Part shown: in pieces, positions 1-64,000 of the stretch | Position numbering within the stretch: the stretch's first letter is position 1 | Layout of the letters: each line of letters begins with the position of its first letter | Source of the DNA: Flavobacteriales bacterium | GTDB lineage: Bacteria > Bacteroidota > Bacteroidia > Flavobacteriales > Flavobacteriaceae | Assembly: GCA_027061855.1 (NCBI GenBank) | Contig: JAMOVT010000080.1 | Location: 1-64,000, forward strand | Reading direction: 5' to 3' | Length of the DNA: 64,000 nucleotides | Position numbers and translations under genes: made by a program | The notes under the pieces: model-generated | What the model was told of the DNA's origin: nothing | What the model saw: only the letters and a program-made list of their open reading frames with translations | The model's database searches: none

Positions 1-1487
1 CCCGTGCCGAATTATACGATGCCAACAAAAAAGAAAAAACTACTTTTAAAGATGTCGCAGGACTTGAAGGAGCCAAAGAAGAAGTAAAAGAAATTGTCGA
101 TTTCTTAAAAAACACCGAAAAATATACCAAATTGGGAGGGAAAATCCCCAAAGGAGTTCTTTTGGTAGGCCCTCCGGGAACCGGAAAAACTCTTTTGGCA
201 AAAGCTGTTGCGGGAGAAGCGCAAGTTCCTTTTTTCTCTTTATCGGGTTCCGATTTTGTAGAAATGTTTGTAGGTGTTGGTGCTTCAAGAGTACGTGATT
301 TATTTAAAAAAGCCAAAGAAAAATCTCCTTCAATTATCTTTATCGATGAGATTGATGCGATTGGTAGAGCACGTGGTAAAAACAATTTTACCGGCGGAAA
401 TGACGAAAGAGAAAACACTTTGAATCAACTACTTACCGAAATGGATGGTTTTGGCAGTAAAGACAATGTCATAGTGATCGGTGCGACAAACCGTGCGGAT
501 GTTTTGGACAAAGCTCTTTTACGTGCTGGAAGATTTGACCGTCAAATCTTTGTGGACTTACCCGATTTAAACGAACGAAAAGAAATTTTCCAGGTACATC
601 TCAAACCTTTGACCCTATCCGAAGATGTCGATATAGATTTTCTGGCTAAACAAACACCGGGATTTTCAGGAGCAGATATTGCTAATGTATGTAACGAAGC
701 GGCTTTAATTGCGGCGAGAAAAAATAAAGAAAAAGTCGATAAACAAGACTTTCTTGATGCCGTGGATCGTATCATCGGTGGATTGGAGAAGAAAAATAAG
801 GTTATCAAACCTGCTGAGAAAAAACGTGTGGCTCATCATGAAGCGGGACATGCCACTGCCAGTTGGCTGTTGGAGCATGCGCATCCCTTGGTAAAAGTAA
901 CCATTGTTCCGAGAGGACAATCATTAGGAGCCGCTTGGTACTTACCCGAAGAAAGAATGCTTGTGGAAAAAGAACAAATGCTCGATGAAATTGCAGCCAC
1001 CCTGGCTGGTAGAGCAGCTGAGGAAATTATTTTTGGAAATATTTCCACAGGAGCCTTAAATGACCTTGAAAAAGTAACCAAACAAGCACGCGCAATGGTG
1101 ACCGTATATGGTTTGAATGATAAAATAGGAAACATCACATATTATGATTCTTCCGGTCAGGATGCCGGATTTACCAAGCCATATAGTGAAAAAACAGCAG
1201 AAATGATTGATGAGGAGATTTCCAAAATTGTAGAAGGACAATACCAACGCGTAAAAGAAATTCTTCTTAAAAACAAAGATAAATTGAAGAAATTAGCCGA
1301 AAGATTGTTGGAAAAAGAGGTAATATTTAAAGAAGATCTTGAAGAAATTTTGGGCAAAAGACCTTTTGATAATCATCCCAGTGAGGAGGATACGAAGGCT
1401 GAAAAACCACAAAATTTTTCCGATAAAGATGAATCTTTAAAAAATGAAGAAGGGAAAAAAGAAAATACGGAAAAACAAAAAAATTAA
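1..1487 (+). CDS. ftsH: ATP-dependent zinc metalloprotease FtsH (5' end outside window)
   Basis: Membrane-anchored AAA+ protease that extracts and degrades membrane and unstable cytosolic proteins. The frame is open from base 3, so the N-terminal membrane part lies before the window. Visible are Walker A (GPPGTGKT), Walker B (IIFIDEID), the second region of homology ([20 protein letters not shown]), the zinc site HHEAGH and the third-ligand region ALNDLEKVT. The C-terminus is a long Lys/Glu-rich tail, as is common in Bacteroidota FtsH. It is followed at once by a strong terminator, and then by LUD-cdsA-psd, a usual flavobacterial neighbourhood. The identity is firm; only the start is missing. 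Confidence 0.97.
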
Positions 1488-1494
1488 CAATATT

Positions 1495-1526
1495 AAATAA
1501 ACGCTCTCCGGAGCGTTTATTTTTTG
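1495..1526 (+). terminator. Rho-independent terminator after ftsH
   Basis: A perfect 12-bp stem (AAATAAACGCTC / GAGCGTTTATTT) with a TCCG loop, running into a T-rich tract. It begins 7 bases after the ftsH stop codon and separates ftsH from the LUD gene. Confidence 0.9.
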
Positions 1527-1540
1527 TGCCATTATTTTTT

Positions 1541-1548
1541 TACCTTTG
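1541..1548 (+). promoter_or_regulatory. Bacteroidota-type -7 element (TACCTTTG)
   Basis: Exact match to TAnnTTTG, 18 bases before the ATG of the LUD gene and just after the ftsH terminator. No well-spaced -33 TTG is obvious, so this is a candidate from position and motif only. Confidence 0.5.
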
Positions 1549-1566
1549 TAAAAATTGAAAGATTAT

Positions 1567-2139
1567 ATGCAATTTCTAAAGAAATTCTTTTCAAATAAAA
1601 ACAAAAATTTCGACAAAGAAAGAGAAGAAGAACAAAATTTTGCTCATTTGCCGTTAGATGAAGTTTTTGTGATCAATTTTAAAAAAAACGGAGGTAAATT
1701 TTTCTATCCCGCCGATATGGAAGAGCTGGCTTCCAAACTCAAAGCACTTTTGGAAATCACCGGAGAAAAAGAATACCGTTTTCTTGAAAGAGCCTATTAT
1801 CATTTTCTGAAAAAAATAAATATTCCTGTCACCGACTGGAAAAACGATACCGGAATTCTTATCGGTGGATGTGAATATCTTATTGCGGATGATGGTGCAA
1901 TTATGACCACTTCAAAACAGTTGAAACATTACCGAAACGGAAATTTACCCAAAAAGCGTGTTATCATTGCTACATCAAATCAAATTGTAAAAGATAAAAG
2001 ACAAGCCTTGGAAGAAATCAATAAAAAATATGAAGACTACCCTACGAATATTCAAACAAGTTCTCACTTTAAAGAAACCGATGATGACCTAAACGGAAAG
2101 CATTGGATTGAAACTTACCTGTTTTTAATTGAAAAATAA
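1567..2139 (+). CDS. LUD-domain protein (LutC/YkgG-like)
   Basis: Small soluble protein of 190 residues resembling the LUD (LutC/YkgG) fold. Characteristic stretches are GILIGGCEYLIADDGAIM and KRVIIATSNQIVKDKRQAL. LutC family members act with iron-sulfur proteins in lactate oxidation, but stand-alone copies between ftsH and cdsA in flavobacteria have no settled function and no lutA/lutB partners are nearby. An in-frame TTG 12 bases upstream (1555) would add four residues; ATG at 1567 gives the more usual start MQFLKKFF. It ends only 4 bases before cdsA, so the two are probably co-transcribed. Confidence 0.8.
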   Translation: MQFLKKFFSNKNKNFDKEREEEQNFAHLPLDEVFVINFKKNGGKFFYPADMEELASKLKALLEITGEKEYRFLERAYYHFLKKINIPVTDWKNDTGILIGGCEYLIADDGAIMTTSKQLKHYRNGNLPKKRVIIATSNQIVKDKRQALEEINKKYEDYPTNIQTSSHFKETDDDLNGKHWIETYLFLIEK

Positions 2140-2143
2140 TGAT

Positions 2144-2926
2144 ATGAAGGAAATAATGAAAAGGGCTTTTTACGGCCTGATTTATGTGGCAATAGTATTT
2201 ATGGCAATGCGAGATGAAAGATTAAAAGCACTACTTCTTCTTGTATTTATGATTTTTTCTTTAAAAGAATTTACCCGGTTAATAAACATTCCTTTTAAAA
2301 CCGTTCTTCTCCCCTCTTTGATTATTTTTACCGGTTTCTTTTTATTTGCAAACCATGCAAATGCCGAGGTTTTGCAAATTGTTATAGGTTTTATGATTTT
2401 AACGGTTTATCTGTTATTTATCTATTTTACTTTTGCTACATTTCAATTGGACGAACTGGCAAAATTTTTTCTTTCTTTCCTTTATGTTTCACTGCCATTT
2501 TCGTTAGCTATATTAATTGACAAGCAACTTTTATTAAGCATGTTTATCATTTTATGGGCAGCAGATACTTTTGCTTTTCTAACGGGAAAATATCTTGGAA
2601 AACATAAATTGGCACCCGAAATTTCACCAAAAAAAACCATAGAAGGAGCATTGGGAGGACTAATTGGCAGTCTGATTACAGCATTTTTGCTTTTTGAAAT
2701 TCTTGAAATGCATGAATATACAGGATTGTTAAAATTCATTGGTCTTACAATAATTATTGTTATTTTTGGAATTCTCGGAGATTTACTGGAATCACGATTT
2801 AAAAGATTAGCAGGAGTAAAAGACTCCGGAAAAATAATGCCCGGTCACGGAGGTTTTTTAGATAGATTAGATAGTTTTATTTTTGCTGTTCCCTTTGTTT
2901 GGGCTTATATAATGATAGTTTATTAA
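2144..2926 (+). CDS. cdsA: Phosphatidate cytidylyltransferase
   Basis: Makes CDP-diacylglycerol from phosphatidic acid and CTP, the branch point of phospholipid synthesis. About 260 residues with seven or eight hydrophobic segments, which fits the family. Near the C-terminus is the CDP-alcohol signature: KDSGKIMPGHGGFLDRLDS has the S-x2-K-x-GHGG-x2-DR-x-D layout. ATG at 2144 is chosen; the ATG at 2156 (MKRAFYG) is also possible. It is immediately followed by psd, which acts two steps later in phosphatidylethanolamine synthesis, so this is a membrane-lipid operon. Confidence 0.95.
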   Translation: MKEIMKRAFYGLIYVAIVFMAMRDERLKALLLLVFMIFSLKEFTRLINIPFKTVLLPSLIIFTGFFLFANHANAEVLQIVIGFMILTVYLLFIYFTFATFQLDELAKFFLSFLYVSLPFSLAILIDKQLLLSMFIILWAADTFAFLTGKYLGKHKLAPEISPKKTIEGALGGLIGSLITAFLLFEILEMHEYTGLLKFIGLTIIIVIFGILGDLLESRFKRLAGVKDSGKIMPGHGGFLDRLDSFIFAVPFVWAYIMIVY

Positions 2927-2928
2927 TT

Positions 2929-3600
2929 ATGCATTTACATAAAGAAGGATATCGTATCATCGCTTGGTCATTTTTAGTCATTATGGCCTTTAATATTTTG
3001 CTTCACAGATATGTGGATATTTATTGGTTGAAATGGATGTTGACCATCTTATCTATGATACTTTTTATGTTAATCGTTTACTTCTTTCGATTTCCCGAAC
3101 GATATGTAAAAGTTAAACCCAATGAAGTGATTGCCCCCGTTGATGGAAAAGTGGTAGTAATAGAGGAAGTTTACGAACCCGAATTTTTTAAAGACAAAAG
3201 ACTGCAAATTTCCATTTTCATGTCTCCTCTCAATGTACATGCCACACGCTATCCTATTAGTGGAAAAGTAATATACAGCAAATATTATAAAGGGAAACAT
3301 TTGGTAGCTTGGCATCCAAAATCCTCAGAATTAAATGAACGTACCACAATAGTGGTGGAAAATCCCGTGATTGGTCCGGTTTTGTTTCGTCAAATTGCCG
3401 GTGCGTTAGCCCGGCGTATTGAAAACTATTCCAAAGTAGGAGAATTCGTAAAACAAGGAGATGATGCCGGATTTATTAAATTTGGTTCCAGAGTAGATGT
3501 TTTCCTTCCACTCAATACAGATCCCTTGGTGGTAATTGGAGACAAAACGCGTGGGGGTGAAACAGTAATAGCCGATGTTATTGTTCCCGGTTATGAATAA
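2929..3600 (+). CDS. psd: Phosphatidylserine decarboxylase proenzyme
   Basis: Decarboxylates phosphatidylserine to phosphatidylethanolamine at the inner membrane. 223 residues, the short form related to archaeal-type Psd. Two N-terminal hydrophobic segments precede conserved stretches VIAPVDGKVVVIEE and MSPLNVHATRYP (histidine-containing). The self-cleavage site is Gly186-Ser187 in IKFGSRVDVFLP; the serine becomes the pyruvoyl cofactor. The start lies 2 bases after the cdsA stop, and the end overlaps hemD by 8 bases, so translation is probably coupled along the operon. Confidence 0.95.
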   Translation: MHLHKEGYRIIAWSFLVIMAFNILLHRYVDIYWLKWMLTILSMILFMLIVYFFRFPERYVKVKPNEVIAPVDGKVVVIEEVYEPEFFKDKRLQISIFMSPLNVHATRYPISGKVIYSKYYKGKHLVAWHPKSSELNERTTIVVENPVIGPVLFRQIAGALARRIENYSKVGEFVKQGDDAGFIKFGSRVDVFLPLNTDPLVVIGDKTRGGETVIADVIVPGYE

Positions 3601-4360
3601 ACCCATAATAGTCACCGCCCCTCCTATTTATAATTCAGCATTAATATCTGCTTTACACAAACAAAAAAGAAAGGCTGTTTCTGCTGCTGTAATTGAAACC
3701 ATTCTTTTTGATAACCCTCATTTTGAAACCGTTTTTCAAAATATCAAATCCTATGACTATATAATCCTTCCCAGCAAAACCGCTATTCATAGTTTTGTCT
3801 ATCAATTAAAGAAAAGAAATATAGCGCCACAAACTTTACCTACCGAATTCATTGCCATCGGTAAAGATAAGGAAGAGTTGGAAAAACACAATCTTCTCCC
3901 AATGCTAGCCCCAAAAGAACCCAGTACACAAGGGATTGTCAATCTACTGAGAAAAACCAACAAAAATAATCCGGCCATTTTATTGCTAACTCCAAAAGTC
4001 GAAATTATTCCTGAACCCGCTATTATTCCTAGTCTTATTTCCGGTTTAAAAGAAATAGGCGGACTTACATTTATTGAAGGATATATTACCAAACCGGTTC
4101 ACTCCTTAGCTTCATCTATAATTGAAATGATCAGACAAAATAATTACCAATTGATTGCATTAAGTAGTGGCGGAGAAGCATTGGCATTAAAAAAAAATTT
4201 TCCTGAAATATATTCTCAAATGAAAATTGCTTGTTTTGGACCTTATACAGCTCAAACCGCTATAAAAGAAGGTTTTAAGCCCTTATTGATTGGGAGCAAA
4301 TTTTCTTCATTTGAGGATTATGCACAAACCATAAACCACTTCCTTTCTCAACAAAAATAA
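3593..4360 (+). CDS. hemD: Uroporphyrinogen-III synthase family protein
   Basis: Predicted to cyclise hydroxymethylbilane to uroporphyrinogen III in haem synthesis. 255 residues, the family size. The family is poorly conserved; supporting features are an N-terminal VTAPPIYNSALISAL strand, YIILPSKTAIHSFV (the usual 'SxxAV' strand), FIAIGKDKEELEKH, LIALSSGGEAL and CFGPYTAQTAIKEGFKP. The start overlaps the end of psd by 8 bases. Flavobacterial hemD is commonly downstream of lipid genes rather than in a hem cluster. Confidence 0.75.
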   Translation: MNKPIIVTAPPIYNSALISALHKQKRKAVSAAVIETILFDNPHFETVFQNIKSYDYIILPSKTAIHSFVYQLKKRNIAPQTLPTEFIAIGKDKEELEKHNLLPMLAPKEPSTQGIVNLLRKTNKNNPAILLLTPKVEIIPEPAIIPSLISGLKEIGGLTFIEGYITKPVHSLASSIIEMIRQNNYQLIALSSGGEALALKKNFPEIYSQMKIACFGPYTAQTAIKEGFKPLLIGSKFSSFEDYAQTINHFLSQQK

Positions 4361-4422
4361 ATTCTGGCATATTATTTGGATTAAACTAAGCGAGCCGTAA
4401 ATTTAATTTAAAATTTTATGTT

Positions 4423-5025
4423 ATGAAAAAGTTAGTATTATTATTTGCATTTGGATTATTTTCTATGAGTATGGCGGCTAAGGATTCGTTTAGACCTCAT
4501 TGGAAGTATTTAGATGAACCCGTAAAAATTACGGTACGCGGAATTGATTTCTTTATCTTTCCAAATGGAGAGTTTGATTTTAACGCACACCAAAGAAGAA
4601 ACAGACATCATTATGGTCATTCTCAAATGGGTGTTAGAATCGATAGAGATCGACATGGAAAAATCAGACGAATCGGAAATGTATTTATAAACTATAACCG
4701 TTATCGTCAAGTGACTCGAATCGGAAAAGTATTTATTAAATATAACTCACGTGGAAGAGTGGTTAAAATAGGAAAATTACGATTAAAATATAAGGGAAGA
4801 CGCTATGCCGTTATACGTCATCACAGACATCCCGGTTTATGGATTTCTTTTAATTATCGTACCGCTCCTGCATATGTATATGACGAACCCTACTATCATG
4901 ATTATAAATATGATAGAGATGAATGGAGCAATGATTATGATGAATATGCCGGCGGTGATTCCGATTACTATTTCAAAACCAGAAAGAACGACAAAAAAAT
5001 AAAGACAAAAGGTCGTCGCAAATAA
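4423..5025 (+). CDS. Secreted basic repeat protein, function unknown
   Basis: 200 residues with an N-terminal signal peptide (MKKLVLLFAFGLFSMSMAA). The mature part is rich in Arg, His, Lys and Tyr. Its core has about three diverged copies of an 18-20-residue beta-like unit: RIGNVFINYNRYRQVT, RIGKVFIKYNSRGRVV, KIGKLRLKYKGRRYAV. The C-terminal third is acidic and Tyr/Asp-rich (YYHDYKYDRDEW), then ends in a Lys/Arg tail. It has its own spacing from hemD (62 bases) and is closed by a strong terminator, so it is probably a single-gene unit. I do not recognise a named family beyond small secreted proteins of Bacteroidota. Confidence 0.75.
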   Translation: MKKLVLLFAFGLFSMSMAAKDSFRPHWKYLDEPVKITVRGIDFFIFPNGEFDFNAHQRRNRHHYGHSQMGVRIDRDRHGKIRRIGNVFINYNRYRQVTRIGKVFIKYNSRGRVVKIGKLRLKYKGRRYAVIRHHRHPGLWISFNYRTAPAYVYDEPYYHDYKYDRDEWSNDYDEYAGGDSDYYFKTRKNDKKIKTKGRRK

Positions 5026-5029
5026 AACC

Positions 5030-5059
5030 AAAAGCCCCGTTTTGCGGGGCTTTTTTTTT
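5030..5059 (+). terminator. Terminator between the secreted protein gene and icd
   Basis: AAAAGCCCCG-TTTTG-CGGGGC stem-loop followed by nine T residues on the plus strand. An A-run on the other side gives a shorter T-run on the minus strand, so it may also serve the convergent icd gene. Confidence 0.9.
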
Positions 5060-5074
5060 ATAGAAAAACTTAAA

Positions 5075-7309
5075 TTAATGGATATTTTCTATTATCTGAT
5101 TTAAAGTTTGACTCGGTCGCATAGCTTTGGATGCCTTTTCATCATCGGGCATATAATAACCACCGATATCAACAGGTTTTCCTTCTGCTTCTGCAATTTC
5201 AGCTAAAATTTTCTCTTCATTTTCATTCATTGCTTTGGCAATTGGAGCGAATTTTTCTTTTAATTCGGCATCTTCATTTTGTTTTGCTAATGCTTCCGCC
5301 CAATATTTAGCCAAATAGAAATGAGAACCTCTATTGTCTAACTGACCGACTTTTCTGCCCGGAGATCTCTTATTTTCCAAATATTCTCCAATCGCTTCAT
5401 CCAAAGTTTTTGATAAAACAAGGGCTTTTTTGTTATCATATTTTTGTCCTAAATGCTCAAAGGAAGACATTAAAGCTAAGAATTCTCCTAATGAATCCCA
5501 GCGCAAATGTCCTTCGTTAACAAATTGTTGCACGTGTTTGGGAGCAGATCCTCCTGCTCCGGTTTCAAATAATCCTCCTCCATTGAGTAAGGGAACAATT
5601 GATAACATTCGGGCACTCGTTCCTAATTCCAAAATAGGAAACAAGTCTGTTAAATAATCACGCAATACATTTCCCGTAACGGCTATTGTATTCTCTCCTT
5701 TACGTACACGATCCAAGGTATATTTCATCGCTTCCTGGGGCGCCATAATTTTAATCTCCAATCCGTCGGTATCATGCTCCTTGAGATATTCTTTTACTTT
5801 TTTAATAAGTTGAGCATCATGGGCACGATTTTCATCCAACCAGAAAATAACAGGATAGCCGGTTGCTTTGCCTCGGTTTACGGCTAGTTTTACCCAATCT
5901 TTTACAGGGATGTCCTTTGTGCGTGACATACGCCAAATATCTCCTTCGTCGACAGGAAATTCCATCAATATATTTTCTTCTTCATCAATCACCTTTACCG
6001 TTCCGGCTTCGGGTATTTCAAAAGTGGTAGGATGCGAACCGTATTCTTCTGCTTTTTGTGCCATCAGTCCTACATTTTGTACGGTCCCCATTGTAGCCGG
6101 GTCAAAAGCTCCGGTTTTTTGCGCATCTTCAATCACCGTTTGATATAAGGTGGCATACGAACGATCGGGAATAATCGCTTTTGTATCATGCAGTTGTCCG
6201 TCGGGACCCCACATACGTCCGCCATCTCTTATTACTACGGGCATGGAGGCATCGATTATCACATTATTGGGGACATGTAAATTGGTAATCCCTTTATCGG
6301 AATCTACCATAGCCAAACGAGGCCTTTTTTTGTACTCCTCCTCTAATGACTGTAAAATTTCTTTTTGTTTTTCTTCGGGAAGTCTATCAAGACGGTCATA
6401 TAAATCTTGTAAGCCGTTATTCGGATTAAATCCGATTTCATCAAGTTCCTTTTTGTATTTGGTCAAAGTATCTTTAAAGTATTCTTTAACGGCATGTCCG
6501 AACATAATAGGATCGGAAACTTTCATCATGGTAGCTTTCAGGTGTAAGGAAAGTAAGAGATCCTTATCCTTTGCGTCCTTGATCTGTTCTTCATAGAATT
6601 TTCTCAGTTTCTTTTTGCTGATAAATGTTCCGTCCAAAACTTCTTTATCTTCGCCTTGTAAATTGTCTTTTAATACTATTTCTTTTCCGTCATTGGTTTC
6701 CAAAACAATTTTAAATTTCTCCGGTTTGGGTAACTCAACCGACTTTTCATTCCCGTAGAAATCGCCTTCTTTCATATGAGCCACATGGGTTTTTGAATCT
6801 TTGGGCCATTCTTTCATCATTTTATGAGGATTCTTTTGGGCAAATTTCTTTACCGATTCTGCTGCCCGTCTATCTGCATTTCCTTGACGTAAAACCGGGT
6901 TTACGGCACTTCCCAATAATTTAGCAAAACGTTGACGCAAGGCTTTCTCCTCTTCTGTTTTGGGTTCTTCGGGGAAATCGGGAATATTATATCCTTTTTC
7001 TTGCAATTCTTTAATGGCTGCTTTTAATTGAGGAATAGAAGCACTGATATTGGGCAATTTAATAATATTTGCCTCGGGTTTCATAGTCAATTCGCCCAAT
7101 TCTGCCAATGCATCGGGAACTCTTTGATTTTTTTCTAAATAGTCAGGGAAGTTGGCCAAAGTTCTTCCGGCCAATGAGATATCTTTTGTTTCTACTTCCA
7201 CACCGGCAGCTTTTGCAAAAGCTTGTATAATAGGTAATAACGAATAAGTGGCCAAAGCAGGGGCTTCATCTACCTTGGTCCATATAATTTTTGGCGTTTT
7301 ATTGCTCAT
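5075..7309 (-). CDS. icd: Isocitrate dehydrogenase, monomeric NADP type
   Basis: Oxidative decarboxylation of isocitrate to 2-oxoglutarate with NADP in the TCA cycle. 744 residues, matching the monomeric IDH family (about 740) rather than the 400-residue dimeric enzyme. Recognisable stretches include [72 protein letters not shown] and [23 protein letters not shown] at 7309 ([17 protein letters not shown]) matches the family start; an in-frame codon nine residues further upstream is less likely. It is a single gene, convergent with the secreted protein gene and divergent from trkH. Confidence 0.96.
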
Positions 7310-7430
7310 ATCTGATATGTTTTTTGAGTTTCCCAAATTTACCGAAATTTCTTGGCTTAAAAAAATAGATTTGTCAGTTCTATTTCGCCTAAAAACTGAT
7401 AAAAAGATTCTTCTATTTCGAGAGATTTAA

Positions 7431-7438
7431 TACATTTG
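7431..7438 (+). promoter_or_regulatory. -7 element (TACATTTG) upstream of trkH
   Basis: Match to TAnnTTTG, 22 bases before the trkH ATG, in the divergent gap with icd. A matching -33 box is not clear. Confidence 0.5.
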
Positions 7439-7460
7439 ATTTTTGATAGATTCAGAGAAA

Positions 7461-8744
7461 ATGAAAGGAAAAATTAATTTAAATCCTTGGCAGTATTTGG
7501 TTCTCTCCTTTGCTTTGTTAATTGCATTCGGAACCGGTTTACTCTATTTTTTGCCCGTAAAAAACGCCGGGCAACTTTCTTTTATAGATGCTTTGTTTAC
7601 TTCTACCTCGGCCGTTTGTGTAACGGGATTGACCACTGTCCCTACCTCACAATTCAATTTAACAGGACAATTAATTATTTTACTGCTCATTCAACTCGGA
7701 GCAATCGGTATTATGACTTTAACTTCTTCTTTTATTTTAATGTTAAAAGGAAAAATCAGTCTGACCCAAAAGATGTTATTCTCAGGACTCCAAAGTCGCG
7801 AAGCTTTTATTGAAGCAAATATTATTTTAAAAAATATATTAAAAATCACATTTATAACCGAATTCATTGGATTTATCTTTTTAAGTATCGGCTTTATCTT
7901 ACAGGGATACAAATGGCAACGAAGTTTATACGAAGGTTTTTTTCATAGTATCTCAGCCTTTTGCAATGCGGGATTCAGTACTTTCGATACCAGTTTAACG
8001 GGGATGAATGATTTGATTAAATTAAGCGTATCTTTTTTAATTATAATGGGAGGACTTGGGTATCTCGTTATTTATGAGATTATAGACAAAAAAATAAATT
8101 GGAAAAAATACAGCCTGCATACCAAAATTGTTTTACTTACCACTATACTTTTGATTTTCGGAGGTTTTATATTTATCTTTTTGGGCGAATGGCATCAAAT
8201 CGATTGGGTAGATAGTTTTTTCCAATCGGTTACGACACGTACAGCCGGTTTTAATTCCGTGGACCTCAATAAAATGCCTATTTATATATTATTTTTAATG
8301 ATGCTACTCATGTTTGTCGGTGCCTCTCCGGGATCAACAGGCGGAGGAATAAAAACCACAACCTTTTTTGTGATTTTTTATTCGATTTTCAGTATTTTGA
8401 AAGGGAAAAAACAATTGGTGGTTTTTAACCGGCAAATACCCTTTCAATATATCATTAAATCCTTGGCTACCACGGTTTTGTATGCATCGGCTATTTTTAT
8501 AGGAGTAATTATATTATTGGAAACAAATGCCATAGGACTTAAAGAAGGCTTATTTGAAGCCGTTTCGGCAATGGGAACCGTGGGTTTGAGCTTGGGAATT
8601 ACTCCGCTATTAAATATTCCCGGCAAAAGCATTTTGATTGCCTTGATGTTTATCGGACGCCTTGGTCCTGCTTCGTTGGCCTTGGCTACTTTGAAAAAAA
8701 CAAAAGAAACAAAAATTAAATATCCGCAAGGAGAAATCTACTGA
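7461..8744 (+). CDS. Potassium uptake channel subunit, TrkH/KtrB family
   Basis: Membrane subunit of a Ktr/Trk-type potassium transporter, 427 residues. The four pore-loop repeats of the superfamily are visible, each with its filter glycine: TSAVCVTGLTT, SISAFCNAGFST, SVTTRTAGFNS and AVSAMGTVGLSLG. Between them lie about eight membrane helices. The length fits KtrB better than the longer enterobacterial TrkH. The start at ATG 7461 (MKGKINLNPWQ) is preferred over an upstream in-frame TTG. It is followed after one base by its RCK regulatory partner. Confidence 0.92.
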   Translation: MKGKINLNPWQYLVLSFALLIAFGTGLLYFLPVKNAGQLSFIDALFTSTSAVCVTGLTTVPTSQFNLTGQLIILLLIQLGAIGIMTLTSSFILMLKGKISLTQKMLFSGLQSREAFIEANIILKNILKITFITEFIGFIFLSIGFILQGYKWQRSLYEGFFHSISAFCNAGFSTFDTSLTGMNDLIKLSVSFLIIMGGLGYLVIYEIIDKKINWKKYSLHTKIVLLTTILLIFGGFIFIFLGEWHQIDWVDSFFQSVTTRTAGFNSVDLNKMPIYILFLMMLLMFVGASPGSTGGGIKTTTFFVIFYSIFSILKGKKQLVVFNRQIPFQYIIKSLATTVLYASAIFIGVIILLETNAIGLKEGLFEAVSAMGTVGLSLGITPLLNIPGKSILIALMFIGRLGPASLALATLKKTKETKIKYPQGEIY

Positions 8745-8745
8745 T

Positions 8746-9393
8746 ATGAAAAAAGATATTGCAATCATAGGACTGGGAACATTTGGCTCTGAACTGGCCG
8801 TACAACTGACCAAATTCGGACACCATATTTTAGTGATTGATATTGATGAGAAAAAAATAAATGCCATCAAAGACATTGTCGATGTAGCCATTCAAGCGGA
8901 TATCGCCGATGAAGAAGTCCTAAAACAACTGGAAATATATAAATTCGACACGATTATCTTTGCAATGAGTAGCGCTTTGGAATCCATTATTTTGGCCATT
9001 ACTCATCTTAAAAAACTTAATGCAAAGCATATCATCGGGAAGGCAAATACACGGATTCAAAAAGAAATTTTACTTAAAATAGGAGCCGATGAAGTTATTT
9101 TACCCGAAATCACCATTGCCAAACAAGTAGCGGAAAAATTTTCAAATCCTTCCATTCTCGATAAAATGAAATTTGATAAGAATATTTCTCTTTGGGAATT
9201 AAAAATTCCGCCTCACTTTGTAGGAAAAAATTTAAAACAACTCGATTTACGCAAAAAATACAATATCAATGTAATCATGAAAAAAAACGGAGATAAAATT
9301 ATTCATAACCTGAGTCCCGATGAAGTATTTAATGAAGGAGAAATAGTGGTGGTAGTAGGAGAAGAAAAAAATATCAAAAAAGTTTTTAATTAA
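8746..9393 (+). CDS. Potassium uptake regulatory subunit, KtrA/TrkA RCK protein
   Basis: Cytosolic nucleotide-binding ring subunit that gates the preceding channel. 215 residues: RCK_N Rossmann domain with GLGTFGSELA and the acidic ILVIDIDEKK strand end, then an RCK_C domain (residues about 135-215) ending EEKNIKKVFN. Single N plus C domain, as in KtrA, not the duplicated TrkA of enterobacteria. One base separates it from the channel gene. Its last 32 bases, including the stop codon, are duplicated exactly 4.3 kb downstream at 13661-13692. Confidence 0.92.
   Translation: MKKDIAIIGLGTFGSELAVQLTKFGHHILVIDIDEKKINAIKDIVDVAIQADIADEEVLKQLEIYKFDTIIFAMSSALESIILAITHLKKLNAKHIIGKANTRIQKEILLKIGADEVILPEITIAKQVAEKFSNPSILDKMKFDKNISLWELKIPPHFVGKNLKQLDLRKKYNINVIMKKNGDKIIHNLSPDEVFNEGEIVVVVGEEKNIKKVFN
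9362..9393 (+). repeat. 32-nt direct repeat, copy 1 (3' end of trkA/ktrA)
   Basis: This 32-base stretch, which codes the last residues of the RCK protein and its TAA stop, recurs without mismatch at 13661-13692. It starts AAGAAAAAAATATC and ends GTTTTTAATTAA. The two copies bracket the LRR gene and its flanks. Confidence 0.9.
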
Positions 9394-9867
9394 TCATTGT
9401 ATTGAAAAAATATAAATGAAAAACTAAAACAAACTGATTTTGAATAAGCCACTTAAAGGTTAACCGTTGAACATAGAAATAAAGACATTGAATTAACTAC
9501 TAAATGAATTACCAAACTTTCGATAAATATAAAAAAAGCCTATTTATAAAAAGCTGCAAATAAATATAAATATCACCTCCAAAAGAATTTATGCCGGTTA
9601 AAAGACATTATAAGACTCCAAAACTTACAGGTATTAATTTTCATAAATGGCACATTAAAAAATTTCACATAAGCAAAACTCCCATGCATGATATTTAATA
9701 TTTAAAACATAAACTATAATTTATATAGCATGAGCTATAACTTATAAATTATTGTAATTAAAAATAAATATAAAGAATTGGCTTATATTTTGAAATCGTA
9801 CTTTGTTTAAGCAATAAAACCCAATTAAAATTCATTTTATTACTTCATCTACTTAATAAGTTATAAA
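9394..9867. other. Non-coding gap between the RCK gene and the LRR gene
   Basis: 474 AT-rich bases with no convincing ORF, RNA gene or strong terminator on either strand. The only structure seen is a weak 6-bp hairpin TATAGC-ATGA-GCTATA at 9724-9739. The gap lies inside the segment bounded by the 32-nt repeats, so it may have arrived with the LRR gene. Confidence 0.6.
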
Positions 9868-12800
9868 TTATTTAATAATTAGTTTGGAAACCATAATACC
9901 TTTATCAGTTTTTACATAAACAAAATAAATTCCTTTTGCAAGGTTTGAAATATTATAGTTTTTTTCCTTTATAAACATCCCTACCAAATTACCAAAAACA
10001 TCATAAATTTTAACATCTTTTATTCTATTTTCTGTTTGTATGTTAAAGCTTCCTTTCGTGGGGTTAGGATAAATAATAAAATTGGTAAAATTGTCCACCT
10101 CTTCAACGTCCAAAGCCTCACATTCTTCTTGGGTTTCTACAAATGTTGAAGTGGGATCAATAGAAGTCCAATTTGCTGTACTCCAAGCGGCATCATCTAC
10201 AAAAATACAAGTTAGGTTGGGATTTCTAACAGCAACAAATTCACTAATATTTGCATTATTTCCATTTCTTACATCTAAACTTGTTAATTGATTATCTTGA
10301 CAGTGCAATTTAGTTAAAGCTGTATTTGTCGAGAGATCCAAACCGGTTAATTGATTATCTACGCACCATAAAAAAGTTAAAGACGTATTTGCCGAAACAT
10401 CCAAATTTGTTAACTGATTATTGCCGCATGATAAATGAGTCAAAGCTGTATTTGCTGAAACATCCAAAGCGCTTAATTGATTAGAAGAGCAACTCAAACG
10501 CCTTAAAGCTGTATTGGCTGAAACATCCAAAGCGCTTAATTGATTAGAATAGCAACTCAAATGCCTTAAAGCTGTATTGGCTGAAACATCCAAACTTGTT
10601 AATTGGTTACCTGAACAATATAAAACAGTTAAAGCTGTATTTGCCGAAACATCCAAAGTGGTTAATTGATTAGAATAACAATACAATTCAGTTAAAGACG
10701 TATTTGCAGAGAAATCCAAACTTGTTAATTGATTTTGAGAGCACCCCAAATGCTTTAAAGCAGTAAAATCTTGAATGCCTGTTAAATCTTTTATGTTTTT
10801 ATTACTTATGCTTAATGAAATTACACCCTTGATATTTACGGTAGGAACGGTTCCGTCCGGGGTACCGGTGTCATACCCCAAATCAATAAGTGCTTGTTCA
10901 AAATTTGTATCGGGAATACTTGTTGTTGCTGTTTGTAAAGCCTCACATTCAGCTTGTGTTTCTACAAATGTTGAAGTGGGATCAATATGTGTCCATTTCG
11001 CTGTACTCCAGGAGGCATCATCTACAAAAATACAAGTTAGGTTGGGATTATTAGTGGCACCAAAATAAATTATATTTTCATTATTACCATTTCTCATATC
11101 CAAGCTTGTTAATTGATTATCATTGCAGGATAATTCAGTCAAAGCTGTATTTGACGAAACATCCAAAGCGGTTAACTGATTTTGATAACACAACAATTCG
11201 GTTAAAGACGTATTTGTTGAAACATCTAAACTTATTAACTGATTTTGATAGCATTGTAATTCAGTTAAAGACGTAATTGTTGAAACATCCAAAGAGGTTA
11301 ATTGATTTGAATAACACTGCAATTCAGTTAAAGACATATTTGCCGAAACATCCAAAGCGGTTAATTGATTTGAATTACACCATAATTTAATTAAAGACGT
11401 ATTTGGTGAAACATCCAAAGCGGTTAACTGATTACTATCGCAATATAAATGAGTTAAAGATGTATTTGCCGAAACATCCAAAGCGGTTAATTGATTATTG
11501 CCGCATGATAAATGAGTCAAAGATGTATTTGCCGAAACATCCAAACTTGTTAACTGATTTTTATAACAATACAATTCAGTTAAAGAAGCATTTGCCGAAA
11601 CATCCAAAGCGGTTAATTGATTATTGCCGCATGATAAATGAGTCAAAGCTGTATTTGCCGAAACATCCAAAGCGGTTAATTGATTATAAGAGCAACTCAA
11701 ATCCCTTAAAGCTGTATTTGACGAAACATCCAAACTTGTTAATTGATTTTCATAACAATACAATCCAGTTAAAGAAGCATTTGCCGAAACATCCAAAGCG
11801 GTTAATTTATTTTGAGAGCATTTCAATTTAGTTAAAGACGGATTTGCCGAAACATCCAAACTTGTTAACTGATTTTTATAACAATACAATCCAGTTAAAG
11901 AAGCATTTGCCGAGATATCTAAATTTGTCAATTGATTATTTCCGCAATATAAACGAGTCAAAGCTGTATTTGCCGAAACATCCAAAGCGGTTAATCGGTT
12001 AATTCCACAATATAATTCAGTTAGAGCTGTATTTGTTGAAATATCCAAATTGGTTAATTTGTTATAAGAACAAACCAAATTAGTTAAAGCGGTATTTGCC
12101 GAAACATCCAAATCGGTTAATTTATTTTGAGAGCAATTCAATTCAGTTAAAGATGTAAAATCTTGAATACCTGTTAAATCACTTATATTTTTATTAGGTA
12201 TAATTAATGAAATTACCCCCTTGATATTTGCAGTAGGAACGGTTCCGTCCGGGGTACCGGTGTCGTAACCCAAATCAATAAGTGCTTGTTCAAAATTTGC
12301 ATCTGGAATACTTGTTGTTTGCAAAGCCTCACATTCCGCTTGGGTTTCTACAAATGTTGAAGTGGAATCAATATTTGTCCAATGTGCAGTACTCCAAGCC
12401 GCATCATCTACAAAAATACATGTTAAATCGGGATTATTAGTGGTAACAAAATAAGTAATATTTGTATTATTTCCGTTTCTTACGTCCAAACTTGTTAATT
12501 GGTTACCGGAGCACCATAAAGTAGTTAAAGACGTATTTGCCGAGACATCCAAAGTTGTTAACTGATTTGAATAACACCGCAATTCAGACAAAGCAGTGTT
12601 TGCCGAAACATCCAAAGCGATTAATTGATTTTGATAGCATTGCAATTCAGATAAAGACGTATTTGCCGATATATCTAAACTTGTCAATTGATTATTTCCG
12701 CAATATAAACGAGTCAAAGCTGTATTTGCCGAAATATCCAAACCGGATAATTGGTTACCAGAACACCATAAAAAAGTTAAAGCTGTATTGGCTACATTCA

Positions 12801-13506
12801 AATTTGTTAATTGATTATTATAACAATACAAATTAGTCAACGCTGTATTAGCCGAGACATCCAAACCGGTTAATTGATTAGAATTACAACTCAATGTAGT
12901 TAAATTTGTATTGGCCAAAACATCTATGCTTGTTAATTGATTATCAGAACACCACAATTCGGTTAAAGACGTATTTGTTGAAACATCTATACCGGTTAAT
13001 TGATTGGAATTACAACTCAACTTAATTAAAGAGGTATTTGCTGAAACATCTAAACCGGTTAATTGATTATTAGAGCATTGCAATTCAGTTAAAGCAGTAT
13101 TGGCTGAAACGTCTAAACTAGTCAATTGATTATTAGAACACCATAACTCGGTTAAAGACGTATTTGTAGAAATATCCAAATTTGTTAATTGGTTATAAGA
13201 ACAATACAAACGAGTTAAAGCGGTATTTGCCGAGACATCCAAACTTGTTAATTGATTGTAATCACATTGCAATACAGTTAATGCTGTAAAATCTTGAATC
13301 CCGGTTAAATCACTAATATTTTTATAATTTAGGTTTAATGAAGTTACACTGCTAATATTTGCAGTAGGCACGGTTCCATCGGGTGAGCCTGTGTCGTAAC
13401 CCAAATCAATAAGTGCTTGTTCAAATTTAGTATCGGGAATACTTGTTGTTTGCGCAAATGAGTTGACACTAACAAGTAAAAAAAGAATAATTGTAATTTT
13501 TTTCAT
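9868..13506 (-). CDS. Large secreted leucine-rich-repeat protein with T9SS sorting domain
   Basis: 1212-residue cell-surface protein. An N-terminal signal peptide (MKKITIILFLLVSVNSFA) is followed by three homologous blocks starting near residues 21, 397 and 860. Each block opens with a head module (TSIPDxxFEQALIDLGYDTG), continues with a run of 21-residue LRRs of the pattern LTxLDVSANTALTxLYCxxNQ, and closes with TCIFVDDAxWSTAxWTxID and an ETQAECEAL tail. I count 13, 17 and 8 repeat units (38 in all); one unit in block 1 is two residues short. The C-terminal 75 residues (IIYPNPTKGSF ... GIYFVYVKTDKGIMVSKLIIK) are a type A type IX secretion signal. Probably a surface adhesin or binding protein, with the ligand unknown. 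It faces opposite to both neighbours and lies between 32-nt direct repeats. Confidence 0.93.
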   Translation of the reverse strand: MKKITIILFLLVSVNSFAQTTSIPDTKFEQALIDLGYDTGSPDGTVPTANISSVTSLNLNYKNISDLTGIQDFTALTVLQCDYNQLTSLDVSANTALTRLYCSYNQLTNLDISTNTSLTELWCSNNQLTSLDVSANTALTELQCSNNQLTGLDVSANTSLIKLSCNSNQLTGIDVSTNTSLTELWCSDNQLTSIDVLANTNLTTLSCNSNQLTGLDVSANTALTNLYCYNNQLTNLNVANTALTFLWCSGNQLSGLDISANTALTRLYCGNNQLTSLDISANTSLSELQCYQNQLIALDVSANTALSELRCYSNQLTTLDVSANTSLTTLWCSGNQLTSLDVRNGNNTNITYFVTTNNPDLTCIFVDDAAWSTAHWTNIDSTSTFVETQAECEALQTTSIPDANFEQALIDLGYDTGTPDGTVPTANIKGVISLIIPNKNISDLTGIQDFTSLTELNCSQNKLTDLDVSANTALTNLVCSYNKLTNLDISTNTALTELYCGINRLTALDVSANTALTRLYCGNNQLTNLDISANASLTGLYCYKNQLTSLDVSANPSLTKLKCSQNKLTALDVSANASLTGLYCYENQLTSLDVSSNTALRDLSCSYNQLTALDVSANTALTHLSCGNNQLTALDVSANASLTELYCYKNQLTSLDVSANTSLTHLSCGNNQLTALDVSANTSLTHLYCDSNQLTALDVSPNTSLIKLWCNSNQLTALDVSANMSLTELQCYSNQLTSLDVSTITSLTELQCYQNQLISLDVSTNTSLTELLCYQNQLTALDVSSNTALTELSCNDNQLTSLDMRNGNNENIIYFGATNNPNLTCIFVDDASWSTAKWTHIDPTSTFVETQAECEALQTATTSIPDTNFEQALIDLGYDTGTPDGTVPTVNIKGVISLSISNKNIKDLTGIQDFTALKHLGCSQNQLTSLDFSANTSLTELYCYSNQLTTLDVSANTALTVLYCSGNQLTSLDVSANTALRHLSCYSNQLSALDVSANTALRRLSCSSNQLSALDVSANTALTHLSCGNNQLTNLDVSANTSLTFLWCVDNQLTGLDLSTNTALTKLHCQDNQLTSLDVRNGNNANISEFVAVRNPNLTCIFVDDAAWSTANWTSIDPTSTFVETQEECEALDVEEVDNFTNFIIYPNPTKGSFNIQTENRIKDVKIYDVFGNLVGMFIKEKNYNISNLAKGIYFVYVKTDKGIMVSKLIIK
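9950..13450 (-). repeat. 63-bp tandem repeat array coding the LRR units
   Basis: Within the LRR gene the DNA repeats with a 63-base period (21 codons), about 38 units in three runs separated by the head and tail modules. Some neighbouring units are nearly identical at DNA level, which suggests recent slippage or unequal recombination and makes the copy number prone to vary or to be mis-assembled. Confidence 0.85.
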
Positions 13507-13568
13507 GAATTTTTGTTTTAATTGCTATATTTCAGAGAATTGTTTAACATATGAGTTATTTTGTTCGC

Positions 13569-13576
13569 CAAATATA
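13569..13576 (-). promoter_or_regulatory. -7 element (TATATTTG) for the LRR gene
   Basis: On the minus strand TATATTTG matches TAnnTTTG, 62 bases upstream of the LRR start codon. The -33 box is weak. It sits in the divergent gap shared with the aromatic operon leader. Confidence 0.45.
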
Positions 13577-13660
13577 ATAATTTATTTTATAATCATTATA
13601 TTTTTGTTTAAATAAAAAATTTATTAAGCTTAAACAATTAAAAATGAGAAAACAAAGAGA

Positions 13661-13692
13661 AAGAAAAAAATATCAAAAAAGTTTTTAATTAA
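13661..13692 (+). repeat. 32-nt direct repeat, copy 2 (upstream of the aromatic operon)
   Basis: Exact second copy of the ktrA/trkA 3' end, in the same orientation, non-coding here. It ends 10 bases before the -7 element of the aromatic operon. Before any insertion, the RCK gene would have been followed directly by this promoter region. Confidence 0.9.
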
Positions 13693-13702
13693 AAAAATTA
13701 TA

Positions 13703-13710
13703 TATATTTG
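13703..13710 (+). promoter_or_regulatory. -7 element (TATATTTG) of the aromatic amino acid operon
   Basis: Match to TAnnTTTG. A transcript starting some 6-8 bases downstream would begin about 12 bases before the leader peptide ATG at 13729. The -33 region would fall in the AT-rich end of the 32-nt repeat and has no clear TTG. Confidence 0.55.
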
Positions 13711-13728
13711 TAGGCAGAAAGAAACATT

Positions 13729-13797
13729 ATGCAATTATTCAACACATATTTTAGCTTCTATTTTTACTTTTATTTTACAGTAAAAGAAAGGGCTTGA
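13729..13797 (+). CDS. Phe/Tyr-rich leader peptide of the aromatic operon (attenuator peptide)
   Basis: A 22-codon ORF, ATG to TGA, too short for ordinary gene callers. It begins MQLFNTYFSFYFYFYF and ends TVKERA. Six residues are Phe and four are Tyr; nine of the ten residues at positions 7-16 are aromatic, and there is no Trp. It lies just after the predicted promoter and just before competing hairpins and the pheA operon, exactly where an attenuation control peptide is expected. Ribosome stalling on UUU/UUC and UAU/UAC when charged tRNA-Phe or tRNA-Tyr runs low would be the sensor. Its product is unlikely to have any function of its own. The inference rests on composition, position and RNA pairing; translation has not been shown. 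Confidence 0.85.
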   Translation: MQLFNTYFSFYFYFYFTVKERA

Positions 13798-13837
13798 TAT
13801 GTGTAAACTTTAATCGATAAATTTTAATCTAAGCCCT
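13789..13837 (+). promoter_or_regulatory. Antiterminator pairing of the Phe/Tyr attenuator
   Basis: AGGGCTT at 13789-13795, which overlaps the last sense codons and the stop of the leader peptide, is a perfect 7-base complement of AAGCCCT at 13831-13837. AAGCCCT is also the 5' arm of the terminator hairpin, so the two structures exclude each other. A ribosome that finishes the peptide sits on AGGGCTT and leaves the terminator free to form. A ribosome stalled in the aromatic run leaves AGGGCTT free to pair and blocks the terminator. Confidence 0.75.
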
Positions 13838-13856
13838 GTTTTAACGGGGCTTTTTT
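13831..13856 (+). terminator. Attenuator terminator upstream of pheA
   Basis: AAGCCCTGTT / AACGGGGCTT hairpin, about 9-10 bp with one G-U pair and a very short loop, followed by six T residues. It ends 11 bases before the pheA ATG, between promoter and first structural gene, so it is a regulatory terminator and not the end of an upstream gene (the LRR gene is on the other strand). Confidence 0.85.
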
Positions 13857-13867
13857 AATATAAGTAT

Positions 13868-14683
13868 ATGAAAATAGGAATACAAGGTAGTGAAGGCTCC
13901 TTTCATTATGAAGTAGCCACTAAACTTTTCGGCAAAGAGAACGAATTTGTGGAATGTATGGATTTTAATGATATTCCCGCCTTGCTGAAATCCGGAGAGA
14001 TTGACAAAGGAATTATGGCTGTGGAAAATACCATCGCCGGAGCTATTCTGCCGAATTATTCATTGATAGATGAATATGATTTACATATTTGCGGAGAATA
14101 TTATTTACCCATCGAGCATCATTTAATGGCTCTGCCGGGACAAAAAATCGAAAATATACGTGAAGTATGGAGTCACCCCATGGCTTTGCTGCAATGCCGG
14201 AAATTTTTACGTAAGCATCCGCATATAAAAATAGTGGAAGAAAAAGATACGGCCGAGATGGCCAAGATTATCCAGCAAAAAAATCTCGATGGTATTGCCG
14301 CAATTGCCGGTTATGAGGCGGCCAAAATTTATGAATTGGAAATCATAGCCGAGAGCATCCAAACCAATAAAATAAATGCTACCAGATTTGTGGTTTTGGA
14401 CATGCATAATGGGAATTCCACTCAAAATTTTGATAAATCATCAATTCGTTTTAAACTTTCCCACCAACCGGGAAGCCTTTTGCAAATCTTACAAATTTTT
14501 AAAGATCACGGATTGAATATGAGTAAAATACAATCGGTTCCTATTATCAATAAACCTTGGGAATATGCCTTTTTTGCCGATTTATTAATCAAAGACAAAG
14601 AACAATACCAATTGGCGATGTATAAAGTGGCTCAACAAGCAGTGGAATTGAAAATTTTAGGAGAATATAAAAACGGAAAATAA
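13868..14683 (+). CDS. pheA: Prephenate dehydratase
   Basis: Converts prephenate to phenylpyruvate for Phe synthesis. 271 residues: a PDT domain (GSEGSFHYEVA, GIMAVENTIAGAI, the catalytic-region motif NATRFVVLD) and a C-terminal ACT domain from about residue 195 (RFKLSHQPGSLLQILQIFKDHGLN). No chorismate mutase is fused here; that activity is on the DAHP synthase in the same operon. The usual Phe-binding ESRP motif of the ACT domain reads QSVP, so allosteric behaviour may differ from the enterobacterial enzyme. First structural gene after the attenuator. Confidence 0.95.
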   Translation: MKIGIQGSEGSFHYEVATKLFGKENEFVECMDFNDIPALLKSGEIDKGIMAVENTIAGAILPNYSLIDEYDLHICGEYYLPIEHHLMALPGQKIENIREVWSHPMALLQCRKFLRKHPHIKIVEEKDTAEMAKIIQQKNLDGIAAIAGYEAAKIYELEIIAESIQTNKINATRFVVLDMHNGNSTQNFDKSSIRFKLSHQPGSLLQILQIFKDHGLNMSKIQSVPIINKPWEYAFFADLLIKDKEQYQLAMYKVAQQAVELKILGEYKNGK

Positions 14684-14684
14684 A

Positions 14685-15827
14685 ATGATTATAGAAGCGG
14701 AAAGAATACAATTTATAAGGGAATATTATTTTTCAAAAAAATTAAGAGAAATTTCAGAAATGATCCGGCAGGGATTGGATATTATCAATCTGGGAATTGG
14801 CAGTCCGGATTTACCGCCGGCCCAAGAGATAATTAGTACGCTGCAAGAAACGGCTTCCCTGACTACTTCTCATGGATATCAATCTTATAGAGGAACGGAT
14901 GAATTGCGACAAGCTTTTGCGCATTTTTATAAAAAATATTACAGGACTTCTCTAAATCCCAAAACACAAATTTTACCCTTAACAGGCTCAAAAGAAGGCA
15001 TTATGCATCTTTCCATGGCTTTTATTAATCCCGGAGATTCAGTCCTAATCCCCGATCCCGGGTATATGACCTATACATCAGCCACACTATTAGCCGGAGG
15101 AACTCCCGTTTATTACGATTTAACACCTGAAAATGAATATTTACCGGACTTTGATGAATTGGAAAAATTGGATTTGCAAAAAGCGAAAATTATGTGGGTA
15201 AACTATCCGCATATGCCCACCGGTGCCAAAGCAACCTCAGAGCTTTTTAGAAACTTGGCCGAATTTGGAAAAAAGCATAATATATTGATAGTGAATGACA
15301 ATCCATATAGTTTTATTTTGAATGAGAATCCGATGAGTTTATTAAGTTTTTCGACTGATTTTGAGTATATAATGGAACTCAACTCTTTGAGTAAATCGCA
15401 TAATATGGCCGGATGGAGAATCGGAATGCTGGCCGGAAAAAAAGATTATATCGATGCGGTAATGAAATTCAAAAGCAATATGGATAGCGGAATGTTTCTC
15501 GGTTTACAAAAAGCCGCGATAACAGCTTTGAATATGGATAAGCAGTGGTTTGACCAACAAAACAAAATTTACAAGGAAAGAAAAACCATTGCAATTAAAA
15601 TATATAATAAATTGAAAATAAGATATAATCCGGAGCAAAACGGTATGTTTTTATGGGGAAAATTACCCGGTGGAATAACTTCGGAAGTATTTACAGATAA
15701 ATTATTAAAAGAAAAAAATATTTTTCTGGCTCCCGGATTTATTTTTGGTAAAAACGGAAAAGAATATGTGCGTTTGAGTTTGACAAATAGCACCGAAGAT
15801 TTAACAAAAGCACTTAATAGATTATAA
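14685..15827 (+). CDS. Class I/II PLP aminotransferase (aromatic amino acid operon)
   Basis: PLP enzyme of 380 residues, aspartate aminotransferase fold type I. Visible motifs are NLGIGSPDLPP near the N-terminus, PLTGSKEGIMHL, the VNDNPYSFIL substrate and cofactor region, and the PLP-lysine motif SLSKSHNMAGWRIG. Its position between pheA and tyrA suggests it transaminates phenylpyruvate, hydroxyphenylpyruvate or prephenate to finish Phe and Tyr synthesis. The exact substrate cannot be read from sequence. It starts one base after the pheA stop. Confidence 0.88.
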   Translation: MIIEAERIQFIREYYFSKKLREISEMIRQGLDIINLGIGSPDLPPAQEIISTLQETASLTTSHGYQSYRGTDELRQAFAHFYKKYYRTSLNPKTQILPLTGSKEGIMHLSMAFINPGDSVLIPDPGYMTYTSATLLAGGTPVYYDLTPENEYLPDFDELEKLDLQKAKIMWVNYPHMPTGAKATSELFRNLAEFGKKHNILIVNDNPYSFILNENPMSLLSFSTDFEYIMELNSLSKSHNMAGWRIGMLAGKKDYIDAVMKFKSNMDSGMFLGLQKAAITALNMDKQWFDQQNKIYKERKTIAIKIYNKLKIRYNPEQNGMFLWGKLPGGITSEVFTDKLLKEKNIFLAPGFIFGKNGKEYVRLSLTNSTEDLTKALNRL

Positions 15828-15831
15828 GATT

Positions 15832-16677
15832 ATGAAAGTAGGAATTATCGGATTGGGATTGATAGGCGGCTCCTTTGCTTTAAGCCTGAAAAAGAAAGAA
15901 GGATATAAAATATATGGCAGTGATAAATATCATTATGACCTAGCAATATCCCTTGGATTAATAGATGAAAAACTGACGGATGCTAATCTTTCTCAAATGG
16001 ATATAGTTCTCATTGCCACTCCTGTCGATACGATTGGGAAAATAGGAAATGATATTTTGGATAAAATTTCTGCCGATACCTTAGTAATGGATGCAGGATC
16101 CATAAAGCACAAAATAGCCCGGGAAATTTCCAAGCATCCCCGAAGAAAAAACTTCCTTCTCTCCCACCCCATTGCAGGAACGGAATACTCAGGTCCCGAA
16201 GCGGCATTTTCCAATTTATTCGCCCACAAAATAAATATCTTTTGTGATGTAGATGATACAGATCCTGATCTCTTAAAAAGCGGATATAAAATAATGAAAC
16301 TTTTACAAATGAAAACCATTGAAATGGATAGTTATGAACACGACCGGCATATTGCTTATGTCTCTCATCTATCTCATATCAGTTCATTTATGCTTGGAAA
16401 AACCGTGATGGACTTGGAAAAAGACGAAAAAAATATTTTTGATATGGCAGGAAGCGGATTTGCATCCACCGTTCGGTTGGCCAAAAGTTCTCCCGATACC
16501 TGGACACCCATTTTTATGGAAAACAAAGAAAATATTTTGCAATCCTTGAATGAATATATCCAAAATCTGGACTATTTAAGAAAAAATTTGGAAGAGGATA
16601 ATTCAGAAGCCATTTATAAGCAATTAAAAAAAATAAATCATATAAAAACAATCATAGATAAATTGGAAAAATCATGA
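15832..16677 (+). CDS. tyrA: Prephenate dehydrogenase
   Basis: Oxidative decarboxylation of prephenate to 4-hydroxyphenylpyruvate for Tyr. 281 residues: Rossmann nucleotide site GIIGLGLIGGSFAL, then SHPIAGTEYSGPEAAF and the HIAYVSHLSHISSF helix with the conserved histidines. No fused chorismate mutase or ACT domain. It starts 4 bases after the aminotransferase stop, and its end overlaps the next gene by 4 bases (ATGA), a translational coupling arrangement. Confidence 0.94.
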   Translation: MKVGIIGLGLIGGSFALSLKKKEGYKIYGSDKYHYDLAISLGLIDEKLTDANLSQMDIVLIATPVDTIGKIGNDILDKISADTLVMDAGSIKHKIAREISKHPRRKNFLLSHPIAGTEYSGPEAAFSNLFAHKINIFCDVDDTDPDLLKSGYKIMKLLQMKTIEMDSYEHDRHIAYVSHLSHISSFMLGKTVMDLEKDEKNIFDMAGSGFASTVRLAKSSPDTWTPIFMENKENILQSLNEYIQNLDYLRKNLEEDNSEAIYKQLKKINHIKTIIDKLEKS

Positions 16678-17756
16678 ATACGGAAAAACATTTGGGAAAT
16701 TGGATAAAAGAAGTAGCGGGTGAATATCCATTGATGATCGCAGGCCCGTGCAGCGCCGAAACAGAAGAACAGGTCTTGGCAACGGCTCGTGAGATGAAAG
16801 ACAAACGCATACAAGTTTATCGTGCAGGGGTCTGGAAACCCCGCACGCGTCCCGGAAATTTTGAAGGACACGGAAAAAAAGCCTTGCCATGGCTCAAAAA
16901 AGTGAAAGAAGAAACCGGTATGAAAATCGCTATTGAAATTGCTAATGCCGAGCATGCTGCACTGGCTATGGAATATGATGTAGATATTTTATGGATTGGG
17001 GCACGAACAAGTGTAAATCCTTTTGCCGTTCAAGAAATTGCCGAAGCCATAAAGGGAACGGACAAAATTATTTTGATCAAAAACCCCATTAATCCCGACC
17101 TTGCTTTATGGATTGGTGCTGTGGAACGTTTTTATAAAATGGGAATAAAAAAATTAGGAGTTATTCACCGGGGATTTTCCAGTTTTCGTCCGGGAAATTA
17201 CCGGAATGATCCCCAATGGCAATTGGCTTTGGACTTTAAAACAAAATATCCAAATATTCCGATGATCATCGATCCTTCTCATATTTGCGGACGCAGGGAC
17301 TGCATACAGGATATGGCACAAAAAGCCTTGGATCTGAAATATGAAGGATTTATGATTGAAACACATATCAATCCCGATGAAGCTTGGAGCGATGCAAAAC
17401 AACAAGTTACTCCTGCCAGATTAACAGAAATCATTACTGCTTTATGTTTGAGAAAACAACAGTTTCAAGATCCGGTAGTCGTGGATCAAATTAATTTTTA
17501 CCGTAGTCAAATCGATGAGTTGGATAATGAATTATTGGAACTTTTATCCGAACGGATGAATTTGGCACAAAAAATCGGAGAGTTGAAAAAAGAAAAAAAT
17601 GTAGCTGTGCTTCAACGAAATCGTTGGGCCGAAATAATGGAAAAAGCCAAACAAAAAGGTGTATCCTTAGGTCTAAGTGAAAAATTTATCAACCGGATAT
17701 TTAATTCCATTCATCAGGAAAGTATTGATAATCAAGAGAAAATTCTTAATAGATAA
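16674..17756 (+). CDS. Bifunctional DAHP synthase / chorismate mutase
   Basis: Catalyses the first step of the shikimate pathway and the first Phe/Tyr-specific step. Residues 1 to about 265 are a type I-beta DAHP synthase related to KDO8P synthase (MIAGPCSAETEEQVLATA, YRAGVWKPRTRPGNFEG, MIIDPSHICGRRD). Residues about 270-360 are an AroQ-type chorismate mutase (RSQIDELDNELLELLSERM, then the KIGELKKEKN helix). This fusion is common in Bacteroidota, where the mutase can act as a prephenate-sensing regulatory domain. Last gene of the attenuated operon; no clear terminator follows. Confidence 0.94.
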   Translation: MNTEKHLGNWIKEVAGEYPLMIAGPCSAETEEQVLATAREMKDKRIQVYRAGVWKPRTRPGNFEGHGKKALPWLKKVKEETGMKIAIEIANAEHAALAMEYDVDILWIGARTSVNPFAVQEIAEAIKGTDKIILIKNPINPDLALWIGAVERFYKMGIKKLGVIHRGFSSFRPGNYRNDPQWQLALDFKTKYPNIPMIIDPSHICGRRDCIQDMAQKALDLKYEGFMIETHINPDEAWSDAKQQVTPARLTEIITALCLRKQQFQDPVVVDQINFYRSQIDELDNELLELLSERMNLAQKIGELKKEKNVAVLQRNRWAEIMEKAKQKGVSLGLSEKFINRIFNSIHQESIDNQEKILNR

Positions 17757-17880
17757 AAAAAATTAATATGGAACAACTTTATATGTCATGTCTTAATTTT
17801 ATAAAGTTATTAGAAACAATAAATATGAATCGAATAATAAATTAAATGATTTATGAAATGATTTTTAGAATAAAATTGAT

Positions 17881-17888
17881 TAAGTTTG
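17881..17888 (+). promoter_or_regulatory. -7 element (TAAGTTTG) for the nucleoside kinase gene
   Basis: TAAGTTTG fits TAnnTTTG and lies 20 bases before the ATG in the 152-base gap after the aromatic operon. No clear -33 TTG. The rest of the gap shows nothing else. Confidence 0.5.
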
Positions 17889-17908
17889 CATAACCAAAAT
17901 AACTGATT

Positions 17909-18523
17909 ATGCATATAGCAATTGCCGGAAATATCGGAGCAGGAAAAACCACCCTAACTACCTTATTATCACAGCATTTCAATATGGAACCGCATTATGA
18001 ATCGGTAGATGAAAATCCCTATTTAGAGGATTTTTATCACGAGATGGAACGCTGGTCATTTCATTTGCAAGTGTATTTTTTAAACAGTCGTTTCCGGCAA
18101 ATTTTGGAAATAAAAAAAGAACAAAAAGACATTATTCAAGACCGTACGATTTATGAAGATCGATTTATTTTTGCAGCAAACTTGCATAGTATGGGATTGA
18201 TGTCCGAAAGGGATTTTACCAATTATTCTTCCCTTTTTGATTTAATGGAACTCATTGTTACTCCCCCCGATTTATTAATTTATCTTAAAGCCTCAATTCC
18301 TACTTTGGTAAGAAATATCCATTCACGCGGGAGAGAATATGAAAAATCCATTAATATAGATTATTTGAGCAATCTTAACGACCGGTATAATAACTGGATC
18401 GAATCTTACAAAAAAGGGAAATTGCTTGTGATTGATGTGGATAACTTGGATTTTGTAAAAAAACCCGAGGACTTGGGAACTATAATCGAAAAAGTAAATG
18501 CGGAAATTCACGGACTTTTTTAA
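17909..18523 (+). CDS. Deoxynucleoside kinase
   Basis: Salvage kinase of the deoxynucleoside/thymidine kinase-like P-loop family, 204 residues. Visible motifs: P-loop GNIGAGKTTL, ESVDENPYLEDFY, the DRTIYEDRFIFA substrate and catalytic region (DRS-like), and a Arg-rich lid SRGREYEKSI. Phosphorylates dA/dG/dC-type substrates in relatives, but specificity is not readable here. The last 26 bases overlap the following ClC gene. Confidence 0.9.
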   Translation: MHIAIAGNIGAGKTTLTTLLSQHFNMEPHYESVDENPYLEDFYHEMERWSFHLQVYFLNSRFRQILEIKKEQKDIIQDRTIYEDRFIFAANLHSMGLMSERDFTNYSSLFDLMELIVTPPDLLIYLKASIPTLVRNIHSRGREYEKSINIDYLSNLNDRYNNWIESYKKGKLLVIDVDNLDFVKKPEDLGTIIEKVNAEIHGLF

Positions 18524-20330
18524 AATAAAGATTCCTAGAATCGATTTTAAAAAACTATTTTACAAAGTTCACCGTTGGCGGTATAAACATATCACCCAAA
18601 AACAATTTATCAACATTTTAAGTGTAATTATCGGTCTTTTAAGCGGCTTGGCTGCCGTATTAATAAAAAACCTTACTCATATAATTCAATATTTCCTAGA
18701 AAGTAATTTTATTCATGATATTAAACATGCATTTTATTTTCTTTTTCCTATTATAGGCATTTTAATTGTAGTTCTAATCATTTATTATATTATTAAAAAA
18801 CCGGTGGAAGAAGGAATTCCGGCGGTATTATATGCCATTACAAAACTCAAAGGTTTAATTCCTCCATATCAGGCATGGGCTTCCCTTATCACGGCTCCCA
18901 TTACGGTAGGTTTCGGAGGGTCAGTCGGTTTGGAAGGTCCTACGGTAATTACAGGTTCTGCATTGAGTTCCAATTTTTCAAGACTTCTTCATTTAAGTCG
19001 AAAAGAACGAATTCTTATGATCGGAGCAGCTGCCGCCGGAAGCATGGCGGCTATTTTTAAAGCTCCTTTGGCAGGAATTATGTTTGCCGTGGAAATTTTC
19101 AGTTTGGACTTGACCATGACTTCATTAATTCCGCTCATTTTGGCTTCGGTATTTGCCATTCTTACCTCTTTTTTCTTTATGGGAAAAAATATCCTGTTGC
19201 ACTTTACCTTAAAGGACGGATTTGTCCTTAATGATATTCCTTTTTTCTTCTTGCTTGGGATTTCTTCGGCTTTGACATCCATCTATTTTGTAAAAGCCTA
19301 TCAATGGATTACGGGCTATTTTTCCCGCTATAAAAACCCGTTTAAAAAATGGTTTATTGCCGGAATATTGCTAGGTTTGATAATATATCTATTTCCCAAT
19401 CTGTATGGTGAAGGTTATGAAGTAATCAACCATGTAATAATCAATAATTATCATTATGTAGTAAATCATTCTTCATTCCATTTCAATCATAATGAAACCT
19501 ATATGGTAATACTTCTTTTTGTTTTGCTTGTTACTTTTAAGGTTATTGCCATGTCATTGACATTTAGTGCAGGAGGAGTCGGAGGTGTTTTTGCTCCAAC
19601 ATTATTTACAGGAAGTTTATCGGGATATGTATTTGCTTTATTGGTAAACTATTTGAATCTCTTCGGAATTCAAATCTCTTATGAAAATTTTGCATTGGCA
19701 GGTATGGCAGGAGCAATGGCGGGAATTTTACAAGCTCCATTAACCGCTGTGTTTTTAATTGTTGAAATTACAGGCGGATACGATTTGATCGTTCCCATTA
19801 TGCTTGTATCGGCTGTTTCATATATCATTTCAAAATCGGTATTAAAATATAATATTTATGCAAAAGACCTGGCCAAAATCAATGCTTTGCCTACTCACGA
19901 TAAAGACAAATATGCCGGGATGTTGATAGAATGGAAAGAAGTGATAGAAAAAAATTTCTCGCCGGTTTCTCCGGATATGAGTTTGGGTGATTTGGTACAT
20001 AAAGTCATCGAAAAAGCAAATCGTGATATTTTTCCCGTTTTGGATGAAAACGGCCAATTTCTGGGAGAAATCTCCTTAAATGATTTACGCACAATTATGT
20101 TTCATCAAGAATATTATGATAAAATATTTGTAAAAGATTTATATCATAAAGCACCGGCAGTAATTTTTATTTATAAGGATCATTTCCCGGACATTATGAG
20201 AAAATTTCAAGAAACAGCAGCTTGGAATCTTCCGGTAGTTGACGACAATTATAAGTACATCGGGTTTATTTCCAAATCGAAATTGCTCAGTGTATATCGA
20301 AAGAAATTATTGGTTTTAACTTCCGAATAA
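18498..20330 (+). CDS. ClC-family chloride channel/transporter with CBS domains
   Basis: 610 residues: about ten or more membrane helices (residues 35-440), then a cytosolic pair of CBS domains (about 475-605). ClC filter motifs include GSVGLEGPTV, which has the gating glutamate of the GxEGP motif, and GGVGGVFAPTL (GxFxP). The first filter motif, GSGIP in well-studied ClCs, reads EEGIP, so the central anion-binding serine is absent. Start ATG 18498 lies inside the kinase gene, giving a 26-base overlap; translation is probably coupled. Whether it is a channel or a proton antiporter cannot be told. Confidence 0.9.
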   Translation: MRKFTDFFKIKIPRIDFKKLFYKVHRWRYKHITQKQFINILSVIIGLLSGLAAVLIKNLTHIIQYFLESNFIHDIKHAFYFLFPIIGILIVVLIIYYIIKKPVEEGIPAVLYAITKLKGLIPPYQAWASLITAPITVGFGGSVGLEGPTVITGSALSSNFSRLLHLSRKERILMIGAAAAGSMAAIFKAPLAGIMFAVEIFSLDLTMTSLIPLILASVFAILTSFFFMGKNILLHFTLKDGFVLNDIPFFFLLGISSALTSIYFVKAYQWITGYFSRYKNPFKKWFIAGILLGLIIYLFPNLYGEGYEVINHVIINNYHYVVNHSSFHFNHNETYMVILLFVLLVTFKVIAMSLTFSAGGVGGVFAPTLFTGSLSGYVFALLVNYLNLFGIQISYENFALAGMAGAMAGILQAPLTAVFLIVEITGGYDLIVPIMLVSAVSYIISKSVLKYNIYAKDLAKINALPTHDKDKYAGMLIEWKEVIEKNFSPVSPDMSLGDLVHKVIEKANRDIFPVLDENGQFLGEISLNDLRTIMFHQEYYDKIFVKDLYHKAPAVIFIYKDHFPDIMRKFQETAAWNLPVVDDNYKYIGFISKSKLLSVYRKKLLVLTSE

Positions 20331-20331
20331 T

Positions 20332-20550
20332 ATGAAAAAACTAATCAGACTACTTTTCTACTTCAATTTAGCTCTTTTTTTCTATGGGGCTTATTTGCAA
20401 TATGTTGCTCATAATCCGGCTTATGCCAAAGTAATGGGCAGCGGAGTTTTGTTTCTGGTTTTTGTATTATTACCTCTTTTTTTATGGTACCGGTATAAGG
20501 ATAAGAAAATTGAAGATTTTCAATTTAAAAAACCTGAAAAGAAAGATTAA
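20332..20550 (+). CDS. Small two-helix membrane protein
   Basis: 72 residues with two hydrophobic segments (about 4-24 and 35-55), a positive YRYKDKK stretch after the second and a charged tail. It starts one base after the ClC gene stops and its stop overlaps the end of the convergent pabC-like gene. No family is recognised; the tight coupling suggests it is made with the ClC protein. Confidence 0.65.
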   Translation: MKKLIRLLFYFNLALFFYGAYLQYVAHNPAYAKVMGSGVLFLVFVLLPLFLWYRYKDKKIEDFQFKKPEKKD

Positions 20551-21134
20551 TAATAAATATTGGTCGCCGGAATTTCCTCTTGTTCTTCAAAATCGAGCAT
20601 GGCATTGATTAATTTAAAAGTCTTATAATTTTTGATGTCCTCAGGGCGAATTTCCTTTGCAAAAATTTTTTTTTCATAAAGCAATCTTTCTCTGGCGGTA
20701 CCTTTTAATAACGGATAAGCCGGTGTCACCCATTGTTTCCCGTCAAAAAAAACGATATTGGTAAAGGAGGTATCTGAAATTTGTTCGTTTTTGATAATCA
20801 AAATATCATCAGAACTTCCTTTCCTTTTTTGCAAATCCTCAATGGGTTGACGATTTACATATTTCAAACTGTACTCCAAATCATCAGCTGTGACCAATTG
20901 TAAACTATTTATTTTACGGGGAGTATAAGGCGAATATTGACAAAAACAATCTACTTCATTATATAAAAACCGCAATTTGACAATTCCTTTTTTAAATTCC
21001 TCCGGTACTTGAATTAACTGTTTCAAATCAAATGGGGCGGGTTTAAGATAATGAAGAAAAAAAGATTTTTCAAAACGCCATTGATGCCAATCAAGATATT
21101 GAGGAATTCCCTCTTTGATTTTAATGGTTTCCAT
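20547..21134 (-). CDS. Class IV aminotransferase, aminodeoxychorismate lyase-like
   Basis: Likely makes 4-aminobenzoate from aminodeoxychorismate for folate. 195 residues, shorter than typical PabC (about 270). The KYVNRQPIEDL stretch fits the PLP-lysine region and ISDTSFTNIVFFDG ... GTARERLL fits the conserved C-terminal half. ATG at 21134 (METIKIKEG) is chosen; it overlaps the end of pabB by 14 bases. Its partner pabB just upstream supports the role, but other class IV reactions remain possible. Confidence 0.8.
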   Translation of the reverse strand: METIKIKEGIPQYLDWHQWRFEKSFFLHYLKPAPFDLKQLIQVPEEFKKGIVKLRFLYNEVDCFCQYSPYTPRKINSLQLVTADDLEYSLKYVNRQPIEDLQKRKGSSDDILIIKNEQISDTSFTNIVFFDGKQWVTPAYPLLKGTARERLLYEKKIFAKEIRPEDIKNYKTFKLINAMLDFEEQEEIPATNIYY

Positions 21135-22104
21135 CAATGGGAACATATATTTTGTCAATAAGCTCATTGTATTCTGATTTTGGATTGCTTTGTGAAGTTA
21201 TACCTCCTCCGCTTCGATATATTTTAAAATTATTTCTCTCTTCGATAAAACGGATGTTCACTGCGGAATCGAGATTTTTACCGTCAAAAATACCAAAAAT
21301 CCCCGTATAATATCCCCGTTTATCTTTTTCTGCTTGTTGAATAATTTCAATCGTTTTTTCCTTGGGCGCCCCGGATATAGATCCCGCCGGAAGCAAAGTC
21401 AAAAGGATATTCCCAATATTTTCCTGCCAATTTTCAGGCAAATCTCCTTGTATTTCCGAACTCACTTGATAAAGATGCTTTCTGCTGGTCTTGATCTCCT
21501 GTATGTAACGAAATCGGCTCACCTGTACTTTTTCGGCGACCATTGACAAATCATTGCGTATTAAATCCACAATGGTATAATGCTCCCTTTTTTCTTTTTC
21601 ATCTTCCAGAATAATTTTTCTTGCATCGGAAATTGATGCATCTATCGTCCCTTTCATCGGAAAAGAATAAATTTTTCTGTCTGCTATTTTGATAAAACTT
21701 TCGGGAGAAAAACTGACAAATTTATTTTTAAAAAACAATTTATAGGGAGAAGAAGCAGCATAGAAAATTTGTTCCAAAGTATAATCCGTATTGATATATG
21801 CAGGAAAAGTAAGATTGACCAAATAGGAATTCCCGTAATTGATTTGCTGTTGAACAAAGTCAAATGATTTTTTGTACTCCTCATAAGTGACGGGGAATAT
21901 TTGGAAATCATTAATAAATCCCTGTTTAGTGGGAGTATAATTCCTAAAATTGGGCATTTTTAAAAGAATTAGGTGTTTTTGAAGTTCTTCCAAAGGACAA
22001 ACAAAAGGTGCTTCCTTTTCAAAATCGATAAGAAAGAAAAATGCTTTTCTCTCTTTTCCCCATTCATTTAAAATTTCTCTGAATTTATCAAGCTTTTGAT
22101 TCAT
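21121..22104 (-). CDS. pabB: Aminodeoxychorismate synthase component I
   Basis: Chorismate-binding enzyme of 327 residues, the short form lacking the N-terminal extension of anthranilate synthase. Conserved stretches: SFSPESFIKI, FPMKGTIDA, LIRNDLSMVAEKVQV, LPAGSISGAPKEKTIEII and the C-terminal RSGGGITSQSNPKSEYNE. With the class IV aminotransferase downstream it forms a p-aminobenzoate module; no glutamine amidotransferase subunit (pabA) is nearby. The start overlaps the end of the CPBP-RdgB gene by 17 bases. Confidence 0.92.
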   Translation of the reverse strand: MNQKLDKFREILNEWGKERKAFFFLIDFEKEAPFVCPLEELQKHLILLKMPNFRNYTPTKQGFINDFQIFPVTYEEYKKSFDFVQQQINYGNSYLVNLTFPAYINTDYTLEQIFYAASSPYKLFFKNKFVSFSPESFIKIADRKIYSFPMKGTIDASISDARKIILEDEKEKREHYTIVDLIRNDLSMVAEKVQVSRFRYIQEIKTSRKHLYQVSSEIQGDLPENWQENIGNILLTLLPAGSISGAPKEKTIEIIQQAEKDKRGYYTGIFGIFDGKNLDSAVNIRFIEERNNFKIYRSGGGITSQSNPKSEYNELIDKIYVPIDGNH

Positions 22105-23482
22105 CCAAATATTTTTTCAATTTCTTTAAGGCTTCCGCTCTATGGCTGATTTTATTTTTTTCTTCTTGTGTCATTTCGGCGAAAGTTTTATCATAGCCCT
22201 CGGGAATAAAAACAGAATCATAACCGAATCCTCTTTCTCCTCGGGGTTCATTGGCAATCGTTCCTTTTATTTCTCCTTCAAATACTATTTCTTTTGGTCC
22301 GTCACTGAGGGCTATAAGCGTTCGAAAACGGGCATTACGATTTTCTTTTCCCTCCATTTCTTTTAATAATTTCTCGACATTATCCCGGTAAGAGGCGTTT
22401 TCTCCTGCATATCGTGCACTGTAAACACCGGGAGCTCCTTGTAGGCTCTCCACTTCAAGACCGGTATCGTCTGCCATTACATTGACATCATAAGGATATG
22501 CAATTTGACGCATTTTTTGCAAAGCATTTTCTTCCAAAGTTTTTCCCGTTTCCTTCAATTCTGTTTTATGCCCCAAAGCTTTTAAATCTTTCAAACGGAT
22601 GTTTTTCGGCAAGATTTTCTCTATTTCTTGTATTTTATGCGGATTTCCGGTAGCCACAATCCATTCCTTCGGCGTGTGAGAAAAATATTTTTCAAAATAA
22701 TTATATAAGAAATAGATAATAAAAAGACTGAAAAGGCTTAATAAGATCATTCCTTTTATTTCCTGATGAGTGAGTGTTTCCGTTAAATTTTCCGAAGGAT
22801 CTTGAAATTGTCCGGCGATAAAGGCCGTACTGTTTAATAACCAATGGATTAAAATAGGATAAAAAAGACTTCCCGTTTTCCAATAAATATAACCCAAATA
22901 GATTCCCAGTACCGTAGCATATAGAAATTGCCAAGGATTGAGATGAAAAACCCCAAATACCACTGCCGAAATCAAAATGGCTTTCCAAGGACTATATTTT
23001 TTCAGAAGGGCTTTTAGAATGATTCCTCTAAAAAGCCATTCTTCCAAAATAGGTGCAGCTACGGCAATCATAAGATATCCGGAAATTTTATCGTTAAAAA
23101 TGGCTTTCATCGCTTCATTTAGTTCATCAAAAATCGTTTTAAAAATTCCCGAAGGTTCAGGCAAAAGTAAAACCGTTGATTCACCTACCACTAAAAAAGC
23201 AAAAGCTCCGATCACGATAAAAGGAAACAAATTCTTGTGTTGAAAAGAGAAACTTGGGAATCCTTCCCGGCCAAAGGTTTTCCTTGTAGCCCAAATGGTA
23301 AGAATCATTGGAAAAACATAGGAAAGCAACATTCCAAAAGTTTTGAATCGAGCCGGAAAATGGCTCACCAACAAAGAAAATGGAATGGAAAAAAGAATGA
23401 AATAGGCAATAATAGCCACAAAATGAATAAATTTCGGAAAATTTCTTTTGGATGGTATTTCTTTATAATAATTACTATTCAT
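22088..23482 (-). CDS. Fusion of CPBP (CAAX-type) membrane protease and RdgB/HAM1 XTP/dITP diphosphatase
   Basis: 464 residues in one uninterrupted frame. Residues 1 to about 272 are a multi-helix CPBP-family protease with all three motifs: EEWLFR (EExxxR), FGVFH (FxxxH) and HWLLN (HxxxN). Residues 273-464 (192, the normal RdgB length) are a complete RdgB: ATGNPHK, ADDTGLEVESLQGAPGVYSA, GFGYDSVFIPEG and SHRAEAL. The linker is FEKYFSHTPK, directly after the last membrane helix, with no start codon near the RdgB boundary. This would place a house-cleaning nucleotidase on the cytosolic face of the membrane. A lost stop codon or an assembly error is the alternative. It overlaps both rlmH (8 bases) and pabB. 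Confidence 0.9.
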   Translation of the reverse strand: MNSNYYKEIPSKRNFPKFIHFVAIIAYFILFSIPFSLLVSHFPARFKTFGMLLSYVFPMILTIWATRKTFGREGFPSFSFQHKNLFPFIVIGAFAFLVVGESTVLLLPEPSGIFKTIFDELNEAMKAIFNDKISGYLMIAVAAPILEEWLFRGIILKALLKKYSPWKAILISAVVFGVFHLNPWQFLYATVLGIYLGYIYWKTGSLFYPILIHWLLNSTAFIAGQFQDPSENLTETLTHQEIKGMILLSLFSLFIIYFLYNYFEKYFSHTPKEWIVATGNPHKIQEIEKILPKNIRLKDLKALGHKTELKETGKTLEENALQKMRQIAYPYDVNVMADDTGLEVESLQGAPGVYSARYAGENASYRDNVEKLLKEMEGKENRNARFRTLIALSDGPKEIVFEGEIKGTIANEPRGERGFGYDSVFIPEGYDKTFAEMTQEEKNKISHRAEALKKLKKYLDESKA

Positions 23483-23948
23483 GATGATAAGGATGATGAT
23501 TTATAATGGTAAATGCGCGATATAATTGTTCTGCAAATATAAGCCTTATCAATTGATGAGAAAAGGTCATTTTTGACAAGGCGATTTTTTGATTTGCACG
23601 TGCATAAACTTCATCCGAGAAACCATAAGGTCCGCCGATTATAAAAAGCAAATTTTTCAATCCGCTATTCATACGCTTTTGTAAATAACCCGCAAATTCC
23701 ACTGAAGTAAATTCTTTTCCTTTTTCGTCCAATAAAATAACAAAATCATTTTTCTCGATCTTATTCAAAATAAGCTTGGCTTCTTTATCTTTTTGTTCAG
23801 TAGCCGATAATTTTTTAGCATTTTTTATATCCGGTATAATAATTTCTTCAAAAGAAACAAAGGAATGAAGACGTTTGTAATATTTATTTATGAGTTGTTC
23901 CAAACATTTCTCATCTGTTTTTCCAACTACTATCAATTTAATTTTCAT
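23475..23948 (-). CDS. rlmH: 23S rRNA pseudouridine-1915 N3-methyltransferase
   Basis: SPOUT methyltransferase modifying helix 69 of 23S rRNA. 157 residues, the family length. Motifs: MKIKLIVVGKTDEKCL at the start, FVILLDEKGKEFTS, FIIGGPYGFSDEVYARA (SAM knot), and the C-terminal SHQLIRLIFAEQLYRAFTIINHHPYHH. ATG 23948 matches the conserved N-terminus; the in-frame start six codons upstream does not. It heads the minus-strand group rlmH, CPBP-rdgB, pabB, pabC, all overlapping by 8-17 bases. Confidence 0.96.
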   Translation of the reverse strand: MKIKLIVVGKTDEKCLEQLINKYYKRLHSFVSFEEIIIPDIKNAKKLSATEQKDKEAKLILNKIEKNDFVILLDEKGKEFTSVEFAGYLQKRMNSGLKNLLFIIGGPYGFSDEVYARANQKIALSKMTFSHQLIRLIFAEQLYRAFTIINHHPYHHE

Positions 23949-24149
23949 TAATATATTTTTTTGCAAAGAAACAAAACAATTTTATAAATTATAAAAAAAT
24001 ACTTCATTCTTAAAAACAACAAATTCAATTGAATCTTTAAACAAAAAATAGCTTTTTGCAATTTTAATTGAATTTTAGGTAGTGTTATATTTTCGATTAG
24101 TAATATTAGTTACCATTTTAACTATATCGATAAAAAAATTAAAATAAAA

Positions 24150-24180
24150 TTTGCATTTCATATTTTTATGTTTAATTTTG
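24150..24180 (+). promoter_or_regulatory. Promoter of the PAS operon (TTTG-N19-TAATTTTG)
   Basis: -33 TTTG at 24150-24153 and -7 TAATTTTG at 24173-24180, spaced by 19 bases; one of the best matches in the window to the Bacteroidota consensus. The ATG of the first PAS gene is 25 bases downstream. Confidence 0.75.
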
Positions 24181-24204
24181 CTGGCTATTAACTTCAAATA
24201 AAAT

Positions 24205-24843
24205 ATGAAAAGAATAGAGCGACCCACTCCGGTAAATGAGGAGATTAAACTCAACCCGATGCGGACTATAATGAGTAAAACCGATGCAAAAGGTATAATA
24301 GAATATGCCAATGATTATTTCATGGAAATCTCGGGCTATAAAGAATGGGAATTGATGGGGCAACCTCATAATGTCATTCGGCATCCGGATATGCCCAAAA
24401 GTATATTCAAAATATTATGGGATCGAATTAATCAAGGGATGCCCACTTATGCTTTGGTTAAAAACTTGGCCAAAGACGGCCGTTATTATTGGGTAATTGC
24501 TTACTTCATTCCCGTCAGCAAAGAAGGAAAAATTATCAATCACTATGCTAAACGAAAAGCTATACCTGACGAGATAAAGGATGAAATCACCAGTTTATAC
24601 AATATGTTGCTTGAACTGGAAAAAACAGGGGGTATGGAAGCGGCCGAAGCCTATTTCTTATCTTATCTGGAGGAGCAAAAAATGTCTTATGACGAATTTA
24701 TTTTCGATACAATGCGCTTATCTGAAAAAGAGTTGAAAAAATATATGGATGCCCAAATAACCGATGAAAGTTTAGGGCTGGATATGAGTGCGGAAGAAGC
24801 AATTAAAAATAGTGTTAAAAAGAAAAGAAGATTTTTTTGGTAG
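24205..24843 (+). CDS. Aer-type PAS protein 1 (single-domain)
   Basis: 212 residues. Residues about 20-110 are a PAS domain very like the flavin-binding PAS of the aerotaxis receptor Aer: GQPHNVIRHPDMP (R59, H60, D62) and LVKNLAKDGRYYWV. Residues 115-165 are helical (DEIKDEITSLYNMLLELE, GGMEAAEAYFLSYLEEQ). The C-terminus is KKKRRFFW. There is no signalling, kinase or methyl-accepting domain and no chemotaxis gene near. Likely a soluble redox or oxygen sensor module with an unknown partner. First of three paralogues read as one unit. Confidence 0.85.
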   Translation: MKRIERPTPVNEEIKLNPMRTIMSKTDAKGIIEYANDYFMEISGYKEWELMGQPHNVIRHPDMPKSIFKILWDRINQGMPTYALVKNLAKDGRYYWVIAYFIPVSKEGKIINHYAKRKAIPDEIKDEITSLYNMLLELEKTGGMEAAEAYFLSYLEEQKMSYDEFIFDTMRLSEKELKKYMDAQITDESLGLDMSAEEAIKNSVKKKRRFFW

Positions 24844-24848
24844 AAATT

Positions 24849-25475
24849 ATGTTTGAAATAGAAAAAATAATAGAACCGGATATTACGCTTGTATGTAAGT
24901 TAAATAATGATGGGAGTATTGGCTTTATCAACAAAGCTTATACGGATATAACAGGTTTTTCCGAAAAAGATCTTACAGGCGAAAGCCATGAAATTATCCA
25001 ACACCCGAAAATGCCCAAAACCATATTGGAACAGGTATGGAAAAATATCCATACTAATGAAAAATCCTATATTATAGGAAAAAATATCACCAAAAACGGT
25101 GAATATTTTTGGACGGTTGCCGATATTACCAATCGACTTGGTCAATCTAAAAATCCCGGAATTTTTATTCGTAAAAAATATTTGCCCTCCAATATCAAAG
25201 ACGAAATTGCAAAATTATATGAAATTCTTTACGGAATAGAAAATAGCGGAGGAATGGAGATTGCCGAAAAATATTTAAAGGGTTGGCTGGAAGAAAGAAA
25301 CAGTAAGTCTTTTGAAGAATATATTTTCAATCAATTCGGCGGTGAAAAAAATTTGAAGAAATATCTTACAACCGAAGTAAATGACAAAGAATTATTCTCT
25401 ACGGACCCCTCTTCTATGAATATTGATGAAATAATGGAATTTGTTAAAAAGAAAAAAAGAAGAAGATTCTGGTAA
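24849..25475 (+). CDS. Aer-type PAS protein 2 (single-domain paralogue)
   Basis: 208 residues, same layout as its upstream paralogue: PAS domain, helical segment (IKDEIAKLYEILYGIE, GGMEIAEKYLKGWLEE) and basic-aromatic tail KKKKRRRFW. The flavin-site motif is altered: IIQHPKMP (Q51, K54) replaces IRHPDMP, so flavin binding may be weakened or changed. KNGEYFWTV is kept. The ATG lies 5 bases after the stop of PAS 1; an upstream in-frame TTG would overlap that gene. Confidence 0.83.
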   Translation: MFEIEKIIEPDITLVCKLNNDGSIGFINKAYTDITGFSEKDLTGESHEIIQHPKMPKTILEQVWKNIHTNEKSYIIGKNITKNGEYFWTVADITNRLGQSKNPGIFIRKKYLPSNIKDEIAKLYEILYGIENSGGMEIAEKYLKGWLEERNSKSFEEYIFNQFGGEKNLKKYLTTEVNDKELFSTDPSSMNIDEIMEFVKKKKRRRFW

Positions 25476-25493
25476 AAAATATAAATATTAATT

Positions 25494-26090
25494 ATGACTA
25501 TAAATAAAACTTCTATGGCTAAAAACAAAAAATGTAATTCATTAGATCCGGCCAGAAAATTTAAATTCAAAGTAGATTTGGAAGGGAAAATTCAATTTTT
25601 CAATTCTTATTTTACTGAATTCACCGGCTACTCCATTACCGAATTAATTTTGAAAGATTTTTCAAAATTATTTGAGGAAGATATGCCCAAATTAAGTATG
25701 GATGTTTTGATAAATGAAATCGAAAAGAACCCGAAGGCCTTTTTTGCCTATAAAGGTAAAACAAAGGACGGAGGATGTTATTGGGGCTTGCTTCGCTCCT
25801 CTCAAAGGCTTTCAAATAACGAAATTATAGGCTATGATTTGGAAGTGAAATTACTTCCTCAAAACTCAGTGAAAGCCTTTGAAAATTTATATTCGATTAT
25901 TCATGAAATCGAAAAAAATGCAGGCAAAAAAGCCGGTGAAAAATATTTGGAAGGCTTCCTTGAAGAAAAAAACAAGACTTTTAAGGATTTTGTTTTGGAA
26001 GCTATTGAAATCAATGAAAAAAAAGCTGACAAATATTTTGAAATCGACGAAGATGAAAAACCAAAAAAGAAAAAAAAGTCTTGGTTTTAA
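25494..26090 (+). CDS. Aer-type PAS protein 3 (diverged paralogue)
   Basis: 198 residues. The PAS fold is still visible (FFNSYFTEFTGYSITEL, KTKDGGCYWGLLR), but the RHPDMP motif has become FEEDMP, so the Aer flavin site is probably lost. The helical segment (AFENLYSIIHEIEKNAGKKAGEKY) and the tail KKKKKSWF remain. An internal ATG at codon 8 (MAKNKK) is an alternative start. It converges with and overlaps the ABC ATPase gene by 4 bases. Confidence 0.8.
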   Translation: MTINKTSMAKNKKCNSLDPARKFKFKVDLEGKIQFFNSYFTEFTGYSITELILKDFSKLFEEDMPKLSMDVLINEIEKNPKAFFAYKGKTKDGGCYWGLLRSSQRLSNNEIIGYDLEVKLLPQNSVKAFENLYSIIHEIEKNAGKKAGEKYLEGFLEEKNKTFKDFVLEAIEINEKKADKYFEIDEDEKPKKKKKSWF

Positions 26091-26821
26091 ATCAATTCAA
26101 AATGATTTTGTTTTTCATCAAATCGTAATAATTCTTTTTTAAAAAGATTCTTTAATACTTTATTTAACTCTTCCTTGTTTTCCGGCACACACACAAACTT
26201 ATTTATGACCAAAAAACGGTCCACTACCGGAAGAATCAAATTCAAATCATGACTGGAAAAGATTACTAATTTTCCCTTTTTACTCAAAGACTTCAGAAGT
26301 TTTAATACTTTGGCTTTATTTTCTAAATCCAGATGGGTCATAGGTTCATCCAATATAATAATCGGAGTATTCTGGATCACAGCTCTGGCAATCATCACTA
26401 TTTGTTTTTCACCGTCACTTAAATGGGAGTATTGACGATTTAATAAATGATTGATTCCAAGCTCCTCCGCTACTTGCGTGATTGCCATTTCGTCTCTTTC
26501 ATCCATCTGAGCCATAAAACCGGTATATGGCAAACGCCCCATTTCCAAAATTTCCTTGACCTTTAATTCCGGCACCGGTTTTTCTGTTAAAACCACACTG
26601 ATTTTACTCGCTATTTCATTAGGCTTTAACTTCTTGTCAAAAATTTTAATTTCCCCTTCAAAAGGAGGTAAAATACCGGCAATGGTTTTTATCAAGGTAG
26701 ATTTTCCGCTACCGTTTTTTCCAATGAGAGCTATTAATTGACCGGGAGAAAAATCAAAATCAATTCCGGACATAAGAGGCTTTTCATATCCAATAGATAA
26801 ATCCGAAACTTGCAAGGACAT
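26087..26821 (-). CDS. ABC transporter ATPase, iron-siderophore/cobalamin type, orphan
   Basis: 244 residues. Walker A GKNGSGKST, signature motif LSDGEKQ (usual LSGGExQ), Walker B IIILDEP, D-loop MTHLDLENK, H-loop FSSHD. Closest in feel to FecE/FepC/BtuD ATPases. No permease or binding protein gene is adjacent, so its membrane partner must be elsewhere. It starts directly at the end of the upstream thiol-disulfide gene, with no gap. Confidence 0.85.
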   Translation of the reverse strand: MSLQVSDLSIGYEKPLMSGIDFDFSPGQLIALIGKNGSGKSTLIKTIAGILPPFEGEIKIFDKKLKPNEIASKISVVLTEKPVPELKVKEILEMGRLPYTGFMAQMDERDEMAITQVAEELGINHLLNRQYSHLSDGEKQIVMIARAVIQNTPIIILDEPMTHLDLENKAKVLKLLKSLSKKGKLVIFSSHDLNLILPVVDRFLVINKFVCVPENKEELNKVLKNLFKKELLRFDEKQNHFELI

Positions 26822-27415
26822 TTAGATATTCACTTTTTGAAGATTAATCTCGGGCGGATTTTTCCATTTGATATTGCAACCGATACTCGGCTTCTGTTCC
26901 TCATCGGGAATTCTTTTTCCTTCCAATAACAGATCCAAAGCTTTGCGTAAATCTTTTCCCGTTAACGGCTCATTATTTTTGGGAGTGCTTTCATCCAGAC
27001 GTCCTCTGTAAACCAATTTGTCATTTTTGTCAAATACATAAAAATCGGGGGTACAAGCGGCTTTATAGGCTTTTGCCGTTTCTTGGGTTTCATCATAGAG
27101 ATAAGGAAAGGTATAGCCTGTTTTTTTTGCTTGCTCGGTCATAAGTTCGGGAGCATCCTGAGGATAATTCTCCACATCATTTGAACTGATCGCCACAAAA
27201 CCGATTCCTTTGGGTTGGTACTCATTGGCAATCCTCACAATTTCATCATTCACATGCAAAACATACGGACAATGATTACAAATAAACATCACCACCGTAC
27301 CTTTATCACCTTTTATGTCCGTAAAGGTTTTTTCTTTTCCTGAAACCGTATCCAATAATTTAAAATCCGGAGCTTTGGTATCCAAAGCCAACATATTTGA
27401 TGGAGTCGCTGCCAT
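26822..27415 (-). CDS. Thioredoxin-fold protein, AhpC/TSA family
   Basis: 197 residues. The redox site is CNHCP in VVMFICNHCPYVLHV, a CxxC variant found in the thioredoxin-like/peroxiredoxin proteins of many Bacteroidota, followed by FVAISSNDVENYPQDAPE and the cis-Pro region ACTPDFYVFDKNDKLVYRG. No signal peptide, so it is cytosolic. Role is probably peroxide or disulfide reduction. It is directly followed by the ABC ATPase gene and is divergent from menD. Confidence 0.85.
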   Translation of the reverse strand: MAATPSNMLALDTKAPDFKLLDTVSGKEKTFTDIKGDKGTVVMFICNHCPYVLHVNDEIVRIANEYQPKGIGFVAISSNDVENYPQDAPELMTEQAKKTGYTFPYLYDETQETAKAYKAACTPDFYVFDKNDKLVYRGRLDESTPKNNEPLTGKDLRKALDLLLEGKRIPDEEQKPSIGCNIKWKNPPEINLQKVNI

Positions 27416-27478
27416 ATCTTTTTGTTTGCTAAAATAAAGAATTTAATCTAAAACCGCTTACTTTTATTCAGAATAACT

Positions 27479-27486
27479 TATTTTTG
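27479..27486 (+). promoter_or_regulatory. -7 element (TATTTTTG) upstream of menD
   Basis: TATTTTTG fits TAnnTTTG, 25 bases before the menD ATG, in the divergent gap with the thiol-disulfide gene. The -33 box is not clear. Confidence 0.5.
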
Positions 27487-27511
27487 CTTTTACAAATTTC
27501 GATATAAATTT

Positions 27512-29188
27512 ATGTCCGTACATTCCGATAAAAAATCAGCCCGACAATTATCTTCCCTTTTAAAACAGCAAAATATCACTGACATTGTCATTTCCCCGGG
27601 ATCTAGAAATGCACCGCTAATCATTGAGTTTACAAATCAAAAAGAATTCAACAATTACAGTATAGTAGATGAACGTTCGGCTGCATTTTTTGCATTGGGA
27701 ATGGCTCAACAAAAGCAAAAACCCGTAGTTTTGGTTTGCACTTCGGGCTCTGCTTTGCTCAATTACTATCCGGCTGTTGCAGAAGCTTTTTACAGCAGGA
27801 TTCCCTTAATAATTGCCAGTGCTGACCGGCCACAAAAATGGGTGGATCAGGGAGAAGGACAAACAATACGGCAACATGAAGTATTTAAAAAGCATTCCTA
27901 TTATAATGTCACTCTGGATGAAAATTCTACGAATAAAAATGAAGAAATAATTTATGAAGCTATAAAAACAGCCATAGAAAAAAAAGGTCCGGTTCATATT
28001 AATATGCCTTTTGACGAACCTTTATACAATACCACAGAAAAAGACAAAAAAGAAATCTCTACCTTCCCTCCTATTGTTTCTCAAGATTCTATTGTTGCCG
28101 AAGAAAAATTACAGGAATTATTAAAAAAATGGAAAAATGCAGGTAAAATTATGATCCTGGCAGGACAATTACCACCTTCGGAAATATTAAGTAAACAACT
28201 GCAAAAGCTCGATGAAGATCAGAGATTGATTATTTTAACCGAGAACATCTCCAATCAAGCCAATGAAAAATTTGTAAATCATATCGATCAAAATATATTT
28301 CTTCTGGATGATCACAAATTAGCTGAATTCAAACCCGATTTACTCATAACCATCGGACGGAATTTTATTTCGAAAAAATTGAAAAAATTTTTGAGGAAAC
28401 ATAAACCTAAACAACATTGGCATATTGAGCAAACGGACATTGTCCCCGATACTTTTGAAGCCCTAACGGAGCATATAAACACTTCTCCCGAAATGTTTTT
28501 TAGTCAATTGCTATTTTTGATTTATGACCGAATGAATCCCCCGGGTGATTATAAAAAGAAATGGCTTGATCATAAAAAACTACAACGAGAAAAGCATACT
28601 CAATTCTTGCAATCCGCTCCTTATTCCGACTTGAAAGTTTTTGATTTTCTCTCACAAAATATTCCTAGCGGTTATATGTGGCAATGGGGAAACAGTTCCA
28701 GCATTCGTTATGCCCAATTTTTTGATTACCCTCAAAAATCCACTCATTTTTCCAATCGGGGAACCAGTGGAATTGACGGTAGCGGTTCTACGGCCGTTGG
28801 AGCAGCTCAATTGCATACACCTACGGTTTTTATAACCGGAGATATTTCATTCTTCTATGATAGTCATGCCCTTTGGAATAAATATATTCCTGATAATTTC
28901 AAAATCATTCTCATCAATAACGGTGGGGGTGATATTTTTAATTTTATACCCGGTCCTGCAAATACAAAAGCCTTGGACGAATTTTTTGTAACCAAACATA
29001 ATTTGGATGCCTCTCATTTATCCAAAATGTATAAATTGGATTATACCAAAGTGAAGAATATGGATAAGCTTAGCGCTGCTTTTCCTTCCTTTCTTTCCAA
29101 GAATAAACCACAAATCCTTGAAATAGACACTCGAGAAAAGAAAAATCATGAAGTGTTGAAATCTTATTTTGATTTTCTTTTTCAATAA
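27512..29188 (+). CDS. menD: SEPHCHC synthase (menaquinone synthesis)
   Basis: Thiamine-diphosphate enzyme joining 2-oxoglutarate and isochorismate in menaquinone synthesis. 558 residues. Conserved: DIVISPGSRNAPLI at the N-terminus, VDERSAAFFALGMAQ (with the ThDP glutamate), VCTSGSALLNYYPAVAEA, SNRGTSGIDGSGSTAVGAA, GDISFFYDSHAL and LINNGGGDIFNF. A single men gene here; the others are not in the window. It converges on nhaC with a 7-base overlap of the ends. Confidence 0.96.
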   Translation: MSVHSDKKSARQLSSLLKQQNITDIVISPGSRNAPLIIEFTNQKEFNNYSIVDERSAAFFALGMAQQKQKPVVLVCTSGSALLNYYPAVAEAFYSRIPLIIASADRPQKWVDQGEGQTIRQHEVFKKHSYYNVTLDENSTNKNEEIIYEAIKTAIEKKGPVHINMPFDEPLYNTTEKDKKEISTFPPIVSQDSIVAEEKLQELLKKWKNAGKIMILAGQLPPSEILSKQLQKLDEDQRLIILTENISNQANEKFVNHIDQNIFLLDDHKLAEFKPDLLITIGRNFISKKLKKFLRKHKPKQHWHIEQTDIVPDTFEALTEHINTSPEMFFSQLLFLIYDRMNPPGDYKKKWLDHKKLQREKHTQFLQSAPYSDLKVFDFLSQNIPSGYMWQWGNSSSIRYAQFFDYPQKSTHFSNRGTSGIDGSGSTAVGAAQLHTPTVFITGDISFFYDSHALWNKYIPDNFKIILINNGGGDIFNFIPGPANTKALDEFFVTKHNLDASHLSKMYKLDYTKVKNMDKLSAAFPSFLSKNKPQILEIDTREKKNHEVLKSYFDFLFQ

Positions 29189-30645
29189 TCCTCTCGACTC
29201 TTGTTTAGCGTTTTAATTTTGATTTTAAAATATGCAAAAATCAAAGTCATGATGGGACTGAGCCAATTGAAAATAGCATAGATAAAATAACTTTCTGTCG
29301 GGACTCCCAACACTTTGGAATTATAAGCTCCACCTGTATTCCAAGGAACCAATACAGAAGTAACAGTACCGGAATCTTCCAAAGTACGACTCAGATTCTC
29401 GGGAGCTAGTCCTGCATCTTCATAAGCTTGTTTGTACATTTTTCCGGGTACTACTATGGCCAAATATTGATCTGATGCAGTAGCATTGAAGGTAATACAA
29501 GTCAAATCTGTACTGGCAAACAATCCGAAATTTCCTTTGAAAGCATTTAGCAAGGCATAACTTATTCTTTTAAGAGCACCAATCGCTTCCATAATTCCCC
29601 CAAAAAACATAGCGCTGATAATCAGCCAGATAGTACCCAGCATTCCTTTCATGCCACCAGACGTAAACAAATCGTTTAATAACGGATTGCTGGTTTCTAC
29701 ATTGATATCCCATACAATCGATTTAAGAATCGTTTTGTATGCTACCATAAAATAATTCCCTTCGGCAGAAATACTTTTGATTAATTCCGGTTGAAAAATA
29801 AGAGCGGTAAGGGCTCCAAATAAAACACCGGCCAATAATGCGATCAAAGGAGGTGTTTTTTTGATGATAAGAAAAATAACCAATCCGGGCACCAACAATA
29901 AAGCGGGATGAATAAAAAAGGTAGAATCGATATCGGTCAATAATTGCGAAATATCTTGCAACTCCCCTTGTGTATGTGTAAATCCCAATATAGAAAAAAC
30001 GATTAATGTGATGATAATGGTAGGGAATGTGGTGTACATCATATAACGCACATGATCGTATAAATTTACTCCGGCTATGGCAGAAGCCAGATTTGTAGTG
30101 TCAGACAACGGCGACATCTTATCTCCAAAATATGCCCCTGATATAACAGCTCCGGCAACCATTTCCACCGGAAATCCAAGTGCTCTCCCGATTCCTATTA
30201 AAGCGATTCCTACTGTTGCCGTAGTACTCCATGAACTTCCTATTACCAACGAAACAATAGCTGTTATGACCACAGAGGACACCAGAAAAATTTTAGGATT
30301 TATAAGTTGTAAACCATAATAAACCATCGTCGGGATAATACCGCTTATAAGCCAAGTTCCGGTCAAAGCTCCCACAAACATCAAAATTAAAATGGCCCCT
30401 GTGGTGGATTCTATATTTTTAGAAACTTTGTCCAACATTTGCTCATATGTCACACCGTATTTGAATCCAAAAACGGCGGCAACAGCTCCGGCCAGAAGTA
30501 AAGCAAATTGATTGGGCCCGGAAGTCCCCTCATCTCCAAACATAAAACTCAGATTATTAATACTGAGAAGAACAAGAAGAAAGAGAATTGGAAAAACAGC
30601 TTCCCATAATTTAATTTTTGGCTTTATTTCTTTAATTTGATTCAT
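29182..30645 (-). CDS. nhaC: Na+/H+ antiporter, NhaC family
   Basis: 487 residues with 11-12 hydrophobic segments. Typical stretches are VGSSWSTTATVGIALIGIG (written here with its conserved SSWSTTAT core), GAYFGDKMSPLSDTTNLA, CITFNATASDQYLAIVVPG and LEDSGTVTSVLVPWNTGGAY. These match the NhaC group of sodium/proton or malate/lactate-type antiporters; the substrate pair cannot be settled by sequence. It lies one base after an SDR gene on the same strand, so the two are probably one transcript. Confidence 0.9.
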   Translation of the reverse strand: MNQIKEIKPKIKLWEAVFPILFLLVLLSINNLSFMFGDEGTSGPNQFALLLAGAVAAVFGFKYGVTYEQMLDKVSKNIESTTGAILILMFVGALTGTWLISGIIPTMVYYGLQLINPKIFLVSSVVITAIVSLVIGSSWSTTATVGIALIGIGRALGFPVEMVAGAVISGAYFGDKMSPLSDTTNLASAIAGVNLYDHVRYMMYTTFPTIIITLIVFSILGFTHTQGELQDISQLLTDIDSTFFIHPALLLVPGLVIFLIIKKTPPLIALLAGVLFGALTALIFQPELIKSISAEGNYFMVAYKTILKSIVWDINVETSNPLLNDLFTSGGMKGMLGTIWLIISAMFFGGIMEAIGALKRISYALLNAFKGNFGLFASTDLTCITFNATASDQYLAIVVPGKMYKQAYEDAGLAPENLSRTLEDSGTVTSVLVPWNTGGAYNSKVLGVPTESYFIYAIFNWLSPIMTLIFAYFKIKIKTLNKSREDY

Positions 30646-30646
30646 A

Positions 30647-31360
30647 TTAAAATAATTTGGCTGCCAGTTTGCGTGGAATATTTTTTAATATAATAGCTAT
30701 TAAACCCCATTTACCGGTAATATAAGCTACTCTTTTCTTTTTGTCTATGGCTTTACGGATACTTTTGGAAGCCGTTTGTGTGTCTATTTTCCAGAAAGTA
30801 TCCCCTTGCGCCAAACGCGTATCCACAAAACCCGGACGAATATCCGTAATAGTAATTCTTGCTTTTTTTTCTTTATTTGATTTAAACCATAAGCCCTCCA
30901 TAAAATTGGATTGATAAGCTTTACTGGCATTATAAGAAGGGTTTGCATCATTGCCAATATGCGAGGCCACAGAAGAAATGTTTACCAAATGCCCTCTTCC
31001 TTGTTTTTGAAAAAAACGATAGGATTCAGTAAGCATTCGGGTCACCCCGAGAATATTTGTTTTTAATACCGATTCACAAATTTCCCAACCCAACTCTTTG
31101 TTGAATTTTCCTATACCTGCACTTACTACAATCAAATCAATTCCTCCAAACTCTGTATAAACCTTATACAGAAGTGAAACTGCTTCCTCGGTCTTTCGGA
31201 TATCATGTTTTATTGTAAGAGCCTGAGGAAATTTTTCTTTTATTTCTTTTAAATTCTCCTCTCTTCTACCGGTTAAAGCGACTCTATGTCCTTGTTCTAA
31301 ATAGTCTTCGGCCATTGCCCTTCCTATTCCCGATGTTGCTCCTACAATCAATATTTTCAT
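30647..31360 (-). CDS. Short-chain dehydrogenase/reductase
   Basis: 237 residues. Cofactor motif GATSGIGRAMA with GRREENL for NADP-type recognition, VVSAGIG, and the catalytic triad region NISSVASHIGNDANPSYNASK (Ser, YxxxK). C-terminus hydrophobic (WGLIAIILKNIPRKLAAKLF), as in SDRs attached to membranes. Substrate unknown. ATG at 31360 (MKILIVGATSG) is preferred over two codons further upstream. Co-directional with nhaC. Confidence 0.88.
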   Translation of the reverse strand: MKILIVGATSGIGRAMAEDYLEQGHRVALTGRREENLKEIKEKFPQALTIKHDIRKTEEAVSLLYKVYTEFGGIDLIVVSAGIGKFNKELGWEICESVLKTNILGVTRMLTESYRFFQKQGRGHLVNISSVASHIGNDANPSYNASKAYQSNFMEGLWFKSNKEKKARITITDIRPGFVDTRLAQGDTFWKIDTQTASKSIRKAIDKKKRVAYITGKWGLIAIILKNIPRKLAAKLF

Positions 31361-31459
31361 AAGCAAAATAAATTTCTTCCAAATATAAACAAAGATTTCA
31401 AACCCATTTCGGTCTATCCGATTATTTTTTATCTTTACATTTCCATTAAAAGAATCTTT

Positions 31460-33088
31460 ATGAACAAAAATCTAACTACTTTCTTTCTGTTTTTTGTGTT
31501 ATTTAATATCTACGGTCAAGAAAAACTAATAGAAAGAATAGAAAACAGCCAATTAAAAATTCCTTTTACGCATTTTCTTTATAATGATTTATTTACCAAT
31601 GCTCCGGACAGTATGCATACCGGATTAAAACCTTTGCATTTTTTTGAAATTTCACACAATCTTTATTCCTCTTACTACTCAAATCTTCTCCTTCCCAAGA
31701 AAACCAAAGCCGGAAAAAAATTATTCAATGAACATTTGTTTGTCATTGAAGACGATGATTATTTTGTGACCATTGATCCCATTATCGATTGGCGTTTAGG
31801 CAAAGATAATCTGGTATCCGGTAAAACCATTTTTCAAAATACAAGAGGCATACGGGTAGAAGGACAAATAGGGAAGCAGGTGTCATTTAGCTCGAGTATA
31901 GTGGAAAATTGGGCTCGTTTTCCAAAATATATGGATCGTTATGCATGGTATTATCATCCGCCCATTGTTCCCGGTTTCGGTTTAAATAAAAGTGAAGATC
32001 ATGATCATGTGGATTATCCTTATGTAGAAGGATATCTAGCCTATAAGCCAAGCAAATATTTCTTTTTTGAACTCGGACACGGTAAACATTTCATAGGAGA
32101 AGGTTATCGTTCTTTGCTCCTTTCGGATAATGCTACCGTCTATCCATATTTTAAAATCGAAGCTACTTTCTGGAAAGTGAAATATACCACTATGTGGACG
32201 GCTTATCAAAATATAAGCTTTGATAATCAACAAAACGGAGTCTTTAAAAAGAAATATTCGGCCATTCATTATATTGACTGGCATGCCTTACCCAAACTGC
32301 ATTTGGGTTTCTTTGAAACAGTGGTTTGGTATAATGAAAACCGTAGAGGATTTGATGTAAACTTCCTGAATCCTTTGATATTCTTTAAAACCGCCGAATA
32401 TGAAGCAGGATCAAACGGCTCCAATACAATATTGGGCTTAAACTTCAAATATAATGCCCCCTTGGACTTACATCTTTACGGACAATTGGTATTAGATGAA
32501 ATGACAGTCGATAAATTTTTCGGAGAAAAAGGGTATTGGGCTAATAAGTTTGGCTATCAAATAGGAATAAAAACTTTACAGACAAAAGGTAATAATAGAA
32601 TATTTGCCCGTTTGGAATATAATACCGTACGGCCTTATACTTATTCCCATGCTCTTGAAATGGTGAATTATACGCATGATTATGAATCCTTGGCGCATCC
32701 TTTCGGAGCAAACTTTAAAGAAACACTCTTCGAATTGCAATATAGATACAAAAGAATTTACGCACAATCTATTTTAACCTATGCAAAAAAAGGCTTTGAT
32801 TTTGACGACACTTATCATTATGGCGGAGATTTAAATAATTATATTTACCCCACCGATAAAAGCAATGAACATTATACCCTTCAAGGAAATTTAGGAAAAC
32901 TCTTTCAAAATAAAATTGAAGCCGGATATATTTTAAATCCGGCCATACAATTGAAAATTTTCGGGGGAGCGATTTATAGAAAAACCGAAATTGATCAAGA
33001 GACTTCTTTAATCAAAAATGAAACAAGCAAATATATTTATTTTGGAATAAAAACACATTTGTGGAATGAACGTACAGATGTATTTTAA
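31460..33088 (+). CDS. Outer-membrane protein, RemB / capsule-assembly Wzi-like
   Basis: 542 residues, signal peptide ending FNIYGQ, then many alternating amphipathic strands typical of an outer-membrane barrel. The stretch FFELGHGKHFIGEGYRSLLL and the DNATVYPYFKIEATFWKVKY region resemble Wzi capsule-assembly proteins and the flavobacterial protein RemB, implicated in gliding. In relatives RemB-like genes can lie next to nadE, as here (17-base gap). No gldB/gldC follow nadE in this window. Role in gliding or in surface polysaccharide attachment is an inference. Confidence 0.7.
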   Translation: MNKNLTTFFLFFVLFNIYGQEKLIERIENSQLKIPFTHFLYNDLFTNAPDSMHTGLKPLHFFEISHNLYSSYYSNLLLPKKTKAGKKLFNEHLFVIEDDDYFVTIDPIIDWRLGKDNLVSGKTIFQNTRGIRVEGQIGKQVSFSSSIVENWARFPKYMDRYAWYYHPPIVPGFGLNKSEDHDHVDYPYVEGYLAYKPSKYFFFELGHGKHFIGEGYRSLLLSDNATVYPYFKIEATFWKVKYTTMWTAYQNISFDNQQNGVFKKKYSAIHYIDWHALPKLHLGFFETVVWYNENRRGFDVNFLNPLIFFKTAEYEAGSNGSNTILGLNFKYNAPLDLHLYGQLVLDEMTVDKFFGEKGYWANKFGYQIGIKTLQTKGNNRIFARLEYNTVRPYTYSHALEMVNYTHDYESLAHPFGANFKETLFELQYRYKRIYAQSILTYAKKGFDFDDTYHYGGDLNNYIYPTDKSNEHYTLQGNLGKLFQNKIEAGYILNPAIQLKIFGGAIYRKTEIDQETSLIKNETSKYIYFGIKTHLWNERTDVF

Positions 33089-33105
33089 AGAGTAAAGAGC
33101 AATTT

Positions 33106-34743
33106 ATGAAAATAGCACTGGCACAAATCAATACGATTATTGGAGATTTTGAACATAACACAAAAAAAATGCTTCAATATATAAAGGAAGCCGAAGACAA
33201 AGGCGCTGATATCATTATTTTTCCGGAACTGGCGACTACCGGTTATCCTCCACGGGATTTTCTTGAATTTAAAGATTTTATCAACAAGGCGGAAGAAAGC
33301 ATCGAAAGATTAAAAAAAGCCTCAAAAAATATTGCTATTGTAGTGGGAACTCCTTCAAAAAACCCGGTAATTGAAGGAAAAGATCTTTATAACTCAGTCG
33401 TTTTTTTATATGGGGAAAAAGAAATTTACCGGCAACATAAAACTCTTTTGCCTACTTATGATATATTTGATGAAGCTCGCTATTTTGAGGAAGCTTCCAA
33501 TTGGGATATAGTGGAATTCAAAGGAAAAAAAATCGCTTTGACTGTCTGCGAAGATTTATGGAATTTAGGGAATGAAAATCCGCTTTATACCGTTAATCCG
33601 ATGGATAAAATGATGCGCCATAATCCTGATTTTATCATCAATGTCTCTGCGAGTCCTTTTGATTACAAACATGCAAAAGAAAGAATAAAGGTTCTCAAAG
33701 AAAACGTAAAGGCCTATAATATTCCGGTTTTTTATGTCAATCATACAGGAGCACAAACCGATATCATTTTTGACGGAGGCTCCTTGGTTATTAATAAAAA
33801 TCAAAAGGTTGTCACTGAACTCCCCTATTTTGAGGAAAAATTGGAAATCATCGAATTAGAAAAGATTGACGGGATACAAGAAGAAAAAACACAACCAAAA
33901 GAAAAGATTCCATTAATCAAAAAGGCTTTGATAACAGGAATCCGTGATTATTTTGGAAAAATCGGATTTAAATCGGCTGTTTTAGGACTTTCCGGAGGTT
34001 TAGATTCTGCCGTAACTACTGTTTTGGCGGTAGAGGCATTGGGAAAAGAAAATGTACGTGTTTTGCTCATGCCATCTCAATTCTCTTCGGCGCATTCCGT
34101 TAAAGATGCAGAGGATCTAGCCAAAAACCTGGGCATGCGTTATGATATTGTTCCTATTAAATCCATTTATGAGGCCTACCTGACTCAACTTACTCCGCTT
34201 TTTGAAGGACGCCCTTTTGATGTAACCGAAGAAAATATTCAAGCTCGCATTCGGGGAAATCTTCTCATGGCCATTTCCAACAAATTTGGCAATATTCTTT
34301 TAAATACCACTAATAAAAGTGAAATGGCGGTAGGTTATGGTACGCTGTATGGAGATCTGGCCGGCGGTATTTCCGTAATCGGTGATGTATATAAAACCGA
34401 GATTTTTGAACTGGCAAAATATATAAATAAAGAACAAGAAATCATTCCCGTGCATACCATTATAAAACCGCCTTCTGCTGAACTCAGACCCAATCAAAAA
34501 GACAGTGACAGCTTACCTGATTATGATGTTTTGGATCCTATTTTAAGGCTCTATATCGAAGGCCAAAAGGGGCCGGATGAAATTATCTCAATGGGCTATG
34601 ATGAAAAATTGGTCAATCGAATTTTGAAAATGGTCAATAGAAACGAATTTAAACGGCACCAAACAGCCCCTGTTTTACGCGTTAGCCCCAAAGCTTTCGG
34701 TATGGGAAGAAGAATGCCGATTGTTGCAAAATATTTGGAATAA
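33106..34743 (+). CDS. nadE: Glutamine-dependent NAD+ synthetase
   Basis: Amidates nicotinic acid adenine dinucleotide to NAD+, using ammonia from glutamine. 545 residues: nitrilase-type glutaminase domain 1 to about 265 with Glu (FPELATTGYPPRD), Lys (HKTLLPTYDIFDEARYF) and Cys (LTVCEDLWN), then the synthetase domain with PP-loop GLSGGLDSAVT and ATTR-like NTTNKSEMAVGYGTLYGD. Length fits the bacterial fused form. Confidence 0.96.
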   Translation: MKIALAQINTIIGDFEHNTKKMLQYIKEAEDKGADIIIFPELATTGYPPRDFLEFKDFINKAEESIERLKKASKNIAIVVGTPSKNPVIEGKDLYNSVVFLYGEKEIYRQHKTLLPTYDIFDEARYFEEASNWDIVEFKGKKIALTVCEDLWNLGNENPLYTVNPMDKMMRHNPDFIINVSASPFDYKHAKERIKVLKENVKAYNIPVFYVNHTGAQTDIIFDGGSLVINKNQKVVTELPYFEEKLEIIELEKIDGIQEEKTQPKEKIPLIKKALITGIRDYFGKIGFKSAVLGLSGGLDSAVTTVLAVEALGKENVRVLLMPSQFSSAHSVKDAEDLAKNLGMRYDIVPIKSIYEAYLTQLTPLFEGRPFDVTEENIQARIRGNLLMAISNKFGNILLNTTNKSEMAVGYGTLYGDLAGGISVIGDVYKTEIFELAKYINKEQEIIPVHTIIKPPSAELRPNQKDSDSLPDYDVLDPILRLYIEGQKGPDEIISMGYDEKLVNRILKMVNRNEFKRHQTAPVLRVSPKAFGMGRRMPIVAKYLE

Positions 34744-34888
34744 ATAAGAAACTGTTTCAATAAAAATAAATATCCCCAATTTATTGGTGTGAGGAACCTT
34801 ATAATTTACTTTTTTATTAAATTTATTAAAAAATGAAATTTTTAAGGGATGTTATTAACATTTATATTTCGCATGTTTAAATAAATAC

Positions 34889-35872
34889 CTACCAGCATTC
34901 TTGCCATTGAGTCCCGTCATATACCCTTAATTTGGGTTGTCCGCTGGAAGTATTGCTTCCGTCATCCATATACATATCTCCTGTTTGCGGATTAGAGGGA
35001 ACGTCGGGAGAAGGCTCCAATCTCATGGCTTCTGAAACATGTAATTTACGGGCTGGCTCGGAAATGTCCACTCCCATATTTCCGTTTTTAAAAGATAATA
35101 TCAACGCATTACCTGATAGAGTATTTTCAAAATTGAATTTAAAGGCATCATCATATTCAATAAAATTGATATAAGGAGAACCACTATCATATGACGTATA
35201 TATCCTGCCGGTATCATCGTTTCCTGTATCAAATCGAAAGAAATTTTCCCATTTCATATCTTGAAAAACATCAAAAATATAGGTGGGATTATTGCGGTTT
35301 ATTCCCATGAAACCATTATTAAAACCCAAAGTTACTTCGGAATTATTATTGTCCGTTTGTCTAAATTTTAAAAGAAAAGGATCATCATATTCTTCAAAAT
35401 TCATAATGGCAGAGCCATTCTCATATGAAGTATAAATTTTGCCGGAATCTGTACTGTTATTGGAGCCCGCTATTTCAAAAGCTCCTTCAAAATCATTAAT
35501 AATATGAAGTTTTGCTTGTGGATTATTAGTACCAATTCCGATATTTCCATTTACTGCGGGATATAAATTATTACCATTCACTATCCAGTCATTATCGCTA
35601 GTTCCGGTCCCGATTGGAATCCATACTGTACCGTTATAATAATAAAATTGATTGTCGTCCGTAATATATACCATTAATCCCGTTGCAGGAGAAGGAATAT
35701 CGTCTCTTTCTTGTGCACGCATTCTGGGAATAAGAATTCCGGATGTATTGGACTTTATATCAAGCATGGATGAAGCATCCGGTGTACTTCCATCTGAATT
35801 TATAGCTACTTGTGCATTTATCCCATTCAAAAAAAATAATGAGAATATTAATAAAATGTATTTTTTATTCAT
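34889..35872 (-). CDS. Secreted fibre-like protein with IGIGT repeat motif
   Basis: 327 residues with a signal peptide (MNKKYILLIFSLFFLNGINA). The start AINSDGSTPDASSMLDIKS and IPRMRAQERDDI, then NGNIGIGTNNPQAKLHI, belong to a widespread Bacteroidota surface-protein type likened to phage tail fibres. Two internal copies of a 65-70-residue unit are seen (TDSGKIYTSYENGSAIMNF and TGRIYTSYDSGSPYINF, each followed by an EYDD motif). The C-terminus DDGSNTSSGQPKLRVYDGTQ is also typical. No T9SS tail. Function unknown; isolated gene. Confidence 0.75.
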   Translation of the reverse strand: MNKKYILLIFSLFFLNGINAQVAINSDGSTPDASSMLDIKSNTSGILIPRMRAQERDDIPSPATGLMVYITDDNQFYYYNGTVWIPIGTGTSDNDWIVNGNNLYPAVNGNIGIGTNNPQAKLHIINDFEGAFEIAGSNNSTDSGKIYTSYENGSAIMNFEEYDDPFLLKFRQTDNNNSEVTLGFNNGFMGINRNNPTYIFDVFQDMKWENFFRFDTGNDDTGRIYTSYDSGSPYINFIEYDDAFKFNFENTLSGNALILSFKNGNMGVDISEPARKLHVSEAMRLEPSPDVPSNPQTGDMYMDDGSNTSSGQPKLRVYDGTQWQECW

Positions 35873-35974
35873 ATAAGTGTTTTATTAAAAAACAAAAATA
35901 TGAATTTTATTTAGGTTTTTAACATTTATGAATAAAAAAAATACACTCCTTTAATAAAAGAAAGAAAAATATAA

Positions 35975-37069
35975 TTAAACATTAAACCTGAAATGCATCA
36001 CATCACCGTCTTGTACAATATAGTCTTTTCCTTCCACACGCATTTTCCCCGCTTCTTTTACTTTTGCTTCGGATCCGTATTTAACATAGTCATCATAAGA
36101 AATCACCTCGGCTCGAATAAAACCTTTTTCAAAATCGGAGTGTATAACACCTGCTGCTTGCGGAGCTGTTGCTCCTACGGGAATTGTCCAGGCTCTTACT
36201 TCTTTTTCTCCCGCAGTGAAATAGGTTTGTAAATTCAGGAGTTTATAAACCGATTTAATCAGTTTATTAATTCCGGGTTCGTCCAGTCCGAGATCATCCA
36301 GAAACATTTTTCTTTCTTCATATGTATCCAACTCCATAATATCCGCTTCTGTGGCAGCTGCAAGTACCAACATACCGGCATTTTCGTTTTTTATGGCTTC
36401 TTTTACTGCTTTTACATATTTGTTTTCTTCTTTCAATCCGGCTTCATCCACATTGCACACATATAAAACCGGTTTATCAGTCAATAATTGGTAATTTTTA
36501 ATATATTTTTCTCTTTCATCGTCGGTAAAATCGATGGCACGAACTGAAATTCCTTTTTCGAGGTTTTCTTTAATTTTTAAAAGCAAATCATACTCTTTCT
36601 TTCCTTCCTTATCGCCTGTTTGTGCTTTTCTCTTTACTTTTTCGATACGTTTTTCAACCGTTTCAAGATCTTTTAGTTGTAATTCCATTTCGATGATTTC
36701 CTTATCTCGCACCGGATCCACACTTCCTTCCACATGTGTAATATTTTCATCATCAAAACATCTTAAAACATGAATAATTGCGTCGGTTTCACGAATATTA
36801 GCCAGGAATTTATTTCCCAGTCCTTCTCCCTTACTCGCTCCTTTAACCAATCCGGCTATATCTACGATCTCTACGGTTGCCGGTAACACTCTTTCGGGTT
36901 GAACGATTTTTTCCAATGCTTCCAATCGTTCATCGGGAACATTTACTACCCCTACATTGGGTTCTATTGTACAAAAAGGGTAATTTGCCGATTGCGCTTT
37001 GGCATTTGACAGACAGTTAAATAAAGTCGATTTACCTACATTGGGAAGTCCTACGATTCCTGCTTTCAT
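35975..37069 (-). CDS. ychF: Redox-regulated ATPase/GTPase YchF
   Basis: Obg-family P-loop protein (OLA1-like) that binds ATP as well as GTP and associates with ribosomes. 364 residues: Walker [13 protein letters not shown], switch region [21 protein letters not shown], and C-terminal TGS domain ([20 protein letters not shown] ... [21 protein letters not shown]). Nucleotide-specificity motif NVDE replaces the canonical NKxD, as is usual for YchF. Isolated gene on the minus strand. Confidence 0.96.
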
Positions 37070-37125
37070 ATTTTTATGCTCTAAAATTCGTGCAAAGATA
37101 AAATTTCCAAAGGATTATGGAAAAA

Positions 37126-38175
37126 TTATTTCCAATAGTTTTTATATTCTTTTACTTTTTGATCGTCTTTTCGGGGAATTATTAATAAGGTGTCATCGGT
37201 ATCGATTACCGCATAATCTTTCAAGTCTTTCAAAACCACCTTTTTACCTTTTGTTTTTACCAAATTCCCTGTGCTGTTATCTGCTAATAAATCGGAATTT
37301 ACAGCAACATTTTCTTCATCTTTTTTTGCCAGTTGATGATAAACGGCATTCCAAGCCCCCAGATCATTCCAAACAAATTCTGCAGGCAAAACATACACAT
37401 TATTTGCTTTTTCCAATATACCGTAATCGATTGAAATGTTTTCCAATTGAGGAAACACTTCTTTTATATATTTTTTTTCCTCGCCGGAATTGAGTTTTTC
37501 ATCCTCTTTCGATATTTTCTCATACATTTCGGAAAGGTATTTTTTAAAAGCATCCAAAATACTTTTTGTGCTCCAAATAAACATTCCCGCATTCCATAAA
37601 TAATCGCCCGAAGAAACAAATTGCGCAGCCTTTTCAATATCCGGTTTTTCGGTAAATTCAAGAACTTTCTTTATCTCTTTCTCATTGCTGTTGTCAAATT
37701 TAATATAGCCGTATCCTGTATGAGGGGAGTTTGGTACAATTCCAAGCGTAAGAAGAATATCTTTTTGCGCGGCTTCCTCAAAAGCCGTTTCAATATTCTT
37801 TTTAAAAGCATCTTCTTTGGCTATATAATGGTCAGATGGAGCTACAAAAAGCAGTGCATCCGGATTTTTTTTATGAATTTTTTTGGCTGCATACAAGATA
37901 GCGGGAGCTGTATTTCTCATCACCGGTTCGGTAATAATTTGCTCTTCTTGTACAGGTAATTGTTTTTTTACTAAATCTTTATATCTCTCGTTGGTTAAAA
38001 TATATATTTGACCGGAAGGAATTATTTTGGCCAGGCGATCAAAAGTTTGTTGCAAAAAGCTCTTTCCCGTTCCCAATAAATCCAAAAACTGCTTAGGCAT
38101 CTCTTCCGTGCTTTCCGGCCAAAAACGCGATCCTATGCCTCCGGCCATAATGATTCCGTAACGATTATTTTTCAT
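37126..38175 (-). CDS. Mannose-1-phosphate guanylyltransferase
   Basis: Makes GDP-mannose from mannose 1-phosphate and GTP, for surface glycans. 349 residues, the short form without a fused isomerase domain. Motifs: MAGGIGSRFWPESTEEMPKQ (nucleotide site), NERYKDLV, PVMRNTAPAILYAA, FVAPSDHYIAKEDAF, YGYIKFD and FTEKPD, WNAGMFIWS, VWNDLGAWNAVY. The start overlaps the end of the SprT-like gene by 11 bases. Confidence 0.93.
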   Translation of the reverse strand: MKNNRYGIIMAGGIGSRFWPESTEEMPKQFLDLLGTGKSFLQQTFDRLAKIIPSGQIYILTNERYKDLVKKQLPVQEEQIITEPVMRNTAPAILYAAKKIHKKNPDALLFVAPSDHYIAKEDAFKKNIETAFEEAAQKDILLTLGIVPNSPHTGYGYIKFDNSNEKEIKKVLEFTEKPDIEKAAQFVSSGDYLWNAGMFIWSTKSILDAFKKYLSEMYEKISKEDEKLNSGEEKKYIKEVFPQLENISIDYGILEKANNVYVLPAEFVWNDLGAWNAVYHQLAKKDEENVAVNSDLLADNSTGNLVKTKGKKVVLKDLKDYAVIDTDDTLLIIPRKDDQKVKEYKNYWK

Positions 38176-38797
38176 TAGTCAAATTATTTATAGGATATAC
38201 CAAGGCATTTTGGTGCACCAGGTAACTCCTGTTATTTTTTAGGTTGATGCATTTATAACGTGTGCGTCGTTTTTCTTGCAATTTGAATAGGCTTCCGTTT
38301 TCCATAGAAAATAAACTTCCTTCTGTTAGCTGAAAAACATATTTCATTCTTTCATCCCTATCTTTATCATATCCGGATAGCCGTAAAAATAATTCACCAT
38401 CTCCGTTGGTACTTGCTTTGGGATTTTGTGCATATTTTTTCAATATGGGAATTAATTCTTCCGGAAAAGCAAGAAGTTCTATATATTCCGTGATTAAACC
38501 TCCGAAAATCAATTTCCATTCTCTTCCATGGGGTTTAATTCGCCTGCCGAATTTTTTATACGCAAGATAATGCGCCATTTCATGCAATAAAGTGAGCAGA
38601 AATTGATAAGGATTAAGATTGTAGTTGACACTTATACGGTATCCTTTTCCCGATAGCATACGAAAATCACCCAGTTTAGTATTTCTTTTACGGGTAATTT
38701 TTAATTCCAAATCGGAATGCGTCTGAAAAAACATCCAAATGTTTTCTACGGCTTGCTCCGGAATATATTTGGATAATATTTCCTGTCCGTTAGGCAT
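38165..38797 (-). CDS. SprT-like zinc metalloprotease-fold protein
   Basis: 210 residues. The HEMAHYLAYKKFG motif (HExxH) sits in LLTLLHEMAHYL, followed by KPHGREWKLIFGGLI with the third histidine, the SprT-like layout. The C-terminal zinc-ribbon cysteines of some SprT proteins are not present here. Function in bacteria unclear. It lies 3 bases after the outer-membrane protein gene and overlaps the guanylyltransferase gene. Confidence 0.85.
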   Translation of the reverse strand: MPNGQEILSKYIPEQAVENIWMFFQTHSDLELKITRKRNTKLGDFRMLSGKGYRISVNYNLNPYQFLLTLLHEMAHYLAYKKFGRRIKPHGREWKLIFGGLITEYIELLAFPEELIPILKKYAQNPKASTNGDGELFLRLSGYDKDRDERMKYVFQLTEGSLFSMENGSLFKLQEKRRTRYKCINLKNNRSYLVHQNALVYPINNLTNEK

Positions 38798-38800
38798 AAA

Positions 38801-39406
38801 TTAATTAAGAGGTATGCTTACTGTGATGGGAATCATCAAATGGTGAATATAAGAACCACTGATGATTTCATCCATACTCACGACCACATTGGCATCAATT
38901 GTAGCTCCATTACCAATTTTTAGACCGAATCCCGTAAAAATACGCGAATCAAAATCTTTTAATTGAGAATAATTATCCGGATTGGAGATCAAAAAAGAAG
39001 GGGTATATCCCAGATTCCAATACACCGAAGGAAAAAGTTTCAACGCATAGGAAAAATCCAAGTCGAGATAACTCATTTTTAAATCTAAAACATTGGTACT
39101 AAAAAGGCTCAAATCCAGTTCTTTTTTAATATTTGTCGCCGTATAGTTTGCTCCTATTTTGGCACTACCTATTTTTCCGTCCAAGCGCACAAAAACTCCG
39201 GCTTTATACATCAAGGTAAAATCGGCCAATTGGGGAGTCCCCTTCACCACGTCTTCTCCCGTTAAAATAGAGTTTATATCATTATTTACACTTAAATCAG
39301 GCAAAATTCCACCTGAAATATTTACACCGCCGCTTACTCCGTATCTCAATTGTGAAAAAGAAGTAAATGTTACACTAAATACAAGGATTAAAAATAGTTT
39401 TTTCAT
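38801..39406 (-). CDS. Small outer-membrane beta-barrel protein
   Basis: 201 residues, signal peptide ending TSFSQ, then RYGVSGGVNISGG and repeated amphipathic strands (AGVFVRLDGKIGSAKIGANY, MSYLDLDFSYALKLF, FTGFGLKIGNGATIDANVVV) ending in hydrophobic MIPITVSIPLN. It fits the PorT-like/OMP_b-brl families common in Bacteroidota. Specific role unknown. It begins one base after the clpX stop in the same direction. Confidence 0.75.
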   Translation of the reverse strand: MKKLFLILVFSVTFTSFSQLRYGVSGGVNISGGILPDLSVNNDINSILTGEDVVKGTPQLADFTLMYKAGVFVRLDGKIGSAKIGANYTATNIKKELDLSLFSTNVLDLKMSYLDLDFSYALKLFPSVYWNLGYTPSFLISNPDNYSQLKDFDSRIFTGFGLKIGNGATIDANVVVSMDEIISGSYIHHLMIPITVSIPLN

Positions 39407-39407
39407 T

Positions 39408-40637
39408 TTATGATGCTTTTTCGAGTTTATGTAATATATTATTTGACAATTTTTCTTCTACATATTTTTTATCAACAATCAATTTTGATGTTTCCGTTCC
39501 AGGAAGGCCAAACATATCATCATTAAGGACTGCCTCCACCAGGGAACGTAATCCGCGAGCTCCCAACTTATATTCCATTGCCTTTTCTACTATATAATCC
39601 AAAGCTTCTTCTTTGAATTCCAAAGTAATTCCATCCATTTCAAACAATTTTTGATATTGCTTGATCAATGCGTTTTTGGGCTCGGTCAATATGCTTTTCA
39701 AAGCTTCTTTGTCCAGGGCATTCAGATAAGTCAATACAGGCAATCGTCCGATAATTTCGGGAATTAAACCGAATTTTTTCAAATCCGTAGGGATCACATA
39801 TTGCAAAATATTTTCTTCATTTACTTTTTCTTTCTTATTTGTCGCATATCCTAACGGCTGAACATTGATTCTTTTACTGATGATCTTCTCTATTCCTGAA
39901 AACGCTCCTCCGGCTATAAAAAGTATATTTTGCGTATTTACTTTTATAAATTCCTGATTGGGATGTTTTCTTCCTCCTTGGGGCGGAACATTCACTACGG
40001 TACCTTCCAAAAGTTTTAACAGGGCTTGTTGTACTCCTTCTCCCGAAACATCACGGGTTATGGAGGGGTTATCTCCTTTTCTTGCAATCTTGTCAATTTC
40101 ATCAATAAAAACGATTCCTCTTTCGGCTACTTCCACATCATAATCGGCAGCTTGTAATAATCGGGTTAGTATGGTTTCCACATCTTCCCCTACATAGCCC
40201 GCTTGGGTTAATACAGTGGCATCTACAATGGCAAACGGCACATCCAACATCTTGGCAATGGTTTTTGCCATCAAGGTTTTTCCCGTACCTGTTTGTCCGA
40301 TCATAATGATATTACTTTTTTCAATTTCCACATCATCTTCCTTGTCTTCTTGTAAAAGCCGTTTGTAGTGATTATAGACAGCAACCGACAATGTTTTTTT
40401 GGCTTGCTCCTGCCCTATCACATATTGGTTGAGGTATTCGTAGATTTCTTGAGGTTTTTTAAGTTGCAAATCTTTGCCGGCTCCTTTTTTCTGATTATAA
40501 TCGAGTTCGTTTTTAACAATTTCATAAGCCTGACGGGCACAATCGTCACAAATATATGCATCGATACCCGTAATCATTAAATTGACACGATCATCGGGTC
40601 TTCCACAAAATGAACAAACTTTTTTGTTTTCTTCCAT
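39408..40637 (-). CDS. clpX: ATP-dependent Clp protease ATPase subunit ClpX
   Basis: AAA+ unfoldase that feeds substrates to ClpP. 409 residues: N-terminal zinc-binding domain with four cysteines (CSFCGRPDD and CDDCARQ), Walker [13 protein letters not shown], Walker [12 protein letters not shown], the pore/RKH region [10 protein letters not shown] and the ClpP-docking loop context [11 protein letters not shown]. Third gene of tig-clpP-clpX; a 66-base gap with a hairpin and a possible promoter separates it from clpP. Confidence 0.97.
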
Positions 40638-40653
40638 AATATTTTTTACTAAA

Positions 40654-40681
40654 TACCTCCATTACAAAAGTAATGAAGGTA
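40654..40681 (-). promoter_or_regulatory. Hairpin and possible internal promoter between clpP and clpX
   Basis: An inverted repeat (TACCTcCATTAC-AAAA-GTAATGaAGGTA) with one internal mismatch. It lacks a T-run on the minus strand, so it is not a normal terminator. Read on the minus strand it contains TACTTTTG, a TAnnTTTG match, 28 bases or so upstream of the clpX ATG. It may mark an internal clpX promoter or an mRNA-processing or stabilising stem. Confidence 0.5.
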
Positions 40682-40703
40682 TATAATTATTGTATCTGAA
40701 TCC

Positions 40704-41369
40704 TTATTTTTTTCTAGTCAATACTTCATCTATCAAACCGTATTCTTTTGCTTCGGCGGCAATCATCCAGTAATCTCTGTCGGCATCTTCTTCGATTTTT
40801 TTCATCGGTTGTCCGGTATGATCACTGAGTATTTGGTACAACTCGTCTTTCAATCGAAGGATTTCACGGGCAGTAATTTCGATATCCGAAGCTTGTCCTT
40901 GCACGCCTCCCAAAGGCTGATGAATCATTACTCTGGCGTGGGGCAAAGCCGCTCTTTTTCCTTTTTCTCCGGCAGCTAATAAAACTGCTCCCATAGAGGC
41001 AGCCAATCCGGTACAAATTGTTGCTACATCTGGACGAATATATTGCATGGTATCATAAATTCCCAATCCGGCATATACTCCACCTCCGGGAGAATTGATA
41101 TAAATTTGGATATCCTTTGTTGCATCCAAACTTTCCAAAAACAACAATTGAGCTTGCAAAATATTGGCTACATGATCGTCAATGGCAGTTCCCAAAAAGA
41201 TAATGCGGTCCATCATCAAACGGGAAAAAACATCCATTTGCGCCACATTCAATTGACGCTCCTCAATAATATAAGGGGTCATGCTGTTTTCAAACTGATC
41301 CAATGTAAGATTAGAAATGCGTGAACGAGACTGTGCAAACTTTCTGAATTCTTGACCTAAATTCTTCAT
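40704..41369 (-). CDS. clpP: ATP-dependent Clp protease proteolytic subunit ClpP
   Basis: Serine protease of the Clp complex, 221 residues from ATG 41369 ([13 protein letters not shown]). Catalytic Ser in [14 protein letters not shown], His in [11 protein letters not shown], Asp in [20 protein letters not shown]. The N-terminal region [19 protein letters not shown] is the usual processing area. A longer in-frame start would run into trigger factor. It starts 4 bases after the tig stop, which supports co-expression with tig. Confidence 0.97.
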
Positions 41370-41373
41370 AGAT

Positions 41374-42705
41374 TTATTTTTTATTATTGTCCTTGTCCAA
41401 GAAGGCATCATAATCCATTTCCACTTCTTTGACAGGTACTTTTTCTTTGTATAAATTTACTAATTTTTTCTTTACGATTTGGTCGGTAAGTCTTTTTACT
41501 TCCTCTTCGTTTTGCAATACATTGGCGGCAATTTGGTTCATTTGCTCTTCATCGGGCAAAGCTTGTCCGTATTGAAGCATTTGTAATTTCAACAAATCTT
41601 TTACCAAATTAACCAATTCGTCATAGGTAACTTTGATTCCGTATTTTTTGGCAATACTTTCTTCGATCAATTGATATTTTAAGCCTTTTTCGGCTTTTTT
41701 ATATTCTTCTTCGGCTTTTTCCCCTGTAATTTCACCTTTGGAGTCAATTTCTATCCAACGTTTAAGAAAATCTGCGGGAAGTTCAACTTCAACCGTCTCG
41801 AATAATTTCTCCGTTACATCATTTAGCAATTGGTTATCAGCGGTTTGTTCCAATTGTTTTTCAATATCTTCTTTAATAAATTTTCTCAATCCTTCTTCAT
41901 CTTCTATTTTACCTTCTCCAAAAACTTTGTCTAATAATTCTTTATTGATTTCTGCGGGTTTTAATTCATAAACCCCTTCAATTTCCAATTCCAAAGGAGC
42001 ATTGAAACCATGAACCTTTTCATGAGGAATATTCAAAGCATGCATTAAAGTATGAGGATCCTTAAACCAATCACCGGCTGGTAGTTCCACTTTATCTCCT
42101 TTTTGCTTTCCTTTCAAAGCTTTTTGGGCTTTGGCAGTTAAATCTTCCCATCGCAAAGTACTTTGATTTTTTATATTTTCTTCTTCATTTGAAAAAGTAC
42201 CCATTACAAAAGCATCTTTCTTTACTTTGTCCAAATCCGAGAAAGAACCGTATTGTTCTTGGATACGTTTCACCTCTTTATCGATCATCTCATCGGAAGC
42301 AGTAATTTTATAGGATGTAATTCCTTTTAAATTTTCCAAATTAATATCCACTTGCGGAGCAATTCCTATTTCATAATTAAAATCGAAATCTTCGGTATTT
42401 TCCCAATCGATCTCTTTTTGATCTTCTGCCGGAATCGGATAGCCCAAGATGGGTAGTTTATTTTCTTGAATGTATTCGTTGATTTTATTTTGAAGCAGGT
42501 TGTTTACCTCATCGGCAATCAAAGCTTTTTCGTATTGTTTTTTAATTAAAGACATCGGCACTTTTCCCTTTCTGAAACCGGGCATTTCTATATTTTTACG
42601 ATAGTCTTTAAGTTTTTGTTCCACTTTCTCCTTATAATCTTCGGGAGTTATTTTGATATTTAAGTGTTCTGTCAAGTTATCTGATTTTTTACTAGTTACT
42701 TGCAT
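41374..42705 (-). CDS. tig: Trigger factor
   Basis: Ribosome-bound chaperone, 443 residues. N-terminal ribosome-binding domain with [20 protein letters not shown], the Bacteroidota variant of the GFRxGKxP signature. The peptidyl-prolyl isomerase domain is divergent (residues about 150-250). The C-terminal helical chaperone domain is rich in Glu/Lys. The tig-clpP-clpX order is the classical one. A minus-strand TACTTTTG at 42731-42738 is the likely -7 element. Confidence 0.94.
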
Positions 42706-42730
42706 GTATATTTAAGTTTTAATTATCTTG

Positions 42731-42738
42731 CAAAAGTA
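42731..42738 (-). promoter_or_regulatory. -7 element (TACTTTTG) upstream of tig
   Basis: Minus-strand TACTTTTG fits TAnnTTTG, 25 bases before the tig ATG. The nearest upstream TTTG boxes are spaced 12 and 29 bases away, so the -33 element is uncertain. Confidence 0.5.
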
Positions 42739-42784
42739 ATGAATTTCTATCAAATTCCGGCTATATCCAAAAAGGAATTGGAGC

Positions 42785-42818
42785 ATAAAAAAATCCCGGC
42801 AGAAAACAACCGGGATTT
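42785..42818 (-). terminator. Terminator after the DUF2853 gene
   Basis: A 9-bp perfect stem (AAATCCCGG / CCGGGATTT) with a 10-base loop, followed on the minus strand by a T-run. It lies 23 bases past the DUF2853 stop and upstream of the tig promoter. Confidence 0.88.
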
Positions 42819-42841
42819 ATGTAAAAAATATGTTCGATCAA

Positions 42842-43177
42842 TTATGCAAAAACTGATTCCTTGTTTAATTCTTTTACTAAGAAATAATAAAAAGCTACAC
42901 GCATTTTTTGTCTTACAGGCTTGAACTTTGTACAAGCAGTTTCCAAAACCTTATCAATCGTTTTTTTGTCTGTTACTCCTAATTTTTTTACGATAAAGTT
43001 ATCTTCCACTCTCTTCAATTCCGCTTCATCTCCGCAAGATACCAAAGAAGCATCTTTCAAGTAGATAGAAGGTCCCTGAGATTTGGCTACTTTTCTTAGT
43101 AAATCTTCATCGGCTTTGATGCCTAGGTCTTTTAATTGTGCAGCAGCTTTTGCTACTACTTCGTCAAATTTGCTCAT
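42842..43177 (-). CDS. DUF2853 family protein
   Basis: 111 residues, soluble and helical, beginning MSKFDEVVAKAAAQLKDLG. The stretches LRKVAKSQGPSIYLKDASLV and ELKRVEDNFIVKKLGV match the DUF2853 family as I know it; no biochemical function is established. It has its own good promoter and its own terminator, so it is expressed as a single gene. Confidence 0.85.
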   Translation of the reverse strand: MSKFDEVVAKAAAQLKDLGIKADEDLLRKVAKSQGPSIYLKDASLVSCGDEAELKRVEDNFIVKKLGVTDKKTIDKVLETACTKFKPVRQKMRVAFYYFLVKELNKESVFA

Positions 43178-43203
43178 AATTGTTTGTTTTTAAATTATAT
43201 TAA

Positions 43204-43235
43204 CAAAATTAAGAATAGTTTTTTGAAAAATCAAA
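43204..43235 (-). promoter_or_regulatory. Promoter of the DUF2853 gene (TTTG-N20-TAATTTTG)
   Basis: On the minus strand, -33 TTTG (43232-43235) and -7 TAATTTTG (43204-43211), 20 bases apart; a near-ideal Bacteroidota promoter. The ATG is 26 bases downstream. Confidence 0.75.
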
Positions 43236-43291
43236 TTTATTTTCCAAGCAACATTCTTAGTAAGGAATTATTTTAATAAAATTCTATTGTT

Positions 43292-44566
43292 TTAATATTT
43301 TTCTACAAAAAGAGGTTTTTCTGCCATCCAATCCGATACTTCTTTTCCCACATTTTCTATTTCCTTTTCATCTTGAATATGATTGATTACCCTGTCGATG
43401 TATTCTACTATTCTTTCCATATCATTTTCTTTTAAGCCTCTGGTAGTAATAGCCGGAGTACCTACACGAATCCCGGAAGTGACAAAGGGTGATTTATCAT
43501 CAAAAGGAACCATATTTTTATTGACCGTAATATGAGCCTTGACCAAGGCTTTCTCTGTTTCTTTGCCGGTCACTCCTTTGTTTCGCAAGTCAATCAACAT
43601 CATATGATTATCGGTTCCGCCCGAAATAATATGATATCCTCTATCCACAAATGCTTTGGCCATGGCTTGTGCATTTTTTCGTACTTGAATGACATAATGC
43701 AAAAAATCATCACTCAAAGCTTCGTTAAAGGCAACGGCTTTGGCCGCAATTATATGTTCCAATGGACCTCCTTGCATACCGGGGAAAACAGCCGAGTCCA
43801 GCACTGCCGACATCATTTTTGTTTTTCCTTTGGGAGTTTTAATGCCAAACGGATTTTCAAAATCTTTCCCCATCAAAATCATTCCGCCACGTGGTCCACG
43901 TAATGTTTTATGTGTGGTAGTCGTGACTATATGTGCATAAGGCATAGGGTCACTTAACACTCCTTTGGCAATTAATCCCGACGGGTGAGAGATATCCGCC
44001 ATTAATAATGCGCCTACTTCATCTGCTACTTCACGGAATTTTTTAAAATCCATATCACGAGAATAGGATGAAGCTCCGGCAATAATAAGTTTGGGTTTAT
44101 GCTTGAGAGCAGTTTCACGCATGGCTTCATAATCTATACGACCGGTATCTTTATCTACTCCATAAGAAACCACATTATATAGTTTTCCTGAAAAATTCAC
44201 CGGTGAACCATGTGTAAGATGGCCGCCATGTGAAAGATCAAAACCCAGAATGGTATCTCCCGGTTTTAAAACCGCAAAATAAACCGCAGCATTCGCTTGT
44301 GAGCCGGAATGCGGTTGAACATTGGCATATTCCGCTCCGTAAAGCTCTTTGGCACGGTCTATGGCCAACTGTTCTACTTGGTCTACCACTTCACAGCCTC
44401 CGTAATAGCGTTTGCCCGGGTAACCTTCGGCATATTTATTGGTCAAAACCGAGCCCATTGCTTTTAATACCTCATCACTTACATAATTTTCTGATGCGAT
44501 TAATTCCAACCCATGCGTTTGACGCTCGGTTTCTTTATTTATTAAATCAAAAATTTGTGTATCCAT
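43292..44566 (-). CDS. glyA: Serine hydroxymethyltransferase
   Basis: Interconverts serine and glycine with tetrahydrofolate. 424 residues. Motifs: [63 protein letters not shown], the PLP-lysine region [15 protein letters not shown] and [17 protein letters not shown]. Single gene on the minus strand between the DUF2853 gene and yaaA. No glycine riboswitch was seen in its short leader. Confidence 0.97.
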
Positions 44567-44645
44567 CGAGAAAGTTGTTTATAATTTTTATCTAACAATA
44601 ATACTATTTTTTTGTATTTATAAAACTGATTTTTAGAAAAAATTA

Positions 44646-44674
44646 ATAAAAAAAGCCCGAAAATATTTCCGGGC
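44646..44674 (-). terminator. Terminator after yaaA
   Basis: GCCCG ... CGGGC stem with AT-rich inner pairing, followed on the minus strand by eight or nine T residues. It lies between the yaaA stop and the glyA start. Confidence 0.8.
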
Positions 44675-44697
44675 AAGTTTTAGTTTAACACCAAATA

Positions 44698-45456
44698 TTA
44701 TCGAGTAAACACCAATTTATTTTCTTCCGACAGGTTTTCATCATATTGATATCCCCCGAGATTAAACAATTTAAGATCATCTACCTTATCAATATTGTTT
44801 TGAATAATAAAACTGCTCATCATTCCACGTGCTTTTTTTGCATATAAACTGATGGTTTTTAGTTCGCCGTCTTTATAATCCTTGAAAACTATATCCACTA
44901 CCGGATTTTTTAATTTTTTCTTATCAATGGCTTTAAAATATTCCTGACTGGCCAAATTTACCAATACTTCGTCTTTCTTTGCATCTTTATTTAGAAAATC
45001 TGTTACTTTATCATGCCAAAATTCATAAAGATTCTTATATCCGTCAAATTGTAGTTTGGTACCCATTTCCAAACGGTAAGGATAAATCAAATCAAAGGGA
45101 CGTAAAACCCCGTAAAGGCCGGAAAGAATACGTATTTTGTCATTAGCTTTAAAAAGATCCGCCTCATTGAAATGCTTGATATCCAATCCTTCATACACAT
45201 CGCCGTTAAAAGTAAAAATAGCAGGACGAGCAGTATCCGTGGTATGAAATTTACTCCAATTTTGGTATCGCTCCCAATTGAGATTTGCCAGATTATCAGA
45301 CAGCTTCATCAACTCCTTTATTTCCTCGGGGGATTTGTGTTTTAATACCTCAATAAGTTTTGCAGCTTCATTTATAAACAAAGGCACTGTATAATCATAA
45401 TTAGGATATTTACTCTTCAAATCCAGTTTTTTGGCAGGTGACAATAGTATCTTCAT
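44698..45456 (-). CDS. yaaA: Peroxide stress protein YaaA (UPF0246)
   Basis: 252 residues, family length. N-terminal MKILLSPAKKLD is the family hallmark, followed by LMKLSDNLANLNWERYQNW, PAIFTFNGDVYEGLD, RILSGLYGVLRPFDLIYPYRLEMG and YAKKARGMMSSFII. In E. coli it limits damage from hydrogen peroxide and binds DNA. It has its own promoter and terminator. Confidence 0.95.
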   Translation of the reverse strand: MKILLSPAKKLDLKSKYPNYDYTVPLFINEAAKLIEVLKHKSPEEIKELMKLSDNLANLNWERYQNWSKFHTTDTARPAIFTFNGDVYEGLDIKHFNEADLFKANDKIRILSGLYGVLRPFDLIYPYRLEMGTKLQFDGYKNLYEFWHDKVTDFLNKDAKKDEVLVNLASQEYFKAIDKKKLKNPVVDIVFKDYKDGELKTISLYAKKARGMMSSFIIQNNIDKVDDLKLFNLGGYQYDENLSEENKLVFTR

Positions 45457-45475
45457 AAAAATAAATTTTGGTCTG

Positions 45476-45510
45476 CAAAAATATTAAAATATATTACGAT
45501 TTGTTCCAAA
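45476..45510 (-). promoter_or_regulatory. Promoter of yaaA (TTTG-N23-TATTTTTG)
   Basis: Minus-strand -7 TATTTTTG (45476-45483) with TTTG at 45507-45510; the 23-base spacing is at the long end of the Bacteroidota range. The ATG is 20 bases downstream of the -7 box. Confidence 0.55.
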
Positions 45511-45561
45511 TTTAAGAAATTTTTTAATACGAACTTAAATCTTTGACATTCAAAGCTTTGA

Positions 45562-47391
45562 TTATTCTACGATTGAGTGCCAACCGATTTTTTTCATATT
45601 CCTGATAATTAATATAGCGGAAATAGCCGCAATAGCAAAAAACAAAAGGGATAAATTATACTGTTTAAAAATTAATTTTCCTATACCAAAAAGTGTCATA
45701 ATTACCATCATACTTCCCAAAAACCAATTGGCGAACATCAAAATAAAACCTTTGTCACTTTGTACTTCGGGTAATTGATCTGAAATACGCTTCCACCCGA
45801 TTCCTCCGGGATGAACTTTCCTGTAAAATTCAAAAAGTTTTTGGTCGGAAGTGGGTCGGGTGAAGAAAGTAATCAATAACCACCAGAAAGTTGACCAAGC
45901 GACAATACTCAACAATATATATGCATACTCATTCCCCAAATCCCATCCAAGCCCCCATTTTTTACTCAAAAGAAAAGGGAGCAAAAAATAGGGTGCAAGC
46001 ATAGCGGTTATTTCACTCCAAGCATTGACACGCCACCAAAACCAGCGTAGAATCAGCACTAAACCTATTCCGCCGCTGGCTACCAAAATAAATTGCCATG
46101 CTGCACTGATTTGTGTGATTTGGGTGGTAATCAAAAGAGCGATAAACATAAGTATGAAAGTTGTGATTCGGGAAACTTTTACATAGTATTTTTCACCGGC
46201 TCCCGGTTTTATAAAAGGGCGGAATAAATCATTGACAATATAAGAAGTTCCCCAAACGGTTTGTGAAGCGATGGTGGACATATAAGCGGCAAAAAAAGCC
46301 GCCAGCATCAAACCCAATAATCCGCTGGGAAGCAAATCGCGTATCAACATTACATAAGTAGCTCCTTTATCTTCAGCTTCCGGATACATTACCAAAGCAA
46401 CCATGGCAGCGAGAATCCAGGGCCATGGTCGAAGAGCATAATGAGCAATATTAAACCACAGTGTGGCAAATAATGAATGCTTTTCATCTTTGGCAGACAT
46501 CATTCTCTGGGCAATATAACCGCCTCCACCGGGTTCGGCTCCGGGATACCAACTGGCCCACCATTGCACTCCGAGATAAGTAAACAATGCAGTCAAGCTC
46601 AATTTTAAAACACCGTTTCCTGCTTGTGCCGTAGTGCCATCATCACTGCCGATATCGGGAATAAAATCGAAAATCCATTTTTGACTGCTTAAACTTTCTT
46701 TTAATCCGTCAATTCCTCCTATATGCTTTACCGCATAGTAAGCCAAAGCAATACTTCCAGTCATTGCCATTATAAACTGAAAACTGTCTGTTACCGAGAC
46801 ACCCATTAAACCCGAAAGAGAAGAATAAACGGCTACAAAAAACATCATCAAGCCTACATATAATAAATGAGCGGAAAAATGCACGCCCATTATATCAATC
46901 TCTTTAAGCCCGAAGAAAGTCAGGTCAGGAAACATAACCTGTAAAATTTTTACCATCGCCAGATTCACCCATGCAATTACAATGGCATTCATCAAAATCC
47001 CAATATACACTGCTCTAAATCCACGTAAAAATCGGGCAGGCTTCCCTTCATAACGTATATCTACAAACTCTGCATCGGTGAGAATATTTGCTCTACGCCA
47101 TAACCGGGCAAAGAAAAAGACCGTTAAAATGCCTCCGAAAACCATATTCCACCATAACCAATTTCCGGCAATACCGTTTTTTGAAACCAATTCGGTTACT
47201 GCCAAGGGAGTATCTGCTGCAAAAGTTGTGGCCACCATACTGGTTCCGGCAATCCACCAGGGCAAATTCCTACTACTGAGAAAAAAACTTCCGGTATCTT
47301 TTCCGGCTTTCTTTGAAAAATAAAAGGCAATGGCAAAGCTAAAAAGAAAATAGGCGATAATAATACCCCAATCGAGTGTAGAAACTTTCAT
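45562..47391 (-). CDS. Sodium:solute symporter family protein
   Basis: 609 residues with about 13-14 hydrophobic segments. N-terminal FLSSRNLPWWIAGTSMVATTFAADTP is typical of the SSF family (the conserved first helices with a sodium-site region), as are FVDIRYEGKPARFLRG, GVQWWASWYPGAEPGGGGYIAQRM and LAAFFAAYMSTIASQTVWG. Substrate cannot be told; flavobacterial relatives near sugar genes carry sugars, but no such genes are adjacent. Divergent from ftsE. Confidence 0.88.
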   Translation of the reverse strand: MKVSTLDWGIIIAYFLFSFAIAFYFSKKAGKDTGSFFLSSRNLPWWIAGTSMVATTFAADTPLAVTELVSKNGIAGNWLWWNMVFGGILTVFFFARLWRRANILTDAEFVDIRYEGKPARFLRGFRAVYIGILMNAIVIAWVNLAMVKILQVMFPDLTFFGLKEIDIMGVHFSAHLLYVGLMMFFVAVYSSLSGLMGVSVTDSFQFIMAMTGSIALAYYAVKHIGGIDGLKESLSSQKWIFDFIPDIGSDDGTTAQAGNGVLKLSLTALFTYLGVQWWASWYPGAEPGGGGYIAQRMMSAKDEKHSLFATLWFNIAHYALRPWPWILAAMVALVMYPEAEDKGATYVMLIRDLLPSGLLGLMLAAFFAAYMSTIASQTVWGTSYIVNDLFRPFIKPGAGEKYYVKVSRITTFILMFIALLITTQITQISAAWQFILVASGGIGLVLILRWFWWRVNAWSEITAMLAPYFLLPFLLSKKWGLGWDLGNEYAYILLSIVAWSTFWWLLITFFTRPTSDQKLFEFYRKVHPGGIGWKRISDQLPEVQSDKGFILMFANWFLGSMMVIMTLFGIGKLIFKQYNLSLLFFAIAAISAILIIRNMKKIGWHSIVE

Positions 47392-47470
47392 AAATATATT
47401 TTTATAAAAAAGTAAATTTAAGAAAAAACAACGAAATGAGGAGAATTCAGAAAAGTCTTCGTCAAAAAGT

Positions 47471-47502
47471 TTTGGCTTAAAGAATAAATTAAAGTATTTT
47501 TG
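47471..47502 (+). promoter_or_regulatory. Promoter of ftsE (TTTG-N20-TATTTTTG)
   Basis: -33 TTTG at 47471-47474 and -7 TATTTTTG at 47495-47502, 20 bases apart. The ATG of ftsE is 23 bases downstream. Confidence 0.75.
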
Positions 47503-47524
47503 TTTTTAATCAATTTCATCACTT

Positions 47525-48208
47525 ATGTCCGATAGCCTTGTAAAACTTGTTAATGCTGCCATATTACAAAAAGGAAAACCCATATTGACTGATGTAAACT
47601 TAGAAATTAATCAGGGAGATTTCTGTTACCTGATAGGTTCTACCGGTAGCGGAAAAAGCAGTTTGCTCAAAACTCTCTATGGCGAATTGCCACTGGTAAA
47701 AGGAAAGGGAGAAATTGTCGGATATGATTTGCGTAAATTGAAAAATAAAGAAATTCCTTTTTTAAGAAGAAAACTGGGAATTGTATTTCAAGATTTCAAA
47801 CTTTTAACTGACCGCTCTGTCTATGATAATTTGCTTTTTGTACTTAAAGCAACGGGATGGAAAGACAAAAAAGCGATGGATCATCGCATACGTGAAATAT
47901 TGGAAGAATTGGATCTTACCGACAAAATATATAGTTTTCCTTTTGAATTATCGGGCGGAGAACAACAACGGGTTTCCATTGCCCGTGCTTTACTAAATAA
48001 ACCCGAGCTAATCCTTGCCGACGAACCTACCGGAAATCTTGATCCGGAGACTTCCAATGAAATCATGAAAATTTTGCGTGAACTAAACGAGCAAGGACAA
48101 ACAGTAGTGATGGCCACACACGATTATGCTTTAATTTACCAATATCCTTCGACTACCTATAAATGTGAAGACGGAAAATTATTTGAAGTACAGTTTGAAA
48201 TCGATTGA
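47525..48208 (+). CDS. ftsE: Cell division ABC ATPase FtsE
   Basis: 227 residues. Walker [13 protein letters not shown], signature [15 protein letters not shown], Walker [18 protein letters not shown]-loop ATHDYAL. FtsE with FtsX regulates septal peptidoglycan hydrolysis; ftsX is not adjacent here, as is common in flavobacteria. The stop codon overlaps the start of the next gene (TGATG), coupling it to a glycosyltransferase. Confidence 0.88.
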
Positions 48209-49098
48209 TGCTCTCGGTTCTTATTCCTACATATAATTACAATGTTTATCCGCTTGTTAAAGAGATTCATAAACAACTTTCCAAACAAGGTATTGAATTT
48301 GAAATTCGTATATATGAAGATGGTTCGACTATACAAGGGGAGGTTCTCGATAGATTAAAAGAGCTTCCGGGAGTGATATATAATAAATTTAAGGAAAATA
48401 AAGGACGTACGTTTATCCGGCACTTATTGGCAGAAGATGCTGTGTATGAAAATTTGCTTTTTCTAGATGCCGATATGTTCCCCAAAGATCGTTTTTTTGC
48501 TTCAAAATTATTGAAAGAAATAGAAAAAAACACTTCCGATGTATATTTTGGGGGTGTTAACTTACCTCCTGTTCCTCCTTCCCCAAACAAAATTTTACGT
48601 TGGAAATATGGAAAAGAAAGAGAAGCTGTCCCGGTTGAAGAAAGAAAAAAAAGGCCCTATAAAAGCTTAATAAGCGGGGCTATTCTTATAAAAAAAGAAA
48701 AATTTTTGCCCGTATCCGAAGAACTGAAAAAATACAATCGTTACGGGATGGATATTTATTTTTCCTATTTACTCAAAAAAAATAATATAAAGGTTCACCA
48801 TTATAACAATCCCATTATGCATTTGGGACTGGAAGATAACCGGGTTTTTATAAAAAAAACGGAACAAGCTGTTGAAACGCTTCATTTTCTTATTTTAAAT
48901 CAACTGATTCCTGCGGATTACAGCCGCTTAGGAAAAACCTATATCAAAGTAAAAAAATGGAAGGTTTGTGGTTTATTGAAAGGTTTTTTCTCTATCGCCC
49001 GGTCGTTATGTTTGAAAAATTTGTATTCAACAAATCCTTCTTTGGCTATCTTTGATTTATACAAACTTTGCTACCTTTGTAAAATAAACTCTATATAA
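48208..49098 (+). CDS. Glycosyltransferase family 2 protein
   Basis: 296 residues from ATG 48208. GT-A fold with [26 protein letters not shown] and the metal-binding LFLDADMFPKDRF; a second conserved region is YGMDIYFSYLLKKNN. No membrane segments, so it acts at the cytosolic face on an unknown acceptor. Start overlaps the ftsE stop; the next glycosyltransferase gene starts directly after its stop. Confidence 0.88.
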   Translation: MLSVLIPTYNYNVYPLVKEIHKQLSKQGIEFEIRIYEDGSTIQGEVLDRLKELPGVIYNKFKENKGRTFIRHLLAEDAVYENLLFLDADMFPKDRFFASKLLKEIEKNTSDVYFGGVNLPPVPPSPNKILRWKYGKEREAVPVEERKKRPYKSLISGAILIKKEKFLPVSEELKKYNRYGMDIYFSYLLKKNNIKVHHYNNPIMHLGLEDNRVFIKKTEQAVETLHFLILNQLIPADYSRLGKTYIKVKKWKVCGLLKGFFSIARSLCLKNLYSTNPSLAIFDLYKLCYLCKINSI

Positions 49099-50022
49099 AT
49101 GCCTTTTTTTTCGGTAGTTATTCCTTTATATAATAAGCAACAATACATCCGAAATACTATTAAAAGTGTTTTAAAACAAGATGATAAGGACTTTGAAATC
49201 ATACTCATTGATGACGGTTCTACCGATAATTCTTTAAAACAAATAGAAGATATTTCCGATCCCCGTTTAAAAATTTTCCGTAGTCAAAACCAAGGAGTTT
49301 CGTCTGCGCGAAATTTAGGAATTCAAAAATCACAAGGAAAAATACTTGCTTTTTTGGATGCCGATGATTTTTGGTATCCTCAACATCTTTCGGAAATAAG
49401 AAGCCTTTATGAAAATTTTCCCGAAGCAAAGTTATACGCCACCGGTTATGAAATAGAATACCCCGAAGGCTTTACAAAAACTTTCGGACTACATCAAGCT
49501 AAAACCCGGAGGCTTTTTTTTCCTTTTTATAAATATACATCAGGTGCTCCCCTTTTTTATACCAGTAATTTTGCATTGCTTAAAGAAATTTTTGATAAAC
49601 AAGAAGCGTTTAAAACCCATATACATGCAGAAGATACCGAATTGTTCTTACGTCTAGGATATCTTTATCCCTTGGCATACAGCAGCCTGATTACTATGCG
49701 ACATACCGACTCTTCCCATAATTCTCTTTTTTCTTCTTACAAAACAGAAATGAAAGAAAAAATAACAGATGAATTACATTTATTTGAAGATAAAGATCTC
49801 CATTTAAAAAGAATATTGGATATAAATCGTTTTTCCTGGGTCATTGAATATAAGTTGCAAGGAAAAAAGGAAAAAGCCACAAAATTAAATAAAGAAATTT
49901 ATTACAAAAGCCTCTCTGTTTCACAAAATATTTTAAGATATCTTCCCGGCTTATTATTAAATGTCCTAAAAAAAACACAGAAAAAATTCAAAAAGAAACA
50001 TTGGTATGTCAGTCCTTATTGA
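49099..50022 (+). CDS. Glycosyltransferase family 2 protein
   Basis: 307 residues. GT2 motifs FFSVVIPLYNKQQYIRNTI, IILIDDGSTDNSL, NQGVSSARNLGI and AFLDADDFWYPQHL; later HAEDTELFLRLGYLYP with the ED motif of the catalytic base. The tail is strongly basic. Directly follows the previous glycosyltransferase, so the two probably build one surface glycan. It converges on wbqC. Confidence 0.92.
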   Translation: MPFFSVVIPLYNKQQYIRNTIKSVLKQDDKDFEIILIDDGSTDNSLKQIEDISDPRLKIFRSQNQGVSSARNLGIQKSQGKILAFLDADDFWYPQHLSEIRSLYENFPEAKLYATGYEIEYPEGFTKTFGLHQAKTRRLFFPFYKYTSGAPLFYTSNFALLKEIFDKQEAFKTHIHAEDTELFLRLGYLYPLAYSSLITMRHTDSSHNSLFSSYKTEMKEKITDELHLFEDKDLHLKRILDINRFSWVIEYKLQGKKEKATKLNKEIYYKSLSVSQNILRYLPGLLLNVLKKTQKKFKKKHWYVSPY

Positions 50023-50033
50023 GTTGAAGGCTA

Positions 50034-50678
50034 TTAAAATTCACTCTCGGTTATCTTATGTATTTGTTCCAAATAGTCTAGGGAATTAGGCCCTTCCATA
50101 AAAAGTAAATCCAGAAAACTAAGATTAGGAATAAAGGGAAATTTGTTTGAAAAAACTTGTGTATAAGCTGGAAATTTATTTGTAATTACGGGATCTTTTT
50201 TTGCTTCTTTTAAATTACGCAAATCACAAAAACTGGGATATTCTTTTTTATATTCCGTGGTTAAATCAAAATCTTTTTCAATTTCCAATAAATCCCATAA
50301 AGATTGAATAAGTTTTATATTGTAATCTACCAGTTTTTCTTCTTTTTGAAAAAACAGAGGCTTTATATCATCTTCATAAAATTCAAAATAAGGAGAGGTT
50401 CTATAGGCTGTTTCCAAGCTTCGCCAATGTAATTTTTGCCAATCAAAATCATAAGAAATTCTAACGTCTTTATAGTATTGTTTCCCATCGCTTTTGGTAT
50501 GTTTAACTGGCACACTCAAACTTTGCTTTCCGTTAGGACTCAAAATATGCATTCTTGTACGATAGGTTTGTTTTTCATAAAAATCATTCACTTCAAAAAC
50601 CAATTTATCCGTGAAAATCATTTTTGACATGGCCAAAATACCCGGAAAATAGGTCGGGTGAATAACTATCTTTTTCAT
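50034..50678 (-). CDS. WbqC-like family protein
   Basis: 214 residues. IHPTYFPGILAMSKMIFTD near the N-terminus (the family has PxYFPxxxyf), FYEKQTYRTRMHILSPNGKQ, LSVPVKHT and YKDVRISYDFDWQKLHWRSL are typical of WbqC-like proteins. Associated with surface polysaccharide clusters elsewhere; in flavobacteria regularly located after lepB, as here (12-base gap). No demonstrated activity. Confidence 0.88.
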   Translation of the reverse strand: MKKIVIHPTYFPGILAMSKMIFTDKLVFEVNDFYEKQTYRTRMHILSPNGKQSLSVPVKHTKSDGKQYYKDVRISYDFDWQKLHWRSLETAYRTSPYFEFYEDDIKPLFFQKEEKLVDYNIKLIQSLWDLLEIEKDFDLTTEYKKEYPSFCDLRNLKEAKKDPVITNKFPAYTQVFSNKFPFIPNLSFLDLLFMEGPNSLDYLEQIHKITESEF

Positions 50679-50690
50679 ATCTCTAACTTC

Positions 50691-52232
50691 TTATTCCGAT
50701 TTTTTCTTTTTACGATAAGCGGAGAAACCATAATATAAAGCAAGCAATACCAAAAACGGAATCAAATAGGAAACTCTTTCGCCTTCTCCGGATACTGTCG
50801 TGAAAACGCGATCCCAACGAACTCCTTCCGGACCTGAACTGTAAAAAATAAAGACCGGTTTCCCCACTACATGATCAAAAGGAACAAATCCCCAAAATCG
50901 TGAATCCTCTGAATTGCTTCGATTGTCACCCATCATAAAATAGTAGTCTTGTTTAAAGGTATAGTCTGTAACAGGTTTCCCGTCAAGCAAATATATATCT
51001 CCTTTTTTTTCTAATTTATGGTTGTGCACCTTATGGTATTTATCATGTTCATCATATTTCTCAATAATATCCTTGTATAAACGGTAATTTTTTTCATTTA
51101 ATTGGATTTTATCACCTTTTTTAGGAATATAAATGGGGCCGAAATTATTGATGTCCCAATCAGGATTTCCCCCATACATTTGACCTTTTCCTACATCCAA
51201 TAATTCCACTTTCTCTACATTGGAAAGATTTTGAACGGCTTTTAAGCCTTCATCGGTCAAGTTCATCCATACTATGCTAAGATCAGAATTTGCCTGTTCG
51301 ATTTTTACTCCGTAATTTTTCATCAATCGCATTAATGTTGTTCTGGTAAACGGCATATCAGGCTTAGTAGTTACTTGATAAACCCGTTGTATATAAGTCC
51401 TGTCAGGATATTGAGTAGGCTTGCCATTGATAAATATTTTTCCTTTTTTGATTTGCATCGTATCTCCCGGAACAGCCACACATCTTTTTACATAGTGAGA
51501 TTTTTTATCAATAGGTTTATATTGGGCGACATCTTTTTGAAAAAAATATTTTACCGTATCCGCAGGCCAATTGAAAACCACTATATCGTTCCGTTTCACT
51601 TTTTGAAGGCCGGGTAATCGCAAATAAGGCAATTGCGGGAATTTTAAATAAGAACGGGTTTTAAGTAAAGGCAATGTATCATGAACCATCGGTGTTGAGA
51701 TAGTAGTCATGGGAACTCTTGCTCCATAATGCATTTTGCTGACAAACAAATAATCTCCTATCAACAAGGTTTTTTCCAATGAACCGGTAGGAATCTTATA
51801 GGGTTGAATAAAAAAAGTATGCACAATGGTAGCTGCAATAATGGCAAATACCAAAGATCCTATAAGAGTATCTTTATCATTTTGATGATCCGGATTGTAG
51901 GGAAGTTTATCTGCCTCGGTATAATTTAGATAAGCGATATACAAACCTAAGGTGATTACTGCCAATATTTTGTCCTTAGTTGATTTTTTTCCGAATACAT
52001 TGAGTAGTTGCACCCATAAAGTCGGAATCATCAATAAATTAACAATAGGTATATAGGCAAAGATCATCCACCATACGGGCCGGTTTATTATTTTCATCAA
52101 TTCATATAAATTAAGAAAAGGAACAAAAGCTTTCCATGGCTCGATACCGGCACGTTTATAAAATTTCCATGTAGCTATGCCGTGTAAAAGGTTTAATACG
52201 ATAAAAACCAAAATCCATTGAGAAATATTCAT
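50691..52232 (-). CDS. lepB: Signal peptidase I, long Bacteroidota form
   Basis: 513 residues, much longer than typical LepB. Residues 1-100 are a membrane domain like DUF5684 (WKAFVPFLNLYELMKIINRP). The catalytic part starts near 120 with Ser in YKIPTGSLEKTL, Lys in SHYVKRCVAVPGD, and the box MMGDNRSNSEDSRFWGFVP near 440. A 130-residue insert lies between the catalytic lysine and that box. A C-terminal membrane anchor follows. It cleaves signal peptides at the inner membrane. Confidence 0.94.
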   Translation of the reverse strand: MNISQWILVFIVLNLLHGIATWKFYKRAGIEPWKAFVPFLNLYELMKIINRPVWWMIFAYIPIVNLLMIPTLWVQLLNVFGKKSTKDKILAVITLGLYIAYLNYTEADKLPYNPDHQNDKDTLIGSLVFAIIAATIVHTFFIQPYKIPTGSLEKTLLIGDYLFVSKMHYGARVPMTTISTPMVHDTLPLLKTRSYLKFPQLPYLRLPGLQKVKRNDIVVFNWPADTVKYFFQKDVAQYKPIDKKSHYVKRCVAVPGDTMQIKKGKIFINGKPTQYPDRTYIQRVYQVTTKPDMPFTRTTLMRLMKNYGVKIEQANSDLSIVWMNLTDEGLKAVQNLSNVEKVELLDVGKGQMYGGNPDWDINNFGPIYIPKKGDKIQLNEKNYRLYKDIIEKYDEHDKYHKVHNHKLEKKGDIYLLDGKPVTDYTFKQDYYFMMGDNRSNSEDSRFWGFVPFDHVVGKPVFIFYSSGPEGVRWDRVFTTVSGEGERVSYLIPFLVLLALYYGFSAYRKKKKSE

Positions 52233-52246
52233 ACTATTTTTTTTAT

Positions 52247-52278
52247 CAAATTTATTTTATTGAATGTATAATATACAA
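52247..52278 (-). promoter_or_regulatory. Promoter of lepB (TTG-N21-TAAATTTG)
   Basis: Minus-strand -7 TAAATTTG (52247-52254) with TTG at 52276-52278, 21 bases apart. The -7 box is only 14 bases from the lepB ATG, so the leader would be very short. Confidence 0.55.
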
Positions 52279-52298
52279 TTTTTAAAGTGTTTTTAACA

Positions 52299-52862
52299 TT
52301 AAAAACGATAATGCAAGCCCAGACCGGGTATCTTTTTCCTGTTATATGTAGGAATGCTTATGGTTTTTATACTCAAATTATCATTCACATTCCATTGTTT
52401 CAGATGTGCACTGACATTGGCATCGATTATATTGAGAAAATACGCTACAATAGTCAGCATCAATGAAGTTTCGCGTTGTTTTCTATAATATTCCTGTGCA
52501 TCAATCAAAACATCATCACTATATTGTGGAAATTCGTCCGGCAGTCCTTTTTTGCGATTGAAATAAGCATCTCTGTATTTGTTATATTCCTGCGTGTTTT
52601 GATTATAAAAATATAATCCTGCTCCAATAGTTCCCCACACAATAGGTACTTTCCAATATTGCTTGTTATAAATCTGGCCTAATCCGGGTAATACCGCCGA
52701 ATAAAATGCGGCTTTTGCAGGTGACAAAGGGTCTATTTCATTTTTGAATAATGATTTTCCGGTGATATGCAAACTATCCACAGATTTTGTTTTCTCTGCA
52801 CTTCCTTGGGCTTGTAAAAAGAATACCCAAATAAATAATACTATGAAAAAAGTTTTTTTTAT
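52299..52862 (-). CDS. DUF5683 family membrane protein, probable ATA start
   Basis: 187 residues if started at ATA 52862. That gives a textbook signal peptide (xKKTFFIVLFIWVFFLQAQG), then LSPAKAAFYSAVLPGLGQIYNKQYWKVPIVWGTIGA (here split: SPAKAAFYSAVLPG and QIYNKQYWKVPIV), the core of DUF5683. The first regular start is GTG 52781, which would delete the whole signal peptide. The ATA overlaps the parB stop (ATAA) exactly where the common ATGA overlap would be. No ATG, GTG or TTG exists between the upstream in-frame stop and 52781. Position after parA-parB matches other flavobacteria. Function unknown. Confidence 0.8.
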   Translation of the reverse strand: MKKTFFIVLFIWVFFLQAQGSAEKTKSVDSLHITGKSLFKNEIDPLSPAKAAFYSAVLPGLGQIYNKQYWKVPIVWGTIGAGLYFYNQNTQEYNKYRDAYFNRKKGLPDEFPQYSDDVLIDAQEYYRKQRETSLMLTIVAYFLNIIDANVSAHLKQWNVNDNLSIKTISIPTYNRKKIPGLGLHYRF

Positions 52863-53746
52863 TGGATTAAGTTTTTAATTTTTTCCAAATCTTCCATAGA
52901 AGAAAAAGGAATGGTTATTTTTCCTTTTCCGGAAGGACTGAGATTTAGTTTCACTTTTTTTCCGAATTTTTCTTTCAATTCCGACTCAAAATTTTTTAAT
53001 TCTTCGGGTAATTCCTTTTTGACAGGTTTAAGGTCCAAAATTTTCCCTTCCCTGAATTTTTTTACCAAATCTTCGGTTTGCCGGACAGACAAATGATCTT
53101 TAATGATTTTCTCATAAAAATCCAATTGCACTTTCGGATCTTCAATATTAATCAACGCACGACCATGTCCCATACTGATAAAACCGTCGCGAATACCGGT
53201 CTGAATGATAGGATCAAGTTTTAATAATCGCAGGTAATTGGTGATAGTAGAACGCTTCTTCCCTACTCTTTCACTCATTTGTTCTTGGGTAAGATTGAGC
53301 TGATCGATCATTGCTTGAAAGGACAAAGCAATTTCTATGGCATCCAGGTCTTCACGCTGTATATTTTCCACCAAAGCCATTTCAAGCATCTCGTTATCGT
53401 TAGCGAGACGGATGTAAGCGGGGATACTTTGCAGTCCGGCCAATTTAGAAGCACGCAAACGCCGTTCTCCTGAAATTAAATCAAATTTTCCTCCTTTGTT
53501 TTTACGTACGGTTATGGGCTGAATTACGCCCAATTCTTTGATGGAATTGGCCAATTCTTGCAAGGCTTCTTCGTCAAATTGAGTTCGAGGTTGGTGGGGA
53601 TTGGCAATTACCGCATCCACCGGAATTTCAATAATCGAGCCGATTACCTCCTTGGCTCCTTTGTCTTTGGCCGATTGTATTTCGTCGGAATTCAATAAGG
53701 CCGATAAGCCTCTTCCCAAACGTTGTTTTTTATTTGTCTTTGCCAT
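52859..53746 (-). CDS. parB: Chromosome partitioning protein ParB
   Basis: 295 residues. LGRGLSALL at the N-terminus, IPVDAVIANPHQPRTQFDEE, the CTPase/arginine motif ISGERRLRASKLAG, LVENIQREDLDAIEIA, then the helix-turn-helix MSERVGKKRSTITNYLRLL that binds parS, and a C-terminal dimerisation domain. Paired with parA 5 bases upstream. I could not see a parS site near by. Confidence 0.96.
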   Translation of the reverse strand: MAKTNKKQRLGRGLSALLNSDEIQSAKDKGAKEVIGSIIEIPVDAVIANPHQPRTQFDEEALQELANSIKELGVIQPITVRKNKGGKFDLISGERRLRASKLAGLQSIPAYIRLANDNEMLEMALVENIQREDLDAIEIALSFQAMIDQLNLTQEQMSERVGKKRSTITNYLRLLKLDPIIQTGIRDGFISMGHGRALINIEDPKVQLDFYEKIIKDHLSVRQTEDLVKKFREGKILDLKPVKKELPEELKNFESELKEKFGKKVKLNLSPSGKGKITIPFSSMEDLEKIKNLIQ

Positions 53747-53751
53747 AATAA

Positions 53752-54543
53752 TTATTCTTCCTTTGATTCAATATTTTCCTGCTCATTTTTTCTGATTAAT
53801 TCATCTGCTAAATTGAGATAATTAACCGCTCCTTTACTCGTCGCATCATAATCCAAAATACTTTCACCGAAACTCGGCGCTTCACTCAACCGGACATTTC
53901 TTTGAATAACAGTATCAAAAACCATATCGCCAAAATGGGTTTTTACCTCCTCAACCACTTGATTGGAAAGTTTTAAACGGGAATCATACATGGTGAGCAA
54001 TAATCCCTCAATATCCAAATCGGGATTGTGAATTTGCTGCACATTTTTTACGGTATTTAATAATTTTCCCAAACCTTCCAAGGCAAAATATTCGCATTGA
54101 ATCGGAATAATAACCGAATCGGCAGCAGTCAAAGCATTCAAAGTAATCAAACCCAGAGACGGAGCACAATCAATAATTACATAATCATAATCATTTTTTA
54201 TTTCTTTGATGGCGTCTTTAAGCATGAATTCACGATTGGGTTTATCTACCAACTCAATTTCCACTCCTACTAAATCGATATGAGAAGGAATAAGATCTAC
54301 ATTGGGGCTATTGGTCTTTATCAAAGTATCTTTGGCATCCGCTTCATGTTCCAATAATTCATAAGTTCCCATAGGGGCTTGCTCAATATCAATTCCTAAC
54401 CCTGACGAGGCGTTAGCCTGCGGATCGGCATCTATCAACAATACTTTTTTTTCCAATACTCCCAAGGCCGCAGCTAAATTAACGGCCGTTGTGGTTTTTC
54501 CCACTCCTCCTTTTTGATTGGCAATGGCTATTACTTTTCCCAT
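53752..54543 (-). CDS. parA: Chromosome partitioning ATPase ParA
   Basis: 263 residues. Deviant Walker A KGGVGKTTTAVNLAAAL, LLIDADPQANASSGLG, VIIDCAPSLGLITLNAL and FDTVIQRNVRLSEAPSFGE, all typical of Soj/ParA. Short chromosomal type without an N-terminal DNA-binding extension. First gene of the minus-strand group parA, parB, DUF5683, lepB, wbqC. Confidence 0.97.
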   Translation of the reverse strand: MGKVIAIANQKGGVGKTTTAVNLAAALGVLEKKVLLIDADPQANASSGLGIDIEQAPMGTYELLEHEADAKDTLIKTNSPNVDLIPSHIDLVGVEIELVDKPNREFMLKDAIKEIKNDYDYVIIDCAPSLGLITLNALTAADSVIIPIQCEYFALEGLGKLLNTVKNVQQIHNPDLDIEGLLLTMYDSRLKLSNQVVEEVKTHFGDMVFDTVIQRNVRLSEAPSFGESILDYDATSKGAVNYLNLADELIRKNEQENIESKEE

Positions 54544-54935
54544 TTGGTAGTCAAATTTTAGGTTGTAAAAATACGATTTTTTTATTTATCCGTCCGCAGC
54601 TTCCTCAAAATCTTATCAACATAAAAACCTTTTTATCACTTTTTTTATATCTAACGAATCAAGACTGACAAAATTACCTCCTTTTAAATCAGGTATTCAT
54701 TTAAATTAAAAAAATTAAAAAAAAATATTGCCGCTTAATTAAAAAATGTATTATTTCTCAGCCTTTAACAGATAAATTGTTTTATAAAAAAACATAGGTG
54801 TTATTTTCATAATAAGAAACAAGTATGGTATATTTTTTGATTTATATTACACTAATACCCTTTAAAATTTAACTTGAGTTTATAGGGGTATCTTGTATTT
54901 TTTATTAACTTTACAGATTGAAAATCCAATGTCTT
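54544..54935. other. Divergent intergenic region between parA and clpC
   Basis: 392 AT-rich bases with no ORF of note and no RNA gene recognised. It must carry both divergent promoters: TAACTTTA near 54904-54911 resembles a -7 element for clpC. No CIRCE heat-shock element, no parS-like palindrome and no clear DnaA box cluster were seen. Confidence 0.6.
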
Positions 54936-57527
54936 ATGGAAGAAAAATATTCTAAATCTTTAAAAAAAATCATTCTTAAAAGCCGGAATGTAGCTTTTGA
55001 GAACAAACATAAACATATCGGAACGGAGCATTTGGTTTACACCATGCTTTCGGATGAAGATTATCAGGGAAACCGGTTGATGCAAATTATTCAAGATGAA
55101 TATGATTTGCCTAAGGAACAGGTATTAAGAAAAATAAAAAACTTGTTACCGGCAAAAGCAACAACCAATCTTACCGAACAAGACAAATCGGTAATTACAC
55201 TTACACATCAAGCTTCCAATGCATTGAAGCGTTCCTATTTGATTTCAAAAAAATTCAATGACAATGAAATCAATACGGTTCACCTTTTTCTCAGTATTTT
55301 ATATAATGAAGACGATCCCGTAACACGTGTTTTGCAAAAATACGGATTGAACTACGAGGATTTAAAAACCACCTATGATCAACTGTATTCTACTGAAGAT
55401 ATAGATGAAATAGAGGACTTTTTTGACAGTTCCGAAAATCCTTCATCTGAGCATAATCCTTTTGGAGGAGCCCCCGAAGAAAATGACGGACGTTTTGAGG
55501 CGCCCAAACGAAAACAAAAGAAAACCAAGACTCCGGTTTTGGATAACTTCGGAAGAGATTTGACCCGTTTGGCCGAAGAAGGAAAATTAGATCCGGTGGT
55601 AGGACGGGAAAAAGAAATTGAGCGTATTGCTCAAATATTAAGCCGTAGAAAGAAAAATAACCCTATTCTCATCGGAGAACCCGGAGTGGGTAAATCGGCC
55701 ATTGTAGAAGGCTTGGCGTTAAAAATCGTACAAAAAAAGGTGTCGCGTGTATTGTTTAATAAACGTGTAGTTGCCTTGGATTTATCTGCTTTGGTGGCAG
55801 GAACCAAATACCGCGGACAATTTGAAGAACGCATGAAAGCTTTGATGAACGAACTCGAAAAAAATAAAGATGTTATTCTTTTTATTGATGAAATTCACAC
55901 CATTGTAGGTGCCGGAGGAGCCCAAGGTTCACTGGATGCGTCCAATATGTTTAAACCTGCTTTGGCTCGCGGTGAAATTCAAACTATCGGAGCTACCACT
56001 TTGGATGAATATCGACAATATATAGAAAAAGACGGCGCCTTGGCTCGACGATTTCAAATGGTTTTGGTAGAGCCTACAAGCGTAGATGAAACCATTCAGA
56101 TTTTACATAATATAAAAGACAAATATGAGAGCCATCACGGAGTAAAATACACCGATGAAGCTATCGAAGCGGCCGTAAAACTTACCAATCGTTATATGAC
56201 CGACCGTAATCTTCCCGATAAAGCCATCGATGCAATGGATGAAGCGGGCAGTCGCGTGCATATTACGCATATCATCGTACCCGAATATGTTTTGGCACTC
56301 GAAAAAAAATTGGAAGAGATTCAAGATAAAAAAGTAGAAGCGGTGAAATCTCAACAATTTGAGCTCGCTGCAAAATACAGGGATGACGAAAAACATGTGG
56401 AAACAGAACTCGCCAAAGCACAAGAAAAATGGACCGAATCGATGAAAGAAGTTCGTCATGAAGTGGGTGAAGAAGAAGTAGCCGACGTCGTTTCTATGAT
56501 GACAGGTATACCCGTGAATCGTATTGCCCAAGCTGAAACTTCCAAACTGAAAAATCTGACCAAAACCCTGAAAAGCAAAGTAATAGGTCAAGACGAAGCC
56601 GTAGAAAAAGTAGTCAAAGCCATTCAACGAAACCGTTTGGGATTGAAAGACCCTAATAAACCTATCGGTTCCTTTATTTTCTTAGGACAAACGGGAGTTG
56701 GAAAAACCCAATTGGCAAAAGTATTGGCCAAAGAACTATTTGACAATACCGATGCCTTGATTCGTCTGGATATGAGTGAATATATGGAAAAATTCGCTCT
56801 CTCCCGCTTGATCGGTGCGCCTCCGGGATATGTAGGTTATGAAGAAGGAGGACAATTGACTGAAAAAGTGCGTAGAAAGCCCTATTCTGTCGTATTGTTT
56901 GATGAGATTGAAAAAGCACACCCCGATATTTTCAATATGCTTTTGCAAATCTTGGACGAAGGCTTTATCACCGATAGTTTGGGACGTAAAATCGATTTTA
57001 GAAATACCGTAATCATTCTGACTTCAAATATCGGTGCACGCCAATTAAAAGATTTCGGTCAAGGAGTAGGTTTTGGCACATCTGCCAAACTTTCTCAAGC
57101 GGATGAACACGCAAAAAATGTAATCGAAAAAGCCTTGAAAAAAACCTTTGCTCCGGAATTCCTTAATCGTATCGATGACATCATTATCTTTAATGCCCTC
57201 GAAAAAGAAGATATCCACAAAATCATCGACATCGAACTGGAAAAAGTTTATAAACGATTGGAAGAAATGGGATATGAATTCAGTCTGACGGAAAAAGCCA
57301 AAGATTTTATTGCTGAAAAAGGTTATGATAAGCAATATGGAGCCAGACCTTTGAAAAGAGCCATTCAAAAATACCTTGAAGACGCTTTAGCAGAAGAAAT
57401 TCTCAATAAACACGTCAAAGAAGGCGACCGGATTTTAATGGATTATGACGAGAAAGAAGACAAACTCTTTTTCAGTAAAATAGAGCCTTCGGGAAAAGAA
57501 GAAAACACCGATAAAGAAGAAGCCTAA
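54936..57527 (+). CDS. clpC: ATP-dependent Clp protease ATPase subunit ClpC
   Basis: 863 residues. N-terminal double Clp repeat domain (HIGTEHLVYTMLSDE, NTVHLFLSILYNEDD), AAA domain 1 with GEPGVGKSAIVEG and VILFIDEIHTIVGAGGAQG, a UVR-like/middle segment EAVKSQQFELAAKYRDDEK, and AAA domain 2 with GQTGVGKTQLAKVLA and VVLFDEIEKAHPDIF. The short middle segment makes it ClpC-like, not ClpB (no long coiled coil). An ATG at 54936 is preferred over an in-frame TTG 18 bases upstream. It ends in a terminator just before a tRNA gene. Confidence 0.94.
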   Translation: MEEKYSKSLKKIILKSRNVAFENKHKHIGTEHLVYTMLSDEDYQGNRLMQIIQDEYDLPKEQVLRKIKNLLPAKATTNLTEQDKSVITLTHQASNALKRSYLISKKFNDNEINTVHLFLSILYNEDDPVTRVLQKYGLNYEDLKTTYDQLYSTEDIDEIEDFFDSSENPSSEHNPFGGAPEENDGRFEAPKRKQKKTKTPVLDNFGRDLTRLAEEGKLDPVVGREKEIERIAQILSRRKKNNPILIGEPGVGKSAIVEGLALKIVQKKVSRVLFNKRVVALDLSALVAGTKYRGQFEERMKALMNELEKNKDVILFIDEIHTIVGAGGAQGSLDASNMFKPALARGEIQTIGATTLDEYRQYIEKDGALARRFQMVLVEPTSVDETIQILHNIKDKYESHHGVKYTDEAIEAAVKLTNRYMTDRNLPDKAIDAMDEAGSRVHITHIIVPEYVLALEKKLEEIQDKKVEAVKSQQFELAAKYRDDEKHVETELAKAQEKWTESMKEVRHEVGEEEVADVVSMMTGIPVNRIAQAETSKLKNLTKTLKSKVIGQDEAVEKVVKAIQRNRLGLKDPNKPIGSFIFLGQTGVGKTQLAKVLAKELFDNTDALIRLDMSEYMEKFALSRLIGAPPGYVGYEEGGQLTEKVRRKPYSVVLFDEIEKAHPDIFNMLLQILDEGFITDSLGRKIDFRNTVIILTSNIGARQLKDFGQGVGFGTSAKLSQADEHAKNVIEKALKKTFAPEFLNRIDDIIIFNALEKEDIHKIIDIELEKVYKRLEEMGYEFSLTEKAKDFIAEKGYDKQYGARPLKRAIQKYLEDALAEEILNKHVKEGDRILMDYDEKEDKLFFSKIEPSGKEENTDKEEA

Positions 57528-57545
57528 ACGCTTCTTCTTTTCTTT
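57516..57545 (+). terminator. Terminator overlapping the end of clpC
   Basis: GAAGAAGC-CTAAAC-GCTTCTTC, a perfect 8-bp stem whose loop carries the clpC stop codon, followed by TTTTCTTT. It lies immediately before the tRNA gene. Confidence 0.8.
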
Positions 57546-57549
57546 GTCA

Positions 57550-57621
57550 GGCCCCGTAGTTCAATGGATAGAATAGTTGTTTCCTAAACAATAGATCCAG
57601 GTTCGATTCCTGGCGGGGCTA
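57550..57621 (+). tRNA. tRNA-Arg (anticodon CCT)
   Basis: Cloverleaf by eye: acceptor GGCCCCG pairs with CGGGGCT (first pair G-U), discriminator A. The anticodon stem GTTGT/ACAAT encloses the loop TTCCTAA, so the anticodon is CCT, reading AGG. T-arm CCAGG-TTCGATT-CCTGG is perfect. CCA is not encoded. It lies between the clpC terminator and the convergent tsaD gene. Confidence 0.93.
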
Positions 57622-57626
57622 CAAAA

Positions 57627-58670
57627 TCAGAATTTCATTCGTGCTTTGGGAACTAAATCCAAACGCCCGGTTTGTCCTTGTAAATATTTATGATATCCTA
57701 CAATTGCAATCATGGCAGCATTGTCCGTGGTAAATTCAAATTTGGGAATATATACCTCCCAATTCCCTTTCTCTTGTTGTTCTAATAAGGCATTTCTAAT
57801 TCCGGAATTGGCAGAAACTCCTCCTCCGATAGCAATACGGTTAATGCCCGTTTCTTTCACTGCCAATTTTAATTTATCCATCAAAATATTAATAATGGTA
57901 TATTGAATGGAAGCCGAGAGATCTTCGATATTTTCTTTGATAAAATCGGGGTTTTCTTTTACCTTTTTTTGTAAAAAATAGAGAATGGACGTCTTTAATC
58001 CGCTAAAACTAAAATTCATTCCCGCGACTTTAGGCTTTGGAAAAGGGAAACGTTTCGGATCTCCTTTTTGCGCATATTTATCAATCAATGGACCTCCCGG
58101 ATAAGGCAATCCCATAATTTTGGCGGATTTATCAAAAGCTTCCCCCACTGCATCGTCCAAGGTTTCTCCTAATACCTCCATATCAAAATAATCATTCACC
58201 CGCACAATTTGTGTATGCCCTCCGCTGATGGTTAAAGCCAAAAAGGGAAATTCCGGAAGCTTCATACTATCTTCTTCAATAAAATGAGCTAAAATATGTG
58301 CTTTCATATGATGCACCGGCAAAAGAGGAATATTCCATGCCATGCTCAAAGATTTGGCAAAAGAAACGCCGACAAGTAAAGAGCCTAACAGACCGGGACC
58401 TTCGGTAAATGCTATACCTGATAATTTCTCGGGAGAAATGCCTGCTTTTTTTAATGCCATATCCACCACCGGGACGATATTTTGTTGATGGGCTCTTGAT
58501 GCCAATTCAGGGACTACCCCGCCATATTCTTCATGTATTTTTTGATTGGCTACTATATTCGAGATGATTTTACCGTCTTTCAGTACTGCCGCAGCCGTAT
58601 CATCACATGAGGATTCGATACCTAAAATATAAATTGATTCTTTATTTTCAACCGGTGATTTTTGAGGCAT
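57627..58670 (-). CDS. tsaD: tRNA N6-adenosine threonylcarbamoyltransferase TsaD
   Basis: Catalyses the last step of t6A37 formation on ANN-decoding tRNAs. 347 residues. Motifs: ILGIESSCDDTAAAVLKDG, GGVVPELASRAHQQN, the metal site VHHMKAHILAHF, LTISGGHTQIV, DDAVGEAFDKSAK, FSFSGLKTSILYFL and IGGGVSANSGIRNAL. Divergent from the TamB-like gene, an arrangement seen in many Bacteroidota. Confidence 0.97.
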   Translation of the reverse strand: MPQKSPVENKESIYILGIESSCDDTAAAVLKDGKIISNIVANQKIHEEYGGVVPELASRAHQQNIVPVVDMALKKAGISPEKLSGIAFTEGPGLLGSLLVGVSFAKSLSMAWNIPLLPVHHMKAHILAHFIEEDSMKLPEFPFLALTISGGHTQIVRVNDYFDMEVLGETLDDAVGEAFDKSAKIMGLPYPGGPLIDKYAQKGDPKRFPFPKPKVAGMNFSFSGLKTSILYFLQKKVKENPDFIKENIEDLSASIQYTIINILMDKLKLAVKETGINRIAIGGGVSANSGIRNALLEQQEKGNWEVYIPKFEFTTDNAAMIAIVGYHKYLQGQTGRLDLVPKARMKF

Positions 58671-58727
58671 AAAATTTGTTATTTTTATGTTTTAATTTTA
58701 ACAGCAAAATTAATATTTAGTTTCGAT

Positions 58728-61700
58728 ATAAAAAGGTTTTCAAAAATATTATTGCGTTTTATACTTATTATTCTGCTAATCAGCATTCTAATAAGCATCT
58801 CATTGACTATTCCGGCGGTTCAAACCAAGCTGGCCCAATATTTTACATTCCGTATTAATGAAGACAAAAAGGTCTCTATTTATATCGATAAAATCCAAAT
58901 TAAACTCAATGGAAAAATCATCATCAAAGATTTTTATATCCTTGATGAACAAAATGACACGATGATTGCGGGAAAAAGATTGGAAACTTTCTTGAAAAAT
59001 CCCTTCCAATTACAAAAAGAAAACAAACTGCATTTCGGCAGAACTCATCTTGACGGCCTGAAAGGAAATATTATCGTTTATAAAGGAAATAAAAAACCCA
59101 ATATCGAGATTTTTGTTGATAAACTGGATAGTTCTTCTTCCTCCGGAAAGAAAACAAATCCCCCGTTTGAATTAAAAATCAAAAAAATAAAACTCACCGA
59201 TGCACATCTAAAATATTCCGATTATAATAATTCGACTCCCGAAATCATTGATTTGTATAAAATGCAATCGGAAATTAACGGCTTTTATATAAAAGGTCCA
59301 AAGGTGCATTTCGCACTTAATAATACGAGCTTTATAGAAAAACACGGATTACAAGTGAACCGGTTTTCTACTGATTTTACCTACACCAAAAAACAGATGA
59401 AGCTCAATAAAACTCATCTGTTGACCCCTTATTCTACTCTTCATTTGGATTTGGTTTTTGAAGCTCCGGAAGGCTATAAAGATTTTAACAATAAAGTAAA
59501 ATTGAATGGGAAGATAACCAATACTCAAATCAGTACAAATGACTTATTACTTTTTACGGATGTTTTTTCTCCCGGACATTCCTTGGCTTTCAACAGTATT
59601 CTCGGTGGAACAATGAATAAAATTTTACTCACGGACTATCAACTGTCTACCGATAATCAAATACAACTGAAAGGAGCTGCTACTTTATATAAAATTTTTG
59701 ATTCAAAACACTTACAAACACGGTGGGATTTTAATCATTTGTCATTCAGTTTCCCAGAGTTAGTCGAAATTTTGGAGCCGGTACTAAAAAACAGTATTCC
59801 CTCCTCTTTTTATACAGCGGGAAATATACAAGGAAGAGGGAAACTCTTTTATAAAAACAACCATTTGGAATCGGCCATGGATCTCCAATCCTCACTCGGA
59901 GAGCTAGACTTTGATTTATTGATGAATGATTTTGAAACAGACAAAATTACTTCCTATAAAGCGCGGGCACAAACCAAAAACTTTGACCTTTCAAAAATTG
60001 CGGGAATAGGCATTAAACTTTTGACAGGAAAATTCCAAATTGTCGGAAAAGGATTGAGTTTACACAAGCTAAACAGTCATTTTAACGGTGAAATCGAACA
60101 AATGGAGTTCAAAAAATATCTCTACCGGAATCTCTCTGTCGACGGGAATGTCAGGAAAAAACGCTTTGAAGGGCGTTTTGATATAAATGATCCTAATCTG
60201 GATATGGATTTTACCGGACTTATTGATTTTTCAGGCAAGAAAAACAGAATGAATTTTTCCACGGAAATTTGCCATGCCGATCTACATAAAATTCACTTGA
60301 TACAACGAGATACCATCTCAGAACTGAAAGGATTTATTGATATAAATGCACAAGGAAATACCCCGGATGACATAACCGGTAAAGTGGTTTTAAAAGACTT
60401 TTATTATAAAAATCAGTTCAGTGAATATGCTTTCAATGATTTCACAGCTATATCGGAGGTTGTGGACTCGGTAAAAAACATCCATTTTATTTCAAACGAT
60501 ATCCTTTCCGGTGATATAAAAGGAAAATTCACCTATGAAAAAATTCCGCTTCTGTTAAAAAATGCCATTGGAAGTGTTTTTGCCAATTATAAACCCATCC
60601 CCTTGGAAGACAGGCAATATATACGCTATAAATTGCAATTACATAATAAAATTGTGAGTTTGTTCTATCCTGACTTGGAAATTTCGTCCCATACAAGTTT
60701 TCAAGGGAAACTCGATTCCAAAGGAAATATCTTTAAAATGCGATTAAAATCCGGAGAGATCGACTATAGTCAAAATACCCTTAAAAATATTTACCTGGAT
60801 ATAGACAATAAAAACCCGATTTATAATCTTTTCCTAAAAATTGATTCCATCCATACTCCCGTTTACAAAATAAAGGATTTTAAACTGTTGAATACCACCA
60901 TCAAAGATACACTTTACCTCAAAAGCGTATTTACAGGAGGAGATAATTATAAAGATAAATATGATATTTCTTTTTTCTATACAATGGATGAAGCTAAGAA
61001 TTTTATTGTGGGATTACAAAAATCCATTTTCAATTTCAAAGAAATTCCCTGGTATATCGATCCTGAACATAATAAAAACAAGATTTTATATTCCACTACA
61101 AAAGACTCATTACTTGTAGAAGACATCGGTATATTTCATAATGAAGAGCAAATTAACATCAATGGATTTAAAACTCCTAAAAAGTTAAATTTAAACATTG
61201 ACCTACATAAAATCAACCTCAAACATCTCTCACCCGATCTTGAAGAGTTTGTTTTTGAAGGAATCGTAAACGGGAATATAAACTTTAATAAATACGGCAA
61301 CGAGATATTACCCAAAGCGGTCTTGAAAATAAAAAACTTTAAAATGAATGGTGAGTCCTTAGGAGACGTGAGCTTAAAAATCCATACCCTCAAAGGAAAC
61401 CTTGTTTTTCTTGATATCGTTTTTAACAAAAAAGGTACACAACTGGCAAAAATTAACGGTTATATTGATTTCAGCAAAAAGAAACCTCTGGTGAATGCTT
61501 CCATATTCTTACAGGATTTTCCCGTAAAAACCTTAGAACCCCTTTTTAAAGATATTTTCGCGAATGTACGAGGGAAATGGACCGGAAATATCCAAGTCAA
61601 AGGGCCTATCGATAATCTTTCATTTACAGGAAAAATATATTTAAGTCATTTCGGCTTGAAAATTTTGGCTTTAAATGTAGATTATGAATTTAAAAATAAT

Positions 61701-63119
61701 ACTGTTGTTATTCTTAAAGGACAGGAGTTTATTCTTAAAGATGCTGAATTTGAAGATACAAAGATGCATACCAAAGGTTACCTTAGCGGTGTGATCAAAC
61801 ATCATAATTTTGATAATTGGTATCTCGATTTACATATCAAAACAGATAAACTTCTCGTCCTTGACACTCCCGAAAATCCCGAAGAATTATTTTACGGACA
61901 AGTAGTGGTAAAAGGAGATGCACGCATTCACGGGTATGTCAATCACTTGAAAATTGATGCCAATATGCAAACCTTGAAAGGCACTGAGTTTGTACTTACC
62001 TTGAATGATGTGGAAACCGAAGGGGAAGACGATTTTATTCGTATTTTATCCAAAGAAGAATTTAAAAAAGAAAAGAAAAAACAAAAAAGGAAAAAAATAC
62101 GGAAAGTATATGAAGGCTTGGAAATGAATTTTGACCTTGACATCACTCCCGATGCCGAAGTGAAAATTATCCTTGATCAGGAATTCGGAAGTTATCTGAA
62201 AGCCAAGGGCTCTGGAGCTATGCTGTTGGAAATCAATACAAACGGACGTTTTAATATATGGGGAGATTATACGGTATTGGAAGGGATATATAATTTTAAA
62301 TATGCGGGAATTATCGATAAAAAATTCCAAGTGGAACCGGGAAGTTATATCAGTTGGGAAGGAGATCCTTATGAAGCCAATCTCGATATTAAAGCCGTTT
62401 ATGAAACCCTTGCCGATCCCTATGTGCTGATTCCCGAGCAACAGACGGATACGCACAATAATATGCCGGTAGATGTTATCATCTATTTGAAAGACAAACT
62501 CACTCAACCTAAAATTACATTTGATCTCGAATTGCCCAAAGCCAATACTATTTTAAAATCTCAAATTGATTACATTCTGAGTGATCCCGACAAAAAAAAT
62601 CTGCAAGTATTATCCTTGCTCTCTTTTGGAAACTTTATCAATGAAAACGACTATAACCTGAACAAACAACTGGGTGAAGGTGCAGTCGAAACATTATCGG
62701 AAAGAGGTCTTAATTTATTAAACGCCCTGATGAGTCAAGATGAGAATTTTAAAGTTAATTTAAAATACAAAGGCGGTACCAATGATCTCAAAACAAATAT
62801 CAAAAATGACCCGCAAGTAGGATTGAGTTTGACTACAAAAATCAGCAAACGTATTTATATAAACGGAAGTATTGCCATTCCGGTGGGACGTTATACAAAA
62901 TCCTCAATCGTAGGAGATATGGAAATAGAAGTCTATCTCGATAAAGAAGGACATTTAAAATTTAGAGTTTTTAACAAACAAACCGAATTGGAATATGCCG
63001 GACAACAAGAAGGATATACGCAAGGTATCGGCTTGTCTTATGAGGTGGAATTTGATACCTTTAAAGAAATATTGGAAAAATTCGGAATTAAAATCAAAGA
63101 AGAAAAAGAATCAAATTAA
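58728..63119 (+). CDS. TamB-like (DUF490) translocation and assembly protein, probable ATA start
   Basis: 1463 residues from ATA 58728. A short basic N-terminus (KRFSKILLRF) and one membrane helix lead into LTIPAVQTKLAQYF, the usual TamB start. Long stretches of repeated beta-strands follow, then the DUF490 C-terminal domain (about 1120-1440) with FNIWGDYTVLEGIYNFKYAG and a terminal LGLSYEVEFDTF-like strand (IGLSYEVEFD). It spans the periplasm and moves lipids or proteins to the outer membrane. An ATG at 58662 is in frame, but it overlaps the divergent tsaD start and adds an untypical hydrophobic extension; TTG near 58752 is another option. The start is thus uncertain, the gene is not. Confidence 0.88.
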   Translation: MKRFSKILLRFILIILLISILISISLTIPAVQTKLAQYFTFRINEDKKVSIYIDKIQIKLNGKIIIKDFYILDEQNDTMIAGKRLETFLKNPFQLQKENKLHFGRTHLDGLKGNIIVYKGNKKPNIEIFVDKLDSSSSSGKKTNPPFELKIKKIKLTDAHLKYSDYNNSTPEIIDLYKMQSEINGFYIKGPKVHFALNNTSFIEKHGLQVNRFSTDFTYTKKQMKLNKTHLLTPYSTLHLDLVFEAPEGYKDFNNKVKLNGKITNTQISTNDLLLFTDVFSPGHSLAFNSILGGTMNKILLTDYQLSTDNQIQLKGAATLYKIFDSKHLQTRWDFNHLSFSFPELVEILEPVLKNSIPSSFYTAGNIQGRGKLFYKNNHLESAMDLQSSLGELDFDLLMNDFETDKITSYKARAQTKNFDLSKIAGIGIKLLTGKFQIVGKGLSLHKLNSHFNGEIEQMEFKKYLYRNLSVDGNVRKKRFEGRFDINDPNLDMDFTGLIDFSGKKNRMNFSTEICHADLHKIHLIQRDTISELKGFIDINAQGNTPDDITGKVVLKDFYYKNQFSEYAFNDFTAISEVVDSVKNIHFISNDILSGDIKGKFTYEKIPLLLKNAIGSVFANYKPIPLEDRQYIRYKLQLHNKIVSLFYPDLEISSHTSFQGKLDSKGNIFKMRLKSGEIDYSQNTLKNIYLDIDNKNPIYNLFLKIDSIHTPVYKIKDFKLLNTTIKDTLYLKSVFTGGDNYKDKYDISFFYTMDEAKNFIVGLQKSIFNFKEIPWYIDPEHNKNKILYSTTKDSLLVEDIGIFHNEEQININGFKTPKKLNLNIDLHKINLKHLSPDLEEFVFEGIVNGNINFNKYGNEILPKAVLKIKNFKMNGESLGDVSLKIHTLKGNLVFLDIVFNKKGTQLAKINGYIDFSKKKPLVNASIFLQDFPVKTLEPLFKDIFANVRGKWTGNIQVKGPIDNLSFTGKIYLSHFGLKILALNVDYEFKNNTVVILKGQEFILKDAEFEDTKMHTKGYLSGVIKHHNFDNWYLDLHIKTDKLLVLDTPENPEELFYGQVVVKGDARIHGYVNHLKIDANMQTLKGTEFVLTLNDVETEGEDDFIRILSKEEFKKEKKKQKRKKIRKVYEGLEMNFDLDITPDAEVKIILDQEFGSYLKAKGSGAMLLEINTNGRFNIWGDYTVLEGIYNFKYAGIIDKKFQVEPGSYISWEGDPYEANLDIKAVYETLADPYVLIPEQQTDTHNNMPVDVIIYLKDKLTQPKITFDLELPKANTILKSQIDYILSDPDKKNLQVLSLLSFGNFINENDYNLNKQLGEGAVETLSERGLNLLNALMSQDENFKVNLKYKGGTNDLKTNIKNDPQVGLSLTTKISKRIYINGSIAIPVGRYTKSSIVGDMEIEVYLDKEGHLKFRVFNKQTELEYAGQQEGYTQGIGLSYEVEFDTFKEILEKFGIKIKEEKESN

Positions 63120-63130
63120 AAAACATAATT

Positions 63131-63514
63131 ATGAAAAAACAAATCAATTCTGACAATGCTCCCGCCCCTATCGGGCCTTACAGTCAAGCCATTCAAACAG
63201 GTGGGATTATATTTATCTCGGGACAAATACCCATGAATGCATTGACTAACGAGTTAATAACAGATAATATCGAACTCGCTACACATCTGGTAATGGAAAA
63301 CCTGAGAGCCATCCTAAAAGAAGCGGAAATGAACTTCGGGAACGTAGTTAAAACTACTATTTTCTTAAAAGACATGAATGACTTTCCCGTTGTTAATGAA
63401 ATTTACGGTGGATACTTTAAAGGAAAAACTCCTCCTCCTGCCAGAGAAACCGTGCAGGTGGCCAAACTCCCCAAAGATGTACAAGTGGAAATTTCTGCCA
63501 TTGCAGTAAAATAA
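63131..63514 (+). CDS. ridA: RidA family reactive intermediate deaminase
   Basis: 127 residues, YjgF/YER057c/UK114 family. Hydrolyses reactive enamine/imine intermediates from PLP enzymes. Motifs: APAPIGPYSQAIQTGGIIFISGQIP, MENLRAILKEAEMNFGNVVKTTIFLKDM (the two conserved helices, read as MENLRAILKEA and VVKTTIFLKDM), and the active-site region PPARETVQVAKLPKDVQVEI with the conserved Arg and Glu. Eleven bases after the TamB-like gene. Confidence 0.95.
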   Translation: MKKQINSDNAPAPIGPYSQAIQTGGIIFISGQIPMNALTNELITDNIELATHLVMENLRAILKEAEMNFGNVVKTTIFLKDMNDFPVVNEIYGGYFKGKTPPPARETVQVAKLPKDVQVEISAIAVK

Positions 63515-63520
63515 GAAAAA

Positions 63521-64000
63521 ATGAAGGTAGCCTTATATGGTTTTATGGGAGCCGGGAAAACCAGTCTCGGCTCCAAACTTGCACGGCGTTTAGGATATGA
63601 GTTCATAGATCTGGATCAAGAGATTGAAAAAGAAACCGGTACGACTATTAATGAATATTTTGAGAAACACGGTGAAACGGATTTTCGGAAAGTGGAACAC
63701 AAAGTATTGAAAAATATCATCAAAAAAGACCGGGAAAATATTATTCTGTCTCTGGGAGGAGGAACTATATTACAACCTTCAAACAGAAAAATATTGGAAT
63801 TGATGAATTATAAGAACCTCTATTTGGATGTGGCTCTTCCTGTATTAATCCAACGTTTAAAAAAACAAAAAAGTAGTCGTCCATTGATCAAGAATATTCC
63901 CGATAAAGAATTTCCTCTCTTTATTGAGGCCCTGCTTATTTCCCGAAAACCCATTTATGAAACGGCTGCTGATATCCATATAAAAATCGATGAAGAAGCT
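63521..64000 (+). CDS. aroK: Shikimate kinase (3' end outside window)
   Basis: The first 160 codons of a P-loop kinase with no stop before the window edge. Start ATG 6 bases after the ridA stop (MKVALYGFMGAGKTSLGSKL). Shikimate-binding residues fit EFIDLDQEIEKETG, the HGETDFRKVEHKVL arginine region, SLGGGTILQ and the lid KKQKSSRPLI. It phosphorylates shikimate, supplying chorismate to the Phe/Tyr operon in this window, though transcribed separately from it. The true length is probably about 170 residues. Confidence 0.93.
   Translation, partial: MKVALYGFMGAGKTSLGSKLARRLGYEFIDLDQEIEKETGTTINEYFEKHGETDFRKVEHKVLKNIIKKDRENIILSLGGGTILQPSNRKILELMNYKNLYLDVALPVLIQRLKKQKSSRPLIKNIPDKEFPLFIEALLISRKPIYETAADIHIKIDEEA

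Follow-up and report, generated by a model that had tools for sequence, protein, structure and literature searches.

A predicted leader-peptide attenuator with phenylalanine and tyrosine codons in front of the pheA operon of Flavobacteriaceae

Introduction

The enterobacterial pheA leader (pheL) encodes a Phe-rich peptide, followed by alternative 2:3 and 3:4 helices and a terminator before pheA. The trp and his leaders (Trp_leader, RF00513; His_leader, RF00514) obey the logic of three helices, 1:2, 2:3 and 3:4, with the control codons placed just before region 2. In the ilvGMEDA and thr leaders of enterobacteria, a single leader reads several of the amino acids that its operon produces.

For Bacteroidota, descriptions of such switches are scarce. 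In 2010, attenuation by leader peptides was stated to be known just in Proteobacteria and Actinobacteria, plus the Firmicutes case of that same study (PMC2965389). A map of the Bacteroides thetaiotaomicron transcriptome mentions leader-peptide-like small ORFs in general terms alone (PMC7366714). The accessible text of a 2021 transcriptome of Flavobacterium psychrophilum reports that a structured 5′ element lies ahead of pheA, that other Flavobacteriaceae genera share it and that Rfam has no match for it; the authors see strong indications of leader-peptide attenuation ahead of operons for amino acids (PMC9723704). Our literature search, with subscription papers and supplements outside its scope, found no description of the peptide, helices or specificity of this element.

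Here we analyse the window, a 64,000-nt stretch of a Flavobacteriales bacterium genome (contig JAMOVT010000080.1), together with related loci. We conclude with high confidence that a ribosome-mediated transcription attenuator controls its pheA-aminotransferase-tyrA-DAHPS/CM operon through the charging of tRNA-Phe and tRNA-Tyr.

Results

The operon and its surroundings

The operon consists of four genes:

13868-14683, + strand: pheA, prephenate dehydratase (PDT domain; Pfam PF00800, E 1.1e-56)
14685-15827, + strand: class I/II aminotransferase (PF00155, E 5.1e-62)
15832-16677, + strand: tyrA, prephenate dehydrogenase (NF006307, above the curated cut-off)
16674-17756, + strand: fusion of DAHP synthase and type II chorismate mutase (PF00793 and PF01817)

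The ACT match of the pheA product lies slightly under the cut-off. On the other side, the nearest gene (9868-13506, − strand) is divergent from the operon, so a terminator found between them, at 13831-13856, cannot serve an upstream gene. The divergent gene encodes a 1212-aa leucine-rich-repeat-like protein, apparently secreted as judged by eye. Directly 3′ of the operon lies a deoxynucleoside kinase gene (PF01712; 17909-18523, + strand). The same genome holds a second DAHP synthase/chorismate mutase fusion on contig C12 (L132), without a leader and, by eye, directly behind a carbamate-kinase-like gene.

Leader ORF and promoter

Two elements lie at the start of the leader:

13703-13710, + strand: −7 promoter element TATATTTG, of the Bacteroidota type TAnnTTTG, read from the sequence
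13729-13797, + strand: leader peptide ORF MQLFNTYFSFYFYFYFTVKERA with its stop codon, ATG start, 22 codons, read from the sequence and from the loci of relatives

The ORF contains six Phe, four Tyr and no Trp codons. Its residues 7-16, YFSFYFYFYF, are aromatic in nine of ten positions. When the 300 nt upstream of pheA were dinucleotide-shuffled 2000 times, no such run arose. A bare run of seven TTY/TAY codons was rejected as evidence by itself: across this AT-rich genome such runs occur 25 times, against 21 for a reversed-pattern control, with no clear enrichment. As these runs are not rare, the case rests on the combination of features and on their conservation among relatives.

Of 121 relatives, 113 have a relaxed promoter motif, TAnnTTnG, at a distance of 12-40 nt ahead of the leader ATG (8.6 expected from shuffles), and just 24 have the strict TAnnTTTG.

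Three mutually exclusive helices

The ORF is followed by three helices that exclude one another: a 1:2 hairpin, a 2:3 antiterminator and a 3:4 intrinsic terminator. Their parts are:

13742-13804, + strand: 1:2 (anti-antiterminator/pause) hairpin, arms 13742-13750/13796-13804 and 13753-13757/13790-13794
13789-13795, + strand: region 2, AGGGCTT, 5′ strand of the antiterminator, overlapping the leader stop codon
13831-13837, + strand: region 3, AAGCCCT, 3′ strand of the antiterminator and 5′ arm of the terminator
13831-13856, + strand: 3:4 hairpin, an intrinsic terminator with a 9-bp stem at 13831-13852 (−12.8 kcal/mol)

AAGCCCT starts 35 nt past the end of AGGGCTT. The terminator ends in TTTTTT (13851-13856) and 11 nt separate it from pheA, which starts 12 nt past the last T. 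The whole leader (13715-13867) has a folding z of −3.8, more stable than 200 of 200 shuffles. The 1:2 hairpin, with a minimum free energy of −17.1 kcal/mol and a folding z of −4.6, was revealed by the fold and is new with respect to the first-pass annotation. That annotation had already given the TATATTTG element, the 22-codon ORF with its codon counts and aromatic stretch, the AGGGCTT/AAGCCCT pair and the six-T terminator, all of which the sequence bears out base by base at the positions given.

If the transcript stops at 13841 and region 1 cannot take part, the 2:3 helix forms in the fold, at −11.4 kcal/mol. Folding with and without a masked ribosome site, proposed earlier as a check, turned out to be uninformative: the full-length equilibrium fold contains the terminator whatever is masked, and the outer 1:2 stem too. 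Antitermination must hence be co-transcriptional, that is kinetic, as in the classical trp and his leaders.

Conservation in Flavobacteriaceae

We sampled 150 genomes of the family, one per genus; PheA occurs in 131 and 130 pheA loci were read. The aminotransferase lies downstream of pheA in 120 of these 130. Leaders were scanned as ATG-initiated ORFs with at least 6 aromatics in 10 residues, at most 300 nt upstream of pheA, which could be tested at 129 loci. Such an ORF is present in 124 of the 129, and in 121 it is followed by a terminator. The ORF by itself appeared in 9 of 516 shuffles and 3 of 129 reverse strands, ORF and terminator together in 0 of 516 and in none, respectively; the shuffles do not fully correct for the relatedness of the loci. 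The short aromatic-rich ORFs that the first-pass annotation expected upstream of pheA in relatives are thus there.

We also built a covariance model from 51 leaders. Of 73 family loci outside its training set, 72 matched it at E<1e-3, and the single unmatched locus (L120) had already yielded a leader in the search by ORF and terminator. Within the genome of the window, the one match of the model at that threshold is the window site; weaker hits at 42785-42914 (− strand) and 4931-5059 (+ strand) of the window were set aside as plain gene-end terminators. The wider scan left six loci leaderless. At L086 the contig breaks off, yet the leader is visible; for L002 and L114 the model located the leader at a greater upstream distance, and it recovered a partial one in L043. 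The nearest relative, L002, was thereby rejected as a leaderless case. By scan, model and inspection together, the element precedes 128 of the 130 family pheA loci and is missing in L030 and L123 only.

In L002 (460-1500), from the closest genus, the space between terminator and pheA holds a transposase-like ORF, by eye of the REP-associated type, and repeated AGACCTGTTAGGTTT palindromes. The relatives L216 and L219 have the palindromes alone in that place.

Covariation and spacing

The three helices carry compensatory changes, as anticipated for the stems by the first-pass annotation. Across 51 genera, 98.3% of the cells of the 3:4 helix are paired and 7 of its 9 pairs have changed in both bases; a shift of the partner by one position lowers pairing to 55%. 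For the 2:3 helix, per-column counts in the 51-genus MAFFT alignment were dropped, since region 2 is off by one base between the GAGACT and GGGACT groups; its covariation was therefore judged on close relatives and by partner swapping. In the window and nine relatives, 97% of its cells are paired with three pairs changed on both sides, and pairing collapses to 65% or less when the strands are slid by 1-3 nt. The 1:2 helix has six doubly changed pairs among 10 close relatives. Over 121 leaders, own partners pair better than swapped ones, both for 2:3 (−11.7 against −8.8 kcal/mol, z −14) and for 1:2 (−14.3 against −10.3 kcal/mol, z −16), shared ancestry not being removed from either score.

One set of positions links all four arms. 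Its members are 13755 (arm 1), 13792 (region 2), 13834 (region 3) and 13849 (region 4); the window has C-G-C-G at them, most of the sister genus T-A-T-A (U-A-U-A in RNA). This concerted change in the window's lineage keeps all three alternative helices; at 13755 it is synonymous (Ser, AGC/AGT) with respect to most sisters.

The distance from the last aromatic codon to the first paired base of region 2 is 7-11 nt in 102 of 121 leaders, with a mode of 10. With the last aromatic codon in the A site, a ribosome is expected to have its leading edge at this place, and the spacing matches that of a stalled ribosome. From the leader stop codon to the terminator there are mostly 20-26 nt across genomes and 33 in the window.

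The marks of ribosome-mediated attenuators are found together at this locus: a short ORF before a biosynthetic operon, rich in codons for its products; an intrinsic terminator between that ORF and the first gene; a mutually exclusive antiterminator with compensatory changes; a 1:2 pause/anti-antiterminator hairpin; and control codons whose distance from region 2 fits a ribosome footprint.

Amino-acid specificity

Every one of the 121 leaders includes both Phe and Tyr codons, and 81 include Trp codons as well. The final aromatic codon codes for Phe in 101 leaders, for Tyr in 19 and for Trp in 1. This dominance of Phe, which extends over the last three positions, would suit the same attenuator acting effectively as a sensor of Phe alone, with the Tyr codons as tolerated neighbours, and TTY codons are cheap in AT-rich DNA. 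Such a restriction is nevertheless unlikely in view of the universal presence of Tyr, which stands at position −3 in 87 of 121 leaders, and of a distant genome (L172, 321-737) whose operon, pheA-aminotransferase-DAHPS, is without tyrA. There, three tandem attenuators precede a single operon, and their Phe leaders have no Tyr in the aromatic runs. The L172 pheA product, 185 aa long, stops short of the part that gives the ACT match in the window's PheA. Eleven family leaders with no tyrA within about 4 kb downstream still contain Tyr codons, so codon choice tracks gene content imperfectly.

The window's genome has a second attenuator, with a WWW leader MTLFNAWWWFKTNSITG and an intrinsic terminator just before trpE:

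L222, 1334-1441 (contig C104): trpE attenuator MTLFNAWWWFKTNSITG, three tandem Trp codons

The first-pass annotation had read the lack of Trp codons at the pheA site as fitting an operon that makes Phe and Tyr. The lack is confirmed, but it is not explained so simply: two thirds of the relatives have Trp codons, and trpE has a leader of its own here. No His leader was found in this genome (95% complete); consistently, it gave no HisG match either.

Proposed mechanism

Under the joint Phe and Tyr reading, transcription would start a short way past TATATTTG, and ribosomes would translate the leader behind the RNA polymerase. With ample charged tRNA, the ribosome would reach the stop codon at 13795 and cover region 2, or 1:2 would form after its release. 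Region 2 being covered or held in 1:2, 3:4 would form and transcription would end shortly ahead of pheA. Under a shortage of Phe or Tyr, the ribosome is predicted to stall in codons 7-16 and block the 5′ arm of 1:2. Its leading edge would then lie just short of 13789, leaving region 2 free to form 2:3 before region 4 is made, so that the operon is transcribed. The classical ribosome-mediated attenuation of the first-pass annotation is supported by the aromatic ORFs of relatives and the compensatory changes in the stems.

Being short, strongly hydrophobic and aromatic, the leader could also be imagined as a TnaC-like arrest peptide, whose nascent chain senses the free amino acids Phe or Tyr and not the charging of tRNA. 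We hold this to be very improbable: at most positions F, Y and W replace one another, the length varies from 18 to 29 aa across relatives, and it is the class of codon and its distance to region 2 that stay constant, not the peptide sequence.

A terminator and an antiterminator alone would fit a ribosome-independent element as well, be it a riboswitch, a T-box or a protein-bound attenuator, with an incidental ORF. This is more improbable still, as 124 of 129 loci keep the ORF in frame and aromatic, and it ends at or beyond region 2 with ribosome-scale spacing kept. Moreover, no Rfam leader family (Phe, Trp, His) and no T-box matches the window or 14 related loci, which bears out the earlier reading that no T-box is present.

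An ordinary terminator next to a chance ORF, conceivable because seven-aromatic runs arise by chance in an AT-rich genome and the weak model hits elsewhere in the window are gene-end terminators, is refuted by conservation, covariation and shuffles, and no upstream gene points toward pheA.

Range beyond the family

In other families of the same taxonomic order, leaders occur in f2 (3/3), f3 (1/1), f9 (3/3), f13 (1/1) and f15 (4/5) and are absent from f12 (0/1), f5 (0/8) and f16 (0/13). The pheA of f5 is divergent and lacks its operon partners. Family f16 consists of reduced, 0.6-Mb genomes that keep pheA-aminotransferase-tyrA, and the attenuator is missing from 13 of 13 such genomes:

L149, L150, L152-L155, L157-L161, L166, L180: f16 loci without the attenuator

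Such a loss may be what is expected of reduced symbionts that overproduce for a host. Elsewhere in the class, the element extending to further orders, leaders are found in f17, f21, f28, f30 (1/3), f31, f46, f47, f50, f55 and f71, and the class-level survey found none in f27, f38, f39 and f69. By sequence, near-identical switches appear to precede the pheA operon in most sampled Bacteroidota. The joint Phe and Tyr architecture, first taken to be unusual, is instead the norm for the family and frequent across the class.

Discussion

On this evidence, leader-peptide attenuation occurs widely in Bacteroidota and probably arose early there, a whole aromatic operon being placed under combined Phe/Tyr(/Trp) codons. 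We give an even chance to an ancestral Bacteroidota attenuator that integrated the charging of tRNA-Phe, tRNA-Tyr and, for the majority of lineages, tRNA-Trp in a single leader, Trp having moved to a trpE leader in some lineages. If so, ribosomes follow RNA polymerase closely enough for attenuation without Shine-Dalgarno initiation, in a phylum that lacks Shine-Dalgarno sequences (PMC6847099). The coupling of transcription and translation in Bacteroidota becomes testable with a simple reporter, and an RNA family of about 130 nt is ready for Rfam, which has none.

The mechanism is ordinary ribosome-mediated attenuation; what we describe is a new RNA family within it. The novelty lies in a family without an Rfam match, in its Phe+Tyr(+Trp) codons and in its spread in Bacteroidota. 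Judging from the accessible text, the Flavobacterium psychrophilum pheA element (PMC9723704) very probably belongs to the same family; the peptide, helices, specificity, spacing and wider range given here are not in that text.

With pheL, the window element shares a Phe-rich leader peptide, the 2:3/3:4 alternatives and a terminator before pheA. It differs in belonging to another phylum, in lacking an Rfam match and in the mixed Phe and Tyr, often also Trp, codons of its family. Whereas pheL governs pheA alone, the window element would control a four-gene operon with both the Phe and Tyr branches plus DAHP synthase. The trp and his leaders follow the same 1:2, 2:3, 3:4 logic but read a single amino acid, and their models find no match here. 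In reading several amino acids the element resembles the ilvGMEDA and thr leaders, except that theirs are branched-chain and Thr/Ile codons and here they are aromatic.

Follow-up and report, generated by a model that had tools for sequence, protein, structure and literature searches.

RdgB, a house-cleaning enzyme, is nearly universal, and for most bacterial CPBP proteases we know of no role. Both are found on one reading frame in the stretch of 64,000 nucleotides from a Flavobacteriales bacterium (assembly GCA_027061855.1, contig JAMOVT010000080.1) that was analysed here as a whole and is referred to as the window. This raises the question of whether the two are truly one protein, how such a protein arose, and whether the joining serves a purpose. 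The frame and its parts are located as follows.

22088..23482, minus strand: CPBP-RdgB fusion coding sequence, 464 aa, ATG start, stop codon included (open reading frame and Pfam; same frame in 18 further genomes)
22682..23482, minus strand: CPBP/Rce1-like membrane domain, residues 1-267, eight predicted helices (PF02517; model helices; structural matches 4cad and 6u0o)
23027..23044, minus strand: EExxxR catalytic motif, E147, E148 and R152 (invariant 19/19)
22943..22957, minus strand: FGVFH motif, residues 176-180 with H180 (F176, F179 and H180 invariant 19/19)
22832..22846, minus strand: HxxxN motif, residues 213-217 (H213 and N217 invariant 19/19)
22670..22681, minus strand: linker, residues 268-271, without ATG, GTG or TTG (structure model; codon check)
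22091..22669, minus strand: RdgB/HAM1 domain, residues 272-464 (PF01725; TIGR00042; fold Z 25-27 to solved RdgB/Ham1)
22634..22654, minus strand: nucleotide-site motif ATGNPHK, residues 277-283 (A277, N280, H282 and K283 invariant in the 19-protein alignment)
22451..22471, minus strand: RdgB motif DDTGLEV, residues 338-344 (D338-E343 invariant, V344 nearly so)

The in-frame fusion of CPBP and RdgB is confirmed. The first-pass annotation had described a single 464-codon frame at 22088-23482, and its coordinates, strand and length are all correct; the frame carries two complete domains, a CPBP/Rce1-like one in residues 1-267 and an RdgB/HAM1 one in residues 272-464. PF02517 is matched at residues 134-218 with 92.6 bits (cut-off 22.4, E 1.9e-26), and Ham1 PF01725 is matched over its full length at residues 275-458 with 236.3 bits (cut-off 22.5, E 3e-70), together with TIGR00042 at 205.6 bits against a cut-off of 145.35. 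The motifs named at first reading, EEWLFR, FGVFH and HWLLN, were recovered from the CPBP half, and the full-length RdgB contains ATGNPHK, ADDTGLEV, GFGYDSVF and SHR. Neither a stop codon nor a frameshift was found at the junction, and close relatives share the same fusion instead of carrying two separate genes. A second rdgB was sought in the genome of the window (a draft of 117 contigs, 95% complete) and none was found, the fused copy being its sole HAM1 match.

A search for other proteins of CPBP plus HAM1 architecture returned further examples, and the fusion frame is present across three genera in 20 of 25 genomes, namely 3/3 in the window's genus, 10/13 in genus g129 and 7/9 in genus g209. 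The junction is covered in 19 of these 20 carriers, the remaining one (G100) having both pieces on two contigs, and the fused proteins of the 18 further genomes show 37-63% protein identity. Each of the genomes of loci L036-L040 holds one HAM1 copy, contig ends break the fusion gene in those of L041 and L042, and in five drafts of 68-96% completeness (G414, G415, G416, G418, G423) no RdgB piece, fused or free, was detected. The named records among the fusion loci are Flavobacteriaceae or Flavobacteriales MAGs. In the family sample of 397 genomes, frames longer than 400 aa among the matches listed were those of the window's genome, G140 and G383, G101 being known besides, and all 29 other RdgB loci retrieved (L003-L031) from 100 family genomes, the window's included, are unfused. 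At the phylum level 2 of 395 genomes passed a threshold that detects same-frame cases only, and no fusion beyond that of the window was found, the other match being a 221 aa RdgB frame without CPBP. In two genomes of genus g188 (G199 and G369; 1.2 Mb; 95% and 92% complete) no HAM1 match was obtained, which may indicate a loss of rdgB.

In the alignment of 19 fused proteins the CPBP residues E147, E148, R152, H180, H213 and N217 are present in every row, and in the structure model EExxxR lies in helix 132-159 and HxxxN in helix 207-226; roles for the two motifs in the CPBP family are given in PMC11980579. In structure comparison the CPBP half matched SpdC (6u0o; Z 13.0, rmsd 4.1, 205 residues) and MmRce1 (4cad; Z 11.2, rmsd 5.1, 195 residues), and since helical folds can give middling Z values, the PF02517 sequence match carries most weight. 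According to its motifs the CPBP half is probably an active intramembrane protease; the intact motifs do not by themselves prove catalysis, and some CPBP proteins act without proteolysis. Of 12 genomes searched for PF02517, four (G101, G410, G424 and G419) contain no match other than the fused CPBP; the window's genome has a second one.

The RdgB half is equally complete. Residues N280, K283, E311, D338 and D339 are invariant in 19/19 fused proteins and S446, H447 and R448 nearly so (L041 is truncated by the contig end), these motif residues having roles in the RdgB active site, and the fold resembles solved Ham1/RdgB structures (e.g., 4bnq and 2q16) with Z 25-27, up to 26.8. In six pairs of genes dN/dS was 0.049-0.338 for CPBP and 0.093-0.251 for RdgB, where the highest values come from the closest pair and several dS values are near saturation. 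Purifying selection acts on both halves, and the view that both keep their catalytic motifs and are not decaying is borne out by the 19-protein alignment and by dN/dS. A chance fusion is excluded because 18 further genomes share the frame, their proteins being 37-63% identical, with dN/dS of 0.05-0.34 in both halves.

The AlphaFold2 model of the fusion, built on a 49-row alignment, has pLDDT 93.9 and pTM 0.89, with pLDDT 95-96 in the junction blocks 261-280, and among the matches listed no PDB chain spans both halves. The linker, at first put at about ten residues, is shorter in the model, where residue 267 closes the last CPBP helix and residue 272 opens strand 1 of RdgB, leaving about four residues. 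Hydropathy of the window protein gives seven clear helices, to which the model adds one more. Clusters of basic residues occupy the N-terminus, loops 67-88 and 156-168, and the part C-terminal of the last helix, and loop 225-241 is acidic; from this pattern RdgB is predicted to lie on the cytosolic face of the membrane. The earlier suggestion that RdgB is tethered to the membrane is supported by the model.

The loss of a separate RdgB start was judged from 87 unfused rdgB genes fetched, in all of which an ATG stands 2-14 codons ahead of the first nucleotide-site motif, and this interval was taken as the native start zone. In the window no ATG, GTG or TTG occurs in the 13 codons of this zone, in agreement with the initial remark that a start codon is lacking near the junction. 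ATG is missing from the zone in 16/19 fused genes, and all three start codons are missing in 10/19, the window among them. In 9/19 some ATG, GTG or TTG is still there, including three genes (L135, L136 and L138) with an ATG retained 10-11 codons before the RdgB motif, so in these nine free RdgB may be made by internal initiation.

The neighbouring genes place the fusion in an ordinary setting.

23475..23948, minus strand: rlmH, its end overlapping the fusion start by 8 bases (NF000990 over cut-off, family match from an internal Met)
21121..22104, minus strand: pabB-like aminodeoxychorismate synthase component I, its start overlapping the fusion end by 17 bases (NF005486 over cut-off)
20547..21167, minus strand: class-IV aminotransferase (pabC-like), overlapping pabB by 47 bases

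The overlaps of 8, 17 and 47 bases put the fusion inside a tight housekeeping operon. At L039 a DUF481 protein and a class-I glutamine amidotransferase stand between the fusion and pabB, and at L040 genes of the same sizes occupy the same place; the window has neither there. Further along the window, at 24205-26087, three small proteins of about 200 aa each lie in tandem, the first and third with a PAS domain (Pfam) and the second resembling the first, and in the relative L041 the corresponding position holds four genes of this kind. A mobile or viral origin of the fusion was considered and rejected, as phage DNA, viral contigs, phage records and plasmids were all without an adequate match: there was no DNA match to phages, no relative by peptide patterns among viral contigs, and none of 43 matching phage records covered 80% of the query, while plasmid matches, obtained with the CPBP part alone as query, stayed below 60% identity.

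The origin of the fusion was traced in the window's family (f1) and in a second family of the same order (f5). Where f1 genomes have the genes unfused, rdgB often follows directly after rlmH; counted by eye, the distance from the rlmH end to the RdgB match is no more than about 30 bases in 9/29 loci. Outside the three genera no CPBP was found within about 1.4 kb upstream of unfused f1 rdgB (0/29 loci), nor upstream of rdgB in 23 other order- or phylum-level loci (for L159, 46 bases only), with a CPBP model built from the fused set, which divergent CPBPs may escape. From the 0/29 count it follows that pairing of CPBP with rdgB is not needed generally.

In f5 a strong two-domain match was obtained in 24/197 genomes, of which 23 consist of two in-frame genes separated by a stop and one is a single frame (L143:1315-2778, 488 aa) with both Pfam domains and no start codon near the junction, in a genome with five other CPBP matches. 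As this search favours same-frame cases, 20 listed genomes of the 173 non-matching ones were examined for neighbours; rdgB was found in 19 of the 20, and in 17 of these 19 a CPBP gene immediately precedes rdgB in the same orientation. Measured from the CPBP stop, the RdgB ATG of these f5 pairs stands at -35 to +240 bases, and some of the genes overlap. Among the f5 loci examined, L191 is the same place as L048 on a public contig, where ten N fall exactly at the CPBP/rdgB junction (L048:5614-5623) and make the fused or separate state indeterminable. A CPBP-rdgB pair is also present in G425 of family f2.

In two trees each, RdgB groups the f1 fusions as one clade (support 90 and 100), as does CPBP (94 and 98), and L143 is placed among the f5 pairs for CPBP (97) and within f5 for RdgB (97). 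When f1 and f5 fusions were constrained together, in groups named after earlier trees had been viewed, the AU test gave p 0.037 for CPBP and p 0.073 for RdgB, so a single origin of both is disfavoured by the former and not formally rejected by the latter, which is not significant; one clade for f1 and f5 CPBPs, meaning a shared rdgB-linked origin, had AU p 0.57. By these trees the f1 gene goes back to one old fusion that three genera have kept, and L143 is probably a second, independent fusion in f5. The clade of f1 fusions, the pair in 17/19 f5 loci and the L143 fusion together indicate that the f1 fusion derives from, or parallels, a conserved CPBP-rdgB gene pair.

The explanation that we consider likely is a bona fide bifunctional inner-membrane protein, in which a CPBP protease domain anchors the only RdgB of the cell on the cytosolic side. 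CPBP would have been joined to rdgB within an rlmH-headed operon in the ancestor of the three genera, with loss of the separate RdgB start. The N-terminal CPBP domain with its intact active site would hold RdgB by way of its final helix and the short linker (about four residues), and the anchored RdgB should hydrolyse dITP, ITP and XTP to monophosphates as usual, at the cytosolic face of the membrane. Both activities would persist, and tethering or a fixed 1:1 ratio may serve a shared process, probably membrane-protein upkeep coupled to growth. We infer that the adjacency of RdgB and protease is functional in purpose.

The main rival, which remains strong and to which we give somewhat less than an even chance, is a neutral fusion, where co-translated neighbours lost the intervening stop, the halves work independently and RdgB merely tolerates an N-terminal anchor. 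Few mutations would be needed, given an RdgB ATG at -35 to +240 bases from the CPBP stop in f5 and some overlaps, and only one of the 24 same-frame hits in 197 f5 genomes is fused. Moreover, membrane domains of unrelated kinds precede RdgB within a single frame: YitT+DUF2179+Ham1 frames of about 495-497 codons (Pfam for L044) occur at L044:4086-5570 and L045:500-1984 in Prevotellaceae and Bacteroidaceae MAGs (Bacteroidales), the junction containing two internal ATGs, and in the f1 genus g128 a DUF2809 membrane domain precedes RdgB in one 320-codon frame (L154:1387-2346; Pfam). The YitT, DUF2809 and CPBP cases show a recurrent membrane-protein-RdgB pattern, and since RdgB evidently tolerates such neighbours, the step from fusion to shared function is weakened. 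However, with an ATG still present where native RdgB starts, the L044, L045 and L154 frames could also yield free RdgB and thus need not be obligate fusions, whereas the CPBP fusion has lost its native start and is kept across three genera at 37-63% identity, and CPBP-rdgB adjacency in 17/19 f5 loci is above the expectation from gene-order drift.

It is improbable that RdgB regulates the protease, that is, that non-canonical purine nucleotides such as dITP or XTP bind or turn over in RdgB, switch CPBP proteolysis and report pool damage at the membrane. By analogy this would be a stress or immune sensor-effector like Kongming KomB-KomC, where, according to PMC12948488, KomB binds dITP and activates KomC, which depletes NAD+; a gate of this kind, also improbable, would make the f5 gene pair the two-protein form of the same device. 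The RdgB fold is the same as that of KomB (8zsg, Z 21.4), the pTM of 0.89 extends across both domains over a very short linker, and the gene pairing is conserved. Against this, the catalytic residues of RdgB are intact and the signal should be destroyed, and a sole HAM1 inherited in one clade within a housekeeping operon (rlmH, pabB, pabC-like) is unlike a defence island; no extra HAM1 copy was found in a mobile or defence context, the sole one adjoining rlmH and pabB. A defence system was rejected, none of the PADLOC families (2023 library) matching the fusion.

A slightly smaller chance is left to self-release, in which the CPBP domain or another protease would cut the junction and yield soluble RdgB; a protease domain does stand four residues from its fused partner, but the linker is short, the model is of high confidence there (261-280, pLDDT 95-96) and the alignment has no shared motif. 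An assembly or frame artefact, conceivable in a draft of 117 contigs, is rejected as next to impossible because the junction is in one frame in 18 other assemblies.

In summary, the CPBP-RdgB fusion is a new architecture of known families, and in the open-licence literature searched there was no report of RdgB/ITPase fused to, or paired with, a CPBP intramembrane protease. It suggests that cells can manage with a sole RdgB that is membrane-bound, and the fusion together with the side-by-side genes of relatives suggests, at the level of gene order and sequence, that the two jobs may belong together. Fusion throughout a clade, conservation of the gene pair and a second, probable fusion offer a concrete starting point for the idea that a CPBP protease works jointly with nucleotide-pool cleaning, which is testable with one gene.

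Among known systems, KomB of Kongming shares the HAM1 fold with the fused RdgB (Z 21.4 to 8zsg) and differs as a dITP sensor with a KomC partner, the fusion being without such a partner and without a PADLOC match. The YitT-DUF2179-RdgB and DUF2809-RdgB frames likewise put a multi-pass membrane protein before RdgB, but their membrane domains are unrelated to CPBP and the native RdgB ATG is kept. In the NF041647 ABC permease/CPBP fusion a CPBP domain is also joined to another protein; unlike the CPBP-RdgB fusion its CPBP is C-terminal and the partner is a permease, and the fusion protein, matching NF041647 at residues 12-224 with 111.7 bits, far under the cut-off of 435, is not a member. With the RdgB/HAM1 family (ITPase, XTP/dITP diphosphatase) the fused RdgB has in common the complete domain and all motifs, whereas unfused rdgB controls have their own start in 87/87 cases and the fused RdgB stands C-terminal to a membrane protease without one. 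Rce1-type glutamic proteases (PF02517) share EExxxR, FxxxH, HxxxN and the fold with the fused CPBP half, which differs from other CPBP/Rce1 proteases in bearing a soluble enzyme at its C-terminus.
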